Part shown: piece by piece, positions 1 through 64,000 of the stretch | Layout of the letters: every line of letters begins with the position of its first letter | How positions within the stretch are numbered: position 1 is the first letter of the stretch | Source of the DNA: Thermomonas sp. | GTDB lineage: Bacteria > Pseudomonadota > Gammaproteobacteria > Xanthomonadales > Xanthomonadaceae | Direction of reading: 5' to 3' | DNA length: 64,000 bases | Assembly (NCBI GenBank): GCA_016720345.1 | Contig: JADKKV010000005.1 | Span: 496,001 to 560,000 of the forward strand | Notes under the pieces: model-generated | Told to the model about the DNA's origin: nothing | What the model saw: only the letters and a program-made list of their open reading frames with translations | Database searches by the model: none | Translations under genes and position numbers: made by a program

Positions 1-134
1 CCCCGGCTGCTGGCAGCGCGGGGCGTACGGGAATGCGTTGGAGCGTGGAATGCGATGCGGCCACGGCGTCCGGACAGGCCGCCGCGATCCTGGCTTGCGG
101 CGGCGGTCTCCGAATTGTCGAGCGGATCAAGCAT
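1..134 (-). CDS. Possible 5' end of a gene running off the left edge
   Basis: Reading leftwards from an ATG at 134, the frame stays open to the window edge (44 codons, starting MLDPLDNSET). A GGAGA sequence lies about 8 bases before the ATG. A plausible promoter lies further upstream. The visible residues are low in complexity and I recognise no family. In DNA this rich in GC an open frame of this length can occur by chance, so the call rests mainly on the ribosome site and promoter. Confidence 0.3.
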   Translation of the reverse strand, partial: MLDPLDNSETAAASQDRGGLSGRRGRIAFHAPTHSRTPRAASSR

Positions 135-184
135 CGGCCGGTCTCCGGCCAGATGGGGGAGGTTCGCAACCATCTGGGTAACCG

Positions 185-213
185 ACACTACGCCTGCCTC
201 CGGCCATCCGCAA
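185..213 (-). promoter_or_regulatory. Candidate promoter for the left-edge gene
   Basis: On the minus strand a -35-like TTGCGG (208-213) and a -10-like TAGTGT (185-190) are separated by 17 bases, upstream of the ATG at 134. This is the only promoter-like signal I see in the first 286 bases. It is based on spacing and consensus only. Confidence 0.3.
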
Positions 214-264
214 GTGCAGGCGACGGGCGGTCACGCGCCCCCTGCCCGTACCCGCAGACTTTTG

Positions 265-290
265 TTAACCCAATGTTTTGAAAGGGTTAA
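265..290 (-). terminator. Weak hairpin at the end of the OmpA-type lipoprotein gene
   Basis: TTAACCC (265-271) and GGGTTAA (284-290) can pair around a 12-base AT-rich loop. The hairpin overlaps the stop codon of the minus-strand gene ending at 287. The stem is only 7 bp and no strong U-run follows, so termination is uncertain. Confidence 0.25.
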
Positions 291-1549
291 TTGGCAACGA
301 CGATCTCCACCCGGCGGTTCTGCGCGCGCCCCGCCGCGGTCAGGTTGTCGGCCACCGGCGCGTCCTCGCCGCGCCCGTCCGCGCGGGTCCGGGCCCGGCC
401 GATGCCGGCCGCGACCAGCGCTGCCTGCACCGCGTCGGCGCGCCGCTGCGACAGCGCGCGGTTGGCCTCGGCCTCGCCCTGGCTGTCGGTGTGGCCGAGC
501 ACCTGCACGCTGCCGGCGCCGATCGCCTTCAGGTACAGGCCCAGGGCCCGCACGCTGGCCGCGGCATCCGCGGTGAGCTGGGCCTGGCCGGAGCCGAAGG
601 CATCGCCGGCAAGGGTGAAGACCTCCCCGTCGGCCTGCTTGCGCGACGGCGGCAAGGCCGCGCCCGCGACCAGTTCCGCCTCCTGCCTGGCCAAGGCCGC
701 TTCCTTCGCACGCGCGGCGGCCACGCGGGCATCCTGGTCGACCCGTGCGGTGTCCAGCACGGCCTCGGCCTGTTCGGCCTGTGCGCGCAGGCGCGCCGCT
801 TCCTCGGCCTGCACCTGGGCTTCGATGCGCAGGCGCTCGGCCTCGGCACGCGCGCGCTCGGCGTCGCGGCGGCTGGCTTCCACCAGCAACTCGCTGCGCT
901 CGCGCTCCATGTCCTCGATCGCGCGGCGGGCGGCCTCGATCCGCGCCGCCTGCTCGGCAATCCCGACCCGGCGTTCGGCCAACTGCTCGGCGCCGGCGCG
1001 CTCGCGCTTGCCGGCGGCCTGCGCGGCCGCCAGTGCCTGGCGGGCCTGCAGCCGCTCGTACTGGGCGAACGGATTCAGCCGGGTGTCCGCATCCAGCGCC
1101 TGCAGGCGCTGCGCGGCCGGCGCGGCCACGGTGGGGAGATCCAGCGGGTTGTCCTGGACCACGATCGCATCCATCCCCAGGCGCCCCTTCAGCGCGGCGA
1201 GCTGCGCCTGCTGCTGCTCGAACTCGGCGCGGGTCACCGCCGCCCGGCTCAGCACATGGGACAGGTCCGCATCGGCGCTGGCCGCGAGCGCGGCGCTGCG
1301 TGCTTCCTCGTCGCGACCGCGCGCCATCGCCGCCTGCGCGCGCTCCAGGCCCGCCCGCGCCTGCGCGAGCGGGGCCGCGGCGTACTGGTCGCCATCGGCC
1401 GCATCGGCCCGCGCAACCGCCTGCTGCGCGGCATCCAGCTCCGCGGTCGGGGGCGGCAGGGTGGCGCAGCCGGCAAGTGCGAACGCGAACGCAAGGCCGC
1501 ACAGGAGCGCGTGCCGCGTTACCGGGAAGTGTGCGAAGCTTGGTCGCAT
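287..1549 (-). CDS. OmpA-family lipoprotein with an N-terminal DUF4398-type domain
   Basis: 420 residues. The N-terminus is a lipoprotein signal with a lipobox LAGC at 25-28, so the mature protein should be anchored in the outer membrane through Cys28. Residues about 30-120 resemble DUF4398 domains. Residues about 170-300 are a long Ala/Glu/Arg-rich coiled coil. Residues about 310-418 form an OmpA C-terminal domain (GHTDSQGEAEANRALSQRRA region), which binds peptidoglycan in this family. The architecture suggests an envelope spacer or tether. It is divergent from pilU with an 87-base gap, and no clear ribosome site precedes the ATG. Confidence 0.8.
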   Translation of the reverse strand: MRPSFAHFPVTRHALLCGLAFAFALAGCATLPPPTAELDAAQQAVARADAADGDQYAAAPLAQARAGLERAQAAMARGRDEEARSAALAASADADLSHVLSRAAVTRAEFEQQQAQLAALKGRLGMDAIVVQDNPLDLPTVAAPAAQRLQALDADTRLNPFAQYERLQARQALAAAQAAGKRERAGAEQLAERRVGIAEQAARIEAARRAIEDMERERSELLVEASRRDAERARAEAERLRIEAQVQAEEAARLRAQAEQAEAVLDTARVDQDARVAAARAKEAALARQEAELVAGAALPPSRKQADGEVFTLAGDAFGSGQAQLTADAAASVRALGLYLKAIGAGSVQVLGHTDSQGEAEANRALSQRRADAVQAALVAAGIGRARTRADGRGEDAPVADNLTAAGRAQNRRVEIVVAN

Positions 1550-1636
1550 AGGGGGACCGTGCGTGTTGGCGTGCGGTCATTGTGGGAAGCCGGCGGCGCA
1601 TGCGCAAATCGCCGGCAGCGAACGGGAATCGACGCG

Positions 1637-2752
1637 ATGGATATCGGCTACTTCCTCAAGCTGATGGCGGAAAAGAACGCCTCGGACATGTTCCTGAGTT
1701 CGGGCGCGCCGGTGAACATCAAGGTCGAGGGCGAGCTGCTGCCGCTGGGCAGCGCGCCGCTGCCGGCGGGGATGCCGAAAAAGGTCGCCTATTCGCTGAT
1801 GAGCGAGGCGCAGATCGCCGAGTTCGAACGCGAGCTGGAGATGAACATGGCGATCGCGGTGGCCGGCTCCGGCCGCTTCCGCGTGAACGTGTTCCAGCAG
1901 CGCGGCGAGGTCGGCCTGGTGATCCGCGCGATCCGCAGCGACATCCCCACCATCGAGGAACTGCAGCTGCCGCAGGTGCTGAAGAGCATCATCATGGCGC
2001 CGCGCGGACTGGTGCTGATCGTCGGCTCCACCGGCGCCGGCAAGTCGACCACCCTGGCTTCGATGATCGACCATCGCAACAGCACCACCTCCGGCCACAT
2101 CCTCACCATCGAGGACCCGATCGAATACCTGCACCGGCACAAGCGCTCGATCGTCAACCAGCGCGAGGTCGGGCTCGACACCCACAGCTTCCACGCCGCG
2201 CTGAAGAACGCCATGCGCGAGGCGCCGGACGTGATCCTGATCGGCGAAATCCGCGATTCGACGACGATGGAGGCGGCGATCGCGTTCGCGGAGACCGGCC
2301 ACATCTGCCTCGCCACGCTGCACTCCAACAACGCCGACCAGACCATCGAGCGCATCCTCAACTTCTTCCCCGAGGGCGCGCACAAGAACGTGCTGATGAA
2401 CCTGGCGCTGAACCTGAAGGCGGTGGTGTCGCAGCGGCTGGTGGTCGGCGTCGACGGCCGCCGCCTGCCCGCCGCGGAGGTGCTGATCAACACCCCGATG
2501 ATCCGCGACCTGCTGCGCCGCGGCCAGGTGCATGAAATGAAGATGGCGATGGAGGAATCGCTGGAAGACGGCATGCAGAGCTTCGACCAGTGCCTGTTCC
2601 GCCTGTACAAGGAAGGCAAGGTCGAGATGGAGGAAGCGCTGAAGGCGGCCGACTCGCGCGATGGCCTGGCCCTGAAGTTCCGGCTGTCGGAAGGCAGCAG
2701 CGGCGAGCACGACCCCTACGCCGACGTGTTCAACGCCGGCGCCTCGCACTGA
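1637..2752 (+). CDS. pilU: Twitching motility ATPase PilU
   Basis: 371 residues, the usual PilU size. It is a PilT/PilU-type hexameric ATPase of the GspE superfamily that assists type IV pilus retraction at the inner membrane. Visible motifs are the Walker A GSTGAGKST at 130-138, the Asp box (TIEDPIEYLHRHKRSIVNQREVG), the Walker B ILIGEIRD and the His box GHICLATLHSNNADQT. The opening MDIGYFLKLMAEKNASDMF and the long C-terminus after LKFRL fit PilU better than PilT. The ATG at 1637 has GGGA about 9 bases upstream. No pilT is adjacent here, although the two are often neighbours in relatives. Confidence 0.93.
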   Translation: MDIGYFLKLMAEKNASDMFLSSGAPVNIKVEGELLPLGSAPLPAGMPKKVAYSLMSEAQIAEFERELEMNMAIAVAGSGRFRVNVFQQRGEVGLVIRAIRSDIPTIEELQLPQVLKSIIMAPRGLVLIVGSTGAGKSTTLASMIDHRNSTTSGHILTIEDPIEYLHRHKRSIVNQREVGLDTHSFHAALKNAMREAPDVILIGEIRDSTTMEAAIAFAETGHICLATLHSNNADQTIERILNFFPEGAHKNVLMNLALNLKAVVSQRLVVGVDGRRLPAAEVLINTPMIRDLLRRGQVHEMKMAMEESLEDGMQSFDQCLFRLYKEGKVEMEEALKAADSRDGLALKFRLSEGSSGEHDPYADVFNAGASH

Positions 2753-2765
2753 GTACAACGGACAA

Positions 2766-2811
2766 AGGGGGTCAGGTCCGGTTCCGCCCGCGGAACCGGA
2801 CCTGACCCCCT
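2766..2811. repeat. Near-perfect 21-bp palindrome, REP-like, possible pilU terminator
   Basis: The arm at 2767-2786 (GGGGGTCAGGTCCGGTTCCG) is exactly complementary to 2791-2810 around a 4-base loop CCCG, and A2766 pairs with T2811. It sits between the pilU stop and the end of maiA, which converge. TATTCGTTTT follows on the plus strand, so it could stop transcription from pilU. Long palindromes beginning GGGGTCAG are common dispersed elements in Xanthomonadaceae genomes. That statement is from memory; only one copy lies in this window. Confidence 0.7.
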
Positions 2812-2823
2812 ATTCGTTTTACG

Positions 2824-3486
2824 TCATGCGGCGGGCGCGTCCGGCTGCCGCTCCGGCCGGGCGGCGTCGAACGCGGGCAGCGCCAGGCAGGCTTCCTCGA
2901 TCCGCTGCAGGGCCGGGAAGGCAGCCATGTCGACGCCGAACCGGCGGGCGTTGTAGAGCTGCGGGACCAGGCAGCAGTCGGCCATGCTGGGCATGTTGCC
3001 TTCGCAATAGGTGCCGGTGGACGGGTGGTCGGCCACCATCGCCTCGGCGGCCGCCAGCCCCTCGACGATCCAGTGCCGCACCCATTCGTCGCGCTCGGGC
3101 TGCGGCACGTTCCACTCCTGCTCCAGGTACTGCAGGACCCGCAGGTTGTTGAGCGGATGGATGTCGCAGGCCACCAGCATCGACAGCGCACGCACCCGCT
3201 GGCGTTCGCGCGCGGTGCTCGGCAGCAGCGGCGGCGCCGGCCACATCTCGTCGAGGTATTCCAGGATCGCCAGCGACTGCCCGAGCCGGCGATGGCCATG
3301 GCCCAGCACCGGGACCAGCTGCTGCGGATTGATGCCGCGGTATTCCGGCGAATGCTGCTGGCCGCCGTCGCGCAGCAGGTGCACCGGCACGATGTCGTAG
3401 GCCAGCCCCTTCAGGTTGAGGCCGATGCGCACCCGATAGGCCGCGCTGGAGCGCCAGTAGGAGTAAAGCCGCAGCGCCTCGTTCAT
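2824..3486 (-). CDS. maiA: Maleylacetoacetate isomerase
   Basis: 220 residues, a zeta-class glutathione transferase. It isomerises maleylacetoacetate to fumarylacetoacetate in tyrosine and homogentisate breakdown. The glutathione-site motif SSAAYRVRIGLNLKG lies at about 13-27, matching the family SSCSxRVRIALxLKG pattern, followed by INPQQLVPVL and the QSLAILEYLDE segment typical of GST N-domains. The C-domain has the conserved ADCCLVPQLYNARRF stretch. The ATG at 3486 is preceded by GGGGA. It is followed upstream on the same strand by the fumarylacetoacetase-family gene, the next enzyme of the route. Confidence 0.93.
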   Translation of the reverse strand: MNEALRLYSYWRSSAAYRVRIGLNLKGLAYDIVPVHLLRDGGQQHSPEYRGINPQQLVPVLGHGHRRLGQSLAILEYLDEMWPAPPLLPSTARERQRVRALSMLVACDIHPLNNLRVLQYLEQEWNVPQPERDEWVRHWIVEGLAAAEAMVADHPSTGTYCEGNMPSMADCCLVPQLYNARRFGVDMAAFPALQRIEEACLALPAFDAARPERQPDAPAA

Positions 3487-3587
3487 CGCGTCCCCTCGGT
3501 CGCCCGTCCGGGCACCTTAGCGGCCGCGGCCGCCGGGGGGAAGCCCGCTCGCCCGCTGCCCGCGACCGCCTGTGCCCCGCGCCGGGG

Positions 3588-4577
3588 TCAGGGCTGCGGC
3601 TGGCGCTCGATCCGCTGCTCGATCGCGCCGAAGATGCTGGTGCCGTCGCGGTCCAGGACCTCGATGCGTACCGTGTCGCCGAAGGCCATGAACGGCGTCG
3701 ACGGCTTGCCGTCGCGCAGGGCCTCCACCGTGCGCTGCTCGGCGAAGCAGGACGCGCCAAGCGCGGTGTCCTCGTTCGCCACCGTACCCGAGCCGACGAT
3801 GGTGCCGGCCGACAGCGGCCGCGTCTTCGCCGCATGCGCCACCAGCTGGGCGAAGTCGAACTGCATGTCGACCCCGGCCTCCGGCGCGCCGAACCACCTG
3901 CCGTTGACATGGGTCAGCAGCGGCAGGTGCAGCTTGTTGCCCTGCCAGTGGCTGCCGAGCTCGTCCGGAGTCACGAACACCGGGCTCAGCGCGCTACGCG
4001 GCTTGGACTGCAGGAAGCCGAAGCCCTTGGCCAGCTCGCCCGGGATCAGGTTGCGCAGGGAGACGTCGTTGACCAGGCCGACCAGCTGGATGTGGCCCGC
4101 GGCCGCTTCCGACGTGACCGCCATCGGCACGTCGTCGGTGACGATCACGATCTCGGCCTCGAGGTCGATGCCATAGTCCTCGCTGACCACCCTCACCGGA
4201 TCGCGCGGGCCAAGGAAGCCGGCGCTGACCGCCTGGTACATCAGCGGATCGGTGTAGAAGCTGTCCGGCACCTCGGCGCCACGCGCGCGGCGCACGCGCG
4301 CCACGTGCGGCAGGTAGGCGCTGCCATCGACGAATTCGTAGGCGCGCGGCAACGGTGCCGCCAGCGCCTGCATGTCGAGGTCGAACGCCGCGTCAGCGGA
4401 GCCGTCGTCCAACGCCTCCGACAGCGCATTGAGGCGCGGCGCGGTGTTTGACCAGTCCTCCAGCGCCTGCTGCAGCGTCGCTGCAATCCCGGTCGCGCGC
4501 ACCGCGCGGGTGAGGTCGCGCGAGACCACGACGAGGGTGCCGTCGCGCCCGCCTTCCTTGAGAGAACCCAGTTTCAT
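3588..4577 (-). CDS. Fumarylacetoacetate hydrolase family protein (tyrosine degradation)
   Basis: 329 residues of the FAH family. The C-terminal catalytic fold shows the metal-site acidic cluster DYGIDLEAEIVIVTDD, the VGLVNDVSLRNLIPGELAKGFGF segment and SAGTIVGSGTVANED. In this family the enzyme cleaves fumarylacetoacetate, or a related beta-diketone, to fumarate and acetoacetate in the cytoplasm with a divalent metal. Its position directly before maiA, with a 101-base gap, supports the tyrosine role. It is shorter than classical eukaryotic FAH (about 420 residues), so a related acylpyruvase specificity cannot be excluded from sequence alone. Confidence 0.85.
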   Translation of the reverse strand: MKLGSLKEGGRDGTLVVVSRDLTRAVRATGIAATLQQALEDWSNTAPRLNALSEALDDGSADAAFDLDMQALAAPLPRAYEFVDGSAYLPHVARVRRARGAEVPDSFYTDPLMYQAVSAGFLGPRDPVRVVSEDYGIDLEAEIVIVTDDVPMAVTSEAAAGHIQLVGLVNDVSLRNLIPGELAKGFGFLQSKPRSALSPVFVTPDELGSHWQGNKLHLPLLTHVNGRWFGAPEAGVDMQFDFAQLVAHAAKTRPLSAGTIVGSGTVANEDTALGASCFAEQRTVEALRDGKPSTPFMAFGDTVRIEVLDRDGTSIFGAIEQRIERQPQP

Positions 4578-4643
4578 AGCGACCTCGGGATTTGCGTTGC
4601 TTGCGATAGTTGCAATTGTAACGATGAGTCGGGTGTCGGGCGA

Positions 4644-5387
4644 TCAACCCGCGTCATCGCCCTGGAAGCCCGCGGCCCGGTAGGTCAGCACCAGCGTATC
4701 GCGGTGCCCATACCCGTCGAGCGGCTGGATCGGCGTGGATTCGTGGATCACCTTCGCATCGTCCAGCAGCAGCAACGACCACGGCTCGGCCAGGGTGAAG
4801 CGCTGGCCATCCGGGCCATCGGCCTGGAATACCCGCGTTTCGCCACCCTTGATGCCATTGCGCGCCACCAGCACGACCGCGACGAAATCCACGCCGTCGC
4901 GATGCGCGCCCTCCGGCGTCGGCCGGCCCACGCCGTCGGCGGTGTCGATGCGGAACTGGTGCGCTTCGATCGACCAGCGCGGCTCCGGCCGGCAAGCGGA
5001 GCAGACCCGGGCCAGCGCCAGCAGCAGCTTCGACCACGCCGGCCGCGCCACCACCGCCGGATCGACCGGATCGAACCAGCGCTGCATGCCGCCGTGCAGC
5101 GCGTTGTAGTCGAGCGATTGCCAGTGCATGCGATGCGGCACCTGGCGCAGCCCGGCGGCGTCGGCGACGAAGCAGGAATGGCGGCGCTTGCGGTAGCGCC
5201 CGCCATCCTTCAGGTAGGCGTCGGGCCGCAGGTCATCCCAGCTCGCCGCCAGCAGCTCGAGCTCGGCCAGCGCCACGCCGGCCAGCGCGGCCACGCCCGC
5301 GGGCGCGAGCACCGCGAAACCGCGGTCGCGCAGGACCGCTTCCAGACCATCCACGGACGCTTGCGGCGCGGCAAAGCAGGCGACCAT
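4644..5387 (-). CDS. 2-oxoglutarate/Fe(II) dioxygenase family protein
   Basis: 247 residues from the ATG at 5387, chosen because GGAGG lies 5 bases before it; an ATG at 5420 has no such site. The protein resembles the 2OG-Fe dioxygenase family that includes amino-acid hydroxylases such as isoleucine dioxygenase. The iron-binding HxD is in EGAHRDGVDFVAVVL, the distal His in AKVIHESTPI, and the 2-oxoglutarate Arg probably in YGHRDTLVLTYRA. The substrate is unknown. It stands alone between the fumarylacetoacetase-family gene and tRNA-Gln, and nothing nearby identifies the amino acid or small molecule hydroxylated. Confidence 0.75.
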   Translation of the reverse strand: MVACFAAPQASVDGLEAVLRDRGFAVLAPAGVAALAGVALAELELLAASWDDLRPDAYLKDGGRYRKRRHSCFVADAAGLRQVPHRMHWQSLDYNALHGGMQRWFDPVDPAVVARPAWSKLLLALARVCSACRPEPRWSIEAHQFRIDTADGVGRPTPEGAHRDGVDFVAVVLVARNGIKGGETRVFQADGPDGQRFTLAEPWSLLLLDDAKVIHESTPIQPLDGYGHRDTLVLTYRAAGFQGDDAG

Positions 5388-5463
5388 CGGCACCTCCGGC
5401 GAAGCCGAGCATTGTCGCACCGCCCCGCCACGCCCTGCAGGCGGATGCCCCGGAAACGACGAA

Positions 5464-5482
5464 GCCCGCCTTGCGGGCGGGC
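5464..5482 (-). terminator. Hairpin downstream of tRNA-Gln
   Basis: GCCCGCC (5464-5470) pairs with GGCGGGC (5476-5482) around TTGCG. Read on the minus strand it is followed by TTCGTCGTTT, a modest U-rich tail. It sits about 28 bases beyond the 3' end of tRNA-Gln and is the likely terminator for the rplM-rpsI-tRNA-Gln direction. Confidence 0.6.
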
Positions 5483-5509
5483 CTGGTCGTGCTTGCGTGG
5501 TGTTGAAAC

Positions 5510-5584
5510 TGGCAGCCCCGGATGGATTCGAACCACCGAATGCCTGAGTCAGAGTCAGGTGCCTTACCGCTTGGCGACGGGGCT
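5510..5584 (-). tRNA. tRNA-Gln (anticodon CTG)
   Basis: Read on the minus strand, a 75-base cloverleaf begins AGCCCCG and ends CGGGGCT-G-CCA, with the CCA encoded. The anticodon stem CCTGA/TCAGG holds the loop CTCTGAC, giving anticodon CTG, which reads CAG. The T loop GGTTCGAATCC is standard. It lies between rpsI and the dioxygenase gene. Confidence 0.97.
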
Positions 5585-5632
5585 ATGGAACTGATTGTAA
5601 CGCCGGCGCCGGAACACCGGCGCAGGCATCGC

Positions 5633-6025
5633 TTAACGCTTGGAGAACTGGGTGGCGCGGCGGGCCTTGTGCAGGCCGACCTTCTTGCGCTCGACCTCGC
5701 GCGCATCGCGGGTCATGAACCCGGCCTTGCGCAGGTCGCTCTTCAGGGTCTCGTCGTACTCGACCAGCGCGCGGGCGATGCCGAGGCGGATCGCACCGGC
5801 CTGGCCGGTGATCCCGCCACCGCTGGTGGTGACCTTGATGTCGAAGGTCTCGGTGTTCTTGGTCAGCTCCAGCGGCTGGCGCACGATCATGCGCGCGGTC
5901 TCACGACCGAAGAACTCGTCCAGCGGACGGTCGTTGACGGTGATGGTACCGGTGCCCTTGCGCAGGAACACGCGGGCGGTGGAGGACTTGCGACGGCCGG
6001 TGCCGTAATTCTGCGAAATCGCCAT
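5633..6025 (-). CDS. rpsI: 30S ribosomal protein S9
   Basis: 130 residues, the normal S9 length. The N-terminal [14 protein letters not shown], the central [19 protein letters not shown] and the basic C-terminal tail ending in ATQFSKR are diagnostic; in this family the tail reaches the P-site tRNA in the ribosome. It follows rplM after 2 bases, the standard L13-S9 operon order. The two are probably translated from one transcript, with tRNA-Gln further downstream. Confidence 0.98.
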
Positions 6026-6027
6026 GG

Positions 6028-6456
6028 TCAGATGTCCAGCGTCTGCGGCTGCTGAGCAGCGTGCGGGTGTTCGGAGCCCTTGTAGACCTTGAGCTTGCGG
6101 TACATCGCGCGGCCCAGGGTGTTCTTCGGCAGCATGCCCTTGACCGCGATCTCGATCACGCGCTCCGGGTGGCGCTCCAGCGCCTGTGCCAGGGATTCGG
6201 TCTTCAGGTTGCCGACGTAACCGGTGAACCGGTGGTACATCTTGTCCTGCAGCTTCTTGCCGGTCACCGCGATCTTCTCGGCGTTGATCACGACGAGGTA
6301 ATCGCCGGTATCGACGTGCGGGGTGAAAACGGGCTTGTGCTTGCCGCGCAGGCGGTAGGCCAGTGCTGCGGCCAGGCGGCCCAGGGTCTTGCCCTCGGCG
6401 TCGACGACGTACCAGTCGCGCTGGACGGTCTCGTTCTTGGCGATGAAAGTCTTCAT
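6028..6456 (-). CDS. rplM: 50S ribosomal protein L13
   Basis: 142 residues, matching bacterial L13. It opens [29 protein letters not shown] and contains the conserved [19 protein letters not shown]-type segment and [21 protein letters not shown]13 is an early-assembling protein of the large subunit, binding 23S rRNA. It is the first gene of the rplM-rpsI operon. A leader of about 115 bases separates its start from the promoter at 6577-6605 and could carry an autoregulatory site, but I see no convincing fold. Confidence 0.98.
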
Positions 6457-6576
6457 GGGGAACTCTTCAGGGGTGCATGGTCGGGCTGGTTTCTCGCCGT
6501 TGCGGCTGCGAAACGTCGCCTCGCGTTGTTCCTTCGTTCCGGCCCGGAAACGGGTTTTCGGCGCGAAAGGAGCGGG

Positions 6577-6605
6577 ATGATAGCCCGCCGGCCCGGCCCG
6601 CGCAA
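6577..6605 (-). promoter_or_regulatory. Promoter of rplM-rpsI
   Basis: On the minus strand TTGCGC (6600-6605) and TATCAT (6577-6582) are separated by 17 bases, a good sigma-70 match. Transcription would start near 6570. It is back to back with the coq7 -10 box at 6623-6628, so the two divergent promoters lie within about 50 bases. Confidence 0.65.
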
Positions 6606-6622
6606 GCCGCCGCCTGGCGACC

Positions 6623-6628
6623 TAGAAT
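6623..6628 (+). promoter_or_regulatory. -10 box of coq7, placed for a leaderless transcript
   Basis: TAGAAT ends 6 bases before the coq7 ATG at 6635. With normal -10 to start-site spacing, transcription would begin at or next to the A of the ATG. No Shine-Dalgarno sequence is present between them. No good -35 box is visible. Confidence 0.55.
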
Positions 6629-6634
6629 GCAGGC

Positions 6635-7279
6635 ATGTCGAAACCGCGCACCCTGAGCCCGCTGGACCGCCTGCTGGACTCGGCCCAGAACGCCGTGTCC
6701 ACCGTGGCCGGCGATCCCCGCGCCGAGCGCGCCAACCCCGGCGACGCTACCCCCGACGTGGTCCTGGACGCCACCGAGCGCCGCCACGCCGCCGGGCTGA
6801 TGCGGATCAACCACGTCGGCGAGGTCTGCGCGCAGGCGCTGTACATCGGCCAGGCCGCGGTTGCGCGCGACCCCGCCACCCGCCAGCAGCTGCTGGCCGC
6901 GGCGCAGGAGGAAACCGACCACCTGGCCTGGTGCGCGGACCGCCTGCGCGAACTGGACAGCCGGCCAAGCCTGCTCAACCCGCTGTGGTACGCCGGCAGC
7001 TATGCGATCGGTGCGCTCGCTGGCCTGCGTGGCGATGGCTGGAACCTGGGCTTCGTGGTCGAGACCGAACGCCAGGTCGAGGCGCACCTCGAAGAGCACC
7101 TGCAGGACCTGCCCGAGGCCGACGCCCGCAGCCGGGCGATCCTGCGCACGATGAAGGCAGACGAAGCCCGCCACGCCGACGACGCCGAGGCCGCCGGCGC
7201 CAGGCCGTTGCCGCCACCGATCCCGCGCCTGATGGCGGCGGCATCGAAACTGATGAAATCGGTCGCCTACCGGCTCTGA
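6635..7279 (+). CDS. coq7: Demethoxyubiquinone hydroxylase (2-polyprenyl-3-methyl-6-methoxy-1,4-benzoquinone monooxygenase)
   Basis: 214 residues, the Coq7/UbiF-type di-iron hydroxylase that performs the C6 hydroxylation of ubiquinone precursors at the inner membrane. The ferritin-like di-iron ligands are visible: [36 protein letters not shown] and [10 protein letters not shown] hydrophobic stretch YAIGALAGL in the middle fits monotopic membrane association. The gene is probably expressed from a leaderless message, since the -10 box ends 6 bases before the ATG. It converges on yaeQ. Confidence 0.95.
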
Positions 7280-7299
7280 GGCACGACGGCCCGGGACGC

Positions 7300-7860
7300 T
7301 CAGTCCGGGGTCGCCACGCCCTCCAGCATCCGCATCCGCGGCCGCAGGCTCACGCTGCGCTCGGCATCCATGAGCTGCAGCTCGCCGTCCTGGATCATCG
7401 CGGTGACCCGCATCCCGCGCTCCAGCAATGCGCTTGCCTCGGCCACGCCGGCGTCGTCCAGTTCGATCACGCTGAGGTTGCGCAGGCGTGTGAGCGCGGC
7501 CGCATTGCGCTTCCACCATGCCTCCGCCGCCTGCCCGCCGTAGCTGACGACCACCACCTGCTGGGCGCGCCCGCTGGCCTTGCGCAGGCGCGCCTCGTCC
7601 GGCTGCCCGAGCTCGATCCACTGCTCGATGGCGCCGGTGTAGTCGCGCCGCCACAGCGCCGGCTCGTCCTCGTCGCTGAGGCCGCGGCCGAACTCCAGGC
7701 GCTCGTCGGCATGCAAGGCGAACGCCAGCAGCCGCACCAGCAGGCGGGTGTCGGTTTCCGACGGATGCTGGGCCAGGGTCAGCGCATGGCTGGCGTAGTA
7801 ATGGCGATCGAGGTCGGTGACCTGCAGCTCGGCCTTGAGGATGGTGGCCTTGGCGGCCAT
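7300..7860 (-). CDS. YaeQ family protein
   Basis: 186 residues with the YaeQ hallmarks: the opening MAAKATILKAELQVTDLDRHYY, the ALTLAQHPSETDTRLLVRLLAFAL stretch, and the RKASGRAQQVVVVSYGG segment. YaeQ has a compact fold related to PD-(D/E)XK enzymes. Its biochemical function is not established; the E. coli homologue was noted as a suppressor of an rfaH defect. It is transcribed away from the acidic protein at 7962 and converges on coq7 with 20 bases between stops. Confidence 0.9.
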   Translation of the reverse strand: MAAKATILKAELQVTDLDRHYYASHALTLAQHPSETDTRLLVRLLAFALHADERLEFGRGLSDEDEPALWRRDYTGAIEQWIELGQPDEARLRKASGRAQQVVVVSYGGQAAEAWWKRNAAALTRLRNLSVIELDDAGVAEASALLERGMRVTAMIQDGELQLMDAERSVSLRPRMRMLEGVATPD

Positions 7861-7950
7861 GGCGCGTCCTGGGCCACGGGGCCGGATCGGGGGTGCACCA
7901 TTCTACGGACACGCCGCCGCAGCCGCCGACGTATGCTGCGCGCCTGCACT

Positions 7951-7955
7951 GGAGG
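7951..7955 (+). promoter_or_regulatory. Shine-Dalgarno deciding the start at 7962
   Basis: GGAGG is followed by 6 bases and the ATG at 7962. It fixes the start of the acidic protein against the upstream in-frame start at 7893. Confidence 0.7.
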
Positions 7956-7961
7956 CACCCG

Positions 7962-8495
7962 ATGGCCAGCCACGAATACGATCCGGACGACAACTTCGGG
8001 CACGCCTTCCACGCGCAATCCGGGATCGACGACGACGACGCACTGGAGGCGGTGGCCTGGCAATTCCTGCTGCTGGTCAACCCGGACGACGAGGACGCCG
8101 CCCTGCAGCAGTTCGCGGCGTTCCAGCAGGCGCTTGCCGAAGGCGGCGACGGCGGCTACCCGGTGCCGCTGCTGCGCGATGCGATCGACTGGAAGGCCGG
8201 CTTCCACGTCGCCGAGGATGATGCGCAGGGCCTGATGGAGGCGCTGGACGAACTGGCCGCGCGCTGGCGCCTGCGGATCGACTGGGGGCTGGACGACGAC
8301 GCCCGCGAGGCACCGGACACCACCGAGTTGCTGCAGGCCGCGTTCGCCCAGCTGCGCGAACACCATTTGAGCCTGTGGACGCTCGACACCGGCGAGGCGA
8401 CCCTGGCCGGCTGGATCACCCGCGAACGCGACGAGGAGGCGATGCACCTGGTCGCCGGCGCGCTGGGCATGCCGGCAAGGCCCGGGGTGGGCTGA
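7962..8495 (+). CDS. Conserved acidic protein, possibly DUF6630 family
   Basis: 177 residues from the ATG at 7962, chosen because GGAGG lies 6 bases upstream and a -10-like TATGCT lies at 7932-7937. It is very acidic, rich in Asp and Glu (for example QSGIDDDDALEAVAW and LVNPDDEDAALQQF), with no signal peptide or membrane segment, so it should be cytoplasmic. I recall similar proteins annotated as DUF6630 in Xanthomonas, but this is from memory and uncertain. No catalytic motif is visible. It is monocistronic, bounded by a bidirectional terminator at 8507. Confidence 0.7.
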   Translation: MASHEYDPDDNFGHAFHAQSGIDDDDALEAVAWQFLLLVNPDDEDAALQQFAAFQQALAEGGDGGYPVPLLRDAIDWKAGFHVAEDDAQGLMEALDELAARWRLRIDWGLDDDAREAPDTTELLQAAFAQLREHHLSLWTLDTGEATLAGWITRERDEEAMHLVAGALGMPARPGVG

Positions 8496-8506
8496 CCCCG
8501 CCCACG

Positions 8507-8533
8507 AAAAAGCCGGCCTGCGCCGGCTTGTTT
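8507..8533. terminator. Bidirectional terminator between the acidic protein and speD
   Basis: AAGCCGGC (8510-8517) pairs with GCCGGCTT (8522-8529) around CTGC. An A-run precedes it and TTGTTT follows, so it can terminate both the plus-strand gene ending at 8495 and speD, which ends at 8555 on the minus strand. Confidence 0.8.
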
Positions 8534-8554
8534 CCCCGCCAGCGAACGCCGCCG

Positions 8555-9346
8555 TCAGTCGACCAGGTTGCGGCCGTGGTAGAGCTCCTCGATCTCGCGC
8601 TTGAGGCGCGCCTCGATCTTCATCCGCTCCTTGAACGAGAGGTTCCTGGCCTTCTCCTCGAACAGGTAGGTGTCGAGGTCGAATTCCTTCATGTGCATCT
8701 TGGTGTGGAAGATGTTTTCCTGGTAGACGTTGACGTCGAGCATCTCGTAGCGCGAACGCACGTTCTTGGCCAGGTAGTCCTGGATCGAGTTGATCTTGTG
8801 GTCGATGTAATGCTTGCGGCCCTTCACGTCGCGGGTGAAGCCGCGCACGCGGTAGTCCATCACCACGATGTCCGATTCCAGCGACTCGATCAGGTAGTTC
8901 AGCGCCTTCAGCGGCGAGATCACGCCGCAGGTGGACACGTCGATGTCGGCGCGGAAGGTGGCGATGCCGTTGTCCGGGTGGGTCTCCGGATAGGTGTGCA
9001 CGGTGATGTGCGACTTGTCGAGGTGGGCGACCACCGCGTCGGAGATCACGCCCTTGGCATCGGCCTTGTCGACCACCGGCTGCTCGGAGATCAGGATCGT
9101 CACCGACGCGCCCTGCGGGTCGTAGTCCTGGCGCGCGATGTTGAGGATGTTGGCGCCGATGATCTCCGCCACGTCGGTCAGGATCTGGGTCAGGCGGTCG
9201 GCGTTGTATTCCTCGTCGATGTACTCGATGTAGCGCCTGCGCTCGTCCTCCGACGCGGCGTAGCACACGTCGTAGATGTTGAAGCTCAGCGACTTGGTGA
9301 GGTTGTTGAAGCCTTGCAGCTTCAGGCGCGGCAGCGGTTTGACCAC
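8555..9346 (-). CDS. speD: S-adenosylmethionine decarboxylase proenzyme
   Basis: 263 residues from a GTG at 9346 ([17 protein letters not shown]), the start typical of Xanthomonadaceae SpeD and close to the 264 residues of the E. coli enzyme. It makes decarboxylated SAM, the aminopropyl donor for spermidine. It self-cleaves; the pyruvoyl-forming Ser is in [12 protein letters not shown] with the break between Lys111 and Ser112. The sequence around [19 protein letters not shown] is also conserved. It is divergent from clp, with a 126-base shared upstream region. Confidence 0.96.
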
Positions 9347-9472
9347 GGCGGGGCATCCGGAGGGCACGAACAGGGCCGCGATTATGCGGCAAAGCGCCGG
9401 ATCGCGCGTGCGCGCCGTTTGCCCCCCACCGCGGTTCGGCCTAAAGTGCAGGCGAATCCCGTTCGAGCCAGC

Positions 9473-10153
9473 ATGAACGCCATTTTCGCCAAACCGATCC
9501 TGCCGCGAATCGCCAACCCGTTGGGTGCGGATCCGGCGACCATCGAGCGCTTCATCGCGCACTGCCACCGCCGCCGCTACCCGGCGCGCACCGACGTGTT
9601 CCGCCCCGGCGACGAGGCCGGGACGCTTTACTACATCATCTCCGGCTCGGTCAGCATCATCGCCGGCGAGGAAGACGGGCGTGAACTGGTGCTGGGCTAC
9701 ATCGGCCCCGGCGAATTCGTCGGCGAGCTGGGGCTGTTCTTCGAGACCGAGCAGCGCGGGGTCGCCCTGCGCACCCGCACCGCATGCGAACTCGCCGAGA
9801 TCGGCTACGACCGCCTGCAGCTGCTGCTGACCACCCAGGCCAACGACGCCGCGCGCCTGCTGTACTCGATCGGTGCCCAGATCAGCCAGCGCCTGATGCA
9901 TACCAGCCGCAAGGCGGGCCGCCTGGCGTTCCTCGACGTCAGCGACCGCATCTACCGGACCCTGTTCGACCTTGCCAAGGAGCCGGAGGCGATGAGCCAT
10001 CCGCAAGGCACCCAGTTGCGGGTCTCGCGGCAGGAGCTGGCGCGGCTGGTCGGCTGTTCGCGGGAGATGGCCGGGCGGGTGCTGAAGAAGCTGCAGATCG
10101 ACGGCAAGCTGCACGCGCGCGGCAAGACCGTGGTCGTGTACGGCACGCGCTGA
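9473..10153 (+). CDS. clp: CRP-family global regulator Clp
   Basis: 226 residues, the Xanthomonas CRP-like protein Clp, which controls virulence, exoenzyme and motility genes in relatives and is inhibited by cyclic di-GMP. The cyclic-nucleotide domain spans about 20-130 ([28 protein letters not shown]). The helix-turn-helix lies near the end ([25 protein letters not shown]), almost identical to Clp. The residue that aligns with Clp Glu99 (E. coli CRP Ser83) is Gly96 here, in RGV, so ligand binding may differ. It stands divergent from speD, as in other Xanthomonadaceae. Confidence 0.92.
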
Positions 10154-10226
10154 CGTGGAGCCGGCCGACCTGCGCGCCGCCGCACACGGACCCGCCGCAT
10201 GACGCCATCGCGGGGGACATGAGCGA

Positions 10227-10694
10227 ATGAGCCGCGCGTTCTCGACCGGCCACCATCCCCTTGGCACCGACCTGCGCATGGCGGTGGTTGCCGACGCCGA
10301 CGACGTCGCCCGCCTGCTCAGCGACCTCGGCTATCCCTGCGAGATCGACGAGGCGGCGGAACGCATCGCGGTGATCGCCGACAACGACCGCCAGGCACTG
10401 GTGGTGGCGCGCCGCGATGGCGCGGTGGTCGGCCTGATCGCGCTCGACTACATGTACTACCTGCCGCTGGGCACCACCACCTGCCGGGTGACCGCGCTGG
10501 TGGTGACCCCGACCTCGCAGGGGCTGGGCATCGGCCGCGCCCTGCTGCGCGAAGCCGAGCGCCGCGCCCGCGTCGGCGGTGCCGCGCGGATCGAGCTGAC
10601 CAGCGGCGCGCAGCGCACCGAGGCGCATGCGTTCTATCGCGCCTGCGGCTACAAGGACAGCTCGGTGCGCTTCGTCAAGCTGCTGGGCGCCTGA
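10227..10694 (+). CDS. GNAT family N-acetyltransferase
   Basis: 155 residues with a single GNAT domain from about residue 14. The acetyl-CoA pyrophosphate loop is in [22 protein letters not shown] (Q/GxGxG/A motif), followed by the motif-B segment [20 protein letters not shown] that is common in small-molecule acetyltransferases. It resembles aminoglycoside- or amino-acid-type acetyltransferases but the substrate cannot be read from the sequence. It follows clp after 73 bases and its stop is only 6 bases from the convergent HAD gene. Confidence 0.85.
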
Positions 10695-10700
10695 CCCGGC

Positions 10701-11435
10701 CTAGGACTGCGGCACCACCGGATCGCCCGCGCGTTGCGGGCAGCCCCAGTTGAGGATCGGCGTGCCGGGCGGCAGCACCCGGCGGAACATCGCCACCCGC
10801 GCCGCCTTCGGATTCACCACCACCGGCCGCCGGGCGGCCTGCAGCAGCGGCAGGTCGGCGCTGCTGTCGCTGTAGGCGATCGCCACCGGCTGGGTGTGGC
10901 CGGCTTCGCGCAGCATGGTCATCTTCATCGCGTGGTGGCAGTGGCGCAGCGCGCCGACCGCGCCGAACTTCGGCCCGACCAGGGTACCGACCACCGGCAC
11001 GTCTTCGTGGGCGACGAACGCGAGGATCGCGCGCGCCAGCTCCGGCGGCGCGCCGGTGGCGACCACCACGCGGTCGCCGGCCTCGCGATGGCGGTGCAGC
11101 ACCTGCAGCGCGACCGGCAGCAGGCGCGACCTGATCGCCCCGGCGTGCGCTTCCACGTAGCGGTCGACCAATGCATCGAGATCACGCCGGCGATGCAGGC
11201 CGACGGTCCCGATCCACACGAACACCGAGATCCCGGCGCGGCGCGTGCGCAGCCACGCCACCATCGGCCCGGCGACCGGCGCGGCCAGCAACGCCAGCAA
11301 CTGGCGCCACCAGGCGCGATCGATCAGCCACTTGAACAGGTGGCTGCCGGAATCGCCGTCGTAGAGGGTGTGGTCGAAGTCGAACACCACCAGCGGCGCG
11401 TCCAGGCGCGGCTCGGGGAAGTGCTGTCCACTCAT
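10701..11435 (-). CDS. HAD-superfamily (subfamily IB) phosphatase
   Basis: 244 residues. Motif I is [14 protein letters not shown] with the two catalytic Asp at about 19 and 21. Motif II is in [10 protein letters not shown], and motif IV is [11 protein letters not shown]. The pattern fits the IB family that includes phosphoserine and lysophosphatidic-type phosphatases. Its ATG overlaps the trpC stop by 4 bases (ATGA), so it is the last gene of the trp-cyanophycin transcription unit. A direct role in tryptophan synthesis is not evident. Confidence 0.82.
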
Positions 11436-12223
11436 TCGGCGAACAGCCCGCGCAGCGCGGTGCCCGGGTCGGGCTGGCGCATGAACGCCTCGCCGACCAG
11501 GAACGCATGCACCCCGGCGGCGCGCATCAGGGCCACGTCGGCCCGCGCGAGGATCCCGCTCTCGGTCACCAGCACCCGATCCGCGGGCACCGCGTCCTTG
11601 AGGCCGAGGGTGGCCTGCAGCGACACCTCGAAGCTGCGCAGGTTGCGGTTGTTGATCCCCAGCAGGCGCGCCGGCACCGGCAGCGCGCGCTCCAGTTCGT
11701 CGAGGTCGTGCACTTCCACCAGCACGTCCATCCCCAGCTCGCCGGCGATGAACGCGTACTCGACCAGTTGCGCGTCGTCCAGCGCCGCGGCGATCAGCAG
11801 CACGCAGTCGGCGCCCAGCACGCGCGCTTCGTACAGCTGGTACGCATCGACGACGAAGTCCTTGCGCAGTACCGGCAGCGAACACGCGGCGCGCGCGGCC
11901 AGCAGGTAGGCATCGGCGCCCTGGAAGAAGTCGACGTCGGTCAGCACCGACAGGCAGGCCGCGCCGCCAGCCTGGTAACTGCGGGCGATCGCGGCCGGAT
12001 CGAAGTCGGCGCGGATCACGCCCTTCGACGGGCTGGCCTTCTTCACTTCCGCGATCACCGCGGCATCGCCGCGCGCGATGGTTGCAACGATCGCATCGGC
12101 GAACCCGCGCGGCGGCGACGCCGATGCAGCGCGGGTCTTCAGCTCGAACAGCGAAACCTGCCCGCGGCGCTCGGCCACCTCTTCCTGCTTGCGCACCAGG
12201 ATGCGCTTGAGCACGTCATGCAT
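11432..12223 (-). CDS. trpC: Indole-3-glycerol phosphate synthase
   Basis: 263 residues, a monofunctional TIM-barrel enzyme converting CdRP to indole-3-glycerol phosphate. Catalytic segments are [18 protein letters not shown] near residue 58, [17 protein letters not shown], and [10 protein letters not shown] followed by VTESGI. It is cut off from trpD by four cyanophycin genes but keeps the same strand, 58 bases after the Mur ligase gene. A TTAAAAT at 12250-12256 is a possible internal -10 box, which would let trpC be expressed apart from the cyanophycin genes. Confidence 0.97.
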
Positions 12224-12281
12224 GTCGTTCGCCGCTCGGGGGGAGCACGATTTTAATCGAGCCCGCCGCGGTCGCGTGCAC

Positions 12282-14051
12282 TCAGGCGTCCGCGAGCCCT
12301 TGCCCCGCCCGCCAGCCCGCGGCCTGCAAGCGGTCTAGCAGGTCCACCACCACGTCGCGCCGCGCGGGTTCGTGGACCGGCAGCACCAGCAGGTCACCGG
12401 GTCGCGCCCACTGCAGGGCTTCGCACGCGGCCTGCGCCTCGTCCAGGCAGACCGGCAAGGCACCTGCGGGCAGGCCGGCCGCGCGCAAGGCGCCGAACAG
12501 GATCGCCGCGACTTCGCCCGACGCACGCCCGCGCAGGTAGTCGCCGCCGATGTCCTTCAACCAGACCCGGTCGGGCTTCGCCTCGGCGGCAACCGCCGCC
12601 AGCGCGCGGAAATCCGCCTCCAGCCGGTTGCCGGCGTGTCCCAGCAGCAAGCCCAGGCGCCCGTTCCCGCGCAAGCCCGCGGCGACCTGCAGCAGCCCGC
12701 GCAGCCCGTCCGGGTTGTGCGCGTAATCCAGCAGCACCTGCACGTCGCCCAGGGTCCAGCGCTGCAGGCGGCCGGGGTTGTCCGCGTTGCAGCCGCCGAA
12801 GCGCGCCAGTACCGAGGCGATCTTCGCCGGCGCGATGCCCAGCGCATGCGCGGCGAGGCTGGCGGCCGCGATGTTGGCGATGTTGTAGCGCGCGCTGCCG
12901 CCGAGGGTGAGCGGCATGCCTGCGATCGCGCCGAGGTCGTGTTCGATGCCATCGATGCAGAGCAGCATGCTGCCAGCACGCGCCCCGCATGCGCGCGCGC
13001 CGCGCGCCAGCGCATCGTCCAGCGCCAGCGCGAACCAGCCGATGCGGGCCACGCCGGTCGCCACCGCGCGCCGCACCAGCAACGGGTCATCGGCATTGAG
13101 CACCAGCACCCCATCCGCCGCCAGCGACTTCGCGACCACCAGCTTGACCGCGGCGATGTCGTCGAGGCCGTGGATGCCGTACTCGCCGAAGTGGTCGGCG
13201 CTGATGTTGGTGACCACCGCCACCTGCGCATCGTGCGCCACCAGGCCGCGTCGGAGCAGGCCGCCGCGCGCGGTTTCCAGCACCGCCGCCTGCACCCGCG
13301 GGTCGCGCAACACGGTGCGCGCGCCGACCGGGCCGGAATAGTCGCCGGCCGCGACCCGTTCGCCATCGACGAACAGGCCGTCGGTGCTGCTGTAGCCGGC
13401 GCGCAGGCCATGCGCACGCAGCATCGCCGCCAGCAGGCGGACCGTGGTGGTCTTGCCGTTGGAACCGGTGACAACGACTTTCGGGATCGCGCGCAGGCGC
13501 GACCACGGCACCGCATCCGCAGCCGGCAAGGCATCCAGCGCCCATGCCTGCGCGGCTTCGCCCTCGCCGATCGAGAGCAGGTCGTCGTCCGCATGCGCGG
13601 GGACGCCATGCGCACGCGCGGCCTCGACCAGCGCGCGCAGCGCCGGCTTCGCTTCCGTCGCGGCGAGCGCCTGCAACCGGCGCAGGGCGTCGGCGTCATC
13701 GAAATGGGCGACATGCGGGCGCGGCGACGCGGCTTCGTCGTCCACCGGCGCATCGGTTGCGCGGATACCGAGCGCCGAATACAGCGCCCACTCGTTCACT
13801 TCGGTGGCGACGTAGAGCTGGTCGGCCGGCGCCGCGAAGGCAAGCGATGCGCCGCTGGCATGTTCGCGCACGACGACCGCGCCCGCGGGCCAACCGAGCG
13901 TTGCCCGCGCCCGCGCGATGTTGTCGCGCCAGCGTTGCCGGGCGTCGGCATCGAATGCCAGTCCGGGCGAGGTTTCCAGCGCCGCGCCGGCGCCATCGAA
14001 GTAGAGGTTGGCGCCGGTCAGCCGGCGCGAATCCTCGAACGGTTCGCTCAC
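12282..14051 (-). CDS. Mur ligase family protein paired with cyanophycin synthetase
   Basis: 589 residues from a GTG at 14051 that is 10 bases after the cphA stop. The C-terminal two thirds is a Mur-ligase ATPase: P-loop GSNGKTTT at 196-203, then [12 protein letters not shown] and [18 protein letters not shown], closely like the third domain of CphA, with the Mur-type ENxx/DYAHNPDG segment ([15 protein letters not shown]). The N-terminal 190 residues show no ATP-grasp signature. CphA-like partner ligases have been described next to cphA in proteobacteria; whether this one adds arginine, re-uses beta-Asp-Arg dipeptide or serves another role is unknown. Confidence 0.85.
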
Positions 14052-14061
14052 GATGCGCGGC

Positions 14062-16842
14062 TCAATCGGACTCTTCGCGCTCGAAGCGCAGCCCGCGCTC
14101 GTCGCGCACCACGCCTTCCATCGCCGCGACCAGTTGCTCGTCCAGGGTGGTCTCCAGCTGCGGCACCTCGATGCGCGCGGTGGCGGCGGGCATGTCGCCA
14201 TCCGGCTTGAAGCGGATGATCTGCTTCCACGACCGGGTCAGCGCGTCCGCGAACACCAGCACCAGGTCGCCGGGCCGGCCCATGCGCAGCGCGGCGTCGA
14301 CCGCCTGCTGTTCGTCGGGGATGGCGGTGATCGCGGCCTCGGCGACGCCGGCGGCCCGCAGCGCGGTGGCGATGATCCGCGGCACCTCGTCGCCGTCGCG
14401 GCCGCGCAGGGAATCGTCGCGGCGGCAGATGTAGTGGTCGAACTTGCCGGCGACGGCATTGGCGATCTCGCGCAGGTCCTCGTCGCGGCGGTCGCCGGGG
14501 CCGGCCACCACCACGATCCTGCGGCCGGCATCCAGCCGCTGCGCAAGGTCCGCCATCACCGCCACCGCGTGGGCGTTGTGGGCGTAGTCCATGATCACCT
14601 TGAACGGGTGCTCGCTGAACACGTTCATCCGCCCCGGGGCCTGGAAGAAGGTGGTGTCGAAGGTGCGCAGGCCGTGGCGGATCGCGTCCAGCTTGATCCC
14701 CAGCGAGAACGCCATCGCCGCGGCGACCATCGCGTTCTGCACGTTGTGCATCGCGCGGCCTTCCAGGGTCGCCGGGATCAGGTGCGTCCACAGCAGCGGG
14801 ATGTGGCTGCCCTTGTCGTACAGGGTGATCATGTGGCCGTTGACGCCGGCTTCCAGCGCGCAGGCGCGGCCGCCGGCGCGGATGTGTTCGCGCACCAGCG
14901 GATGCGAGGGGTTCATGGTCACGTAGCAGATGACCTTCGCGTCGGTGTACGCGGACATCTTCATCACGTTCGGATCATCGGCGTTGAGCACCGCGCACTC
15001 GCGCGCGACTTCCACCACGATGCGCTTGACCTCGGCCAGCTGTTCGAGGGTATCGATGCCCTTCAGCCCGAGGTGGTCGGAGGCGACGTTGATCACCGCG
15101 CCGACGTCCACCTCACCCACGCCCATGCCCGAGCGCACCAGGCCGCCACGCGCGGTCTCCAGCACGGCCAGGTCGATCTGCGGGTCGGCCAGCACCATCC
15201 GCGCGGACACCGGGCCGGTCATGTCGCCTTCCACCGTTCGCGCACCGTCGATGTAGACGCCGTCGGTGGTGGTCAGGCCCGGCGTGTAGCCGGCCATCTT
15301 GGCGATGTGCGCCAGCATGCGCGCGGTCGTGGTCTTGCCGTTGGTGCCGGTCACCGCGGCGATCGGCACCCGCGACGGCGTGCCCGGCGGGAACAGCATG
15401 TCGATCACCGGGCCGGCGGCATCGCGCGGGGTGCCTTCGCTGGGCGCGATGTGCATGCGGAAGCCGGGCGCGGCATTGACCTCGCAGATGCCGCCGCCGA
15501 TCGACTTGTAGCTCTCGGCGATGTTGGTGGACAGGAAATCGACGCCGCCCACGTCCAGCCCGACCGCGCGCACCGCGCGTTCGGCCATCGCCCGGTTGTC
15601 CGGATGGATGATGTCGGTGACGTCGGTGGCGGTGCCGCCGGTGGACAGGTTGGCGGTTGAACGCAGCGGCACGGTTTCCCCGGCCGGCGGCACCGAGTCC
15701 GCGGTGTAGCCCTTGCGTTCCAGCATCAGCTCGGCCTCGCGGTCGAGCTTGAGCTTGGTCAGCACCTTTTCATGGCCGACGCCGCGGCGCGGATCGCTGT
15801 TGACCACTTCCACCAGCTCCGCGACCGTGCGCCGGCCATCGCCGACCACATGGCCGGGGGTGCGCCTGGTCGCGGCGATCAGCTCGCCATTGACCACCAG
15901 CAGGCGGTGGTCGTCGCCGGCCAGGTAGGTTTCCACGATCACCGAGCGCGAATGCTCGCGCGCGGCCTCGAAGCCGGCGCGGATCTCGTCCTCGCCGGTG
16001 ACGTTGATGGTGATGCCGCGGCCGTGGTTGCCGTTGTATGGCTTGAGCACCACCGGGCCGCCGAGCCTGCGCGCAGCCTTGAGCGCGTCGGTCTGGCTGG
16101 TCACCAGCTCCTGGCGCGGCACCGGCAGGCCGAGCGAGCCGAGGATCTTGTTGGTCTCTTCCTTGTCGCTGGCCAGCTCCACCGCGATGTGCGGGGTGCG
16201 CCCGGTGACCGTGGCCTGGATCCGCTGCTGGTACTTGCCGTGGCCGAGCTGCACCAGCGACTGCTGGTTGAGGCGCAGCCACGGGATCCCGCGCTCTTCC
16301 GCCGCACGCACCAGCGACATCGTCGATGGCCCCAGCGCGCGCCGCTGCGCATAGCGGATGAAGCCGTCGCGCTCCTCCTCCCAGTTCCAGGAATCGTCGG
16401 TGGCCGTGCGCAAATCCGCCGGCAGCAGCGAATCCAGCAACTTCAGGGCGAGTTCGCCGGCAGCGATGCCCTCCTCGCGCTGCGCGTACTCGTACACCAC
16501 CGAATACACGCCCGGGCGGTCGTCGGAAATGCTGCGGGTCTTGCCGAAGGTCACGTCCTCGCCGGCCACGTTCTGCAGTTCGATCGCGACATGCTCCAGC
16601 ACATGCCCGAGCCAGGTGCCCTCGCCCTCGCGCATGCGGCGGATGAAGCCGCCCGGCTCGCGGTACGAGCAGCCGTGCTCGCTCAGGCCCGGCAGCGCCA
16701 CCAGCAGGCCATCGATGAAACCGTTGCCGAGCTTGCCGGTGGGCCACTGCTCGAGCGCGCCGAGGTCGAGCTCGAGCCGGATCACCGGGAACTTCGCGTA
16801 GTGCGAGGGCCCGACATAGACATTGCGATTGAGGATGCGCAT
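14062..16842 (-). CDS. cphA: Cyanophycin synthetase
   Basis: 926 residues, full length. CphA polymerises aspartate and arginine into multi-L-arginyl-poly-L-aspartate, an insoluble nitrogen reserve, using two ATP-dependent sites. The N-terminal domain covers about 1-160. The ATP-grasp domain covers about 220-485 (VVLKPYNGNHGRGITINVTGEDEI, CEVNAAPGFRMH), the site for Asp addition. The Mur-ligase domain begins with the P-loop GTNGKTTT at 499-506 and continues with [16 protein letters not shown], the site for Arg addition. It lies 54 bases after cphB and runs straight into the partner Mur ligase. Confidence 0.96.
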   Translation of the reverse strand: MRILNRNVYVGPSHYAKFPVIRLELDLGALEQWPTGKLGNGFIDGLLVALPGLSEHGCSYREPGGFIRRMREGEGTWLGHVLEHVAIELQNVAGEDVTFGKTRSISDDRPGVYSVVYEYAQREEGIAAGELALKLLDSLLPADLRTATDDSWNWEEERDGFIRYAQRRALGPSTMSLVRAAEERGIPWLRLNQQSLVQLGHGKYQQRIQATVTGRTPHIAVELASDKEETNKILGSLGLPVPRQELVTSQTDALKAARRLGGPVVLKPYNGNHGRGITINVTGEDEIRAGFEAAREHSRSVIVETYLAGDDHRLLVVNGELIAATRRTPGHVVGDGRRTVAELVEVVNSDPRRGVGHEKVLTKLKLDREAELMLERKGYTADSVPPAGETVPLRSTANLSTGGTATDVTDIIHPDNRAMAERAVRAVGLDVGGVDFLSTNIAESYKSIGGGICEVNAAPGFRMHIAPSEGTPRDAAGPVIDMLFPPGTPSRVPIAAVTGTNGKTTTARMLAHIAKMAGYTPGLTTTDGVYIDGARTVEGDMTGPVSARMVLADPQIDLAVLETARGGLVRSGMGVGEVDVGAVINVASDHLGLKGIDTLEQLAEVKRIVVEVARECAVLNADDPNVMKMSAYTDAKVICYVTMNPSHPLVREHIRAGGRACALEAGVNGHMITLYDKGSHIPLLWTHLIPATLEGRAMHNVQNAMVAAAMAFSLGIKLDAIRHGLRTFDTTFFQAPGRMNVFSEHPFKVIMDYAHNAHAVAVMADLAQRLDAGRRIVVVAGPGDRRDEDLREIANAVAGKFDHYICRRDDSLRGRDGDEVPRIIATALRAAGVAEAAITAIPDEQQAVDAALRMGRPGDLVLVFADALTRSWKQIIRFKPDGDMPAATARIEVPQLETTLDEQLVAAMEGVVRDERGLRFEREESD

Positions 16843-16896
16843 CGAGCCCTCCCGCTCAAATCCGAACCTGGGTGTTTCGCGTGGTTTGCCTGGGAA

Positions 16897-17739
16897 TCAG
16901 CTCTTTTCGGTCGACAGCGCGCCCGGCGAGGCCTGGCGCGTGTGCAGGTTGAAGGTGGCACCGGCGGTCAGGATGTGCACGGTCAGCCCGAGCAGGCACA
17001 CGCCTTCGGTCTGGCGCACGTCGGCCATCGACGAGAAGGTCATGCCGCCGGCATCGACCACCGTGATCGCGCCGCTGCCTTCCACTTCCAGGGTGTTGTC
17101 CGGGCCGATGAAGGCGGCGGTGTCCTCGTCCAGGCCGATGCCGATCGCGAACGGGTTGTAGGCCAGCGCCGCGGTCAGGCGGCCAAGGCGGTCGCGCTGG
17201 CGGAAATGCTGGTCGATGATGAAGCGGTTGGTCAGGCCCAGTCCGGGCGCCAGCCGCACGCTGCCGGCGCGCGGCGAGGAGCCTTCCTTGCCGAACGCGA
17301 TCATGTGCTCGGACAGGATGCTGGCGCCGGCGCTGGTGCCGGCCACGTGCACCCCGCGCGCGTTGCCGGTGCGGATCAGCTTGGCCGCGCTGGTGCCGCC
17401 GATGATGGTGGAGATGCGCAGCTGGTTGCCGCCGGTGAAGAACACGCCGTTGGCGCCTTCCAGCTGGCGCAGGTAGTCGTCGCGCTCGCCGTCCTCGCGG
17501 GTCTGGAAGTCGATCGAGGTCGCGCTGCCCGCCTCCAGGCGCTCGAACAGGTCCTCGTAGCGCTTGCCGGTATCGGCCAGCCGGCTGGCGGTCGGGATCA
17601 CCGCGATCCGCGCGTCGCGGCCACCGCACAGCTGCACGAACCGCTTGAGGATCCGCCGCCGGCTTTCCTTGTCCTCGGCGCCGCCGATGGGAATGATCCA
17701 GCCCCGCTGCTCACCCTCGGGGACCTTGCTTGGACACAT
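16897..17739 (-). CDS. cphB: Cyanophycinase
   Basis: 280 residues, a serine exopeptidase of the S51/class-I-glutamine-amidotransferase-like fold that releases beta-Asp-Arg dipeptides from cyanophycin. The nucleophile elbow HVAGTSAGAS puts the catalytic Ser at 136, and other conserved parts are IIPIGGAEDKES, GVFFTGGNQLR and GLGLTNRFIIDQHFRQRDRLGRL. There is no signal peptide, so it is an intracellular CphB rather than a secreted CphE. It precedes cphA in the transcription unit, so synthesis and breakdown enzymes are co-transcribed. Confidence 0.95.
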   Translation of the reverse strand: MCPSKVPEGEQRGWIIPIGGAEDKESRRRILKRFVQLCGGRDARIAVIPTASRLADTGKRYEDLFERLEAGSATSIDFQTREDGERDDYLRQLEGANGVFFTGGNQLRISTIIGGTSAAKLIRTGNARGVHVAGTSAGASILSEHMIAFGKEGSSPRAGSVRLAPGLGLTNRFIIDQHFRQRDRLGRLTAALAYNPFAIGIGLDEDTAAFIGPDNTLEVEGSGAITVVDAGGMTFSSMADVRQTEGVCLLGLTVHILTAGATFNLHTRQASPGALSTEKS

Positions 17740-17766
17740 GCGCGACGCTTCCTGGGCTTGCTGCGA

Positions 17767-18939
17767 TCAGCGCTCGAACATACCACGGCGCACCACCTCG
17801 CCCGCCCGCAGGTGGGCGATCCCGCCCAGCCAGACGTGACCGGCCGCACCGTTCGCGTCCAGCGCCAGCAGGTCGGCATCCATGCCTGCCCGGATCCGGC
17901 CCTTGCCCGGCAGCCGCAGCAGGTCCGCCACGTTGCTTGTGAAGGCGGGCAGCACGCGTTCCAGCGGCAGGCCGCGGGCCAGCAAAGCATTCAGGGTCTC
18001 CAGCAGGGCGCCGGAGTGGCCCACGTCCATGCCGCAGACACGGCCATGCGCATCGAAGCAGGGCAGGCAGCCGCCGGCGTCGGAGCTGATGCTGACCCGC
18101 TCCGCCGGCGCGCCGCTGTCCAGGTAGCGCACCAGCGCCTCGTCGGCGGGCCAGGCGTCTTCGCCCTCCTCGACCGGGAACGCGGTGATGTCGACATGGC
18201 AGCCACGCTTCGCCAGTGCGAGCGCTTCCTCGAACAAGGCCTTCCTGCGGTTCACATGCGTCGGCTGGAACACCCGCGGCGGCAGTTCGCTGGTGTCCAG
18301 CGCCTGCCGCACCAGTTCCAGCCCGCGCGGGCCATCGCCGAGGTGCAGGTGGACGATGCCGGCCTTGCCGGTCATCAGCCCGGCCACGTGCGCCTCGGAT
18401 GCCAGCCGCAGCACGTCGTCCAGCGTTGGTTGGCTGGAACGGTGGTCGCTGATCGCCACTTCGCCCACGCCGATCAGCGCATCGCTGAACACGATGTCGC
18501 CGCGCACGCTGCCGGTCAGCGTGGTCGGCGGGATGTGGTAGCCGCCGCAATACGCCCACGCGCCGAGGCCCTGCTCGCGCAGCGCGTACACATGCGAAAG
18601 CAGCTCGCTGGTGCCGCGCGAGACATCGTCGGTGCCGAGCAGGCCAATGACCGTGGTCACCCCGGCGCTGGTGTAGCGCGACAGCAGCGGCGCCGGCACC
18701 CGGCTGGCGAAGCCGGCTTCGCCGCCACCACCGCTGGCGTGGACGTGGCCGTCGATGAAGCCGGGGAGCAGGCGCGCGCCTTCGAGATCGATGGTTTCGA
18801 CGCCGAGCGCTTCCGGCAATCCGGGCCCGGACCCGCCCATCCACAACACCTTGCCGCCACCCAGCAACAGGTGGCGACGGCCCAGCGGTTCCGGCGCGTA
18901 CACGTCGGCATTGCGCAGCAGCAGCAGGGGCGCGGTCAT
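17767..18939 (-). CDS. iadA: Isoaspartyl dipeptidase
   Basis: 390 residues from the ATG at 18939, exactly the E. coli IadA length. An amidohydrolase that splits beta-aspartyl dipeptides; here it would hydrolyse the beta-Asp-Arg made by CphB. Metal ligands are visible in GFIDGHVHASGGGGE (His65, His67), ISDHRS, PTHVNRR and SSDAGG. Where E. coli has the carboxylated bridging Lys162 (in GVKCAISDHRS), this protein has Glu160 (GVGEVAISDHRS). Some amidohydrolases use Glu in this place, so it is probably active. It is 27 bases before cphB and 31 after trpD. Confidence 0.92.
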   Translation of the reverse strand: MTAPLLLLRNADVYAPEPLGRRHLLLGGGKVLWMGGSGPGLPEALGVETIDLEGARLLPGFIDGHVHASGGGGEAGFASRVPAPLLSRYTSAGVTTVIGLLGTDDVSRGTSELLSHVYALREQGLGAWAYCGGYHIPPTTLTGSVRGDIVFSDALIGVGEVAISDHRSSQPTLDDVLRLASEAHVAGLMTGKAGIVHLHLGDGPRGLELVRQALDTSELPPRVFQPTHVNRRKALFEEALALAKRGCHVDITAFPVEEGEDAWPADEALVRYLDSGAPAERVSISSDAGGCLPCFDAHGRVCGMDVGHSGALLETLNALLARGLPLERVLPAFTSNVADLLRLPGKGRIRAGMDADLLALDANGAAGHVWLGGIAHLRAGEVVRRGMFER

Positions 18940-18970
18940 CGCGGCAGGGTGCGGCGCGTGGATGGCAGCG

Positions 18971-20005
18971 TCAAGCGCCCGCCAGCGCCTGCGTGGTGGC
19001 GACGAATTCGTCCAGCTTCGCGGCCGCCGCGCCGGACGCGATCGCATTGCGCGCGCGCAGGATGCCGTCGCCGATGTCGCTGGCCACGCCCGCCGCGTAC
19101 AGCGCCGCGCCTGCGTTGTAGGCGACGATCTCGCGCGGCAGGCACTCGCGGTTGTCCAGCGCCTGGCGCAGCAGGTCCATCGATTCGGTGGCGTTCTCGA
19201 CCCGCAGGTTGCGGCTGTGCGCCATCGCGATGCCGAAGTCCTCGGGATGCAGTTCGTATTCGCGGACCACGCCATCGCGCAGCTCGCCGACCAGGGTGCC
19301 GGCGCCCAGCGAGAGCTCGTCCATGCCGTCGCGGCCCCACACCACCAGCGCGCGCTGCGCGCCGAGTTCCTGCAGCACGCGCACCTGGATGCCGACCAGG
19401 TCCGGATGGAACACGCCCATCAGGATGCCGGGGGCATTGGCCGGATTGGTCAGCGGGCCAAGGATGTTGAACAGCGTGCGCACGCCCATCTCGCGCCGCA
19501 CCGGCGCCACCACCTTCATCGCCGGGTGGTGGACGGGGGCGAACATGAAGCCGATCCCGCAGCGCTCGATGCAGGCCGCGACCTGCCCCGGCTGCAGCTC
19601 GATGTTGGCGCCCAGCGCTTCCAGCACGTCGGCGCTGCCCGACTTCGACGACACGCTGCGGTTGCCGTGCTTGGCGACCTTGCCACCGGCCGCCGCCACC
19701 ACGAACATGCTCGCGGTGGAGATGTTGAAGGTGTGCGCGCCATCGCCGCCGGTGCCGACGATGTCGACCAGGTGCGTGCGGTCGGCGACGTCGACCGGAC
19801 GCGCGAATTCGCGCAGCACGGTCGCCGCGGCGGCGATCTCGCCGACGGTTTCCTTCTTCACCCGCAGCCCGGTGAGGATCGCCGCGGTCATGACCGGCGA
19901 AACCTCGCCGCGCATGACCTGGCGCATCAGCTCGACCATTTCGTCGAAGAAGATCTCGCGGTGCTCGATGGCGCGCTGCAGCGCGTCCTGCGGGGTGAAG
20001 GGCAT
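18971..20005 (-). CDS. trpD: Anthranilate phosphoribosyltransferase
   Basis: 344 residues, the normal monofunctional TrpD. It joins anthranilate to PRPP. The PRPP loop [22 protein letters not shown], the [21 protein letters not shown] segment and [32 protein letters not shown] are conserved. It follows trpG after 4 bases, indicating translational coupling, and is followed by iadA rather than the expected trpC. Confidence 0.97.
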
Positions 20006-20009
20006 CGGG

Positions 20010-20588
20010 TCAGCGCTCCAGGAAGTTCTTCAGCAGCGCGTGGCCGTGCTGGGTCAGGATGGATTCGGGATGGAACTGCACGCCTTCGACCGGATGCCCG
20101 CGATGGCGCAGGCCCATGATCGCCTCCATCGAACCGTCGTCGTTCTCGGTCCACGCGGTGATTTCCAGCGCATCCGGGAGCGTGGCCTTGTCCACCACCA
20201 GCGAGTGGTAGCGGGTGGCCTCAAAGCCGTCCGGCAGGCCGGCGAACACGCCCTTGCCCTGGTGGCGGATGCGCGAGGTCTTGCCATGCATGATCTTGCC
20301 CGCGCGCACCACGTCGCCGCCGTAGACCTGGCCGATGCTCTGGTGGCCCAGGCACACGCCGAGGATCGGCGTGGTCGCGCCCAGGCGCTCGACCACCGCC
20401 ATCGACACCCCTGCCTCGTTCGGCGTGCACGGCCCGGGCGAGATCACGATGCGTTCCGGCGCCAGCCGCTCGATCTCGTCCACCGTCAGCGCATCGTTGC
20501 GCTCCACCCGCACCTCCGCGCCCAGCGACTGCAGGTACTGGACGAGGTTCCAGGTGAAGGAGTCGTAGTTGTCGATCATCAGCAGCAC
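20010..20588 (-). CDS. trpG: Anthranilate/aminodeoxychorismate synthase glutamine amidotransferase subunit
   Basis: 192 residues, a class I glutamine amidotransferase supplying ammonia to TrpE. The triad is visible: Cys79 in [13 protein letters not shown], and the His-Glu pair in GVQFHPESI near residue 172. Also seen are [11 protein letters not shown] and RYHSLVV. In many bacteria the same subunit also serves folate synthesis (PabA). The start is one base after the trpE stop. Confidence 0.95.
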
Positions 20589-20589
20589 G

Positions 20590-22080
20590 TCACAACCCCT
20601 TCGCCGCTTCGGCCACCGCGCGGAACAGCGCGCGGCCCTTGTTCATGGTCTCGTCCCACTCGGCCTGCGGGTCGGAGTCGTAGACGATGCCGGCACCGGC
20701 CTGCACGTGCAGGCGGCCGTCCTGGATCACCGCGGTGCGGATGGCGATGGCGGTGTCGGCGTCGCCGTGCCAGCCGATGTAGCCGACCGCGCCGGAGTAG
20801 ATGTTGCGCTTGACCGGTTCCAGCTCGCGGATGATCTGCAGCGCGCGGATCTTCGGCGCGCCGCTGACGGTGCCGGCGGGGAAGGTGGCGCGCAGCACGT
20901 CCATGTAGGACAGGCCCTGCTTCAGGCGGCCGGTGACTTCGCTGACGATGTGCATGACGTGGCTGTAGCGTTCGATCACGAACTGCTCGCCCACCACCAC
21001 CGTGCCCGGCTCGGACACGCGGCCGGCATCGTTGCGGCCAAGGTCGATCAGCATCAGGTGCTCGGCGCGCTCCTTCGGGTCGGCCAGCAACTCGGCTTCC
21101 AGCGCCAGGTCTTCCTCGTGGGTCCGGCCGCGCGGGCGGGTGCCGGCGATCGGGCGCACGGTGACTTCGCCCCCGCCGTCAACGGTATGTTGCAGGCGGA
21201 CCAGGATCTCCGGCGAGGAACCGACCACCTGGGTCGCGCCGGTATCCAGGAAATACATGTACGGCGACGGATTCGTCGCCCGCAGCGCGCGGTACACGTC
21301 CACCGGGCGCGCGCGGAACGGCACGCTCAGGCGCTGGCTGAGCACCACCTGGAAGGCATCGCCGGATGCGATGTACTGCTTGCTGCGATGGACCGCCTCG
21401 ATGAAGCCCTCGCGGGTGAAGCCGCTGACGAAATCGGCCTCGTCGAGGGCGTTGCCGTGCAGGGTTTCCGGATAGCCGCGCCCGGCCTGGCGCAGGCGGT
21501 GCGCCAGCGCATCCAGCCGCCGCTGCGCGCGCGCCCACGCCTGCGGCTGGCGCGGGTCGGCGTGCACGATCAGGTACAGCCGGCCCTTGAGGTTGTCGAA
21601 CACCGCCAGTTCCTCGCTGAGCATCAGCAGGATGTCGGGCGTGCCGAGTTCGTCCGGCAGCGGGTTCGCGCGCAGGCATGGCTCGATGTATTCGATGCAC
21701 TCGAAGCCGAACCAGCCCACCAGCCCGCCTGAAAAGCCGGGCAGGCCGTCCAGCTTCGGCACCCGGTAGTGCGCGCGCAGGCGTTCGACCTCGGCCAGCG
21801 GATCGTCGAGTTCGCGGGTCTCCACGACTTCGCCGTGCTCGCGCACCTGCAGCGCGTGGCCGCGCACCTCGTACACCCGCCGCGCCGGCAGGCCGATGAT
21901 CGAATAGCGGCCGAAGCGCTCGCCGCCCTCCACCGATTCGAACAGGTAGGTGTGCGGGCCGTCGGCCAGCTTCAGGTAGACCGACAGCGGGGTGTCGAGG
22001 TCGGACAGGACCTCGCGCACGACCGGGATCAGGGTATGGCCGTCAGCGGCGTGCTGGTCGAACTGGGCGTGCGTGATCAA
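20590..22080 (-). CDS. trpE: Anthranilate synthase component I
   Basis: 496 residues, the chorismate-using subunit of anthranilate synthase. It begins at a TTG (22080) with AAGGA about 8 bases upstream. The feedback-site motif LLES in relatives appears as [18 protein letters not shown] near residue 50. The catalytic core shows DPSPYMYFL-type [20 protein letters not shown], the [17 protein letters not shown] segment and [15 protein letters not shown]. The candidate leader peptide ending at 22043 overlaps its first 38 bases, which suggests translation-linked control. Confidence 0.97.
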
Positions 22081-22174
22081 GCGGGGTGTCCTTCATGGGC
22101 ATGGGAGCGACCTGGGCGGCGGAATCTCGCCACCATCGCCAACCCTGTTCGAAAGACGGAATCGCCCGGTTCAT
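22043..22174 (-). CDS. trpL: Candidate trp leader peptide with Trp-Arg-Trp-Trp
   Basis: A 43-residue frame starting at the ATG at 22174 carries QGWRWWRDS, with three TGG codons in four positions (22130-22141). It lies directly upstream of trpE, and its stop at 22043 falls 38 bases inside trpE. The promoter is placed so the message starts at the ATG. A hairpin GGTGGCG-AGATTC-CGCCGCC, with one G-U pair, overlaps the tandem Trp codons. I find no intrinsic terminator before trpE, so ordinary attenuation is not supported. Control by ribosome stalling or reinitiation is an inference. Confidence 0.65.
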
Positions 22175-22180
22175 GCGCCA

Positions 22181-22210
22181 ACTGTAGCCGCCGCGGGCGG
22201 GCTTCGGCAA
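22181..22210 (-). promoter_or_regulatory. Promoter of the trp-cyanophycin operon
   Basis: On the minus strand TTGCCG (22205-22210) and TACAGT (22181-22186) are 18 bases apart. The -10 box ends 6 bases before the leader peptide ATG at 22174, so the transcript should be leaderless for trpL. I see no second promoter of this quality before trpE. Confidence 0.6.
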
Positions 22211-22305
22211 ACCCGCCCCGGCTGTCACGCCGGCGTCACGCGCCGCGCGGATCATCGAAGGCCATTGCAGGGACGATTGACGGGCAGGACGCCCACCCTT
22301 CCCCG

Positions 22306-22347
22306 AAGCCGGTGCCGCACCCCTCCCGCGGCGTCGGCTTTCTTTTT
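22306..22347 (+). terminator. Plus-strand intrinsic terminator without an obvious gene
   Basis: AAGCCG-GT-GCCGC (22306-22318) pairs with GCGGC-GT-CGGCTT (22328-22340), with a symmetric internal loop and a 9-base apical loop, and is followed by TCTTTTT (22341-22347). The T-run gives it plus-strand polarity, but no plus-strand gene precedes it; trpL and trpE lie on the other strand. It may also help end rpe transcription without a U-run. Confidence 0.55.
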
Positions 22348-22366
22348 CCAGCGATGCCGCCCGTGC

Positions 22367-23038
22367 TCAGCGCACCGCCGCCACCGCCTGCTTCATCCGG
22401 GCGATGACCGCGGCGTAGTCGGGCTTGCCGAAGATCGCGCTGCCGGCGACGAAGGTATCCGCGCCCGCTGCGGCGATGTCCGCGATGTTGTCCGGCTTCA
22501 CCCCGCCGTCGATCTCCAGCCGGACCGGCCGGCCGCTGGCGTCGATCAGCTCGCGCACGCGGCGCAGCTGGCGGAGCGCGGACGCGATGAACGACTGCCC
22601 GCCGAAGCCGGGATTGACCGACATCAGCAGCACGTAGTCGATCTCGTCCAGCATCACCTCCAGCACGTCCAGAGAACTGGCCGGGTTGAACACCAGCCCG
22701 GCCTGGCAGCCCTTCGACTTGATCAGCTGCACGCTGCGATGGACGTGCCTGCTGGCCTCGGGATGGAAGCTGATGTGCGATGCGCCGGCGTCGGCGAACA
22801 TCGGGATCAGGCCGTCCACCGGCTCCACCATCAGGTGCACGTCGATCGGGGCGGTGACGCCATGCTTGCGCAACGCCTCGCACACCAGCGGGCCGATGGT
22901 GAGGTTGGGCACGTAATGGTTGTCCATCACGTCGAAATGCACCCAGTCGGCACCGGCCGCCAGCACGTTGTCCACCTCTTCGCCGAGCCTGGCGAAGTTG
23001 GCGGAAAGGATCGAAGGTGCGATGACGGTCGGTTGCAT
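22367..23038 (-). CDS. rpe: Ribulose-phosphate 3-epimerase
   Basis: 223 residues from the ATG at 23038 ([19 protein letters not shown]), the typical Rpe length. A TIM-barrel epimerase of the pentose phosphate pathway interconverting ribulose 5-phosphate and xylulose 5-phosphate. Metal ligands are in [14 protein letters not shown] and EIDGGV, and the phosphate site is near [10 protein letters not shown] and AGSAIF. An upstream in-frame ATG at 23089 would add a translated palindromic repeat (WIPAFAGMT) and is rejected. In many proteobacteria rpe lies next to trp genes, as here. Confidence 0.96.
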
Positions 23039-23048
23039 GATGCTCGTC

Positions 23049-23068
23049 ATTCCCGCGAAGGCGGGAAT
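23049..23068. repeat. Palindromic repeat unit 1 (8-bp stem, GAAG loop)
   Basis: ATTCCCGC and GCGGGAAT pair around GAAG. When translated it gives the IPAFAGMT string that often appears as a false N-terminal extension in bacterial proteins. It lies between the DnaJ-like gene and rpe, both on the minus strand. Confidence 0.75.
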
Positions 23069-23104
23069 CCATTGGCTTTGGGCTGCCAAGTCTAACGTCC
23101 CGGG

Positions 23105-23124
23105 CTCCCCGCGAAGGCGGGGAG
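23105..23124. repeat. Palindromic repeat unit 2 (8-bp stem, GAAG loop)
   Basis: CTCCCCGC and GCGGGGAG pair around GAAG, with the same core as the unit 36 bases away (CCCGCGAAGGCGGG). The two form a pair of REP-like hairpins just after the stop of the DnaJ-like gene and may act as its terminator. Confidence 0.7.
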
Positions 23125-23128
23125 GACA

Positions 23129-23458
23129 TCACTTCCGGTTCCGCAGCGCCTTGATGCGGTCGTAGGCCGCGTTGATCTCGCGCGCCTTGGCTTCGGCCTG
23201 GCGCTGCAGTTCCGGCGCGGCACCGGCCACGCGGTCCGGGTGGTATTGCGAGATCAGGCGGCGATAGGCCAGGTCGATCTCGGCGTCGGAGGCTTCCTCG
23301 GTCAGGCCGAACACCCGGTAGGGGTTGTCGCGGGTGGACTTGAACCAGTCGGCATCGAACGCATGGCCGATCAGCAGGCCCAGCAGGCCGCCCGCCGGGT
23401 GGCGCAGCAGCAGCCAACCCGCGATCAGCCCGAAGAACTTGCCGTACCAGCGTTTCAT
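23129..23458 (-). CDS. Small membrane-anchored DnaJ-domain protein
   Basis: 109 residues from the ATG at 23458. An N-terminal hydrophobic helix with glycine repeats (FFGLIAGWLLLRHPAGGLLGLLIGHAFD) resembles the DjlA membrane anchor. A J-domain follows at about 45-109 (NPYRVFGLTEEASDAEIDLAYRRLISQYHPDRV), with the HPD tripeptide needed to stimulate DnaK. It is much shorter than DjlA. The start was chosen over an ATG 9 bases upstream because TAAGAT (23466-23471) ends 7 bases before this ATG, suggesting a leaderless message. It is divergent from purC. Confidence 0.8.
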   Translation of the reverse strand: MKRWYGKFFGLIAGWLLLRHPAGGLLGLLIGHAFDADWFKSTRDNPYRVFGLTEEASDAEIDLAYRRLISQYHPDRVAGAAPELQRQAEAKAREINAAYDRIKALRNRK

Positions 23459-23541
23459 GGGCGCCATCTTACAAGGCCGGCAACAGGGCGCGGGGCATCC
23501 GCCGGCCTTAGACTAGGCGCCCCTCGATTGCACGCGCGCGC

Positions 23542-24438
23542 ATGGCCACCACCCTGCTCCAGTCCGACCTCCCCGGCCTGAACCTGATCCACCGCGGCAA
23601 GGTGCGCGACGTGTTCGACCTCGGCGACGGCCACCTGCTGATGGTCGCGACCGACCGCCTGAGCGCGTTCGACGTGGTGCTGCCCGACCCGATCCCCGGC
23701 AAGGGCGAGATGCTCTGCCAGATCAGCAATTTCTGGTTCGACAAGACCGCGCACATCATCGCCAACCACCTGACCGGCATCGATGTCGCCTCGGTGCTGC
23801 CGGCCGGCGTGGATCCCGCGCTGTACGCAAAACGTGCGGTGGTCACGAAGAAGCTGACCCCGGTACCGGTGGAATGCATCGCCCGCGGCTACATCATCGG
23901 CAGCGGCTGGAAGGACTACCAGCGCACCGGCGAAGTCAGCGGCATCCGGCTGCCGGCAGGCCTGCAGCAGGCGCAGCAGTTGCCGGCGCCGATCTTCACC
24001 CCGTCGACCAAGGCGGCGGTGGGCGACCACGACGAGAACATCGATTTCGCCACCGCGGTCGACCTGGTCGGCCGCGAACGCGCCGAACAGGTGCGTGATG
24101 CAACGCTGGCGCTGTACGCCTTCGCCCGCGACTACGCGGCGCAGCGCGGGATCCTGCTGGCCGACACCAAGTTCGAGTTCGGCACCGATGTCGACGGCAG
24201 GCTGTACGTGATGGACGAGATGTTCACCCCGGATTCCAGCCGCTACTGGCCGGCGGAGCAGTACCAGGTTGGCACCAGCCCGCCCAGCTACGACAAGCAG
24301 TTCGTGCGCGACTACCTGGAAACACTGGACTGGAACAAGACCGCGCCCGGCCCGCGCCTGCCCGCGGACGTGATCGACAGGACCCGCGCCAAGTACGCGG
24401 AGGCGCTGCAGAAACTGGCCGGGATTTCGATCGACTGA
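23542..24438 (+). CDS. purC: Phosphoribosylaminoimidazole-succinocarboxamide synthase
   Basis: 298 residues, the long form of SAICAR synthase (the E. coli enzyme is 237), common in Xanthomonadaceae. It condenses CAIR with aspartate in purine synthesis. Motifs are [50 protein letters not shown], and the ATP/metal segment [32 protein letters not shown] -10-like TAGACT at 23509-23514 lies upstream. Confidence 0.97.
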
Positions 24439-24520
24439 CGCCTGCGTGGCAGGCGCGCCGGCCTTGCCCGGCGGGCACCTGCGGCGCAAGCTCGGCCCAC
24501 CCTGCCTGCGAGCGCGCGCC

Positions 24521-25009
24521 GTGACTGCCGCCAGTACCGAACGCCCCATCGACCGCTGGTTCGCCCATTACTCCGGCGACCACCGGAACCCGGTCAACCA
24601 GCGCATCCACGTGGTCGCGGTGCCGCTGATCCTGTGGAGCGTGGTCGGCCTGCTCTGGTGCATCCCGGTCGTCGGCAGCTGGTTCCGGCCAGGCCTGTGG
24701 GCGGCGCTGGCGATGTTCGCCGCATGGATGTTCTATTACCGGGCCTCGCGCGCGATCGGCTTCGGCATGCTGGCGACCTTCGTGGCGATGGCGTGGCTGA
24801 CCCGCTGGCTGCACGACACGCTGGCCACGCCGGGCCTGGCCAGGCTGGCGCTGGGCGTGTTCGTGCTCGCCTGGATCGCGCAGTTCATCGGCCACGGCAA
24901 GCGCTACGAGGGCAAGCGGCCGAGCTTCTTCACCGACCTCAAGTACCTGCTGGTCGGTCCGGCCTGGGTGCTGGCCAAGCTGTACAGGAAGCTCGGCTGG
25001 TCCTGGTGA
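24521..25009 (+). CDS. Mpo1-like (DUF962/YGL010w) membrane protein
   Basis: 162 residues from a GTG at 24521. The family motif HYSGDHRNPVNQRIHVVAVPLILWS carries the conserved His16 and His30, and a second group is in QFIGHGKRYEGKRPSFFTD near the C-terminus. Four hydrophobic segments follow each other between about 32 and 128. Yeast Mpo1 is an iron-dependent dioxygenase of 2-hydroxy fatty acids in the ER; the bacterial role is presumed similar but untested. It follows purC by 82 bases. Confidence 0.85.
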   Translation: MTAASTERPIDRWFAHYSGDHRNPVNQRIHVVAVPLILWSVVGLLWCIPVVGSWFRPGLWAALAMFAAWMFYYRASRAIGFGMLATFVAMAWLTRWLHDTLATPGLARLALGVFVLAWIAQFIGHGKRYEGKRPSFFTDLKYLLVGPAWVLAKLYRKLGWSW

Positions 25010-25022
25010 GGGCCTGAGGCTG

Positions 25023-25098
25023 CGATGGCGCCTACCGTCGCGTGTTCGCACCGCGGCTCAAGATGCGGCGACGCCAACACCCGACGGTCTCGCCATCG
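25023..25098. repeat. Imperfect long hairpin between convergent genes
   Basis: Three stacked helices can form: CGATGGCG (25023-25030) with CGCCATCG (25091-25098), ACCGTCG (25034-25040) with CGACGGT (25082-25088), and GTGTT (25042-25046) with AACAC (25076-25080). The element fills the space between the Mpo1-like gene and the SDR gene, which converge. It could be a bidirectional terminator or a dispersed palindrome. Confidence 0.6.
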
Positions 25099-25105
25099 TG
25101 GGTAG

Positions 25106-25981
25106 TCACTCGCGACTTGGAATCGAGTTCTCGAACATCCGCGCTTCCGGCTTGAACGCGCGCGGCGCGAAGCCGAAATCCCGCTGCGCCGGCTGCGGGT
25201 CGAACAGCATGTCGTGGCGCATGCGTTCGACCGCGGCGGCGCTGATGTCGGTGGCGATGCCACGCGCGCGTGCCGCTTCCAGTGCCAGCCGGAACAGCGG
25301 CATCGGCAATTCGTGCAGGACCGGCCGCGGCTGCAGGCAGGCCAGCACGCGCTGCACCATCTCCCGGTACGGCAGGGTCTCGCCACCCGGCAGGTCGTAG
25401 CTGCGGCCGTGGGTCGCCGCCGCGGTGCAGGCCGCGAACGCGGCGGCGGCGAGGTCGGCCACGTGCACCGGCTGGCGCAGGCCATCGCTGCGCCGGGGCA
25501 GCAGGAAGTGGCCCCAGCGGCCGGCCAGCGCGGCGATGCGGGTGAGGGTGGCATCGCGGCCGGCGCCGTACACCAGGGTCGGGCGCAGCATGGTCGCGTG
25601 GGCGCCGCGCAGTTCCGCCTGCGCGAACAGCGCCGCCTCCGCGCCCAGCAGCCGGCGCGCGAGGTCGCGTTCGTCGTCGTCCGCGGAGCCATGCTTGGTG
25701 GCCGCGCTGGTGGAGCCGAACGCGACGATGCGCGGCGCCCGGATCGTGGCCTGCGCGTGCCAGCGCGCGAACAGGTCCAGCGGGCCGCAGCTGAAGATCG
25801 CGTCCACCGCGTCCGGCAGGCCGCGCACGCCGGCCAGGTCGCCGCCCAGCCAGTGCCGGCCGGGCGCATCCGAATGCGACTGCCGGGAAACCGCGAAGAC
25901 CCGCCAGCCGGCGTCGTTCAGGCGCTCCAGCAAGGGTGCGCCAAGCTGGCCGCTGGCACCGAAGACCAGGGCTGTCTTCAT
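25106..25981 (-). CDS. NAD(P)-dependent epimerase/reductase, extended SDR family
   Basis: 291 residues with an N-terminal Rossmann fold: ALVFGASGQLGAPLLERL gives the GxxGxxG nucleotide motif at about 8-14. The segments LRPTLVYGAGRD and RQPVHVADLAAAAFAA are typical of NAD-dependent epimerase/dehydratase proteins. The active-site YxxxK is not clear; AATKHGSADDDE occupies the place where it would be expected. This suggests an atypical SDR, binding a nucleotide but perhaps acting differently. The substrate is unknown. It lies 10 bases after nhaD on the same strand. Confidence 0.75.
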   Translation of the reverse strand: MKTALVFGASGQLGAPLLERLNDAGWRVFAVSRQSHSDAPGRHWLGGDLAGVRGLPDAVDAIFSCGPLDLFARWHAQATIRAPRIVAFGSTSAATKHGSADDDERDLARRLLGAEAALFAQAELRGAHATMLRPTLVYGAGRDATLTRIAALAGRWGHFLLPRRSDGLRQPVHVADLAAAAFAACTAAATHGRSYDLPGGETLPYREMVQRVLACLQPRPVLHELPMPLFRLALEAARARGIATDISAAAVERMRHDMLFDPQPAQRDFGFAPRAFKPEARMFENSIPSRE

Positions 25982-25991
25982 GCCGCCGCGC

Positions 25992-27422
25992 TCACGCCAG
26001 CCCGGTGAACAGGCGCGCGTTCACCAGCAGGTGCACCGCGACGCTGGCGGCATAGCCCAGCGCGATCGCCCAGCTCCACTTGAGGTGGCTGAAGAACGTG
26101 TACTGGCCGTGCGCCTGGCCCATCAGCGCCACCCCGGCGGCGGAGCCGATCGACAGCAGGCTGCCGCCGACGCCGGCGGTCAGGGTCACCAGCAGCCACT
26201 GGCCGCCATCCATCTCCGGCGCCATCTGCAGCACCGCCACCATCATCGGGATGTTGTCCAGCACCGCCGACATCAGCCCCACCAGCACGTTGGCGGTGGT
26301 CGGCCCCAAGCCGCCGTAGAACTGCTGCGACAGCAGGGCCAGGTAGCCGCAGTAACCCAGCGCGCCCACGCACATGATCACCCCGAAGAAGAACAGCAGG
26401 GTGTCCCACTCGGCGCGCGCGACCTGCTCGTAGCTGTCGAATGCGTCGATGTCGCCGGGCGCGCCCTCGCGCGCGAACTCGCTGGCCTGCTGGGCGTTGG
26501 CGACGCGGGTCAGGTGCCAGCCGTACAGCTTGAGCAGCGCCAGCCCGGTCATCATCCCCATGAATGGCGGCAGGTGCAGGAACTGGTGGAACCCCACCGC
26601 CAGCGCCACCGTCAGCCCGAACAGGATGACGATCACCCACGCCCCGCGGCGCAGGCGCACCTGCTCGTCGGCCAGCGCCGGGGTGCCGCGCGGGACCGCC
26701 GCGTGCATGCACAGTGCCGGCACCCCCCAGTTCACCAGCGCCGGCAGGAACAGCGCGAAGAAGCCGGCGAACGGCACCTTGCCCGCCTGCCAGACCATCA
26801 GGGTGGTGATGTCGCCGAACGGGCTGAAGGTGCCGCCGGCGTTGGCCGCCACCACGATGTTGATGCACGCCAGCGCGACGAAGCGCGGATCGTCGCGGCC
26901 CACCGCCAGCACCACCGCGCACATCACCAGCGCGGTGGTCAGGTTGTCGATCAGCGGCGACAGGAAGAACGCCAGCGCGCCGGTGGCCCAGAACAGCGCG
27001 CGATACCCCAGCCCCCTGCGCAGCAACCACACGCGCAGGGCCTCGAACAGGCCGCGCTCGCTCATCGCGTTGACGTAGGTCATCGCCGCCAGCAGGAACA
27101 GCAGCAACTCGGCGAATTCCAGCAGGTAGTCGCGCACCGCCGCATGCAGTTCCGCGGACTGCCCGGCCTGCGCGGACGCAAACGCCAGCAGGGCCCAGAT
27201 CGCGCCCGCGGCCAGCATCACCGGCTGCGACTTGCGCAGCCCGGTGAATTCCTCGGCGATCACGAACAGGTAGGCGACCACGAACCAAAGCAGGGCGACA
27301 TAGCCCACCCAGTGCGAGGCGAACCCGGCCTGCACCGGGGACGCCGCCGAGGCCGCCAGCGGCATCGCCGCCAACAGCGCGCCGGCGGCCAGGCGCATGG
27401 CCGGCAGTGGGATCGAGGGCAT
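25992..27422 (-). CDS. nhaD: Sodium:proton antiporter, NhaD family
   Basis: 476 residues from the ATG at 27422; a TTG at 27443 and a later ATG are alternatives, since no good ribosome site is visible. A signal-like N-terminus precedes about 12 membrane helices. NhaD signatures are FFLSPLIDNLTTALVM, ANAGGTFSPFGDITTLMVW and SAVLDNIPMMVAVLQM, where the Asp and Thr/Ser residues carry ion transport in the ArsB/NhaD superfamily. It exchanges Na+ or Li+ for protons across the inner membrane. It lies 31 bases after nhaA on the same strand. Confidence 0.9.
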   Translation of the reverse strand: MPSIPLPAMRLAAGALLAAMPLAASAASPVQAGFASHWVGYVALLWFVVAYLFVIAEEFTGLRKSQPVMLAAGAIWALLAFASAQAGQSAELHAAVRDYLLEFAELLLFLLAAMTYVNAMSERGLFEALRVWLLRRGLGYRALFWATGALAFFLSPLIDNLTTALVMCAVVLAVGRDDPRFVALACINIVVAANAGGTFSPFGDITTLMVWQAGKVPFAGFFALFLPALVNWGVPALCMHAAVPRGTPALADEQVRLRRGAWVIVILFGLTVALAVGFHQFLHLPPFMGMMTGLALLKLYGWHLTRVANAQQASEFAREGAPGDIDAFDSYEQVARAEWDTLLFFFGVIMCVGALGYCGYLALLSQQFYGGLGPTTANVLVGLMSAVLDNIPMMVAVLQMAPEMDGGQWLLVTLTAGVGGSLLSIGSAAGVALMGQAHGQYTFFSHLKWSWAIALGYAASVAVHLLVNARLFTGLA

Positions 27423-27453
27423 CACGGAACCGGGTGGAGGCAATTGCGGGAGT

Positions 27454-28683
27454 CTAACCCGCGGTTTCCGATGGGCCGGGCGGCAAGGTCACCCGCAACC
27501 AGGCGTAGCCGGCCAGCGCCGACACCAGCGAGGCGCACAGCACGCCAAGCACCGCGCTCGGGAACAGGCCGCCGTCGTCGGCGAACGCCAGCGAGGCGAT
27601 GAACAGGCTCATGGTGAAGCCGATCCCGCACAGCAGCCCCAGCCCGACCATCGCCTTCCAGTCCATGCCTTCGGGGAACCGTGCAATCCCGCTGGCACGC
27701 GCCAGCCCGGCCGCGGCCAGCACCCCGACCGGCTTGCCCAGCACCAGTCCCAGCGCCACCCCCAACGGTACCGGCGCGAGCACGTCGGCCAGCGCGAAGC
27801 CGCCGAGCGCCAGCCCGGCATTGGCGAACGCGAACACCGGCAGGATCAGGTACGCCACCCACGGGTGCAGCGCGTGCTCCAGCGTTTCCAGCGGCGAATG
27901 CTGGGTCTCGTCGTCGATCGCGTCCTTGCGGTCCAGGTGCGGGATCAGCAGGCCGGTGGCGACCCCGGCCAGGGTTGCGTGGACACCGGACTTGAGCACC
28001 GCCACCCACGCCACCAGCCCCAGCAGCAGGTACGGCGTCAGCGCCTGCACCCCGCGCCGGTTCAGCACCACCATCGCCGCGATCGCCGCGCCCGCCCACG
28101 CCAGCGCCAGCACCGACAGCTCGCTGGTGTAGAACAGCGCGATGATGATGATCGCGGCAAGGTCGTCGATCACCGCGATGGTGGACAACAGCAGCTTCAT
28201 CGCCACCGGCACCCGCGAGCCCAGCAGCGACAGGATCCCCAGCGCAAACGCGATGTCGGTCGCCGCCGGCACCGCCCAGCCCTGCATCGCCTGGGGGTCG
28301 CCGCGGTTGATCCAGGCGTAGATGGCCGCCGGCACCGCCACCCCGGCCAGCGCGCACAGCACCGGCAGCGACAGTTGCGAGGGGGTGGACAGCTGGCCGG
28401 ACAGCGCCTCGCGCTTGAGCTCCAGCGCCACCAGCAGGAAGAAGATCGCCATCAGGCCGTCGTTGATCCACAGCAGCAGCGGCTTGGCGATCTTGAGCGC
28501 GCCGAACTGGACTGCCACCGGCACCCCGCGGATGCCGTCGTAGGTCGCGGCCAGCGGCGAGTTGGCCCAGGCCAGCGCCACCAGCGCCGCGCCGATCAGC
28601 AGGATGCCGGCCGACGCCTCCAGCTGCAGGAAGCGTCCCAGTGCATGCCGGGCGCGATTCAGGATGGTCGGTTCATCGCTCAT
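27454..28683 (-). CDS. nhaA: Na+/H+ antiporter NhaA
   Basis: 409 residues with about 12 membrane helices, the NhaA fold. Ion-site acids are visible: the Asp in PAATDIAFALGILSLLG and the Asp pair in STIAVIDDLAAIIIIALFY, corresponding to E. coli Asp133 and Asp163-164. The conserved GIGFTMSLFIASLAF lies near the end. It expels sodium at alkaline pH. A -10 box TATACT at 28692-28697 ends 8 bases before the ATG. The nhaA-nhaD tandem gives two unrelated antiporter families in one unit. Confidence 0.95.
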   Translation of the reverse strand: MSDEPTILNRARHALGRFLQLEASAGILLIGAALVALAWANSPLAATYDGIRGVPVAVQFGALKIAKPLLLWINDGLMAIFFLLVALELKREALSGQLSTPSQLSLPVLCALAGVAVPAAIYAWINRGDPQAMQGWAVPAATDIAFALGILSLLGSRVPVAMKLLLSTIAVIDDLAAIIIIALFYTSELSVLALAWAGAAIAAMVVLNRRGVQALTPYLLLGLVAWVAVLKSGVHATLAGVATGLLIPHLDRKDAIDDETQHSPLETLEHALHPWVAYLILPVFAFANAGLALGGFALADVLAPVPLGVALGLVLGKPVGVLAAAGLARASGIARFPEGMDWKAMVGLGLLCGIGFTMSLFIASLAFADDGGLFPSAVLGVLCASLVSALAGYAWLRVTLPPGPSETAG

Positions 28684-28691
28684 TGCACCGC

Positions 28692-28697
28692 AGTATA
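28692..28697 (-). promoter_or_regulatory. -10 box of nhaA, close to the start codon
   Basis: TATACT on the minus strand ends 8 bases before the nhaA ATG at 28683. The transcript would start within a base or two of the ATG, with no room for a ribosome site. Confidence 0.5.
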
Positions 28698-28735
28698 CGA
28701 AGCGTGGCCGGCGTGTCGCCGCCGGCCGGCCGCGT

Positions 28736-30031
28736 TCACCCCCGGAAGTGCTTGCGCAATCCGGTCCAGCAGGCCTGGTAATCGTGTTGCCGGTGGCCGG
28801 CGTCGAGTGCCTGCCGGGTCGGCCGGATCACGTTGCGGGTCTCGAACATGAAGGCCATGGTGTCGACGATGTAATCCGGCTTCGAGGTGTCGGCGTTGCT
28901 GGCCTTGTCGAAGGTCGAAGCGTCCGGGCCGTGGCCGGTCATGCAGTTGTGCAGCGAGCAGCCGCCGGGCGCGAAACCCTCCGCCTTGGCGTCGTATTCG
29001 CCATGCACCAGGCCCATGAACTCGCTGGCGATGTTGCGGTGGAACCACGGCGGGCGGAACGTGTCCTGCGCGGCCAGGATCCGCGGCGGGAAGATCGCGA
29101 AGTCCAGGTTGCCGACCCCCGGGGTGTCGGTGGGCGAGGTCAGCACCAGGAAGATCGAAGGGTCCGGGTGGTCGTAGCTGATCGAACCGATGGTGTTGAA
29201 CAGCCGCAGGTCGTATTTGCAGGGCACGTGGTTGCCGTGCCAGCCGACCACGTCCAGCGGCGAATGGCCGATGGCCGCGCGCCACAGGTGGCCCTGGAAC
29301 TTGGCGACGAGTTCGAAGTCGCCCTCGACGTCCTCGAACGCCGCATTCGGGGTCAGGAAATCGCGCGGGTTGGCCAGCCCGTTGCTGCCGATCGGGCCAA
29401 GGTCCGGGATCCGCAGGAACGCGCCGAAGTTCTCGCACACGTAGCCGCGCGCGCTGCCATCCGGCAGCGCCACCCGGAAGCGGACTCCGCGCGGGATCAC
29501 CGCGATTTCCTGCGGTGCCACGTCCAGCACGCCGAGTTCGGTTTCGATGTGCAGGCGGCCCTGCTGCGGCACGACCAGCAGTTCGCCGTCGGCGTCGTAG
29601 AAGAAGCGGCCGTGCATGTCGCGGTTGGCCGCGTACAGGTGGATGCCGATGCCGGACTGCGAAGCCGGCGAACCGTTGCCGGCCATCGTGACCAGGCCAT
29701 CGACGAAGTCGGCCGCGGCCTCCGGCATCGGCAGCGGGTTCCAGCGCAGCTGGTCCGGGGTCACCGGGCCGCTGCCGAAATCGTTGTGGAAGGCCGCGTG
29801 GTCGAGCAGGGCGAACGGCCCGTGGATCGCCGCCGGGCGGATCCGGTACAGCCAGCTGCGGCGGTTGCTGTGCCGCGGCGCGGTGAACGCGGTGCCGCTG
29901 AGCTGCTCCGCGTACAGGCCGTGGGCCACGCGCTGCGGCGAGTTGCGCCCGTCCGGCAGGGTGCCGGCAAGCGCTTCGCTGGCGAATTCGTTGCCGAAGC
30001 CGCTCTGGTATCCGGTGCTGGCGATGGCCAT
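28736..30031 (-). CDS. hmgA: Homogentisate 1,2-dioxygenase
   Basis: 431 residues from the ATG at 30031, the usual length. It opens the ring of homogentisate to maleylacetoacetate, feeding MaiA at 2824. Typical segments are [29 protein letters not shown]-type motif, the iron ligands in [21 protein letters not shown] and [12 protein letters not shown], and [13 protein letters not shown]. It starts 14 bases after the hppD stop, so the two form an operon. Confidence 0.97.
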
Positions 30032-30044
30032 GGTGTCGTGTCCC

Positions 30045-31145
30045 TTACAGCACGCCGCGGCGCATCTGGTCGCGCTCGATGCTCTCGAACAGCGCCTGGA
30101 AGTTGCCTTCGCCGAAGCCCTCGTTGCCCTTGCGCTGGATGATCTCGAAGAAGATCGGGCCGAACGCGTTCTGGGTGAAGATCTGCAGCAGCTTGCGCTG
30201 GTGGGTCTCCGGATCGGCATCGATCAGGATCTTGTTCCTGGCCAGCCGCGCCACGTCCTCGCCGTGGCCCGGTACCCGCAGGTCGATCACCTCGAAGTAG
30301 GTGTCCGGGGTGTCCAGGAACTGCACGCCGGCGGCGTGCATCGCCTCCACCGAGGCGTAGATGTCGTCGGTGAACAGCGCGATGTGCTGGATGCCCTCGC
30401 CGTGGTAGGCGTCGAGGTATTCGTTGATCTGCGACTTCGGGTCGCTGGATTCGTTGAGCGGGATGCGCACGATGCCGTCCGGCGCGGTCATCGCCTTCGA
30501 CACCAGCCCGGTCTTGGCGCCCTTGATGTCGAAGTAGCGGATCTCGCGGAAGTTGAACAGCTTCTCGTAGTAGTCCGACCACTTCTGCATGTTGCCGAAG
30601 TAGAGGTTGTGGGTCAGGTGGTCGATGAAGGTCAGGCCGAAGCCCTTCGGGTCCTGCCCGGCGCCCTCGATGGCGACGTAGTCGGCATACGGGTCGCCGG
30701 CCTCGGCATCCACCAGGTACAGCATGCAGTCGCCGATGCCCTTCACCACCGGCGCGTCGATCGCGCGCGTCTGCGGCTTGTGGTCGATCACTTCGCCGCC
30801 GTTGCCGATCACCGTTTCCAGCACGGACGCGACCGGTGCGTGGAAGCGGATCGCGAAGCCGCAGGCGGACGGGCCGTGCGCGGCGGCGAAATCCGACGCG
30901 AACGAGTCCGGCGCCTCGTTGAGCAGGAAGTTCACCCCGCCCTGCCGGTACAGGGTGATCGCGCGGGCCCTGTGGCGGCGGGTCGCGCTGAAGCCCATGC
31001 TGCACAGGTAGCGGTGCATGGCCTCGGCGTGGCCCGGCGGGACCGCGAATTCGACGAACTCGAAGCCGTCGATCCCCATCGGGTTCTCGAAGGTGGTGAC
31101 CTGCATGCCGGGGTTCATACTGTTCGAAGCTGGCTGGGCGCTCAT
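30045..31145 (-). CDS. hppD: 4-hydroxyphenylpyruvate dioxygenase
   Basis: 366 residues from the ATG at 31145, chosen because GAGGAAG lies about 5 bases upstream; an ATG at 31172 sits at the expected transcription start. The enzyme converts 4-hydroxyphenylpyruvate to homogentisate. Iron ligands are the His in [11 protein letters not shown], the His in [11 protein letters not shown] and the Glu in [12 protein letters not shown]. The C-terminal [18 protein letters not shown] is conserved. First gene of hppD-hmgA, with a promoter that overlaps that of the divergent marR. Confidence 0.96.
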
Positions 31146-31172
31146 GGAGGCTTCCTCGCTGGGGCCGTCCAT

Positions 31173-31200
31173 CTTATAGTTTCACTTGCAACCATCTCAA
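31173..31200. promoter_or_regulatory. Overlapping divergent promoters of hppD and marR
   Basis: For hppD the minus strand shows TTGAGA (31195-31200) and TATAAG (31173-31178) with a 16-base spacer. On the plus strand TATAGT (31175-31180) is a -10 box for marR, overlapping the first. TTGCAA at 31186-31191 is a small palindrome between them and a candidate part of a MarR operator. Binding by one regulator here would control both directions. Confidence 0.55.
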
Positions 31201-31215
31201 GCGGCGGTGCAGCAG

Positions 31216-31728
31216 ATGTCCCCACCCGGCAAACCCAGGCCCGCCGCGCAGGCGCACCCGACCCTGGACCTCGACCACTTCCTGCCGTACCGGCTGAGCG
31301 TGCTGTCCAACCGGATCAGCAGCGCGATCGCCCGCGAGTACTCGCAGCGGTTCGCGCTGGGGGTGACCGAATGGCGGGTGATGGCGGTGCTGGCCCGCTA
31401 CCCCGGCCTGTCCGCCAGCAAGGTCGCGCTGCGCACCGCGATGGACAAGGTCGCGGTCAGCCGCGCGGTGGCCCGGCTGCTGGAGGCGGGCCGGATCGAG
31501 CGCGAATTCGACGACGACGACCGCCGGCGCTCGGTGCTGCGGCTGTCCGCGGCCGGGCGGGCGGTCCACGACCAGGTCGCGCCGCTGGCGCTGGCGTTCG
31601 AGCGCCACGTGCTGGGCGGCATGCCGGCGGACGAGCGCGACCTGCTGTTCCGCCTGCTGGACCGGCTGGACGAACTGGAACTGCGCGCGGAACACGCCGT
31701 TTCCGAGCCGGGCACCACCCAGGCCTGA
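31216..31728 (+). CDS. MarR family transcriptional regulator of the homogentisate genes
   Basis: 170 residues from the ATG at 31216; GTG at 31207 and TTG at 31186 are alternatives. A winged helix spans about 45-125: GVTEWRVMAVLARYPGLSASKVALRTAMDKVAVSRAVARLLEAGRIERE, then the wing DDRRRSVLRLSAAGR. A long C-terminal helix serves dimerisation. Its divergent position from hppD with overlapping promoters suggests it represses tyrosine catabolism and itself, with a pathway aromatic as ligand. The regulatory target is inferred from position. Confidence 0.87.
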   Translation: MSPPGKPRPAAQAHPTLDLDHFLPYRLSVLSNRISSAIAREYSQRFALGVTEWRVMAVLARYPGLSASKVALRTAMDKVAVSRAVARLLEAGRIEREFDDDDRRRSVLRLSAAGRAVHDQVAPLALAFERHVLGGMPADERDLLFRLLDRLDELELRAEHAVSEPGTTQA

Positions 31729-31750
31729 GCCGAACCCGTCGCGCACCAAC

Positions 31751-31778
31751 GGAAACGGCGGCCTCGGCCGCCGTTTCC
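31751..31778. terminator. Bidirectional hairpin between marR and the peptide transporter
   Basis: GGAAACGGCGGC (31751-31762) pairs perfectly with GCCGCCGTTTCC (31767-31778) around CTCG, a 12-bp stem between two convergent genes. There is no strong T-run on either side. Confidence 0.65.
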
Positions 31779-31796
31779 GCATCACCGCAAGGCGAA

Positions 31797-33308
31797 CTAT
31801 TTCACGCCGTGCATCAGGCGCTGGATCAGCGGGGCGATCAGGAACAGCAGCACGCCGAAGCCGAGCAGGATCCAGAAGCCGAAGGTGTAGCCGGACTGCG
31901 CGGAGGCCACGGACATCCCCTCGCTGCCGGACACGTGGCTGGCGAAGATGCCGGACAGGTTGTTGCCGATCCCGGTGGACAGGAACCAGCCGCCCATCGC
32001 GAAGCCCACCAGCCTGCTCGGCGCCAGCTTGGTGGTCATCGACAGGCCGATCGGCGACAGGCACAGCTCGCCGATCGACTGGATCACGTAGACCATGAAC
32101 AGCGTCCAGAACGGGATCTTCATGGTCTGCGGGTCCAGCAGGCTGGACAGCGCGAACATCAGCAGCAGGAACGCCAGGCCGTTGAAGATGATGCCAAGGC
32201 CGAACTTGCGCGGGATCGACGGGTTGTTGCGGCCCATCTTCACCCACAGCCAGGCCAGCACCGGGGCCAGGGTGATGATCGCAACCGAGTTCACCGACTG
32301 GAACCAGGCGTTCGGCCAGATGAAGCCGCCGGCGGCGCCGAGGTCGCGGTCCACGATCTTGTCGGACAGGAAGCTGAAGGAACTGCCGGCCTGCTCGAAG
32401 AACATCCAGAACAGCACGTTGAAGGCGAAGATGATCAGCAACGCGATCACCTTGTCGCGCGCCACCGAGCCCTCGCGGATGCCCTCGACCAGCAGCATGA
32501 CGCCCAGCCCCACGAACATCGCGGTGAGCACCCACTGCAGCGAACTGGCGCCCATCGACAGCAGGAAGTAGATCACCGGGATCGCCACCAGCGCGCCGAT
32601 CGCGGTCATCAGCACCCGGCCGCCACCCTCGGCGCCCTCCGGCGGACGGCCCACGCCCTTCAGCTGGGCCCGGCCGAACCAGAACCACACCAGCGAGACC
32701 AGCATGCCGACGCCGGAGGCGATGAACACCACCTTGTAGGCCGGGCTGTCGGACGAGCCGCCCAGCATGCGCTCGGCGAGGAAGCCGGTCAGGATCGGCG
32801 CCAGCATCGCGCCGAGGTTGATGCCCATGTAGAACAGGGTGAAGCCGGAATCACGGCGCTCGTCGGTGGGCGAATACAGCTTGCCGACCATGGTCGAGAT
32901 GTTCGGCTTGAACAGGCCGTTGCCGGCGATGATGGTGGCCAGGCCGAGCTTGAACACGCTCTCGTCCGGCATCGAGATCATGAACAGGCCGGCGGCCATG
33001 ATGATCGCGCCGACCAGGATCGAGCGCTGGTACCCGATGATCTTGTCGGCCACGTAACCGCCGAAGATCGCCGCCGCGTACACCAGCGCCAGGTAGGCGC
33101 CGTAGGTCTGGTTGGCCGAGGCCTCGCCGGTGTCGGCGCCGCCGTGGAACTGGGCGACGATGTACAGCACCAGCGCCCAGCGGATCCCGTAGAACGCGAA
33201 ACGCTCCCAGAATTCGGTCATGAACAGCATCCACAGCGGACGCGGATGACCCATCAACTGGGTGTATTCCGGGATCGGGCCCGGCGTCGAAGTTGCGGCA
33301 CCGCTCAT
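31797..33308 (-). CDS. POT-family proton-dependent oligopeptide transporter
   Basis: 503 residues, 12-14 membrane helices of the major facilitator type. POT signatures are visible: WERFAFYGIRWALVLYIV near residue 35 (ExxERFxYYG) and FTLFYMGINLGAMLAPILTG. The proton-coupled carriers of this family import di- and tripeptides. An acidic-residue loop and IGELCLSPIGLSMTTKLAPSRLVGFAMGGWFL lie in the C-terminal half. It follows tryptophan 2,3-dioxygenase on the same strand after 149 bases; co-transcription is possible but unproven. Confidence 0.92.
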   Translation of the reverse strand: MSGAATSTPGPIPEYTQLMGHPRPLWMLFMTEFWERFAFYGIRWALVLYIVAQFHGGADTGEASANQTYGAYLALVYAAAIFGGYVADKIIGYQRSILVGAIIMAAGLFMISMPDESVFKLGLATIIAGNGLFKPNISTMVGKLYSPTDERRDSGFTLFYMGINLGAMLAPILTGFLAERMLGGSSDSPAYKVVFIASGVGMLVSLVWFWFGRAQLKGVGRPPEGAEGGGRVLMTAIGALVAIPVIYFLLSMGASSLQWVLTAMFVGLGVMLLVEGIREGSVARDKVIALLIIFAFNVLFWMFFEQAGSSFSFLSDKIVDRDLGAAGGFIWPNAWFQSVNSVAIITLAPVLAWLWVKMGRNNPSIPRKFGLGIIFNGLAFLLLMFALSSLLDPQTMKIPFWTLFMVYVIQSIGELCLSPIGLSMTTKLAPSRLVGFAMGGWFLSTGIGNNLSGIFASHVSGSEGMSVASAQSGYTFGFWILLGFGVLLFLIAPLIQRLMHGVK

Positions 33309-33457
33309 GCGGTTTCCCCCGTCTTTGATTCGTGGAAAGAAGTCGGAATGTCGGTCCGCGGCGTGCGCGGAACCGGCGGAGCATCACCGAACCGGCGATC
33401 CCACGTCAAACCTCGCGCATTCAGGCCAGGCTGCTGCGATGCAGCAGCGACGCGGGT

Positions 33458-34342
33458 TCAGGGGGCATCGGCCGCCGCATCGGCGCGACCCGGGCCGATC
33501 GCGGTGCGCACCTCGAACAGCTCGGGGAAGAAGGTCAGGTCCAGCGCCTTGCGCAGGAACGCCACCCCACTGGAACCGCCGGTGCCGGGCTTGAAGCCGA
33601 TGATCCGCTGCACCGTGCGCATGTGCCGGAACCGCCACAGCTGGAACTGGGTCTCGAGGTCGACCAGGTCCTCGCACAGGGCGTATTCGCGCCAGTACAG
33701 GCCGGTGTCCTCGTAGATGCGCTCGAACACCGGCAGCAGCGCCGGGTCCAGCGCGTGCGGCTGCGACCAGTCGCGCTGCAGGTGGGCATCCGCCACCGCG
33801 TGCCCCCAGCGCGCGAGGTAGCGCAGGAACTCGTCGTACAGGCTGGGCGCGCGCAACACCGCGTCCAGCGCGGCATGGCCGGCCTGGTCGTGGGCGAAGA
33901 CCTTGAGCATCGCCGCGTTCTTGTTGCCCATCAGGAATTCGACGCTGCGGTACTGCAGGGACTGGAAGCCGGAGGAAGGCCCGAGCACCGCGCGGAACTC
34001 CATGTACTCGGACGGCGTCAGCGTCTCCAGCACCGACCACTGCGCGGTCAGCTGGTCCAGCACCCGCTTGCAGCGCGCCACCACCTTGCCGAATTGCCAG
34101 ACCCGATCCTCACGCAGGTGGCCAACCGCGGCGGTCAGCTCGTGGATCAGCAGCTTCAGCCACAGCTCGCTGGTCTGGTGCTGGATGATGAACAGCATCT
34201 CGTCGTGGTGCGGCGGCTGCGACAGCGGCTGCTGCGCGGACAGCAGGGTCGGCAGCTGCAGGTAGCCGCCATAGGTCATGCGGCCGGCAAGATCGGTATG
34301 GATGCCCGCTTCCAGGTCGCGCCGGTTGTCGTCGATGCCCAT
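33458..34342 (-). CDS. kynA: Tryptophan 2,3-dioxygenase
   Basis: 294 residues from the ATG at 34342 ([18 protein letters not shown]). A haem enzyme converting tryptophan to N-formylkynurenine. Family segments are [20 protein letters not shown], the substrate-side [44 protein letters not shown], and [28 protein letters not shown] with the haem-ligand His in the RHM tripeptide. Other kynurenine genes are not in the window. It is divergent from the secreted nuclease. Confidence 0.96.
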
Positions 34343-34466
34343 CGCCGGATTCTCGCACGCGACCCGGCCGGGCCGTTCCATACGCCACGCAACTGTCACG
34401 AAAATGCAGCACAATCACGCGGTGCGAGCCGGGGGCCGGTTCGCGGCAACCCCGGGAATCCACTTG

Positions 34467-37400
34467 ATGAAACAGCTATTCCAGCGCGCCGCGCTGTTGG
34501 CGCTGGCCTTGTGCGCGCCGTTCGCGGTGCAGGCGCAGGTCAACCTGACCGGCGGCACCTACAGCCAGGATTTCAACACGCTGGCCAACTCCGGAACGAA
34601 TTCGAGCCTGCCCGCGGGTTGGGCGCTCAGTGAGTCCGGCGCGAATGCGAACACCACCTATACCGCGGGCACGGGTTCAGGCAATGCCGGCGACAGCTAC
34701 AGCTTTGGTGCGGCCGCCAACGCCGAACGCGCCCTTGGCGGCCTGCTCAGCGGCAGCCTGACACCGACCTTCGGCGCCTGCTTCACCAACGGCACCGGTA
34801 GTGCCCTCAGCAGCTTCGATGTCGCCTACACCGGCGAACAGTGGCGCCTCGGCACTGCGGCGCGCACTGACCGCATCGACTTCCAGTACAGCCTCAATGC
34901 CACGTCGTTGACTACCGGCACATGGGTCGACGCCGATGCGCTGGATTTCACCACCCCCAACACCGCGACCACCGGCGCCAAGGACGGCAATGCCGCCGGC
35001 AACCGCACCGCGATCAGCGCGACCGTGGGCAGCATTTCGATCGCCAGCGGCGCCACCTTCTGCGTGCGCTGGAACGATTTGAACGCCTCCGGCGCGGATG
35101 ACGGCCTGGCCGTAGACGACTTCTCGATCACCGTGGCCGGGGTCCCGCTGCCCAACCTGTCGATCAATGATGTCAGCCAGGTCGAGGGCAACAGCGGCAC
35201 CACCGATTTCGTGTTCACCATCGCCCTGAGCGCCGCCGCCGCGGCCGACGTCACCGTCGCCTACGCCACCAGCAGCGACTCCGCGACATCCGGCGTCGAC
35301 TTCACCGCGACCAGCGGCACCGCCACCATCACCGCGGGCAACACCAGCACCACGATCGCCGTGCCGGTGACCGGCGACGGCGACCTGGAAATCAACGAGA
35401 CCTTCCTGGTCACCCTGAGCAACCCCTCGGCCAATGCGACGATCAGCGACGCCAGCGGCACCGGCACCATCGGCAACGACGACATCGTCATCACCGCGAT
35501 CAGCACGATCCAGGGCAACGGCGAGCTGTCCAGCCTCGACGGCCAGCTGGTGATGACCGAGGGCGTGGTCACCGCCAAGCGCGGCAACGGCTTCTTCCTG
35601 CAGTCGTTCGCCAGCGAGGGTGATGCCGCCAATGACGGCGACCCGGCCACGTCCGAGGGCATCTTCGTGTTCACTTCGGCCGCACCGGCGATGGTGGTGG
35701 TCGGCGACCATGCCCGCGTCACCGGCACCGTGGACGAGTTCTTCGGCAGCGCCGAGACCCCGACCACCGAAATCGTCTCGCCCAGCGTTGCGGTGCTGGC
35801 CACCGGCATCGCCCTGCCGGCGCCAGTGGAACTGACCGCGGCCATGGCCGGCCCCGGCAGCCTGCCGGATGCGCTGGAGCCCTTCGAAGGCATGCTGGTC
35901 AGCGTGGCCAACGGCGTGGTCACCGCGCAGACCAACGGTTTCATCAACGAAAGTTCGGCGACCTCCGGCGACAGCAATACCGCGTTCGAGTTCGTGATCA
36001 CCGACGTGCCGCGCCCGCTGCGCGAGGAAGGCATCAGCATCTTCGATCCGTTCCCGGTGCCGCCAGCCAAGCAGGCGACCATCCCGTACTTCGACGCCAA
36101 CCAGGAACGCATCAAGGCGTTCCCGCTGCTGGGCACCCGCCTGGTCGCGGATGCCGGCGCACCGGTCAGCGGCCTGGTCGGCCCGCTGACCTACTTCGGC
36201 GACTCGTGGGAACTGCTGTACGACGTGGCCAACCCGCCGGTCATCGGCCAACCCACCGCGAGCGCGGTCAGCGACCCGGGCGCCAACGACATCACCGTCG
36301 CCGGCTTCAACCTGCTGCGCTTCTTCGACACCGTCAACGACCCGGCGATTGGTGAGCCGGTGCTGACCCCGGCCGCGTTCGCCAACCGCCTGGCAAAGAC
36401 CGGCGCGGCGATCTGCGACTGGGTCAAGGCCCCGGACATCCTGGGCGTGGTCGAAGTCGAGAACCTCGGCACCCTGACCGAGCTGGCGAACTACATCAAC
36501 GGCAACTGCGCCAGCGCGCCGGCCTACGCGCCGTACCTGCTGGAAGGCAACGACGTCGGCGGCATCGACGTTGGCTTCCTGGTCAGCACCCGCACGGTGC
36601 GCGCCGGGGTGCCCCGCGTGCAGGTGGCGTCGGTCGCCCAGCACGGCAAGGACACCGAGTACGGTACCAACCCGCTCGGTTGCACGCCGGGTGCGGCGGG
36701 CTGCACCTCCTCCCTGCTCAACGACCGTCCCTCGCTGGTGCTGCGCGGCGCGGTGAACTTCGCCGACGGCCGCACCTACCCGCTGACCGTGATCACCAAT
36801 CACCTGCGCTCGCTGGGCGGCAACGACGACCCGGTCGACGGCCGCGTGCGCTACAAGCGCGCCGAGCAGGCGATGGAGCTGGCCAACCTGGTCAACAGCC
36901 TGCAGACCGCCAACCCGAACGAGAAGATCGTGCTGGTCGGCGACTTCAATGCGTTCCCGTTCAACGACGGCTACGTGGACTCGATGGGCATCATCACCGG
37001 CAACGCCGCCCCCGAGGACGAGGTCATCGAGTACCGCGCCAGCCCGGTCGCCACCCCGCTGGTGCTGGGTGACGAGTTGATCGCCGATCCGCAGCAGCGC
37101 TACTCGTACGTGTTCGAAGGCAATGCGCAGACGCTGGACCACGCGGTGGTCAACGAGGCGCTGGTCAACGACCCGGCCGTGTCCGGCCTGGTGGTGGAAC
37201 ATGCGCGCATCAACGCCGACTTCCGCGAAGGCCGCTATGGCGATTTCTCGCTGCCGTACACCGCCGGGAACCCGCCGCTGCGCGTGTCCGACCACGACCC
37301 GGTGCGCCTGAGCATCGGCGTGGTGCGTCCGCTCAGCGCAGACCTGGTGCTGACCTGGGCCACCACCTCGATGTCCTCGCGCGGCGCGTTCACCACGCTC

Positions 37401-37706
37401 ACCGTGCACAACACCGGCAGCAACTACATCGCCGGCACCCAGGTCCGCATCGACCTGGAGATCCCGGCGCAGTCGCTTGCCGCGGTCGGCCCGCCCTCGG
37501 GCTGGAGCTGCCAGCGCCTGGGCGACGCATCGTTCCTGTGCACCGCCACCAAGACCCTGGCACCGGGTTCCAGGGACGTGTTCAGCGTGACCGTCAGGCC
37601 GCGGGTCCGCTTCGCCGCCACCGACCGCATCCGCTTCGAGGCGCAGGCAACGGTGGTCTCCGATCCGATCTCCGGCGACAACAGCGCGGTGCTCGTGCTG
37701 CCCTGA
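34467..37706 (+). CDS. Secreted ExeM/NucH-type extracellular endonuclease with Calx-beta domain
   Basis: 1079 residues. A signal peptide covers 1-23 (cleavage about QA|QV). Residues 25-225 are a beta-rich, adhesin-like domain. Residues about 228-340 form a Calx-beta domain (GVDFTATSGTATITAG, DGDLEINETFLVTLSNP). Residues about 345-600 form an OB-fold region as in ExeM. An endonuclease/exonuclease/phosphatase domain covers about 608-945, with VVEVENLG, VGDFNAFPFNDGYVDS and the catalytic SDHDPVRLS. The last 130 residues are a beta-sandwich. In relatives such enzymes degrade extracellular or biofilm DNA and use metal ions. No membrane anchor is seen, so release is likely. Confidence 0.9.
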   Translation: MKQLFQRAALLALALCAPFAVQAQVNLTGGTYSQDFNTLANSGTNSSLPAGWALSESGANANTTYTAGTGSGNAGDSYSFGAAANAERALGGLLSGSLTPTFGACFTNGTGSALSSFDVAYTGEQWRLGTAARTDRIDFQYSLNATSLTTGTWVDADALDFTTPNTATTGAKDGNAAGNRTAISATVGSISIASGATFCVRWNDLNASGADDGLAVDDFSITVAGVPLPNLSINDVSQVEGNSGTTDFVFTIALSAAAAADVTVAYATSSDSATSGVDFTATSGTATITAGNTSTTIAVPVTGDGDLEINETFLVTLSNPSANATISDASGTGTIGNDDIVITAISTIQGNGELSSLDGQLVMTEGVVTAKRGNGFFLQSFASEGDAANDGDPATSEGIFVFTSAAPAMVVVGDHARVTGTVDEFFGSAETPTTEIVSPSVAVLATGIALPAPVELTAAMAGPGSLPDALEPFEGMLVSVANGVVTAQTNGFINESSATSGDSNTAFEFVITDVPRPLREEGISIFDPFPVPPAKQATIPYFDANQERIKAFPLLGTRLVADAGAPVSGLVGPLTYFGDSWELLYDVANPPVIGQPTASAVSDPGANDITVAGFNLLRFFDTVNDPAIGEPVLTPAAFANRLAKTGAAICDWVKAPDILGVVEVENLGTLTELANYINGNCASAPAYAPYLLEGNDVGGIDVGFLVSTRTVRAGVPRVQVASVAQHGKDTEYGTNPLGCTPGAAGCTSSLLNDRPSLVLRGAVNFADGRTYPLTVITNHLRSLGGNDDPVDGRVRYKRAEQAMELANLVNSLQTANPNEKIVLVGDFNAFPFNDGYVDSMGIITGNAAPEDEVIEYRASPVATPLVLGDELIADPQQRYSYVFEGNAQTLDHAVVNEALVNDPAVSGLVVEHARINADFREGRYGDFSLPYTAGNPPLRVSDHDPVRLSIGVVRPLSADLVLTWATTSMSSRGAFTTLTVHNTGSNYIAGTQVRIDLEIPAQSLAAVGPPSGWSCQRLGDASFLCTATKTLAPGSRDVFSVTVRPRVRFAATDRIRFEAQATVVSDPISGDNSAVLVLP

Positions 37707-37728
37707 CCGTCGCGATCCGTTCGACCCG

Positions 37729-37760
37729 CAAGGCGCAGCCCAGGCTGCGCCTTGTTTTTT
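37729..37760 (+). terminator. Strong intrinsic terminator after the nuclease gene
   Basis: CAAGGCGCAGC (37729-37739) pairs with GCTGCGCCTTG (37744-37754) around CCAG, followed by six T (37755-37760). Confidence 0.9.
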
Positions 37761-37827
37761 GCGGCGCGCAACGGCCCCGTGCTTGCCAGCCGGTATCATC
37801 GCGGCTTCGCTACCAGCAGGGCGCTTG

Positions 37828-38904
37828 ATGACCACCGCCGCGACGTTCGAGATCGAATACCTGCAGTTCCTCACCCCGGACGGCACGCTCTCCAGGCCGC
37901 TGCCGCCGGCCGTCCCGGAACCGGCGGCGCTGCTGCCGCTGTTCAGGCAGATGCTGTTCCTGCGCACCTTCGACAGCAAGGCGATCGCCCTGCAGCGCAC
38001 CGGCAAGCTCGGCACCTATGCCGCCTGCCTGGGCCACGAGGCCACCCACGTCGGCATCGGCGCGTCGATGCAGCCCGAGGACGTGTTCGCACCCAGCTAC
38101 CGCGAATACGGCGCGCAGTTCGCCCGCGGCATGCGCCCGCGCGAGGTGCTGATGTACTGGGGCGGCGACGAGCGCGGCAACCTGCTGACCGGCGCACCGG
38201 CCCACGACTATCCGTGGTGCGTGCCGATTTCCACCCAGATGCTGATGGCCTCCGGCGCCGCGCTGAGCTTCAAGCTGCGCAAGCAGGACCGGGTGGCGGT
38301 GGCGGTCTGTGGCGATGGCGGCTCCTCGAAGACCGATTTCTACGCGGCGGTGAATTCCGCAGGCGCCTACCAGCTGCCGCTGGTGCTGTGCGTGGTCAAC
38401 AACGGCTGGGCGATCAGCGTGCCGCGCAAGGCCCAGACCGGCGCCGAAACGCTGGCGCAGAAGGGCCTGGCCGGCGGCCTGCACTGCCTGCAGGTGGACG
38501 GCAACGACCTGGTGGCGGTGCTGGAAGCGATGCGCCGCGCCCACGAGCGCGCGCGCAAGGGCGAAGGCGGCAGCGTGATCGAATTCATGACCTACCGCCT
38601 GCACGACCACACCACCGCCGACGACGCCCGCCGCTACCGTGGCGAGGACGAAGTGAAGGACGCCTGGCTGCGGGAGCCGTTCCTGCGCCTGCGCAAGTTC
38701 CTGACCGATGCCGGGCTGTGGGACGAAGCGCAGGAGAAGGCCTGGATCGAGGAGAGCGGCAAGCGCGTGGACGTGGAAATCAACGCCTACCTGGAAACCC
38801 CGGTGCAGCCGGTGGAAGCGATGTTCGATTACCTCTACGGCGACATGCCACCCGATCTGCTGGCGCAGCGGGATGCCGCGATCGCGCTGGAGGGCCGGGC
38901 ATGA
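37828..38904 (+). CDS. pdhA: Pyruvate/2-oxoacid dehydrogenase E1 component, alpha subunit
   Basis: 358 residues from the ATG at 37828; a -10-like TATCAT lies at 37794-37799. It is the thiamine-diphosphate-binding subunit of a heterotetrameric E1. The TPP motif runs from CGDGGSSKTDFYAAVNSAGAYQLPLVLCVVNNGWAIS, and LGHEATHVGIGASMQPEDVFAPSYREYG is conserved. The C-terminal TYRLHDHTTADDARRYR is the phosphorylation-loop region in mammals. The sequence could serve pyruvate or branched-chain 2-oxoacids; the gene name is provisional. Its stop overlaps the E1beta start by 4 bases. Confidence 0.88.
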   Translation: MTTAATFEIEYLQFLTPDGTLSRPLPPAVPEPAALLPLFRQMLFLRTFDSKAIALQRTGKLGTYAACLGHEATHVGIGASMQPEDVFAPSYREYGAQFARGMRPREVLMYWGGDERGNLLTGAPAHDYPWCVPISTQMLMASGAALSFKLRKQDRVAVAVCGDGGSSKTDFYAAVNSAGAYQLPLVLCVVNNGWAISVPRKAQTGAETLAQKGLAGGLHCLQVDGNDLVAVLEAMRRAHERARKGEGGSVIEFMTYRLHDHTTADDARRYRGEDEVKDAWLREPFLRLRKFLTDAGLWDEAQEKAWIEESGKRVDVEINAYLETPVQPVEAMFDYLYGDMPPDLLAQRDAAIALEGRA

Positions 38905-39903
38905 GCGCGCAACCGATCACCCCGGCTCCCATCACGCTCATCGAGGCGATCACCCAGGCGCTGGCGTACGAACTGCGCACGGACGAGTCGGTCGTGGTGC
39001 TGGGCGAAGACGTCGGCGTCAACGGCGGCGTGTTCCGCGCCACCGCCGGGCTGTCGGCGGTGTTCGGCACCGAGCGCGTGCTGGACACGCCGCTGGACGA
39101 AACCACCATCGCCGGCCTCACCGTCGGCATGGCTTCGCAGGGCATGAAGCCGGTCGCCGAGGCGCAGTTCGACGGCTTCATGTACCCGATGGTCGACTTC
39201 ATCGTCTGCCACGCCGCGCGCATGCGTTATCGCACCCGCGGCCGGCTGACCTGCCCGATGGTGCTGCGGGTACCGTGGGGCGGCGGCATCCGCGCGCCGG
39301 AACACCACAGCGAAGCCAACGAATCGATCTTCACCAACGTGCCCGGCCTGCGGGTGGTGATGCCGTCTTCGCCGCAGCGCGCCTACGGCCTGCTGCTGGC
39401 CGCGATCCGCGACCCGGACCCGGTCATCTACATGGAGCCCAAGCGCATCTACCGGCAGTACAAGGAACTGGTCGCCGGACGATGGCGAGGCGCTGCCGCT
39501 GGACGTGTGCTTCGTGCTGCGCGACGGCAGCGACATCACCCTGGTGACCTGGGGCGCGCAGGTGAAGGAAACCCTGGAAGCCGCCGAGAAACTGGCCGCG
39601 GCGGGCATCAGCGCGGAGGTCATCGACGTCGCCACGCTGACCCCGCTGGACTTCCCCACCATCGCCGAATCGGTGGCCAAGACCGGCCGCTGCGTGATCG
39701 TGCACGAGGCCGCGAAGACCGCGGGCTTCGGTGCCGAGATCGCCGCCCGCGTCGCCGAGGAATGCCTGTTCGACCTGCTGGCGCCGGTCGAGCGCGTCAC
39801 CGGCTACGACACCCACATCCCGCTGTTCCGCCTCGAGATGAAGTACCTGCCGAGCGTGGACAAGATCGTCGCCGCCGCCAGGCGCGCGATGGCCTATTCG
39901 TAA
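38901..39903 (+). pseudogene. pdhB: E1 component, beta subunit, with a one-base frameshift near 39477
   Basis: Both halves of a normal E1beta (about 333 residues) are present, but in different frames. The first frame runs MSAQPITPAPITLIEAITQ to YRQYKELVAG; the second begins near ADDGEALPLDVCFVLRDGSDITLVTWG and ends ARRAMAYS at 39903. Removing one G of the pair 39477-39478 restores a single frame. The first frame alone contains the TPP-site EDVGVNGGVFRATAGL and EAQFDGFMYPMVDF segments. Since the rest of the operon is intact, a sequencing error or very recent mutation is more likely than an old pseudogene. Confidence 0.8.
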
Positions 39904-39913
39904 AGGACGCCCC

Positions 39914-41251
39914 ATGAGCAAGAAGTTCCTCCTGCCCGACCTCGGCGAAGGCCTGCCGGACGCGACCATCGTCGAGTGGTACGTCAAGGAAGGCGACGTG
40001 ATCCGCCTCGACGAGAACCTGGTTTCGATGGAAACCGCCAAGGCGGTGGTGGACGTGCCCTCGCCGGTGTCCGGCAAGGTGCTGAAGCTGGCCGGCGGTG
40101 CCGGCGACGTGATCGTCACCGGCACCATGCTGGCCGAATTCGAGATCGACCCCAGCCTGCCGCAGCGCGCGGAGGGCCAGGACACCGGCCACCACCACGG
40201 CCCGTCGCACGCCGCGCCGGAACCGGCAGCGGCGGCACCCGCCCCGGCCGCCGCGGCGAAGGCCGAACCGGAAGATGCCGGCACCGTGGTCGGCGCGATG
40301 CAGGTCGGCAACGCCGTGGTTGCCGAGGCGGCGGTGGCCGTTGGCGGCGTCAAGGCGGTACCGGCGGTGCGCGCGACCGCACGCAAGCTGGGGGTCGACA
40401 TCGCCCGCGTGCGTGCCAGCGGCCCCGATGGCACGGTGACGATGGACGACGTGAAGCGCGCGGCGGCGGACGGCTCGGCAAAGCCGGGCGCCGCACCGGC
40501 CGCGCGCGCCGCGGCACCGGCACCGGCCGCGCCGGCCGCTGCCCCCGCCCAGCGCAGCACGCTGTCGCAGACCGGCAAGCCGATGCGCACCCAGCCACCG
40601 GGCGCGGCCGCCAGCGGCCAGCCCGAGCAGCTCAAGGGCGTGCGCCGCAACATGGCGCGGGTGATGGCCGACGCCCGCGACCGGGTGGTGCAGACCACCC
40701 TCGTCGACGATGCCGACCTGCACCAGTGGCTTGGCAAGCAGGACATCACCGCGCGCACCATCCGCGCGATCGTGACCGCCTGCCGGGCCGAGCCCGCGCT
40801 CAACGCCTGGTTCGACGACGAAAACCTCACCCTCACCAAGCATCCGCACGTGGACCTCGGGCTGGCGGTGGACACCCCCGACGGCCTGTTCGTGCCGGCG
40901 CTGCGCAATGCCCACCTGCTGGACAACCGCGGCCTGCGCGAAGGCATCAACCGCCTGCGCACGCAGGTGGAGGACCGCTCCATCCCGGCATCGGAACTGA
41001 GCGGCTACACCATCTCGCTATCAAACTTCGGCGTGTTCGCCGGCCGCTACGGCACCGTGGTGGTGGTACCGCCGTGCGTGGCCATCGTCGGCGTGGGCAA
41101 GCTGTCCCACGACGTGGTGGCGGTGATGGGCGGCATCGAGGTGCACCGCCGCATGCCGATCAGCCTGACCTTCGACCACCGCGCCTGCACCGGCGGCGAG
41201 GCCGCGCGCTTCCTGGCGGCGTTGCTGGACGACCTCGCGCAGCCGACCTGA
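39914..41251 (+). CDS. pdhC: 2-oxoacid dehydrogenase E2 (dihydrolipoyl acyltransferase)
   Basis: 445 residues. An N-terminal lipoyl domain at 1-80 has the lipoylated Lys43 in METAKAVVDV. An Ala/Pro-rich hinge follows, then the E3/E1-binding domain at about 146-182 (VPAVRATARKLGVDIARVRASG). A second Ala/Pro linker leads to the acyltransferase core from about 235. The catalytic motif reads FDHRACTGGEAARFL: the His is present, but the usual Asp of HRxxDG is Thr. I recall similar TGGEAARF ends in other bacterial E2 proteins. It forms the core of the complex with the E1 genes upstream; no E3 gene follows. Confidence 0.87.
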   Translation: MSKKFLLPDLGEGLPDATIVEWYVKEGDVIRLDENLVSMETAKAVVDVPSPVSGKVLKLAGGAGDVIVTGTMLAEFEIDPSLPQRAEGQDTGHHHGPSHAAPEPAAAAPAPAAAAKAEPEDAGTVVGAMQVGNAVVAEAAVAVGGVKAVPAVRATARKLGVDIARVRASGPDGTVTMDDVKRAAADGSAKPGAAPAARAAAPAPAAPAAAPAQRSTLSQTGKPMRTQPPGAAASGQPEQLKGVRRNMARVMADARDRVVQTTLVDDADLHQWLGKQDITARTIRAIVTACRAEPALNAWFDDENLTLTKHPHVDLGLAVDTPDGLFVPALRNAHLLDNRGLREGINRLRTQVEDRSIPASELSGYTISLSNFGVFAGRYGTVVVVPPCVAIVGVGKLSHDVVAVMGGIEVHRRMPISLTFDHRACTGGEAARFLAALLDDLAQPT

Positions 41252-41305
41252 CCGGTCCGTGGGTGCGGGTGCGGAGGAACGCACCCGCGGCGACGGGCGG
41301 GCCGC

Positions 41306-42640
41306 TCAGGCCTTTCCGGATTCGCCGTCCAGCTGCGCGGCCACGAACGCGGCCAGCGCGGCGTTCACCTCTTCGTCGGTCACGCCGTCGCCGAGGCTGA
41401 ACTCGCTGGCGCCATCGCCGATCTCGCCCTGCTTGATCGCGGCGATGCGCTGGCCTGCATCGCGCGGCGAGGCGAAGCCGGTGCTTTGCAGCAGCACGCG
41501 TTCGCCCTGCATCAACTTGAAGTAGAACTTGCCGTCGGCGTCGCGGTATTGCTTGAACACCGGGGTGGCGGCCGCGGCGTCCTTCTTCGCCGGCCTGGCG
41601 TTGGCCACCGGCACCTGCGACAGGTCGCGCAGGCCCACCGCCTCGCGCAGGCGCTGCAGCATCGGGGTGGCGTGCCGCACGCGCAGGCGCGCGGCGCCGT
41701 CGCGCAGGATCGCCTCGATCTCGCCGGGTTTCGCCATCAGGGCCTCGTACGCCTCGCGCATCGGCGCGACTTCGGCATCGATGCGCTCGAACAACGCCTG
41801 CTTGGCATCGCCCCAGCCGATGCCGTCGGCGAACGCCCGCGCGAACGCCGCGGTTTCATCCTGCGAGGCGAACGCCTGGTACAACTGGAACAGCGCCGAG
41901 CCCTCGGTGTCCTTGGCTTCGCCGGGCGCGCGCGAATCGGTGAGGATGCCGGCGACCAGCTTCTTCAGTTCCCCGCGCGGGGCGAACAACGGGATGGTGT
42001 TGTCGTAGCTCTTGCTCATCTTGCGGCCGTCGAGGCCGGGCAGCGTCGCCACCTGCTCCTCGACCACCGCTTCGGGCAGGGTGAAATACGCCCGTGAAGC
42101 CGGCTCGCCATACAGGTGGTTGAAGCGCTGGCCGAAGTCGCGCGCCATCTCGATGTGCTGCACCTGGTCGCGGCCGACCGGCACCTTGTGCGCGTTGAAC
42201 AGGAGGATGTCCGCGGCCATCAGCACCGGGTACATGAACAGGCCGGCGCTGATCGCGGCATCGTCGTCCTCGCCCTCGGCGCGGTTGCGGTCGACCGCCG
42301 CCTTGTAGGCATGCGCGCGGTTGAGCAGGCCCTTGCCGGCCACGCAGGTCAACAGCCAGGTGAGCTCGGGGATCTCGGGGATGTCCGACTGCCGGTAGAA
42401 CCACACCTTGTCCGGCGCCAGCCCGCAGGCCAGCCACGCCGCGGCGATCTCCAGGGTGCTGCGTTGCACCCGCGCGGGGTCCTGCACCTTGATCAGCGAA
42501 TGGTAGTCGGCGAGGAAGTAGAAGCTCTCCACCCCCGGCGCATGCGAGGCGGCGATCGCCGGCCGGATCGCGCCGACGTAGTTGCCGAGGTGCGGGGTAC
42601 CGGAGGTGGTGATGCCGGTGAGGACGCGGGACTTGCTCAT
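41306..42640 (-). CDS. trpS: Tryptophan--tRNA ligase with C-terminal DUF1508-like extension
   Basis: 444 residues from the ATG at 42640, about 110 longer than E. coli TrpRS (334). A class I synthetase: the HIGH-equivalent is TPHLGNYVGAIRP and the KMSKS loop is GRKMSKSYDNTIPLF. Residues about 335-370 end the usual enzyme. The extension (about 380-425) contains TPVFKQYRDADGKFYFKLMQGERV followed by LLQSTGF, matching the short YegP/DUF1508 repeat. Long TrpRS forms are known in Xanthomonas. The extension has no established role; aiding tRNA or protein contacts is only a guess. Confidence 0.94.
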   Translation of the reverse strand: MSKSRVLTGITTSGTPHLGNYVGAIRPAIAASHAPGVESFYFLADYHSLIKVQDPARVQRSTLEIAAAWLACGLAPDKVWFYRQSDIPEIPELTWLLTCVAGKGLLNRAHAYKAAVDRNRAEGEDDDAAISAGLFMYPVLMAADILLFNAHKVPVGRDQVQHIEMARDFGQRFNHLYGEPASRAYFTLPEAVVEEQVATLPGLDGRKMSKSYDNTIPLFAPRGELKKLVAGILTDSRAPGEAKDTEGSALFQLYQAFASQDETAAFARAFADGIGWGDAKQALFERIDAEVAPMREAYEALMAKPGEIEAILRDGAARLRVRHATPMLQRLREAVGLRDLSQVPVANARPAKKDAAAATPVFKQYRDADGKFYFKLMQGERVLLQSTGFASPRDAGQRIAAIKQGEIGDGASEFSLGDGVTDEEVNAALAAFVAAQLDGESGKA

Positions 42641-42780
42641 GCGAAGGGCGGCTTGGGTGCGATGCGGGGTCGGCACGCATTCTAACTGGCGACGTCGTCG
42701 ACCCCGTTTGCCGGCACCGCGCGTTCGCATGCAGGCACCCGCCGCAGCACGCGGCACCCCACCCAACCGGGAGACCTGCC

Positions 42781-43590
42781 ATGTTCCGCCGCCTCTTGCT
42801 CGTGCTTGCCCTTGCCTCCACCACGGCCTGCGCGCCGCTGTCCGCCCGCGACCTGGTCGAGGTCGACGTCATCGACCGCGACAACGGCCAGTGGCTGCCC
42901 GAATACCGCCATCGCGGCGACAGCTGGATCGCCGGGGTGCCCGGGCATCGCTATTCGGTGCGCCTGACCAACACCACCGGCCAGCGCGTGCTGGTGGTGC
43001 TCTCGGTCGATGGCGTCAACGCGGTCAGTGGCCAGACCGCCGCGCCGTCGCAGGCAGGCTACGTGCTGGCGCCGTGGGAGAGCGCGGAGATCGCCGGCTG
43101 GCGCAAGTCGATGGACGACGTCGCCCAGTTCCTGTTCACCGACCTGCCGGACAGCTATGCCGCGCGCACCGGGCGCCCGGCCGATGTCGGCGTGATCGGC
43201 ATCGCGGTCTTCCGTGAGCGGGTGCAGCGCCAGCAATATGCGCCGCCGCTGTCGCCGCCGGTCGCCGCGCAGGCGGATGCCGCGCGCGAGCGCCGCGCCG
43301 GCAATGCCGCCAAGGCCGCAGCTCCGGCCGCCGCCGCCGCCGACAGCGCGATGGCCGAAGCCGCGCCGCAACGGCTGGGCACCGGCCACGGCCAGCGCGA
43401 ATGGGCGCCGGTCGGCCAGACCGAATTCGTGCGCGCCAGCGCGCGCCCGCAGCAGGTGACCCAGTTGCGCTACGACGATGCCGACTCGCTGGTCGCGCTG
43501 GGGGTGCTGCCGCGGCCGCATGCGTCATATGCGCGCGCCACCCCGAACGCGTTCCCGGACGGGTTCGTGGCGGATCCGCCACGCTGGTAG
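42781..43590 (+). CDS. Secreted or periplasmic conserved protein of unknown function
   Basis: 269 residues. The N-terminus MFRRLLLVLALASTTACAPLSARD is a signal peptide. Cys17 in TTAC is an imperfect lipobox, lacking Leu at -3, so it may be a lipoprotein or be cleaved at SARD. The first half (EVDVIDRDNGQWLPEYRHRGDSWIAG to GVIGIAVFRERV) looks like a beta-rich domain; an Ala-rich linker at about 165-195 leads to a shorter C-terminal part. I do not recognise the family. It ends in the bidirectional terminator at 43603 and is divergent from trpS. Confidence 0.75.
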   Translation: MFRRLLLVLALASTTACAPLSARDLVEVDVIDRDNGQWLPEYRHRGDSWIAGVPGHRYSVRLTNTTGQRVLVVLSVDGVNAVSGQTAAPSQAGYVLAPWESAEIAGWRKSMDDVAQFLFTDLPDSYAARTGRPADVGVIGIAVFRERVQRQQYAPPLSPPVAAQADAARERRAGNAAKAAAPAAAAADSAMAEAAPQRLGTGHGQREWAPVGQTEFVRASARPQQVTQLRYDDADSLVALGVLPRPHASYARATPNAFPDGFVADPPRW

Positions 43591-43602
43591 GCCCACGAAC
43601 GC

Positions 43603-43628
43603 GAATGGCCGGCATCCGCCGGCCATTC
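43603..43628. terminator. Bidirectional terminator, 11-bp stem
   Basis: GAATGGCCGGC (43603-43613) pairs with GCCGGCCATTC (43618-43628) around ATCC, between the secreted protein gene ending at 43590 and the convergent entericidin gene ending at 43646. Confidence 0.8.
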
Positions 43629-43645
43629 GTCATCCGCGCCGGGGC

Positions 43646-43777
43646 CTACTTGGCAGCGCCTTCGATCGCCTCGCCCGCCTTCTTGATGTCCTTGCCGGCG
43701 CCTTCGATGGTGTTGCAGCCTGCCAGCGCAAGCACGGCGGTCGCCGCCAGCAGCATCAGGAGCGTCATGCGCTTCAT
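43646..43777 (-). CDS. Entericidin-like small lipoprotein
   Basis: 43 residues, MKRMTLLMLLAATAVLALAG then Cys21 and NTIEGAGKDIKKAGEAIEGAAK. The lipobox LAGC (18-21) and the amphipathic GKDIKKAGEAI helix match the EcnA/EcnB family of short membrane lipoproteins. In E. coli EcnB is linked to stationary-phase lysis; other members are of unknown use. GGAGGA lies 6 bases before the ATG, fixing this start. It is separated from arginase by 95 bases on the same strand. Confidence 0.9.
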   Translation of the reverse strand: MKRMTLLMLLAATAVLALAGCNTIEGAGKDIKKAGEAIEGAAK

Positions 43778-43872
43778 GGTTTCCTCCGGTTGGCGCGGGG
43801 CACCGGGCGTGCCCTGCTTGCGCCTAGGGTAGCCAGCGCCTGCGCCGCGGTGCAAACCCGCGGCGGCGGCGT

Positions 43873-44796
43873 TCAGTCGCGCATCAGGGTGGACTTGCCG
43901 AACAGGCTCTCGACCAGGTCGACCGCCAGCCGCGCGGTGGCGTTGCGCTTGTCCAGCGCCGGGTTGACCTCGACCAGGTCCAGCGAGCCCATGCGGCCGG
44001 TGTCGGCCACCATCTCCATGATCAGCTGCGCTTCGCGGTAGTTGATGCCACCGGGCACGCGGGTACCGGTGCCTGGGGCGATCGCGGGATCCAGCATGTC
44101 GACGTCGAAGCTCACGTGCAGGTGGGTATCGGCATCCACGCCGTCCAGCGCTTCCTCGATCGCCCGGCGCATGCCGACCTCGTCGATGTAGCGCATGTCG
44201 TAGATGTCCAGCCCGTGTTCCTGCACCAGCCGCTTCTCGCCCGGATCCACCGAGCGGATGCCGACCTGGCGCACCTGGTCGGCGGTGATCGCGGGGGTGA
44301 ACCCGGCCATCGCGGTCAGCGGCTCCGGGCCCAGCCCGCACAGGCAGGCCACCGGCATGCCGTGGATGTTGCCGGACGGGGTGATCTCGCGGGTGTTGAA
44401 GTCCGCGTGCGCATCCAGCCACAGCACCCGCAGCTTCTTGCCGGTGGCGCGGCAATGCGCGGCCACCGCGGCGATCGCGCCGATCCCCAGGCAGTGGTCG
44501 CCGCCGAGCATGATCGGGATCCGCCCGGCCTGCAGTTCGCGGGTGCTGGCATCGAACACCGCGCGGTTCCAGGCCACCACTTCGTCCAGGTGCCGGTAGC
44601 CCTCGACCGGCGGGCGGGCCGGGTTGCGCGGTCCCTGCACGTCGCCGAGGTCGTGGACCTCGATGCCGCGCGCGGCGATCGCCTCCACCAGTCCCGCAAC
44701 GCGCAGGGCTTCCGGCCCCATCGAGGCACCGCGGCGGGAGGCGCCGATGTCGGTGGGCACGCCGAACACGGATACGGGCGGGTAGCTGCGGGTCAT
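43873..44796 (-). CDS. rocF: Arginase
   Basis: 307 residues of the ureohydrolase family, converting arginine to ornithine and urea with two Mn(II). Metal motifs are GGDHCLG, LDAHADFN and SFDVDMLDP; the glycine-rich GASMGPEALRVAGL start and EVNPALD near the end are typical of arginase rather than agmatinase. It ends 95 bases before the entericidin gene and its start lies 15 bases from tRNA-Thr. It could take arginine released from cyanophycin, but arginine from other sources would serve equally. Confidence 0.95.
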   Translation of the reverse strand: MTRSYPPVSVFGVPTDIGASRRGASMGPEALRVAGLVEAIAARGIEVHDLGDVQGPRNPARPPVEGYRHLDEVVAWNRAVFDASTRELQAGRIPIMLGGDHCLGIGAIAAVAAHCRATGKKLRVLWLDAHADFNTREITPSGNIHGMPVACLCGLGPEPLTAMAGFTPAITADQVRQVGIRSVDPGEKRLVQEHGLDIYDMRYIDEVGMRRAIEEALDGVDADTHLHVSFDVDMLDPAIAPGTGTRVPGGINYREAQLIMEMVADTGRMGSLDLVEVNPALDKRNATARLAVDLVESLFGKSTLMRD

Positions 44797-44811
44797 CGGC
44801 AGGTCTCGAGA

Positions 44812-44887
44812 TGGTGCCGCTTATCCGAATCGAACGGATGACCTACCGCTTACAAGGCGGTTGCTCTACCTGCTGAGCTAAAGCGGC
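44812..44887 (-). tRNA. tRNA-Thr (anticodon TGT)
   Basis: Read on the minus strand, a 76-base cloverleaf begins GCCGCTT and ends AAGCGGC-A-CCA with encoded CCA. The anticodon stem ACCGC/GCGGT holds loop CTTGTAA, anticodon TGT, reading ACA. The D arm is AGCTCAGCAGGTAGAGCA and the T arm carries TTCGATTC. Confidence 0.97.
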
Positions 44888-44939
44888 GTGCGGGCGGCCA
44901 TTCTACCCTGCGCGCATGCGCGCCAAGGCCGGGGCCGCG

Positions 44940-45647
44940 CTAGCGGCGCGGCGCGCAGTCGACCGCTTTCGCCGGTGCGATCGCGGCCAGCGCGGCGCGA
45001 TCCGCCGCCGCAGGCAGGCGCGCCTCCAGCCACGCTTGCGCGGCGGTATCGCCCAGCGGCTCGGCCTGCGCGGGGATGCCCTTGGAGGTGAGCTCGGACT
45101 CGCGGCGGCGCGCGGCATCCTCGCTGGCATAGCGCCCCAGCGCGATGCTGTTGGCATCGCCGCCCGCGTTCATCACGTACCAGTCGGCGATGCCGGCGGC
45201 CTTGATCTTCTCGCCCATCGCATTGGCCTCCTCGCGGGTGGCGAAGGCCGGGACATGCACCTTCCAGCCGCGCGCGGGACGCGCCGGGGTCTGCCGCGGC
45301 TGCGCCTCGACGCCCGCCGCCGCCAGCGCGGTGCGCGCGGCATCGCGTGCGGCGTCATCCGCGAACGGGCCGAAACGCAGGCACTGTTCGACCGGCGCAG
45401 CGGGCGCCGCCACCGGCGCCGGCGCCGCCGCGGTTGCCGGCGCCGACGCCGGCGCGCCAGCCGTGGCGGATGGCGGTGCGGCGGGCGGTGCGGCGGGCGC
45501 GGCCTCATCGACCAGGCGCAAGCCCGGGACGCCCGCCGGCGTTGCGCTTGCGGCAGGCCTGCGCGTGCCATTGCCGCCACCCATCCACCACGCGCCGACG
45601 CCGAGGTTGATGACCAGCAGGAACACGATGGCGGCGCGCAGGATCAT
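44940..45647 (-). CDS. Membrane-anchored SPOR-domain protein
   Basis: 235 residues from the ATG at 45647. A single transmembrane segment (AAIVFLLVINLGVGAWWM) at about 5-22 is followed by a Pro/Ala-rich periplasmic linker (about 48-88). The C-terminal half has the beta-alpha-beta pattern of SPOR domains, with CLRFGPFADDAARDAARTALAA and ALGRYASEDAARRRESELTSKG. SPOR domains bind denuded septal peptidoglycan, so a cell-division or wall role is likely. Its start overlaps the coaX stop by 4 bases. A similar coaX-SPOR pair is common in the family. Confidence 0.85.
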   Translation of the reverse strand: MILRAAIVFLLVINLGVGAWWMGGGNGTRRPAASATPAGVPGLRLVDEAAPAAPPAAPPSATAGAPASAPATAAAPAPVAAPAAPVEQCLRFGPFADDAARDAARTALAAAGVEAQPRQTPARPARGWKVHVPAFATREEANAMGEKIKAAGIADWYVMNAGGDANSIALGRYASEDAARRRESELTSKGIPAQAEPLGDTAAQAWLEARLPAAADRAALAAIAPAKAVDCAPRR

Positions 45648-46414
45648 GCGTGCAGTGTAAGCGGGCCGCCGGCCGGCGCCGGCCGCGGTGGTGCCGCCGC
45701 GAAGGCATGCGCCTGCCAGCGCGCAAGCCCGCGCAACACCACGTCCGGCACCCACAGGTGCGGCGGCAGGCGCTCGCGCAGCGCATCCGCGCCACCGCCG
45801 TGCAGCCATAGCGCCGGCGCCGCGCCAAGCAGCCGCTGCGCGCGATCCAGGCTGCGTTCGACCAGCGCCAGCGCAGCGCCTTCGCAGCCCGAGGCCAGCG
45901 CGTGGTCGGTGTCGTCGGCGAATTCGGCGTAGCTGCCACCGGTGTCCGGCAACACCGGCGCGCGCGCGTGCAGGGCCTTGCGCATCAGCATCGGCGAAGG
46001 CGCGATGCGGCCGCCGCGATGCAGGCCATCGGCATCCAGCAGGTCGATGGTGAGCGCGGTGCCAACCCCGACCAGCAGCACGTCGCCGGCGTCGCGCGCG
46101 GCCAGCAACGCGAGGAAGCGATCCACCCCGAGGTGGCGCGGGTCCGCATAGGCGATGCGCAAGCCGGCGCAGCGCGGCTGCGTGCGCACCAGGTGCAGGC
46201 GGGTGAAGCGCGTGCACAAGGCGTCCAGCAGCGCCACCCGCCGCTCGCCCGCGGCCACGCTGGCAATGCAGGCGGTGGCGCCCCGCGGCAGGCCGTCCAG
46301 CCAGCGTTCGCCATCGTCATGGGCCAGCGCATGGGTCTCGCCGGGTGCGGCGTGGTCGCGCAATTCGGCGAACTTCAGGCGGGTGTTGCCGAGGTCGAAC
46401 AGCCACGTGCTCAT
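45644..46414 (-). CDS. coaX: Type III pantothenate kinase
   Basis: 256 residues, the CoaX form of pantothenate kinase, first step of coenzyme A synthesis. It has the ASKHA phosphate loop DLGNTRLKFAEL at about 7-18, GVGTALTIDLLDADGLHRGGRIAPS with the catalytic Asp, and the glycine segment LHGGGADALRERL. It overlaps birA (start) and the SPOR gene (stop) by 4 bases each, so these genes are translationally coupled. Confidence 0.94.
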   Translation of the reverse strand: MSTWLFDLGNTRLKFAELRDHAAPGETHALAHDDGERWLDGLPRGATACIASVAAGERRVALLDALCTRFTRLHLVRTQPRCAGLRIAYADPRHLGVDRFLALLAARDAGDVLLVGVGTALTIDLLDADGLHRGGRIAPSPMLMRKALHARAPVLPDTGGSYAEFADDTDHALASGCEGAALALVERSLDRAQRLLGAAPALWLHGGGADALRERLPPHLWVPDVVLRGLARWQAHAFAAAPPRPAPAGGPLTLHA

Positions 46415-47400
46415 GCGCGCACGCTCACGTCACCGGCATGCACGTGGCGTTCGCGGCCATCGCCGTCGCGCACCCGCAGGGCGCCATCCCCGGCGATGCC
46501 GAGCGCGGTCGCCGGCCACCCATCCGTCCCCGCGTGCACCTGCAGCGCGCGCCCGGCCAGCGCATCCAGCGCCGCGTAGCGCGGCAGGAACGGCGCCAGG
46601 CCTTCGCGGTCGAACTGCTGCAGGGCCGGCAGCAGGTGCGACAGCAGGATCGCCACGACCGCATTGCGCGACGGCGGCGACGGCGAGATCGACGCCAGGT
46701 CTGTCCACGGCTGGTCGATGCCGGCGGTGGAATGCGCGGGCATGCGCACGTTGAGGCCCAGCCCGATCACCGCGCGCGCCGCGCCCGCGGCTTCGCCGCC
46801 GCCTTCGACCAGCAGGCCACCGAGCTTGCGCAGGCCGCGGCCATCGGCAACCACCAGGTCGTTCGGCCATTTCAGGCCGACCCCGGCGTGGCCGAGTGCG
46901 TGCAGCGCCTCGCAGGCGGCGATCCCGGCGACCAGGCTCAATCCGCCCAGCCGCCCCAGCCCGCCCTCGAAACGACGCGCCAGCGACAGGTAGACGTGCG
47001 CGCCCAGCGGCGAGGCCCATGCCCGCCCGCGGCGCCCGCGGCCGCCGGTCTGGCGCTCCGCCAGCAGCACCGCGCAGCCACGCGCCGGCGGCTCGCGCCG
47101 CAGCAGTTCGCTGTTGGTCGAATCCAGCGACCACGCCAGCTCCAGCGCCGCCAGTTGCGAAAGCGCGGGTTCCGCCAGCGCGACGCGGATCGCCGCCGCG
47201 TCGAGCAGGTCGAGCGGCTGCTCGAGCTGGTAGCCACGCCCCGGCGATGCCGCGATCGCGATGCCGGCGGCCCGCAGGGCCGCGACCCGCTTCCACACCG
47301 CGGCGCGGGTCAGTCCGGCTTCGCGCGCGAGCACGTCGCCGCCGACCGGGCCCGCGGCCAACCGCTGCAGCAGGGCGCGCTCGGCGGCCGCATCGCTCAC
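46411..47400 (-). CDS. birA: Biotin--[acetyl-CoA-carboxylase] ligase/biotin operon repressor
   Basis: 329 residues from a GTG at 47400 that overlaps the plsY stop (GTGA). An N-terminal winged helix (about 1-62, LAREAGLTRAAVWKRVAALRAAGIAI) is followed by the ligase core: ERQTGGRGRRGRAWASPLGAHVYLSL is the biotinyl-AMP loop (GRGRxGR), GLKWPNDLVVADGRGLRKLGGLLVEG is the catalytic segment, and VIGLGLNV follows. The HTH suggests it can also repress biotin genes, which are not in this window. Confidence 0.95.
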   Translation of the reverse strand: MSDAAAERALLQRLAAGPVGGDVLAREAGLTRAAVWKRVAALRAAGIAIAASPGRGYQLEQPLDLLDAAAIRVALAEPALSQLAALELAWSLDSTNSELLRREPPARGCAVLLAERQTGGRGRRGRAWASPLGAHVYLSLARRFEGGLGRLGGLSLVAGIAACEALHALGHAGVGLKWPNDLVVADGRGLRKLGGLLVEGGGEAAGAARAVIGLGLNVRMPAHSTAGIDQPWTDLASISPSPPSRNAVVAILLSHLLPALQQFDREGLAPFLPRYAALDALAGRALQVHAGTDGWPATALGIAGDGALRVRDGDGRERHVHAGDVSVRA

Positions 47401-48047
47401 CGCTGCTGCCCGCGAACCAGCCTGTGCAGCAGGCGCGCGCGCTCGAACCGCGATTCGGTGCCTTCGCGCAGCCGCTGCAGGTTGCTGCGATGGGTGAACA
47501 GCAGGTACAGGCCGATGCCGATGCAGAACCACAGCCGCGCGGGTTCGGCATCGCTCCACCAGGCCAGCAGCGGCAGGCAGGCACCGGCGACCACCGTGGC
47601 CAGGCCGACATAGCCGGTCGCGGTCAGCACCAGGACCCACGCCAGCAGCAGCGGCGGGACCGCCAATGGCCACAGCACCAGCAGGCCGCCAACCGCGGTG
47701 GCCGCGCCCTTGCCGCCGCGGAAGCCGTGCCAGAGCGGCCAGACATGGCCCAGGATCGCGGCGGTCGCGGCCAGGTAGCCATGCGCGGCCGCGTCCAGCG
47801 GCTGCCCAACTGGCGCAAGCCGCAGCGCAAGCCAGGTCGCCAGCACGCCCTTGCCGATGTCGAACGCGGCCACCGCCAGTGCGAACTTCCAGCCCAGGGT
47901 CCGGAATGCATTGGTGCCGCCGGCATTGCCGCTGCCATGCTGGCGGATGTCGACCCCGCGCAGGCGCCCCAGCAGCAGGCTGCCGGAGACCGAGCCAAGC
48001 AGGTAGGCGGACAGCAGCAGCGATGCGGTCAGGAGGTGCGGCGACAT
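47397..48047 (-). CDS. plsY: Glycerol-3-phosphate acyltransferase PlsY
   Basis: 216 residues, an inner-membrane enzyme with about five to seven helices that transfers an acyl group from acyl-phosphate to glycerol 3-phosphate. Motifs are SGSLLLGRLRGVDIRQHGSGNAGGTNAFR (motif 1), GHVWPLWHGFRGGKGAATA (motif 2) and the C-terminal FTHRSNLQRL (motif 3). It follows the FakA-FakB fusion after 8 bases; that enzyme makes the acyl-phosphate PlsY needs. It heads the plsY-birA-coaX-SPOR series. Confidence 0.96.
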   Translation of the reverse strand: MSPHLLTASLLLSAYLLGSVSGSLLLGRLRGVDIRQHGSGNAGGTNAFRTLGWKFALAVAAFDIGKGVLATWLALRLAPVGQPLDAAAHGYLAATAAILGHVWPLWHGFRGGKGAATAVGGLLVLWPLAVPPLLLAWVLVLTATGYVGLATVVAGACLPLLAWWSDAEPARLWFCIGIGLYLLFTHRSNLQRLREGTESRFERARLLHRLVRGQQR

Positions 48048-48055
48048 GCCGGGGA

Positions 48056-49885
48056 TCATACCGGCGCGGGTTGCAGCCCCACGAGCAGGGTTCCCGGCCC
48101 GGCATGCGCGCCGACCGCGGGCCCGACCTCGACCAGGTGCGCCTCCACCACCGGCAGGCGTTCCCGCAGCGCCGCCAGCAGGCACTGGCCGTCGTCCAGC
48201 ACGTCGCTGTGGCCGACGATCAGCCGCCACCCGTTCGCGCCCCGCGCACGCCGGGCGACGTAGCGCGCGAACGCCTCCGGCGCACGCTTGCGCGCGAACA
48301 GGCCACCGGTGACCCCCAGCCGCCCGTCCGGCTTGATCGCCGCGATCGGGAGCAGCCCGCTGAAGCGCACCAGCGGTTCCGCCCAGCGCGGGATGCGGCC
48401 GCCGCGCACCGCATGCGAGATGTCGCGCGCCATCGCCCAGGTCCGGGTCAGCGGCTGCAGGCGGGCCAGTTCGGCGGCGATGGCGTCAGCATCGGCGCCG
48501 GCATCGGCCATCTCGCCGGCGCGCCACGCCAGCAGCGCCTGCCCGGCGCTCGCGTGGCCGCTGTCGAACACCCGCAGCGGGCGGCTGAAGCCCCGCGCCG
48601 CGGTTTCGGCGGCCTGCAGGGTGCCGGACAACGGCCGCGACAGGCCGACATACACCGCCGCCGGCTGGTAGGCCAGCACGTGCTCGAACAGGCGGCGGAA
48701 ATCGCCGGCCGGCGGCTGGCTGGTCTGCGGCAGTTTCTCGCTGCGCGCCATGCGCCGGTAGAACTCGCCGGCGGTGAGGCCGAGCCGGTCCAGGTAATCG
48801 CGCCCGTCCAGGCTGACCCGCACCGGCACGATGTGGATGCCGTGGCGCTCCGCCACCGCCGCCGGCAGGTCGGCCGCGCTGTCGGTGGCGACCGCGACCC
48901 GCTCCGGCGACTCGGCGCTGCGCTGCTGCAGCACCATGTCGTCGGCCTTCATCGCCTCCACCTGCCCGAACCCCGCGCAGGCGTCGAACAGGCGCTGCGG
49001 GGTGCCGACATGGCCGTGCACGCGGACCCGGGTGGCACCGCCGGCCACCACCAGCGAATCGATGTCGAGCGCGGTCAGCGCCGCCTGCATGGCGGCGCGG
49101 TCGATCGCCTCCCCCAGCACCAGGCATTCGGTGCAGTAGCGGCGGGCCGGGTCCACGTCTTCGTGCACGTGCGCCGGCATCGCCCCGGGCTCGTTCGCGG
49201 CCGGCATCGCGCCGCGCATGCGCAACGCGCGCGGGCCGCCATCGACGTATTCGGCGATCCCTTCCAGCCAGTCGACGAACCCCTGCGCACCGGCATCGAC
49301 CACCCCCGCCTTCTGCAGCAACGCCATCTGCTTCGGGGTATCCGCCAGCGCACCGCGCGCGCGCTGCAGCGCGCTCGAGAACCCGCCGCGGGGATTGGCG
49401 CCGTGCTTGCGCGCGGCCTCGTCGAGGGCGTCCGCGAACGCCGAGATCACGCTGAGGATGGTGCCTTCCACCGGGTGCGCCAGCGCCGCGCGCGCGCTGT
49501 CGGCGCCGCGGCGCACGGCATCGGCCAGGGTCCGCGCATCCAGCGCGGGCGCGTTGCGCGCATGTTCGGCCAGGCCATACAGGAACTGCGCCATGATCGC
49601 GCCGGAGTTGCCGCGGGCACCGTCGATGGCGTCGTTGCCGATCCGCACCAGCAGCTCGCCGATGTGCCGGCTGCGCCGGCTCAACGCGCCCTGCAGCACA
49701 TGCCCCAGGGTCGAGGACAGGTTGCTGCCGGTGTCGCCGTCGGGCACCGGGAACACGTTGATGCGGTTGAGTTCGTCGCGGGCGGCGATCACCCGGCGGG
49801 CGCCGGCGATGAAGGCGCGGCGCAGGGCGGCGGCGGTGACCTCTGTCACCGGGATCGCAGGCGCGGGGATGGCGGGCTCGAGCAT
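48056..49885 (-). CDS. Fused fatty-acid kinase: FakA-like (DhaL) plus FakB-like (DegV) in one chain
   Basis: 609 residues from the ATG at 49885. Residues about 16-215 are a DhaL/FakA kinase domain with the Mg-ATP motif VPDGDTGSNLSSTL (47-60) and GARGNSGAIMAQFL. Residues about 245-320 match the FakA middle domain (RYCTECLVL, TRVRVHGHVGTPQRLFDAC). Residues 328-609 are DegV/FakB (VAVATDSAADLPAAV, QTSQPPAGDFRRLF, GLSRPLSGTLQ), the fatty-acid binder. In Staphylococcus FakA and FakB are separate and phosphorylate fatty acids for PlsX/PlsY. Sitting 8 bases before plsY, this fusion should make acyl-phosphate for PlsY. Confidence 0.88.
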   Translation of the reverse strand: MLEPAIPAPAIPVTEVTAAALRRAFIAGARRVIAARDELNRINVFPVPDGDTGSNLSSTLGHVLQGALSRRSRHIGELLVRIGNDAIDGARGNSGAIMAQFLYGLAEHARNAPALDARTLADAVRRGADSARAALAHPVEGTILSVISAFADALDEAARKHGANPRGGFSSALQRARGALADTPKQMALLQKAGVVDAGAQGFVDWLEGIAEYVDGGPRALRMRGAMPAANEPGAMPAHVHEDVDPARRYCTECLVLGEAIDRAAMQAALTALDIDSLVVAGGATRVRVHGHVGTPQRLFDACAGFGQVEAMKADDMVLQQRSAESPERVAVATDSAADLPAAVAERHGIHIVPVRVSLDGRDYLDRLGLTAGEFYRRMARSEKLPQTSQPPAGDFRRLFEHVLAYQPAAVYVGLSRPLSGTLQAAETAARGFSRPLRVFDSGHASAGQALLAWRAGEMADAGADADAIAAELARLQPLTRTWAMARDISHAVRGGRIPRWAEPLVRFSGLLPIAAIKPDGRLGVTGGLFARKRAPEAFARYVARRARGANGWRLIVGHSDVLDDGQCLLAALRERLPVVEAHLVEVGPAVGAHAGPGTLLVGLQPAPV

Positions 49886-49956
49886 GCGCGAAGTCTGCAG
49901 CGGCGCGCGCCGCAATGCCTGCTGCGATGCAGCATCGCGTGCCATCGCAGTCAGGC

Positions 49957-49962
49957 TATAGT
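49957..49962 (+). promoter_or_regulatory. -10 box of the secreted peptide-mtfA pair
   Basis: TATAGT lies 54 bases before the ATG at 50016, between the divergent fakAB gene and the small secreted protein. No good -35 is visible. Confidence 0.4.
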
Positions 49963-50015
49963 GGGAGGTGGAAAGGTGCCTTGCGTGCGCCTCCAGCCAA
50001 TCCCCGGTGAGTCGA

Positions 50016-50300
50016 ATGCGCCTGAGCCCGATCCTGCTGAGCCTTGCCCTGCTGTGCGCATCCTCCCAGGTGCTGGCCGCGGAATCCCGCGAGATCGAAC
50101 CGGATGGCAATGGCAACTGCCCGGACGCTGCCCCCGCAAGCAACGACGGGGTCGACGACCCCGACGGCGACGCCGCGGCCACGCCGGTGCGCCGCGCCCA
50201 GAAGGCCAAAGCCGCGCCAGCGGCACGCGGTGGTGGCAGCAGCAGCCAGCGCAGCAGCGCGCCGCGCTGGCACAGCTTCCTGCCGGGCATGATCCGCTAG
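50016..50300 (+). CDS. Small secreted protein of unknown function
   Basis: 94 residues from the ATG at 50016. A signal peptide spans about 1-22 (MRLSPILLSLALLCASSQVL then AAES). The mature part is short and polar: acidic first (EIEPDGNGNCPDAAPASNDG, then VDDPDGDAA), then Ala/Lys/Arg/Ser-rich and ending WHSFLPGMIR. A single Cys is present. I recognise no family, and a structured domain is unlikely. Its stop is directly followed by the GTG of mtfA, so the two are translationally linked. Confidence 0.7.
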   Translation: MRLSPILLSLALLCASSQVLAAESREIEPDGNGNCPDAAPASNDGVDDPDGDAAATPVRRAQKAKAAPAARGGGSSSQRSSAPRWHSFLPGMIR

Positions 50301-51050
50301 GTGAGCTGGTTCTGGCCGCGCCGCAAGGCGGCGGCGGTCGTGATCGATCCAGGTACATGGCGGCAGGCGGCCGCGGGTTTGCCGTGGCTGCGCGCGATCG
50401 ACGCCGACCGCAACGCCCGCCTGCATGCGCTGGCCGCCGAATTCCTGCAGCGGATCGCCATCACGCCGCTGCACGGCCTTGCCCTGAACGAGGTACAGCG
50501 CCTGCGGCTGGCGATGCTCTGCTGCCTGCCGCTGCTCGAGTTCGGCCGCGAAGGCCTGCATGGCTGGTCGCAACTGCTGGTGTATCCCGACGCCTTCCGG
50601 GTCCAGCGCAGCCACCAGGACGCGCATGGTGTGTTGCACGAATGGGACGACGAACTGATCGGCGAGGCCTGGGAACGCGGCCCGGTGATCCTGTCGTGGG
50701 CCGACGTGCGCGCCGACATCGCCACCCCGGGCGAAGGCTATTGCGTGGCCGCGCACGAGATCGCGCACAAGCTCGACGCGCTGGATGGCGCGATGGACGG
50801 TACCCCGCCACTGCCACGCGACTGGCAGAAGCGTTGGGCATCCGATTTCCAGCGCGCCTACGACGCGCTGTGCACGCAGGTCGATGCCGGCCGCGAGACC
50901 GCCATCGACGCCTATGCCGCGGAGTCGCCCGAGGAATTCTTCGCGGTGTGCAGCGAATACCACTTCAGCGACGTGGCCACGCTGCGCAGCGCGATGCCTG
51001 AAGTCGCGGCGCACCTGCAACGGTTCTACGGCCCGCCCTTGCTCGGCTAG
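50301..51050 (+). CDS. mtfA: MtfA-family zinc peptidase
   Basis: 249 residues from a GTG at 50301 with no gap after the previous stop. The zinc motif HEIAHKLDALDG is at about 152, with further conserved segments LLVYPDAF, EAWERGPVILSWADV and AESPEEFFAVCSEYHF, the last holding the third ligand. E. coli MtfA sequesters the repressor Mlc and has aminopeptidase activity. No Mlc or PTS gene lies in the window, so the target here is unknown. Confidence 0.92.
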   Translation: MSWFWPRRKAAAVVIDPGTWRQAAAGLPWLRAIDADRNARLHALAAEFLQRIAITPLHGLALNEVQRLRLAMLCCLPLLEFGREGLHGWSQLLVYPDAFRVQRSHQDAHGVLHEWDDELIGEAWERGPVILSWADVRADIATPGEGYCVAAHEIAHKLDALDGAMDGTPPLPRDWQKRWASDFQRAYDALCTQVDAGRETAIDAYAAESPEEFFAVCSEYHFSDVATLRSAMPEVAAHLQRFYGPPLLG

Positions 51051-51063
51051 CGAAACGATCCGG

Positions 51064-51181
51064 GCGCGGCCTGTGCCTTGGGGCGAGGCTTCGAGCGGGC
51101 CAGGGATGGCCCGCGCCCGCGACATCAGTCCTGGATGACTGGACAGAGCGGCGAAGCCTTGCCCCAAGGCACAGGCCGCGC
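51064..51181. repeat. Branched palindromic element (closing stem of about 30 bp and two inner hairpins)
   Basis: GC(51064-51065) plus 51066-51093 pair with 51152-51179 plus GC, giving a 30-bp closing stem with one mismatch (a G-U pair in RNA). Inside it lie GCGGGCC (51095-51101)/GGCCCGC (51108-51114) and CAGTC (51126-51130)/GACTG (51137-51141), forming a three-way junction. It fills the gap between the convergent mtfA and phoQ genes. It may be a dispersed element, a terminator or a structured RNA. Confidence 0.75.
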
Positions 51182-51190
51182 ATGCGCCCC

Positions 51191-52642
51191 CTACAACCCC
51201 GGCGGCAACACGATCTCGAACTTGGCGCCGCCGAGTTCCTGCGAGCGGGTCACCTGCAGCTCGCCGCGATAGCTCCTGACGATGTCCTGCACGATCGCCA
51301 GGCCAATGCCGTGGCCCTGCACGCGTTCGTCGCCACGCACGCCGCGCTGGAGGACGTGGGCGATGCGATCCTCGGCGATGCCTGGGCCGTCGTCCTCGAC
51401 CCGGATCAGCAGGCCCGGGCGGCGGTTGGGCGCGGTCTCGCCTTCGGCCACGGTCAGCAGCACCCGCGACTTCGCCCACTTGAACGCGTTCTCCAGCAGG
51501 TTGCCGAGCAACTCCTGCAGGTCACCGGTCTCGCCGTGGAAACGCGCCTGCGGGGCGATCTCGAACTCGCACAGCACGCGCTTGGCGGCGTACACCTTTT
51601 CCAGCCCGGTGACGATCTGCTCCGCGTGCGGCTCGACCTCGATCGGCGCGGCGAACAGCTGGTGGCCCGAGCGCGCCGCCCGCGCCAGCTGGTAGCCGAC
51701 CATGTCGTTCATGCGCCGCAGCTGGGTGTCCACCTCCTCGCGCAGTTCCTGCTCGCCGGAGCCGCTGTCCAGCCGCGAGCGCAATACCGCCAGCGGCGTC
51801 TTCAGGCTGTGCGCGAGGTCGGCCAGGGTGTTGCGCTGGCGGTCCAGGTTCTCGCGCTCGCTGTCGATGAAGGCGTTGATGCTCTCGGTCAGCGGCTCCA
51901 GCTCGCGCGGGTGCGCCTCGCTCATGCCCGACGCGCCGCCACCCTGGACCCGCTTGAGTTCGGAAATCACGTCGCGCAGCGGGCGCAGGCTCCAGCGCAG
52001 CACCAGCATCTGCAGCAGCAGCAGCACCACCCCGGCGCCGCCCAGGTTCAACCACAACGCGGAGCGGAACGCAGCCACCTGCCGACGCAGCGCGGTGGTG
52101 TCCTCCAGGATGTACACCGTGTAAGGGAATTCGCGCAGCGCATCGTCGGTGCCGCTGAAGATCAGGCCATAGCCGTAGCGGTAGACCTCGCCGGCTTCGC
52201 CGTTGATCTGGGTCAGCGGCAGCGGGCCCTCGAATACCTGCTGGCGCGCGCCGAGCATGGCCCCGGGCGGCAGCCGCGGCCCCTGCGCGGAATCGGATTC
52301 CCAGCGACCGGAAGGCAGCACGATCTGCGCGTACAGCCCGCTGCCCGGGCGCTTGAAGCGCGGATCCGGCGGGTCGTAGGGCGGGATCACGCTGCCGTCG
52401 CGGGCGAAATCGCTGTTGGCGTAGGCCAGCGCGTAGCTGTGCAGGCGTTCGCGCATGCCGCTCTGCGCGGTGGTCTGGAACGAACGATCCAGCGCATACC
52501 CGGCCAGCGCGAGGAACGCGACCAGGCCCACGCTGGCCGCCCACAGCTGGCGCGACTGCAGCGAGCGCGGCTGGCCGATACGCAAACGACGGCGCCTCGC
52601 GGCGCCGTCGTTGTCGGGTGTTGCGGGAGCAGCCGGTGCCAT
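51191..52642 (-). CDS. phoQ: PhoQ-type sensor histidine kinase
   Basis: 483 residues from the ATG at 52642. Two membrane helices (about 33-53 and 200-222) flank a periplasmic sensor. A HAMP-like segment leads to the dimerisation helix with the phospho-acceptor His in DLAHSLKTPLAVL, then the ATPase domain: N box LLGNLLENAFKWA, G1 VEDDGPGI and G2 GHGIGLAIV. It follows phoP after 72 bases. In Xanthomonas the PhoP/PhoQ pair responds to low divalent cations and acidic peptides and affects virulence; sensing here is inferred. Confidence 0.9.
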   Translation of the reverse strand: MAPAAPATPDNDGAARRRRLRIGQPRSLQSRQLWAASVGLVAFLALAGYALDRSFQTTAQSGMRERLHSYALAYANSDFARDGSVIPPYDPPDPRFKRPGSGLYAQIVLPSGRWESDSAQGPRLPPGAMLGARQQVFEGPLPLTQINGEAGEVYRYGYGLIFSGTDDALREFPYTVYILEDTTALRRQVAAFRSALWLNLGGAGVVLLLLQMLVLRWSLRPLRDVISELKRVQGGGASGMSEAHPRELEPLTESINAFIDSERENLDRQRNTLADLAHSLKTPLAVLRSRLDSGSGEQELREEVDTQLRRMNDMVGYQLARAARSGHQLFAAPIEVEPHAEQIVTGLEKVYAAKRVLCEFEIAPQARFHGETGDLQELLGNLLENAFKWAKSRVLLTVAEGETAPNRRPGLLIRVEDDGPGIAEDRIAHVLQRGVRGDERVQGHGIGLAIVQDIVRSYRGELQVTRSQELGGAKFEIVLPPGL

Positions 52643-52714
52643 CCGCGTCGGTCGCGCCGGGCTCAATCGCCGCGACGCGCGCGTGCCATCAATCCCGGCT
52701 CCGCAAACATGCCG

Positions 52715-53398
52715 TCAATCCCCGCTCCGCGGGATGGCGAAGCGGTAGCCGCGGCCGCGCACGGTCTCGATCGGCTTCATCGCGCCATCCGGATCCAGCT
52801 TCTTGCGCAGGCGGCCGATGAAGACTTCCAGCACGTTGGAATCGCGGTCGAAGTCCTGCTGGTAGATGTGCTCGGTGAGGTCGGCCTTCGAGACCAGCTC
52901 GCCGGCGTGCATCATCAGGTACTCGAGCACCTTGTATTCGTAGCTGGTCAGGTCGACGTTGCCGCCGTTGACGCTGACCGTCTGCGCGGCCAGGTCCAGC
53001 ATCACCGGGCCGCATTCCAGGGTGGGCTTGCTCCAGCCGGCGGCGCGCCGGACCAGCGCGTTGATCCGCGCCAGCAGCTCCTCCACGTGGAACGGCTTGA
53101 CCAGGTAGTCGTCTGCACCCTGCTTGAGGCCGTCGACCTTGTCCTGCCAGCTGGAACGCGCGGTCAGGATCAGCACCGGGAATTTCTTGCCTTCGTCGCG
53201 CAGGGCCTTGATCAGCTCCATGCCCGACATCTTCGGCAGGCCGAGGTCGATGATGCCGACGTCGAACGGCACCTCGCGCCCCATGTACAGGCCTTCCTCG
53301 CCGTCCTGGGCGGCGTCCACCGCATAGCCTTCGCGCTTCAGGCGCGCGGCCAGGGTTTCGCGCAGCGGGGCTTCGTCTTCGACGAGCAGGATACGCAT
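52715..53398 (-). CDS. phoP: PhoP-type response regulator (OmpR family)
   Basis: 227 residues. The receiver domain has the acidic pocket ED (8-9) and the phosphorylated Asp51 in GIIDLGLPKMSG, with Thr and Lys in LTARS and VKPF. The C-terminal winged helix (about 125-222) has SYEYKVLEYLMMHAGELVSKADL and VEVFIGRLRKKLD-type NVLEVFIGRLRKKL, ending in RGRGYRF. It is the first gene of the phoP-phoQ unit, 57 bases after the PepSY-type protein. Confidence 0.94.
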   Translation of the reverse strand: MRILLVEDEAPLRETLAARLKREGYAVDAAQDGEEGLYMGREVPFDVGIIDLGLPKMSGMELIKALRDEGKKFPVLILTARSSWQDKVDGLKQGADDYLVKPFHVEELLARINALVRRAAGWSKPTLECGPVMLDLAAQTVSVNGGNVDLTSYEYKVLEYLMMHAGELVSKADLTEHIYQQDFDRDSNVLEVFIGRLRKKLDPDGAMKPIETVRGRGYRFAIPRSGD

Positions 53399-53455
53399 GG
53401 GGTCTCCTTTGGAAAATGATGCCGCGGGTGGTGCAGTGGCGCCCAGGCTGCAGGA

Positions 53456-53812
53456 TCAGCCGTCGTCGTCGCGTGCAGGCGGCGGCCGGCGCGAACCGCG
53501 GCTGTCGCCGCGCGGCGGGTTGCCGTTGCCGTCGCGATGCTGCGGGTCCTGCATGAACACGCGCACCCGGCCCTGGTCGTCGACGACCTTGACCCGGTGC
53601 ATGTCGCGGCCGTCGTACTGCACGCGCTCGGCGGACAGCACCTCGCCACGGGTATCGCGCTCGACCCGGCGCACCGCGTCGGACAGGCTGCTGCGCGGGT
53701 CCTGGCCGCCATCGTCGCGCTGCGGCCGTGGCTGCGGCTGCGGCTGCGACTGCGCATGCGCGGACAGCGCCGGCAGCACCGCCAGGATGGCGATGGTCAG
53801 CAGCTTCGGCAT
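53456..53812 (-). CDS. Periplasmic PepSY-like small protein upstream of phoPQ
   Basis: 118 residues from the ATG at 53812. A signal peptide covers about 1-22 (LLTIAILAVLPALSAHAQ). A Gln/Pro repeat (SQPQPQPRPQ) follows, then a PepSY-like fold (SLSDAVRRVERDTRGEVLSAERV, then VKVVDDQGRVRVFM) and a basic tail (PPRGDSRGSRRPPPARDD). Similar proteins precede phoP in Xanthomonas, and PepSY proteins of this kind can modulate sensor kinases. A role in tuning PhoQ is inference. It shares the strand with phoP. Confidence 0.8.
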   Translation of the reverse strand: MPKLLTIAILAVLPALSAHAQSQPQPQPRPQRDDGGQDPRSSLSDAVRRVERDTRGEVLSAERVQYDGRDMHRVKVVDDQGRVRVFMQDPQHRDGNGNPPRGDSRGSRRPPPARDDDG

Positions 53813-53960
53813 GGGCGGACGGCAGCGGGACATGGCAACGGCACTCGGACGGGATGGCGCCATTCTGGGCGCAGCCGGTGAATCGGCCCTGAAGTTTCCT
53901 GAACAGGATACCGCGCCGTTCAGCCGGCACGCGAATCCGTGACCTCGATCGCGGCCGCGA

Positions 53961-54872
53961 TCAGTAGACCTCGCCGATGCAGCAGCGCAGCGAGCCGCCG
54001 GCGGCCTCGATTGCATCCAGTTCCACCGTCTCCACCCGGAACCCGGCCGCCGCCAGCAGGTCGCGGTGCGCGGGCTGCAAGGCGCGCCCGGCCGCCGCGC
54101 TCATCCACGCGGTATCCGGCGACAGCGCGATGCAGTTGCCCACGAAGGCGGCATGTTCGGCCTCGCTGCAGAGCACCGCATGCGGGGCGTACAGCGCGGC
54201 GATGGCCGCCACCACCGCCGGGTCGGCGAAGCCCTTCGGGCAGACCACCGCCGCGCGCCCGGCCAGCACCGCCAGCACCACGTTGGTGTGGTACTCGCCG
54301 GCGGCGAGGTCGAACAGCAGGGTGGCGCGCAGGCCGAACGCCTCGTGCATCCGCCGCGCGCCTTCCTCGTCGCAGCGTTCGGACAGGCCGCAGAAGCCCA
54401 GCCCGCGGGCGCGGTCGATCACCAGCGCGCCGGTCAGCTCGCACGGGTGCGGCTGGGTGGACAGGTCGATGGCCCGCCGGCCCAGCACGTTGCCGAAGAA
54501 GGCGCGGATGTCGTCGCGCGCCGCTTCGCGCTGGCGGACCTCGTGGCGCATCCGGCCGACCACGTAACGGCCCGGCGCGGTGCCGAACACGTTGTTGGGG
54601 AACAGCGCATCGGGCGTGTCCACGTTGCCGGCGAAGCAGATCGCCGGCACCACCGCCGACACCGCGCGCTGCAGGTCGCGGTGCTGGGCCGAGGCACGGG
54701 TGGCGTCGAACGCCGCGGCATCGGCCATGTAGCTGTTGTCCTGCGCCGACTGCTCGGCGAGGCGGAAGCCGTCGGGCGCCACCAGGAACACCGCGCGTGC
54801 GGTGGCCGCGCCGAAGTCCGGGGCGGCGGCAGCGAAGGCGTCGGCGAAGGCGTGGAGGTCGCGGGTGATCAT
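53961..54872 (-). CDS. Amidinotransferase-superfamily hydrolase, CtlX-like
   Basis: 303 residues of the arginine deiminase/dimethylarginine hydrolase fold. The conserved opening PDALFPNNVFGTAPGRYVVG, catalytic His in GEYHTNVVL and catalytic Cys near the C-terminus (GGSLRCCIGEVY) are present. The pattern fits the citrulline-utilisation hydrolase CtlX group more than arginine deiminase, but substrate (citrulline, methylated arginine or another guanidine) is not fixed by sequence. It overlaps the dusA stop by 4 bases (ATGA), so it is co-translated with a tRNA-modifying enzyme. Confidence 0.8.
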   Translation of the reverse strand: MITRDLHAFADAFAAAAPDFGAATARAVFLVAPDGFRLAEQSAQDNSYMADAAAFDATRASAQHRDLQRAVSAVVPAICFAGNVDTPDALFPNNVFGTAPGRYVVGRMRHEVRQREAARDDIRAFFGNVLGRRAIDLSTQPHPCELTGALVIDRARGLGFCGLSERCDEEGARRMHEAFGLRATLLFDLAAGEYHTNVVLAVLAGRAAVVCPKGFADPAVVAAIAALYAPHAVLCSEAEHAAFVGNCIALSPDTAWMSAAAGRALQPAHRDLLAAAGFRVETVELDAIEAAGGSLRCCIGEVY

Positions 54873-55870
54873 GGTTTGGGAGGCTCGCGTTCGGTGAGGG
54901 ACAGGGCGTGCTCGACCAGCGACCAGTCGGCACCGGGTTGATGCGCGCCTTCGCTGAGGACCTGGCGGAACGCGCGGCCGCCGGGCTGGCCGGCGAACAG
55001 GCCCAGCAGGTGGCGGCTGATGTGCTTGAGGTACACGCCGCGCGCCAGCTGCGCCTCGACATAGGGGCGGTACGCGCGCAGCAGTGCGCCGCGCGTGCGG
55101 GCCGCGCCACCGAACCAGCGCACGTCCAGCTGATGCAGCAGGTAGGGCGTGTGGTAGGCCGCGCGGCCAAGCATCGCGCCGTCGACATGCGCAAGATGCG
55201 CGGTGGCTTCCACTGCATCGGCGATGCCGCCGTTGACGATGACCTGCAGCGCCGGTCGTTCGCGCTTGAGCCGGTAGGCCCAGTCGTAGCGCAGCGGTGG
55301 CAGCTCGCGGTTCTCCTTCGGGCTCAGGCCCTTCAGCCAGGCATTGCGGGCATGCACCACGAACATCCGGCAGCCGGCATCGGCAATCGTGTCGATGAAG
55401 GCGAGGAAGCGCGCCCATTCGTGGTCGTCATCGACGCCCAGCCGGCACTTGACCGTCACCGGCACGCCCGGCACCGCGGCGATCATCGCCGCCACCGACT
55501 CGGCCACCAGCGCCGGTTCGCGCATCAGGCAGGCGCCGAAACGGCCGGCCTGCACGCGGTCGGACGGGCAGCCGCAGTTGAGGTTGATCTCGTCGAAGCC
55601 GGCATCGACGCCGATCCGCGCCGCCTGCGCCAGCAGCGCCGGCTCGCTGCCGCCCAGCTGCAGGGCGACCGGGTGCTCGCACGGGTCCATCGCCAGCAGC
55701 CGCGCGCGGTCGCCCAGCACCACTGCGTTGGCATGCACCATTTCCGAATACAGCCGCGCATGCGGCGCCAGCAGCCGGTGGAAGGCACGGCAATGCGGAT
55801 CGGTCCAGTCCATCATCGGGGCGACGGACAGGCGCAACTGGTCGGCGGGGATGGCGGGCGATGCACTCAC
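54869..55870 (-). CDS. dusA: tRNA-dihydrouridine(20/20a) synthase DusA
   Basis: 333 residues from a GTG at 55870. A TIM-barrel flavoenzyme reducing uridine 20 of tRNA. FMN and active-site motifs: LSVAPMMDWTDPHCRAFHRLL, INLNCGCPSDRVQAGRFGACLM with the catalytic Cys, TVKCRLGVDD, and NGGIADAVEA. The C-terminal KHISRHLLGLFAGQPGGRAFR is DusA-specific. A TACAAT box (55879-55884) ends 8 bases before the GTG, suggesting a leaderless message. Divergent from acnD. Confidence 0.94.
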   Translation of the reverse strand: MSASPAIPADQLRLSVAPMMDWTDPHCRAFHRLLAPHARLYSEMVHANAVVLGDRARLLAMDPCEHPVALQLGGSEPALLAQAARIGVDAGFDEINLNCGCPSDRVQAGRFGACLMREPALVAESVAAMIAAVPGVPVTVKCRLGVDDDHEWARFLAFIDTIADAGCRMFVVHARNAWLKGLSPKENRELPPLRYDWAYRLKRERPALQVIVNGGIADAVEATAHLAHVDGAMLGRAAYHTPYLLHQLDVRWFGGAARTRGALLRAYRPYVEAQLARGVYLKHISRHLLGLFAGQPGGRAFRQVLSEGAHQPGADWSLVEHALSLTEREPPKP

Positions 55871-55950
55871 GGCCGCGCATTGTACGGAGCCGCCGGGCCC
55901 GGCCGGGTTGCGCGACAATACGGATCCCGCCGCACCCGCCCCCGCCCGCC

Positions 55951-58569
55951 ATGAAAGACGCCTTCCGCAAGCCGTTGCCCGGCACCTCGCTCGACTGGTT
56001 CGATGCCCGCGCCGCAGTCGAGGCGATCCGCCCCGGCGCATACGCCGCGCTGCCCTACACCGCCCGCGTGCATGCCGAGAACATCGTGCGCAAGGCAGAC
56101 CCAGCGCAGCGCGACGCCTACCTCGCGCAGCTGATCGAACGCCGCCGCGACCTCGACTTCCCGTGGTTCCCGGCCCGCGTGGTCTGCCACGACATCCTCG
56201 GCCAGACCGCGCTGGTGGACCTTGCCGGCCTGCGCGATGCGATCGCCGCGCAGGGTGGCGACCCGGCGCAGGTGAACCCGGTGGTGCCGGTGCAGCTGAT
56301 CGTGGACCACTCGCTGGCGGTGGAATGCGGCGGCTTCGAGCCGGATGCGTTCGCGAGGAACCGCGCGATCGAGGACCGCCGCAACGAGGATCGCTTCCAC
56401 TTCATCGAGTGGACCCGGCAATCGTTCAAGAACGTCCTGGTGATTCCGCCGGGCAACGGGATCATGCACCAGATCAACCTGGAGAAGATGTCGCCGGTGA
56501 TCTGCGCGGAGGACGGCATGGCCTTCCCGGATACCTGCATCGGCACCGACTCGCACACCCCGCACGTGGACGCGCTGGGGGTGATCGCGGTCGGCGTGGG
56601 CGGGCTGGAGGCGGAAAACGTCATGCTCGGGCGCGCCTCGTGGATGCGCACGCCGGACATCGTTGGCGTGGAGCTCGCCGGCAGGCCGCAACCAGGGATC
56701 ACCGCCACCGACGTGGTGCTGGCACTGACCGAATTCCTGCGCAAGGAAAAGGTGGTCGGTGCCTACCTGGAGTTCCGCGGCGAAGGCGCCTCCGCGCTGT
56801 CGATCGGCGACCGCGCCACGATCAGCAACATGGCGCCGGAATACGGCGCGACCGCGGCGATGTTCTTCATCGATGACAACACCCTGGACTACCTGCGCCT
56901 GACCGGGCGCGAGGACGCGCAGGTGCAGCTGGTCGAAACCTACGCGAAGACCGCCGGGCTGTGGGCGGACGACCTCGCCAGCGCGCAGTACGAGCGCACG
57001 CTGCACTTCGACCTGTCCTCCGTGGTGCGCAACATGGCTGGCCCGTCCAACCCGCACCGCCGGTTGCCGGTCAGCGAGCTGGCCGCGCGCGGCGTCGCCG
57101 ACCAGGTCAAGCTCGCCTCCGGCAAGGCCGAGGAAGCCGGTGGCCTGATCCCGGATGGCGCGGTGATCATCGCCGCGATCACCAGCTGCACCAACACCAG
57201 CAACCCGCGCAACGTGATCGCCGCGGCGCTGCTGGCGCGCAACGCGAACGCGAAGGGGCTGACCCGCAAGCCGTGGGTGAAAACCTCGCTGGCACCCGGC
57301 TCCAAGGCCGTGCAGCTGTACCTGGAGGAGGCGAACCTGCTACCGGACCTGGAGCAACTGGGCTTCGGCATCGTCGGCTTCGCGTGCACCACCTGCAACG
57401 GCATGAGCGGCGCGCTGGATCCGGCGATCCAGCGGGAAATCATCGAGCGCGACCTGTACGTGACCGCGGTGCTCAGCGGCAACCGCAATTTCGATGGCCG
57501 CATCCATCCCTACGCCAAGCAATCGTTCCTGGCGTCGCCGCCGCTGGTGGTGGCCTATGCGATCGCCGGCAGCATCCGCTTCGACATCGAGAAGGATGTG
57601 CTCGGCATCGATGCGCAAGGCAATGGAATCCGCCTGAAGGACCTCTGGCCCAGCGATGCCGAGATCGACGCGGTGGTGAAGGCCAGCGTCAAGCCGGAGC
57701 AGTTCCGCAGCGTGTACGCGCCGATGTTCAACCCGCGCGCCGGACACGGCGGCACGCTGGCCCCGCTGTACGACTGGCGGCCGCGCAGCACCTACATCCG
57801 CCGCCCGCCGTACTGGGAAGGCGCGCTGGCCGGCGAACGCAGCCTGCGCGGCATGCGCCCGCTGGCGGTGCTGCCGGACAACATCACCACCGACCACCTG
57901 TCGCCTTCCAACGCGATCCTGCGCGACAGCGCCGCCGGCGAATACCTGGCGAAGATGGGCCTGCCGGAAGAGGACTTCAATTCCTACGCCACCCATCGCG
58001 GCGACCACCTGACCGCCCAGCGCGCCACCTTCGCCAACCCCAAGCTGGTCAACGAGATGGTGCGCGACGCCGACGGCAACCCGCGTCAGGGTTCGCTGGC
58101 GCGGGTGGAGCCGGACGGCACGGTGATGCGGATGTGGGAGGCGATCGAGACCTACATGGACCGCAAGCAGCCGCTGCTGGTCATCGCCGGCGCGGACTAC
58201 GGCCAGGGCAGCTCGCGCGACTGGGCGGCGAAGGGCGTGCGGCTGGCCGGCGTGGAGGCGATCGTCGCGGAAGGCTTCGAACGCATCCACCGCACCAACC
58301 TGGTCGGCATGGGCGTGCTGCCGCTGGAGTTCCAGCCCGGCACCACCCGCAAGACCCTGGGCATCGACGGCAGCGAAACCTTCGACGTGGTCGGCGAACG
58401 CACGCCAGGCGCAAGCCTCACCCTGGTGATCCATCGCAAGGACGGCGAGCGCATCGAGGTGCCGGTCACCTGCCGGCTGGATTCCGACGAGGACGTCGAG
58501 GTGTACGAAGCGGGCGGCGTGCTGCAGCGCTTCGCGCAGGATTTCCTGGCCGCGAACAAGACCGCCTGA
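55951..58569 (+). CDS. acnD: Fe/S-dependent 2-methylcitrate dehydratase AcnD
   Basis: 872 residues of the aconitase superfamily. The 4Fe-4S Cys are in AITSCTNTSNPRNVI and GFACTTCNGMSG; the ATDSHTPHVDALG-type GTDSHTPHVDALGVIAVGVGG and the C-terminal swivel domain with YGQGSSRDWAAKG complete the fold. AcnD dehydrates 2-methylcitrate in propionate breakdown and needs PrpF, encoded one base downstream, which marks it as AcnD rather than AcnA. The prpB and prpC genes are not in the window. Confidence 0.95.
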   Translation: MKDAFRKPLPGTSLDWFDARAAVEAIRPGAYAALPYTARVHAENIVRKADPAQRDAYLAQLIERRRDLDFPWFPARVVCHDILGQTALVDLAGLRDAIAAQGGDPAQVNPVVPVQLIVDHSLAVECGGFEPDAFARNRAIEDRRNEDRFHFIEWTRQSFKNVLVIPPGNGIMHQINLEKMSPVICAEDGMAFPDTCIGTDSHTPHVDALGVIAVGVGGLEAENVMLGRASWMRTPDIVGVELAGRPQPGITATDVVLALTEFLRKEKVVGAYLEFRGEGASALSIGDRATISNMAPEYGATAAMFFIDDNTLDYLRLTGREDAQVQLVETYAKTAGLWADDLASAQYERTLHFDLSSVVRNMAGPSNPHRRLPVSELAARGVADQVKLASGKAEEAGGLIPDGAVIIAAITSCTNTSNPRNVIAAALLARNANAKGLTRKPWVKTSLAPGSKAVQLYLEEANLLPDLEQLGFGIVGFACTTCNGMSGALDPAIQREIIERDLYVTAVLSGNRNFDGRIHPYAKQSFLASPPLVVAYAIAGSIRFDIEKDVLGIDAQGNGIRLKDLWPSDAEIDAVVKASVKPEQFRSVYAPMFNPRAGHGGTLAPLYDWRPRSTYIRRPPYWEGALAGERSLRGMRPLAVLPDNITTDHLSPSNAILRDSAAGEYLAKMGLPEEDFNSYATHRGDHLTAQRATFANPKLVNEMVRDADGNPRQGSLARVEPDGTVMRMWEAIETYMDRKQPLLVIAGADYGQGSSRDWAAKGVRLAGVEAIVAEGFERIHRTNLVGMGVLPLEFQPGTTRKTLGIDGSETFDVVGERTPGASLTLVIHRKDGERIEVPVTCRLDSDEDVEVYEAGGVLQRFAQDFLAANKTA

Positions 58570-58570
58570 C

Positions 58571-59755
58571 ATGCCCAACTTCGCCCCGCAACGCCGCATC
58601 CCCGCCACCTACATGCGTGGCGGCACCTCCAAGGGCGTGTTCTTCCGGCTTGAGGACCTGCCGGAAGACGCGCGCGTGCCCGGCCCGGCACGCGACGCCT
58701 TGCTGCTGCGGGTGATCGGCTCGCCGGATCCGTATGGCAAGCACACCGACGGCATGGGTGGGGCCACATCGAGCACCAGCAAGTGCGTGATCATCTCGAA
58801 GTCCGATGTCCCCGGCCACGATGTCGATTACCTGTACGGGCAGGTCGCGATCGACAGCGCGTTCGTCGACTGGAGCGGCAACTGCGGCAACCTGAGTTCG
58901 GCGGTGGGGCCGTTCGCGATCGCCAATGGCCTGGTCGATCCGTCGCGGGTGCCGGTCAATGGCAACTGCACGGTGCGGATCTGGCAGGCCAACATCGGCA
59001 AGACCATCCTTGCGCATGTGCCGGTGGGCAACGGCGAGGTGCAGGAAACCGGCGACTTCGAGCTGGACGGGGTGACCTTCCCCGCCGCCGAGATCGTGCT
59101 GGAATTCCTCGACCCGTCGGATGACGAGGGCGAGGGCGGCTCGATGTTCCCCACCGGCAACGTGCTGGACACACTGGACGTGCCGGGCGTGGGCGCGCTG
59201 CCGGCGACGATGATCACCGCCGGCATCCCCACCGTGTTCGTCAACGCCGCCGACATCGGCTTCAACGGCACCGAACTGCAGCCGGCGATCAACGAAGACA
59301 AGGCCACGCTGGCCAGGATGGAAGCCATCCGCGTCGCCGGCGCGCTGCGCATGGGCTTGATCGGTACAGCGCAAGAAGCCGCGACGCGCCAGCACACGCC
59401 GAAGGTGGCCTTCGTCGCCCCGCCGGCGACCTACGCGGCGTCCAGCGGCAAGCGGATCGACGCGGCCGACATCGACCTCAATGTGCGCGCGCTGTCGATG
59501 GGCAAGTTGCATCACGCGATGATGGGCACCGCCTCGGTTGCGATCGCCACCGCGGCCGCGGTGCCGGGCACCGTGGTCAACCTCGCGGCCGGCGGCGGCA
59601 CCCGCGGGGCGGTGCGCTTCGGCCATCCCTCCGGCACCTTGCGGGTGGGTGCGGACGTGCAGCAGGCCGATGGCCAGTGGGTCGTGACCAAGGCGGTGAT
59701 GTCGCGTTCGGCGCGGGTGCTGATGGAAGGCACGGTGCGGGTGCCGCGGGAGTGA
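58571..59755 (+). CDS. prpF: AcnD-accessory protein PrpF
   Basis: 394 residues, a PrpF/methylaconitate isomerase with the diaminopimelate-epimerase-like fold. It starts RRIPATYMRGGTSKGVFFR, with the conserved GNCGNLSSAVGPFAI and TAVNLAAGGGTRGAVRFGHPSG-type segments. PrpF works with AcnD, converting its trans-aconitate product. Spacing of 1 base from acnD shows coupling. Its stop TGA abuts the stop of the convergent GFA gene, and both lie in one TGATCA palindrome (59753-59758). Confidence 0.96.
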   Translation: MPNFAPQRRIPATYMRGGTSKGVFFRLEDLPEDARVPGPARDALLLRVIGSPDPYGKHTDGMGGATSSTSKCVIISKSDVPGHDVDYLYGQVAIDSAFVDWSGNCGNLSSAVGPFAIANGLVDPSRVPVNGNCTVRIWQANIGKTILAHVPVGNGEVQETGDFELDGVTFPAAEIVLEFLDPSDDEGEGGSMFPTGNVLDTLDVPGVGALPATMITAGIPTVFVNAADIGFNGTELQPAINEDKATLARMEAIRVAGALRMGLIGTAQEAATRQHTPKVAFVAPPATYAASSGKRIDAADIDLNVRALSMGKLHHAMMGTASVAIATAAAVPGTVVNLAAGGGTRGAVRFGHPSGTLRVGADVQQADGQWVVTKAVMSRSARVLMEGTVRVPRE

Positions 59756-60166
59756 TCAGGCGTCGGTGAGGTGCGCCACCGCCGCGGTTGCGGCGTCGCG
59801 GTCGGTGTCGTCGAACGGGGTGATGTGGAAGAACGACACCGTGCCCGCATCCAGGCAACGCGCGTTGACGCTGAAGCCGTCCGGGTGGCTGCGCGGCACG
59901 TAGAAGCTCTTGATCCCGCAATGGCGGCAGAACAGGTGCTTCGCCGTGCCGGTGTTGAAGCTGTATTCGGCCAGGTCGCTTTCGCCCGACAGCAGGCGGA
60001 AGCGCGAGGCCGGCACGATCAGGTGCAGGAAGCCGGTCATCGTGCAGATCGAGCAATTGCATTCCAGCACTTCGGGCGACGCCGGGGCATCGACCTCGAA
60101 GCGCACGCGGCGGCAATGGCAGCCGCCGCGGTGGGTCACGAATCCGGATGCGGCGAGCGTTGTCAT
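59756..60166 (-). CDS. GFA-family (CENP-V/glutathione-dependent formaldehyde-activating type) zinc protein
   Basis: 136 residues. Conserved Cys ligands bind zinc: CHC at 16-18, CNCSIC at 36-41 and CRHC at 80-83, in the GFA pattern. Members are mostly small zinc proteins of unknown reaction; the glutathione-formaldehyde activity of the namesake has been disputed. No formaldehyde or glutathione gene lies nearby. It converges with prpF, sharing its stop codon palindrome, and precedes the basic-tailed secreted protein. Confidence 0.88.
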   Translation of the reverse strand: MTTLAASGFVTHRGGCHCRRVRFEVDAPASPEVLECNCSICTMTGFLHLIVPASRFRLLSGESDLAEYSFNTGTAKHLFCRHCGIKSFYVPRSHPDGFSVNARCLDAGTVSFFHITPFDDTDRDAATAAVAHLTDA

Positions 60167-60182
60167 CCGCGCATTCCCGGGA

Positions 60183-60764
60183 TCACGGCTTGCCCTTGCC
60201 TTTCCCGTTGCCTTTCCCGTTGCCGTTTCCCTTTTCGTTGCCCTGGGCCTTGTCCGGCTTGCCGCCCTGGCCGTGGTTCGGGTACGCGCGCTTGAGGTCG
60301 GCGTCCAGTTCGATCGGGCGGCCCCAGCGGTCGTAGCTCGGCACGAAGCCCTTCTTCAGGCGATGGAACTCGGCCGAACCCGGCTTGATGCCCAGGCGCT
60401 TGGCGACCACGCCCCAGCCCTGGCCGTGGTCGCGTTCCCACTCGTCCGCCACCTGGCGGCAGGGGCGACCGATGACCTGGGCGATGGCGCAGGCGAAGTA
60501 GATGTCGCCCGGCGCCCAGCGGCGATTGACCAGCAGGTCGGTGACGAGGTCGCGCGGGGCTGCGTGGTAGCGCACCATCTCGTCGATGAAGGGGTCGCGG
60601 TAGCGGGCGCCGTACTGGTTCATGTCGGCCAGCTGGGCGTCGACCCAGACGTCGCCGCTGCGCGGATTCCAGTCCAGGCTGAAGGTCTGCGCGTGCGCGC
60701 TGCCCAGGCCGATGGCGATCAGGCTGGCAAGGAGGATGGGCTGCAGGAATCGGGTGGTGCGCAT
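60183..60764 (-). CDS. Secreted protein with a Gly/Asn/Lys-rich tail
   Basis: 193 residues from the ATG at 60764, chosen because GAGGAG lies upstream. A signal peptide covers about 1-26 (ending GLGSAHAQ). The body (about 27-165) is a compact acidic-to-neutral domain with EWERDHGQGWGVVAKRLGIKPGS. The C-terminus is low-complexity: GNEKGNGNGKGNGKGKGKP. I recognise no named domain. The repeats are glycine, asparagine and lysine rich, which would make a flexible, basic tail able to bind acidic surfaces. It may be envelope-associated. Confidence 0.75.
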   Translation of the reverse strand: MRTTRFLQPILLASLIAIGLGSAHAQTFSLDWNPRSGDVWVDAQLADMNQYGARYRDPFIDEMVRYHAAPRDLVTDLLVNRRWAPGDIYFACAIAQVIGRPCRQVADEWERDHGQGWGVVAKRLGIKPGSAEFHRLKKGFVPSYDRWGRPIELDADLKRAYPNHGQGGKPDKAQGNEKGNGNGKGNGKGKGKP

Positions 60765-60875
60765 TGCGTACTCCTCGGAGGCGGGCAGTACCCGCAGGGG
60801 TGTCACCAATCTGCAACGAGTGTCGACCGCGGTGGCTGACCATGGCGTGAAAAACGGGGCCGCCGACTTTCCCGC

Positions 60876-61304
60876 TCAGCGCACGCTATCGAAGGTGACG
60901 GGCATCATCACGTCATCTGCGGCGCCAGCCAGTGGCCGCCCCTGCGAATCCCGCGCCTGCAGCACGCCCTCCGCCAGCCGCGCATACACACGCTCGCCAC
61001 CGCCCTGGTAGCGCAGGCGCAGCAAGTCGCCATCGGCCGCCCATTCGCCCGCTTCCTCGAAGCGACGCTGATGGCCCGCGCTGCGATAGTGCTCTACCAG
61101 GCGGTAACTCCGGGTGGCGCCGTCCTGGTCCAGCCGCAGCCACGACTCGATGCCGAGGCAATCCGTGCAAGGCCGCTCGCCACGGAATTCCATCGCGCTG
61201 CTCGCGGCCGGCGGCTCGGGTGCGCGACCGGCGGGCGTCGCCATGTCGCATGCCGCCAACAGCGAGGCCAGCGCGAGCAGCACGGCTTTCAAGGATCGAC
61301 GCAT
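60876..61304 (-). CDS. NlpE-like lipoprotein
   Basis: 142 residues from the ATG at 61304. Lipobox LLAAC with lipidated Cys19. The segment FRGERPCTDCLGIESWLRL (Cys46, Cys49) matches the FxGxxPCADCxGI motif of the NlpE N-terminal domain. In E. coli NlpE activates the Cpx envelope-stress pathway and was linked to copper. A Cpx system is not visible here, so a sensing role is inference. It precedes the Gly/Lys-rich secreted gene on the same strand. Confidence 0.78.
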   Translation of the reverse strand: MRRSLKAVLLALASLLAACDMATPAGRAPEPPAASSAMEFRGERPCTDCLGIESWLRLDQDGATRSYRLVEHYRSAGHQRRFEEAGEWAADGDLLRLRYQGGGERVYARLAEGVLQARDSQGRPLAGAADDVMMPVTFDSVR

Positions 61305-61407
61305 GCCCGCGATTGTGGCGCGTTCGTGGCCGCTGCAGGCAAACGCATGGCTCCCCGTGGGCACCGTTCGTCGCATCGCTCCCCGGCAACCCAGGCGCGG
61401 CGCGCGT

Positions 61408-62136
61408 TCAGCTGCGCGCCAGTGCGGTCAGCTCACGCATCGCCAGCGGCAGCCGGTCGAGGCCCTCGATGCTGCGCATGCGCTCGCCCCCCGTGCGCAC
61501 CTCGGCTTCGGCCTCGTGCGCCCAGGTCAGGTGGTAGGGCACGTGCACCCCCCAGCCACCGAGTTCCAGCACCGGCGCGATGTCCGAGCGCAGCGAATTG
61601 CCGACCATCGCGAACTGCGATGGGGCGACGCCGAACTCCGCGAACAGCCGCGCGTAGGTCCCTGCGTCCTTTTCGCTGACGATCTCGATCCGCCGGAACA
61701 GGTCGGACAGGCCGCTGTCGCGCACCTTCGCTTCCTGGTGGAACAGGTCGCCCTTGGTGATCAGCACCACCGGCCAGTCGCGGGCGACGCTTCCCACCGC
61801 TTCGCGCACGCCGGGCAGCAGCTCCACCGGATGCCGCAGCAGCGCCTTGCCGAGCTCGACGATGCGGTGCAGGTCGGCGGCACTGATGCGCGCGCCGGTG
61901 ATCTCCACCGCCGCCTCGATCATCGACAGCACCATGCCCTTCACGCCGTAGCCGAACAGGGCCAGGTTGCGCTTCTCGACCGCATACAGGCGTTCCCCGG
62001 CATCGGCGAGGTCGACGTAGGCGCTGACGATGCGCTCGAACTGCAGCTGCGCATCGTCGAAGTAATCCTGGCTCTTCCACAGGGTGTCGTCGGCATCGAA
62101 ACCGACCAGGGCAATGCCGCCGCGCGTGTCGTCCAT
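61408..62136 (-). CDS. HAD-family hydrolase
   Basis: 242 residues. Motif I is VGFDADDTLWKSQDYF, with both catalytic Asp, motif II in VLITKGD, and motif IV in MVGNSLRSDIAPVLELG. The type matches haloacid dehalogenase-like phosphatases of subfamily IA. The substrate is unknown. A TACACT box (62143-62148) ends 6 bases before the ATG, the same placement as coq7 and trpL, so it probably has its own leaderless transcript despite being 25 bases from the transglycosylase stop. Confidence 0.85.
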   Translation of the reverse strand: MDDTRGGIALVGFDADDTLWKSQDYFDDAQLQFERIVSAYVDLADAGERLYAVEKRNLALFGYGVKGMVLSMIEAAVEITGARISAADLHRIVELGKALLRHPVELLPGVREAVGSVARDWPVVLITKGDLFHQEAKVRDSGLSDLFRRIEIVSEKDAGTYARLFAEFGVAPSQFAMVGNSLRSDIAPVLELGGWGVHVPYHLTWAHEAEAEVRTGGERMRSIEGLDRLPLAMRELTALARS

Positions 62137-62161
62137 GCGCGAAGTGTAAGCGCCGGGCGCG

Positions 62162-62959
62162 CTACTGCGCCGCGCGCAGTGGCGGGTCCAGTGGCTTGAG
62201 CCCCATCGCGCTGCGGTAGCGGGCGTGCAACGCACGCACCTTGCCGACATAGGCCCGGGTCTCCGCGTAAGGCGGCACCCCGCCGAACTTCGCGACTGCG
62301 CCCATGCCGGCGTTATACGCCGCGGCAGCGAGGACGAAGTCGCCCTTGTAGCGCCGCAGCAGCACGCGCAGGAACCTGGCGCCGCCGTCGATGGATTGCC
62401 TGGAGGCGAACGGATCGACCACACCGTACTCGCGCTGGACATCGGGCATCAGCTGCATCACGCCCTGCGCACCCTTGGGCGAGACCGCGTTCGGATCGAA
62501 ACCGCTTTCCGCATGCGCGATCGCGCGCAGGAAGGCATCGTCCACCCTGTGCGCCTTCGCCGCCGCACGGAACTCCTTCGCGTGCGCATCCAGCCGCGGC
62601 GGGCCAAGCGCGCCCAGGCCTTCGTGCGCGGGCGAGGCTTCCGGCGTGGCCACGGTGAACTTCAGGTAGGGCACCGCGCCCGGCAGGCGCCGGGTGGTGT
62701 ACATCACGCTGCCATCGGGCGCGCGCCATTCGTACAGGGTGCCGCTGAACACGCCGAGGTCGCCCCACAGGTTGGGCAACATCGCCGCGTCGTCGTCGAT
62801 GGTCTTTGCCGTGCACTTGCTGCCAGGCTCCGGCGCGGTGGCCAGGCTGATGGTCTCGCCGCGCACGCAGCGGTAAACCGTGCGTGCTTCCGCCACGCCC
62901 ACGAAGGCCAACGCGAACGCGAGCAGGAAGATGGCGGTGATGGCGGGGCAGCGATGCAT
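62162..62959 (-). CDS. Lytic transglycosylase, SLT domain
   Basis: 265 residues with a signal peptide (about 1-25, ending VAEA). The SLT domain lies at about 130-245: the catalytic Glu is in AIAHAESGFDPNAVSPKGAQGVMQLMP, and AAAYNAGMGAV completes the fold. The N-terminal part (YRCVRGETISLATAPEPGSKC) is a short extra domain resembling DUF4124. It cuts peptidoglycan glycan strands with anhydromuramic ends. It is monocistronic or linked to the HAD gene. Confidence 0.9.
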   Translation of the reverse strand: MHRCPAITAIFLLAFALAFVGVAEARTVYRCVRGETISLATAPEPGSKCTAKTIDDDAAMLPNLWGDLGVFSGTLYEWRAPDGSVMYTTRRLPGAVPYLKFTVATPEASPAHEGLGALGPPRLDAHAKEFRAAAKAHRVDDAFLRAIAHAESGFDPNAVSPKGAQGVMQLMPDVQREYGVVDPFASRQSIDGGARFLRVLLRRYKGDFVLAAAAYNAGMGAVAKFGGVPPYAETRAYVGKVRALHARYRSAMGLKPLDPPLRAAQ

Positions 62960-62986
62960 CGGCGCGATTGTAGGCAGTGGCCTGCG

Positions 62987-63460
62987 CTACACCGGCAGCG
63001 CGGTGGTCTTCTTCACCGTGCGCAACGCCAGCGTGGACTGCACGCGCACCACGCCGGGCAGCTGGGTGAGGATCTCGGTGTGGATGCGCTCGAAGTCCGC
63101 CGCATCCGCGTAGGCCACGCGCACCATGTAGTCGGCGGTGCCGGCCAGCAGGCAGCACTCGGTGACTTCGGGGTGGCGCTTGATCTCGGCTTCGAAGGCG
63201 TCGAGCGCGGCGCGGCCCTGCTGGTCCAGGGTGACCAGCACGAAGGCGGTGCCGGGCAGGCCGGCCAGGGTCTCGTCGAGCAGCATCACGTAGCGCGCGA
63301 TCAGCCCGGATTCCTCCAGCAGCTTGACCCGGCGCAGGCAGGCCGAGGGCGACAGGTTGATGCGTTGCGCCAGCTCCAGGTTGGTCAGCCGGCCGTCCGC
63401 CTGCAGCAGGCGGAGGATCGCGCGGTCGCGGTCATCGAGGGGCAGCTTGTTGGCACGCAT
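62987..63460 (-). CDS. Lrp/AsnC family transcriptional regulator
   Basis: 157 residues from the ATG at 63460. An N-terminal AsnC-type helix-turn-helix (LDDRDRAILRLLQADGRLTNLELAQRINLSPSACLRRVKLLEESGLI) and a C-terminal RAM domain that binds amino acids and forms octamers (GTADYMVRVAYADAADFERIHTEILTQLPGV). It is divergent from ald, and such regulators (AldR/BkdR-type) commonly respond to alanine and activate ald. This target is inferred from position. Confidence 0.9.
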   Translation of the reverse strand: MRANKLPLDDRDRAILRLLQADGRLTNLELAQRINLSPSACLRRVKLLEESGLIARYVMLLDETLAGLPGTAFVLVTLDQQGRAALDAFEAEIKRHPEVTECCLLAGTADYMVRVAYADAADFERIHTEILTQLPGVVRVQSTLALRTVKKTTALPV

Positions 63461-63494
63461 ATGATTCGATGATCCGGCTGTGTAATTCGCCAAC

Positions 63495-63513
63495 AATGCG
63501 ACATCCGCGCATT
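63495..63513. promoter_or_regulatory. Candidate Lrp operator between lrp and ald
   Basis: AATGCG (63495-63500) and CGCATT (63508-63513) form an inverted repeat with a 7-base spacer in the 151-base region shared by lrp and ald. Its position suits a site for the adjacent regulator. The palindrome is short and may be chance. Confidence 0.4.
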
Positions 63514-63600
63514 CATCGCAACGAATTCGGCGACTAAGTGCGCGATCCGGCGCGCATACTGCCGGGCTTCTGGCGGCGGAGGGGCCGGCGCCAGCCACTC

Positions 63601-63606
63601 AGGAGG
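63601..63606 (+). promoter_or_regulatory. Shine-Dalgarno of ald
   Basis: AGGAGG, 5 bases before the ATG at 63612. Confidence 0.7.
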
Positions 63607-63611
63607 CTGCC

Positions 63612-64000
63612 ATGCGCGTCGGTGTACCCAAGGAAATCAAGAACCACGAATACCGCGTCGGCCTGGTCCCGTCGTCGGTGCTGGAACTGGTCCACCACGG
63701 CCACGAGGTGGTCGTGCAGAAGGGCGCGGGCCTCGGCGCCGGCCTGACCGACGAGGACTACATCGCCGCCGGCGCGACCATGATCGAGACCGCCGACGAA
63801 ATCTTCGCCAGCGCCGACATGATCGTGAAGGTCAAGGAGCCGCTGGCCGAGGAGCGCAAGAAGCTGCGCCCGGGGCAGATCCTGTTCACCTACCTGCACC
63901 TGGCGCCCGACGCGCCGCAGACCCGCGACCTGATCGATTCCGGCGCGATCTGCATCGCCTATGAAACCGTCACCGCGGCGAACGGCTCGCTGCCGCTGCT
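63612..64000 (+). CDS. ald: Alanine dehydrogenase (5' part, cut by the window edge)
   Basis: The first 129 residues are visible and the frame is still open at 64000. The start MRVGVPKEIKNHEYRVGLVPSS, the Lys in VKVKEPL and the YLHLAP segment are diagnostic for Ald, which interconverts alanine and pyruvate with NAD. It needs Lys74-type and His96-type residues, both consistent here. AGGAGG lies 5 bases before the ATG. The divergent Lrp-type gene is its probable regulator. Confidence 0.95.
   Translation, partial: MRVGVPKEIKNHEYRVGLVPSSVLELVHHGHEVVVQKGAGLGAGLTDEDYIAAGATMIETADEIFASADMIVKVKEPLAEERKKLRPGQILFTYLHLAPDAPQTRDLIDSGAICIAYETVTAANGSLPL

Follow-up and report, generated by a model that had tools for sequence, protein, structure and literature searches.

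We analysed a 64,000-nt stretch of a Thermomonas sp. contig (the window). Gene calls and profile matches place rpe, trpL-trpE-trpG-trpD, iadA-cphB-cphA with a gene for a CphA-like Mur ligase, and trpC-HAD in this order, all on the minus strand, in agreement with the single-strand gene order given in an earlier note on this DNA. The genes and candidate elements, in transcriptional order, are:

22181..22210, minus strand: candidate promoter PtrpL, TTGCCG-N18-TACAGT, 6 nt before the trpL ATG, read from the sequence
22043..22174, minus strand: trpL leader ORF, 43 aa with GWRWW; its stop codon lies 38 nt inside trpE
20590..22080, minus strand: trpE, TTG start; TIGR00564, 549 bits, above the curated cut-off
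20010..20588, minus strand: trpG; passes the subfamily model TIGR00566 only
18971..20005, minus strand: trpD; TIGR01245, 416 bits, above the curated cut-off; final sense codon GCT
18946..18974, minus strand: candidate promoter PiadA, TTGACG (18974-18969), N17, CACCCT (18951-18946), 6 nt ahead of the iadA ATG; predicted leaderless start
17767..18939, minus strand: iadA, isoaspartyl dipeptidase; TIGR01975, 365 bits, above the curated cut-off
16897..17739, minus strand: cphB, cyanophycinase; TIGR02069, 251 bits, above the curated cut-off
14062..16842, minus strand: cphA, cyanophycin synthetase; TIGR02068, 1119 bits against a cut-off of 850
12282..14051, minus strand: stand-alone Mur ligase resembling the CphA C-terminal half, by profile match
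12250..12255, minus strand: candidate PtrpC -10, TAAAAT, 32 nt upstream of the trpC start, with no clear -35
11432..12223, minus strand: trpC; NF001373, 402 bits, above the curated cut-off
10701..11435, minus strand: HAD-IB phosphatase; under the TIGR01490 cut-off, over the Pfam cut-off for PF12710

The close spacing described earlier is borne out, with stop-to-start distances running from a 4-nt ATGA overlap (trpC-HAD) through 1 nt (trpE-trpG), 4 nt (trpG-trpD), 10 nt (cphA-Mur ligase), 27 nt (iadA-cphB), 31 nt (trpD-iadA) and 54 nt (cphB-cphA) to 58 nt (Mur ligase-trpC). By gene content, this is a cyanophycin synthesis and degradation cluster: CphA scores above its equivalog cut-off and contains PF18921, RimK/ATP-grasp, Mur_ligase_M and Mur_ligase_C domains, and the genes for CphB and IadA are adjacent. 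The nearest solved chain to the window IadA is 8dqn, and both have the IGVGE-AISDHRSSQP stretch. The Mur ligase matches TIGR02068, the CphA model, over the C-terminal half of the profile only (315 bits against the cut-off of 850), and a GxNGKTT motif is invariant across 47 aligned Mur ligase sequences, the window's included. We found no detectable kinship between its N-terminal region (~185 aa, unassigned) and that of CphA (hhalign probability 0.1%). An Rfam scan detected two tRNAs and nothing else.

In a family sample of 296 genomes, 73 bear cphA, and 24 of these 73 have cyanophycin genes beside trpG, trpD or trpC; the trp-adjacent share of cphA-bearing genomes is 8/11 in the window's genus, 8/8 in Lysobacter (g16) and 4/4 in Luteimonas (g29). 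This comparison of the trpD-trpC interval, which the earlier note had proposed, shows that the trp-embedded cyanophycin cluster recurs across genera and is not peculiar to one genome. A small ABM gene (PF03992) also occupies the trpD-trpC joint, with the cassette found on either side of it, and trpE-trpG gaps are variable. At one UBA2363 locus (L116) the cassette lies directly upstream of trpGDC. We rejected this locus as a trpE-trpG insertion because opposite-strand frames, acyltransferase-like and helix-turn-helix-regulator-like by their translations, lie between trpE and iadA; our claim is limited to the cassette adjoining trpGDC. Three genomes (G046, G248 and G034) keep the cyanophycin genes, while searches of them for trpD and trpC gave no match and a trpE search gave only pabB-like matches at 39-45% identity.

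The 31-nt trpD-iadA joint contains a conserved element of the general form TTGAC-N17-CANNCT-N6-ATG. In the window's lineage (Thermomonas, g47, with Lysobacter tolerans), the trpD stop codon TGA falls within the -35 of candidate PiadA (gcTTGAcg). Thirteen distinct loci have a trpD-iadA gap below 60 nt: it is 31 nt in 11 of them, 32 nt in L088, and in L008 59 nt by the scripted start or 32 nt by an in-frame ATG further upstream. All 13 carry TTGAC-N17/18-CANNCT ahead of iadA, and in all 13 the final trpD codon ends in T and is followed by TGA-C. Of 28 further distinct trpD genes, 1 does the same; T makes up 5.8% of trpD third codon positions. The bases shared by the -35 and the stop codon thus constrain the last codon of trpD. 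Among clusters not behind trpD, chosen for TTGAC at -35, CANNCT occupies -12 to -7 in 18/18 with a variable spacer, indicating that the element belongs to the cyanophycin cluster itself. The motif is also retained in G046 and G248 (loci L011 and L012), and TGNTANNNT precedes cphB in each of the 10 distinct trp-linked loci that lack iadA. The pattern matches once in the window against 0.02 expected and twice in its own genome; over 21 genomes of the genus it gives 34 matches versus 14 for a reversed control, so lone matches may be due to chance.

As a promoter, the element is uneven. TTGACG at N17 is a good -35, but CANNCT is a poor -10: CACCCT agrees with TATAAT only at A2 and T6, and the C residues at -12 and -8, invariant in 29 exact-spacing sequences, are unusual there. 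At the -35 place, 39 of 71 distinct iadA upstreams have no TTGAC (43 rows minus 4 that repeat TTGAC-class loci, none of the 4 a TANNNT match). Twelve of these 39 have TANNNT 4-9 nt ahead of the annotated start, compared to 56 of 13,949 internal ATGs, and most of the others have neither element.

At the other edge of the cassette, the TTAAAAT that the earlier note placed at about 12250 is present. We found TA(A/G)AAT where the Mur ligase gene ends or just past it, upstream of trpC, in 11/11 distinct loci of the window's lineage, versus 0/15 distinct Lysobacter/Luteimonas-type loci and 0/9 trpC upstreams in cph-less loci; 746,895 nt of sense coding sequence (redundant loci included) gave no match. 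In three of the 11 loci (L007, L013 and L092) the Mur ligase stop codon supplies the first three bases, so part of the motif is fixed for another reason.

Upstream of trpE, the leader peptide is Trp-rich (GWRWW), as in a terminator-type trp attenuator, but our scan found no intrinsic terminator between it and trpE, and the longest T-run in 19 distinct leaders, all with a similar layout, is 4. Because the leader overlaps trpE and no T-run exceeds 4, control of trpE translation appears likelier than a terminator-type attenuator acting on the operon as a whole. As a leader finder, the Trp-codon-run pattern TGGCGNTGGTGG was useless, matching in every one of the 296 genomes. A TACAGT-like element lies shortly ahead of the trpL start in the compared leaders.

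The earlier note saw only one good promoter, before trpL. A plain consensus scan of the region instead called none, missing PtrpL and PiadA alike, and conserved promoter-like elements precede both iadA and trpC. The matching terminator scan flagged a single terminator-like site, within cphA, where shuffles gave 4.3; at 70% G+C, these consensus scans are uninformative. The same note had named a promoter plus a terminator between trpD and iadA as evidence against its reading: the joint does hold a conserved promoter-like element, but our scan of it found no terminator, so transcripts may still read through.

Lysobacter presents a contrasting arrangement. In 8/8 distinct Lysobacter (g16) loci the small ABM gene and a candidate iadA start share 8 nt (ATGARTRA; in L019, L033, L035 and L037 the scripted start lay later). 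In five of these loci the Mur ligase gene runs 4 nt into trpC, and in three it stops 3 nt short of it. The TTGAC-N17-CANNCT-type element is absent from Lysobacter iadA upstreams, and five TGNTANNNT matches were discounted as promoters, as they lie within ABM coding sequence. Such overlaps of stop with start codons suggest that the operon is truly merged in Lysobacter, where the earlier idea of a single trp-driven operon may hold.

To follow movement of the cassette, we built a CphA-wide tree of 120 rows (identical proteins kept once, six partial-CphA loci skipped). All 32 trp-linked rows belong to a single starred clade of 59, with at least 8 trp-linkage label changes (6 forced) versus a shuffle mean of 28.6; cut-contig rows were scored as unlinked, which inflates this count, and we derive no insertion number from it. 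A second tree comparison gave 4 label changes versus 8.1 in shuffles and placed locus L007, whose trpD+trpC group with those of cph-less L084 (100/100) and whose CphA lies within a clade of Thermomonas rows, a conflict indicating that the cassette moved.

We think it likely that the window holds a self-promoted cyanophycin cassette inside a trp operon whose trpC has been re-promoted. The cassette, iadA-cphB-cphA-Mur ligase, would have been inserted between trpD and trpC with its own sigma70-like promoter, TTGAC-N17-CANNCT, which would initiate transcription on the A of the iadA ATG and give a leaderless mRNA. Another promoter, where the Mur ligase gene ends, would drive trpC (or ABM-trpC), splitting the operon into three functional units, perhaps still linked by read-through. 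We infer the promoter role of the motifs, leaderless translation and relative promoter strength from sequence; storage genes would then answer mainly to the cassette's own promoter and less to tryptophan. The weak -10, the silent consensus scan and the 39 of 71 iadA upstreams without TTGAC speak against this reading, and trp read-through across the terminator-free joint could dominate.

The earlier note instead proposed one PtrpL transcript running from trpEGD through the cyanophycin genes to trpC, with storage following tryptophan demand. The cluster is indeed embedded, and repeatedly so in different genera; the shared strand, small gaps, terminator-free joints and the tight Lysobacter iadA/ABM and Mur ligase/trpC junctions fit such a transcript. 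We nevertheless judge it unlikely for the window, given the promoter-like elements at both edges in this lineage, a trpL that overlaps trpE without a terminator, and persistence of the cluster where trpD and trpC were not found; here the cyanophycin genes probably do not simply follow tryptophan demand. That TTGAC-N17-CANNCT is some other DNA or RNA element, such as a regulator site or an iadA translation signal, would explain the invariant C residues, but is very unlikely: its spacing is that of a -35 and -10 serving a transcript that begins with the ATG, and TANNNT is enriched at other iadA starts over internal ATGs.

Neutral hitch-hiking, in which an insertion-tolerant trpD-trpC joint holds a cassette kept by descent and exchange among relatives, with no regulatory meaning, falls a little short of probable and is compatible with a cassette carrying its own promoter. 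The ABM gene in the same joint, the variable trpE-trpG gaps, the movement indicated by L007 and label changes below shuffles in both trees favour it; the cassette's varied positions, flanking ABM on one side or the other and preceding trpGDC in L116, go beyond one chance landing, unless ABM moved. These same positions underlie the multiple entries in a rather doubtful reading, a selected union of trp and cyanophycin genes, chained in Lysobacter and loosened in Thermomonas by the edge promoters. If so, the fusion in Lysobacter, like the trpC-side fusion in some Luteimonas, would leave the sole trpC found readable only via cyanophycin-gene transcripts, genetically chaining tryptophan prototrophy and nitrogen storage.

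In several genera, then, a complete nitrogen-storage cycle is repeatedly nested in an amino-acid operon. Under the favoured self-promoted cassette, sharing of bases between a cassette -35 and the preceding stop codon offers a possible route to regulatorily safe nesting. Thermomonas, where cassette and trpC each have their own element, contrasts with Lysobacter and its apparently merged operon. Reading co-regulation off short same-strand gaps alone is an easy mistake that this analysis corrects. In the E. coli trp operon, P2, an internal promoter located distally in trpD, makes later genes independent of the trp promoter. Candidate PiadA would act likewise at the end of trpD, but its -35 overlaps the trpD stop, the promoter is part of the inserted cassette, and trpC carries an additional element.

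Our literature search, judged by titles and abstract openings, found no paper tying tryptophan to the cyanophycin pathway. Known cphA1-cphB-iadA clusters (PMC10206079, whose main text does not mention trp or tryptophan) likewise have adjacent synthetase, cyanophycinase and isoaspartyl dipeptidase genes, whereas the window's cluster ends in a stand-alone CphA-like Mur ligase gene and sits within a trp operon. In a relative, Lysobacter capsici AZ78, the cyanophycinase gene cphB likewise leads straight into the synthetase gene cphA (PMC4742617, with no mention of trp or tryptophan in the text available). Unrelated genes lodged among trp genes, perhaps as passengers or perhaps as pathway aids, are described at trpB-trpA or trpF-trpB (PMC2395257, with no mention of cyanophycin in the text available); the window differs in having a four-gene storage pathway at trpD-trpC.

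The cyanophycin genes of the window lie in a minus-strand series that reads rpe, trpL, trpE, trpG, trpD, iadA, cphB, cphA, a CphA-like Mur ligase gene, trpC, and a HAD gene, bearing out an earlier note that had placed them between trpD and trpC. Downstream of trpE, genes are spaced by 1-58 nt and the final pair overlaps by 4 nt; the open frames of all four cyanophycin-type genes are intact. A cphA search of the window's own genome (2.66 Mb, 7 contigs) returned one full-length copy, with the Mur ligase gene as the next match (39% identity) and three weak remaining matches at 26-29% identity.

12282-14051, minus strand: stand-alone Mur ligase gene, resembling the C-terminal half of CphA, with GxNGKTT invariant

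The N-terminal region of this ligase is unassigned and has no detectable relation to that of CphA. The gene follows cphA in most clusters with flank sequence (exceptions are loci L067 and L069-L071), and its product is possibly a partner ligase of CphA. The window's cphB (16897-17739, minus strand) is 88-89% identical to the copies in loci L013 and L026 and only 65-66% identical to those in L006, L008, and L009, despite the CphA proteins of the latter three being 91-92% identical to the window's; the cluster is mosaic.

Across a sample of 296 family genomes, cphA matches (E <= 1e-50) occur in 73 genomes, spread over 21 of 54 genera. We read the locus in 72 of these, leaving out G240, which has only a fragment. 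Same-strand trpG, trpD, or trpC lies in the stretch in 24 of the 72, own genome included; 43 are without such trp genes within the flanks (~8.5 kb per side for most, shorter for some), and 5 cphA stretches end at contig ends. By our own genus labels, which published species names do not match, trp linkage is found in 8 of 11 genomes of the window's genus, 8/8 in g16 (Lysobacter), 4/4 in g29 (Luteimonas), 2/5 in g47 (Lysobacter tolerans and kin), and 1/1 in both g38 and g13. Four further species that bear the name Luteimonas (L134, L142, L147, L148) have the cluster away from trp, and trp genes occur in the flanks, some of them short, of none of 14 loci named Rhodanobacter, Dyella, or Dokdonella among the best 80 of 359. 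The remaining three of the 11 genomes of the window's genus (G051, G081, G212) carry another pair of CphA-like genes, 38-45% identical to the window's CphA, and the stretch read there contains no trp gene; L069, L070, and L071, from three same-genus genomes, show two adjacent, divergent CphA-like genes (38-45% identity to the window's CphA) and likewise lack trp genes in the part read. Eight same-genus genomes lack the main-type cphA; in the seven whose trp region was read, the trpD-trpC distance is -4 nt (three), 32-33 nt (three), or 342 nt with ABM, a small gene, between (one).

Trp-linked clusters whose trpD-iadA joint is shorter than 60 nt share a candidate promoter there: TTGAC, G or C, 17 variable bases (18 in L088), CANNCT, 6-7 bases, and the iadA ATG, in 13/13 distinct loci, with the TGA within TTGAC serving as the trpD stop in every one. 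Clusters located elsewhere than behind trpD (Rhodanobacter, Dyella, some Luteimonas, Lysobacter silvestris and kin, Pseudofulvimonas) have the same element before iadA; it is thus part of the cyanophycin cluster and not of trpD. Eighteen such clusters were chosen for TTGAC at exactly -35, so only the -10 part is independent; CANNCT at -12 to -7 recurs in all 18, as does G at -30, with varying spacer and upstream bases. Numbered from the A of the iadA ATG, the hexamers stand at -35 and -12/-7, positions that predict a leaderless iadA mRNA, and sequence inspection found no Shine-Dalgarno-like run before the window's iadA. TTGAC is missing at that position from 39 of 71 distinct iadA upstreams; 12 of these 39 have TANNNT 4-9 nt before the annotated iadA start, compared with 56 of 13,949 internal ATGs.

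The last trpD codon has a third-base T in 13/13 short-joint loci (T makes up 5.8% of trpD third positions). TTGAC stands at the end of 13/13 of these trpD genes and of 1/28 other distinct ones (L080, which lacks the cluster), counts that are not independent trials, the short-joint loci being related to each other. The element's coding cost at the end of trpD is thus visible. Across 21 same-genus genomes, the full pattern matches 34 times, against 14 for its reversed control. The only other match in the own genome, L190 (G000:C6:75854-75891), reads TTGACAGC...CATACT...ATG; this form was found again in 13 of the 21 genomes and probably marks another leaderless gene.

TA(A/G)AAT is present where the Mur ligase gene ends, or behind that point, in 11/11 distinct loci of the window's lineage, 32-45 nt before trpC or, with ABM between, 371-378 nt before trpC and ahead of ABM. 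TTAAAAT at 12250, offered earlier as a possible internal promoter, is the window's copy of this conserved element. It is absent from all 15 distinct Lysobacter/Luteimonas-type loci and all 9 loci without the cluster, and the 746,895 nt of sense coding analysed, with redundant loci counted in, contain no match. In 3 of the 11 (L007, L013, L092), the Mur ligase stop codon forms its first three bases, making this the second place at the locus where a stop codon and a promoter-like hexamer overlap. With promoter-like elements both before iadA and behind the Mur ligase gene in the window's lineage, the note's main reading, a single promoter before trpL that makes the storage genes follow tryptophan demand, is not supported.

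Where trp-linked loci lack iadA (10 distinct loci: g29 and other Luteimonas-type ones, G037, G012), all 10 have TGNTANNNT 39-101 nt before cphB, and the 746,895-nt coding set contains 10 matches to this pattern; the Mur-trpC distance in Luteimonas-type loci is -4 to 26 nt. In the 8 distinct Lysobacter (g16) loci, the non-coding bases from trpD to iadA contain no such element; instead, iadA has a candidate start that lies 8 nt inside the end of ABM in all 8, the automatic start call having fallen later in 4. The Mur ligase gene overlaps trpC by 4 nt in 5 g16 loci and is separated from it by 3 nt in 3, and each g16 genome has one trpC match. From these junctions, the Lysobacter genes look truly merged, and trpC there could rely on transcripts that pass through the cyanophycin genes.

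Scoring ABM by a motif test in 26 distinct loci with the cluster embedded among trp genes, we found the cassette (iadA through the Mur ligase gene) before ABM in 4, after it in 12, and ABM absent in 10; loci without the cluster read trpD-ABM-trpC in 2 and trpD-trpC in 7. In L116 the cassette lies directly upstream of trpGDC. These varying positions suggest that the cassette arrived more than once, unless ABM moved. ABM (PF03992, antibiotic biosynthesis monooxygenase, from Pfam runs on the L006 and L016 proteins only) is present between trpD and trpC in many relatives, before or after the cassette (e.g. L006, L016, L077). The TrpD+TrpC tree (36 rows) and the CphA tree (27 rows) are in agreement for most genus groups; L007 is discordant, with its TrpD+TrpC beside L084, which lacks the cluster, and its CphA within the Thermomonas rows, so exchange of the cassette between relatives has also taken place. 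In a trpE search of ten g47 and g35 genomes, most without a trpD match, seven gave only matches at 39-45% identity, which we take for pabB-like genes; the seven include the cyanophycin-bearing G046, G248, and G034, in which trpD and trpC searches found no match.

22043-22174, minus strand: trpL-type leader peptide (WRWW), overlapping the trpE start

Of 27 locus rows, duplicates counted, trpL was found in 23, and its stop lies 35-50 nt inside trpE in these. The layout comprises 19 distinct leaders, from Thermomonas, Lysobacter, Luteimonas, and kin, in which the stop is mostly 38 nt into trpE and trpL is apparently leaderless and free of a terminator. None of the 19 has a T-run longer than 4 in the stretch that starts shortly before the Trp codons and takes in the first 45 nt of trpE, and their computed consensus structure is a hairpin that includes the Trp codons. 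We infer that trpL acts on trpE translation; under such control, it would affect the cassette only via polarity.

Among the matches listed, in a set made up mostly of freely accessible literature, no paper linked cyanophycin genes to the trp operon by title or abstract opening, a weak sign of novelty, and we found none combining trp operon, attenuation, leader peptide, and Xanthomonas. The most likely working of the locus, which we consider quite probable, is a cassette that acts autonomously from a leaderless promoter, alongside a separately promoted trpC. The cassette, nested in the trp operon, would be driven from the element before iadA; trpC, the last gene of that operon, would have a promoter of its own, and read-through from the candidate promoter before trpL would contribute a share. 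The trp operon of E. coli has an internal promoter.
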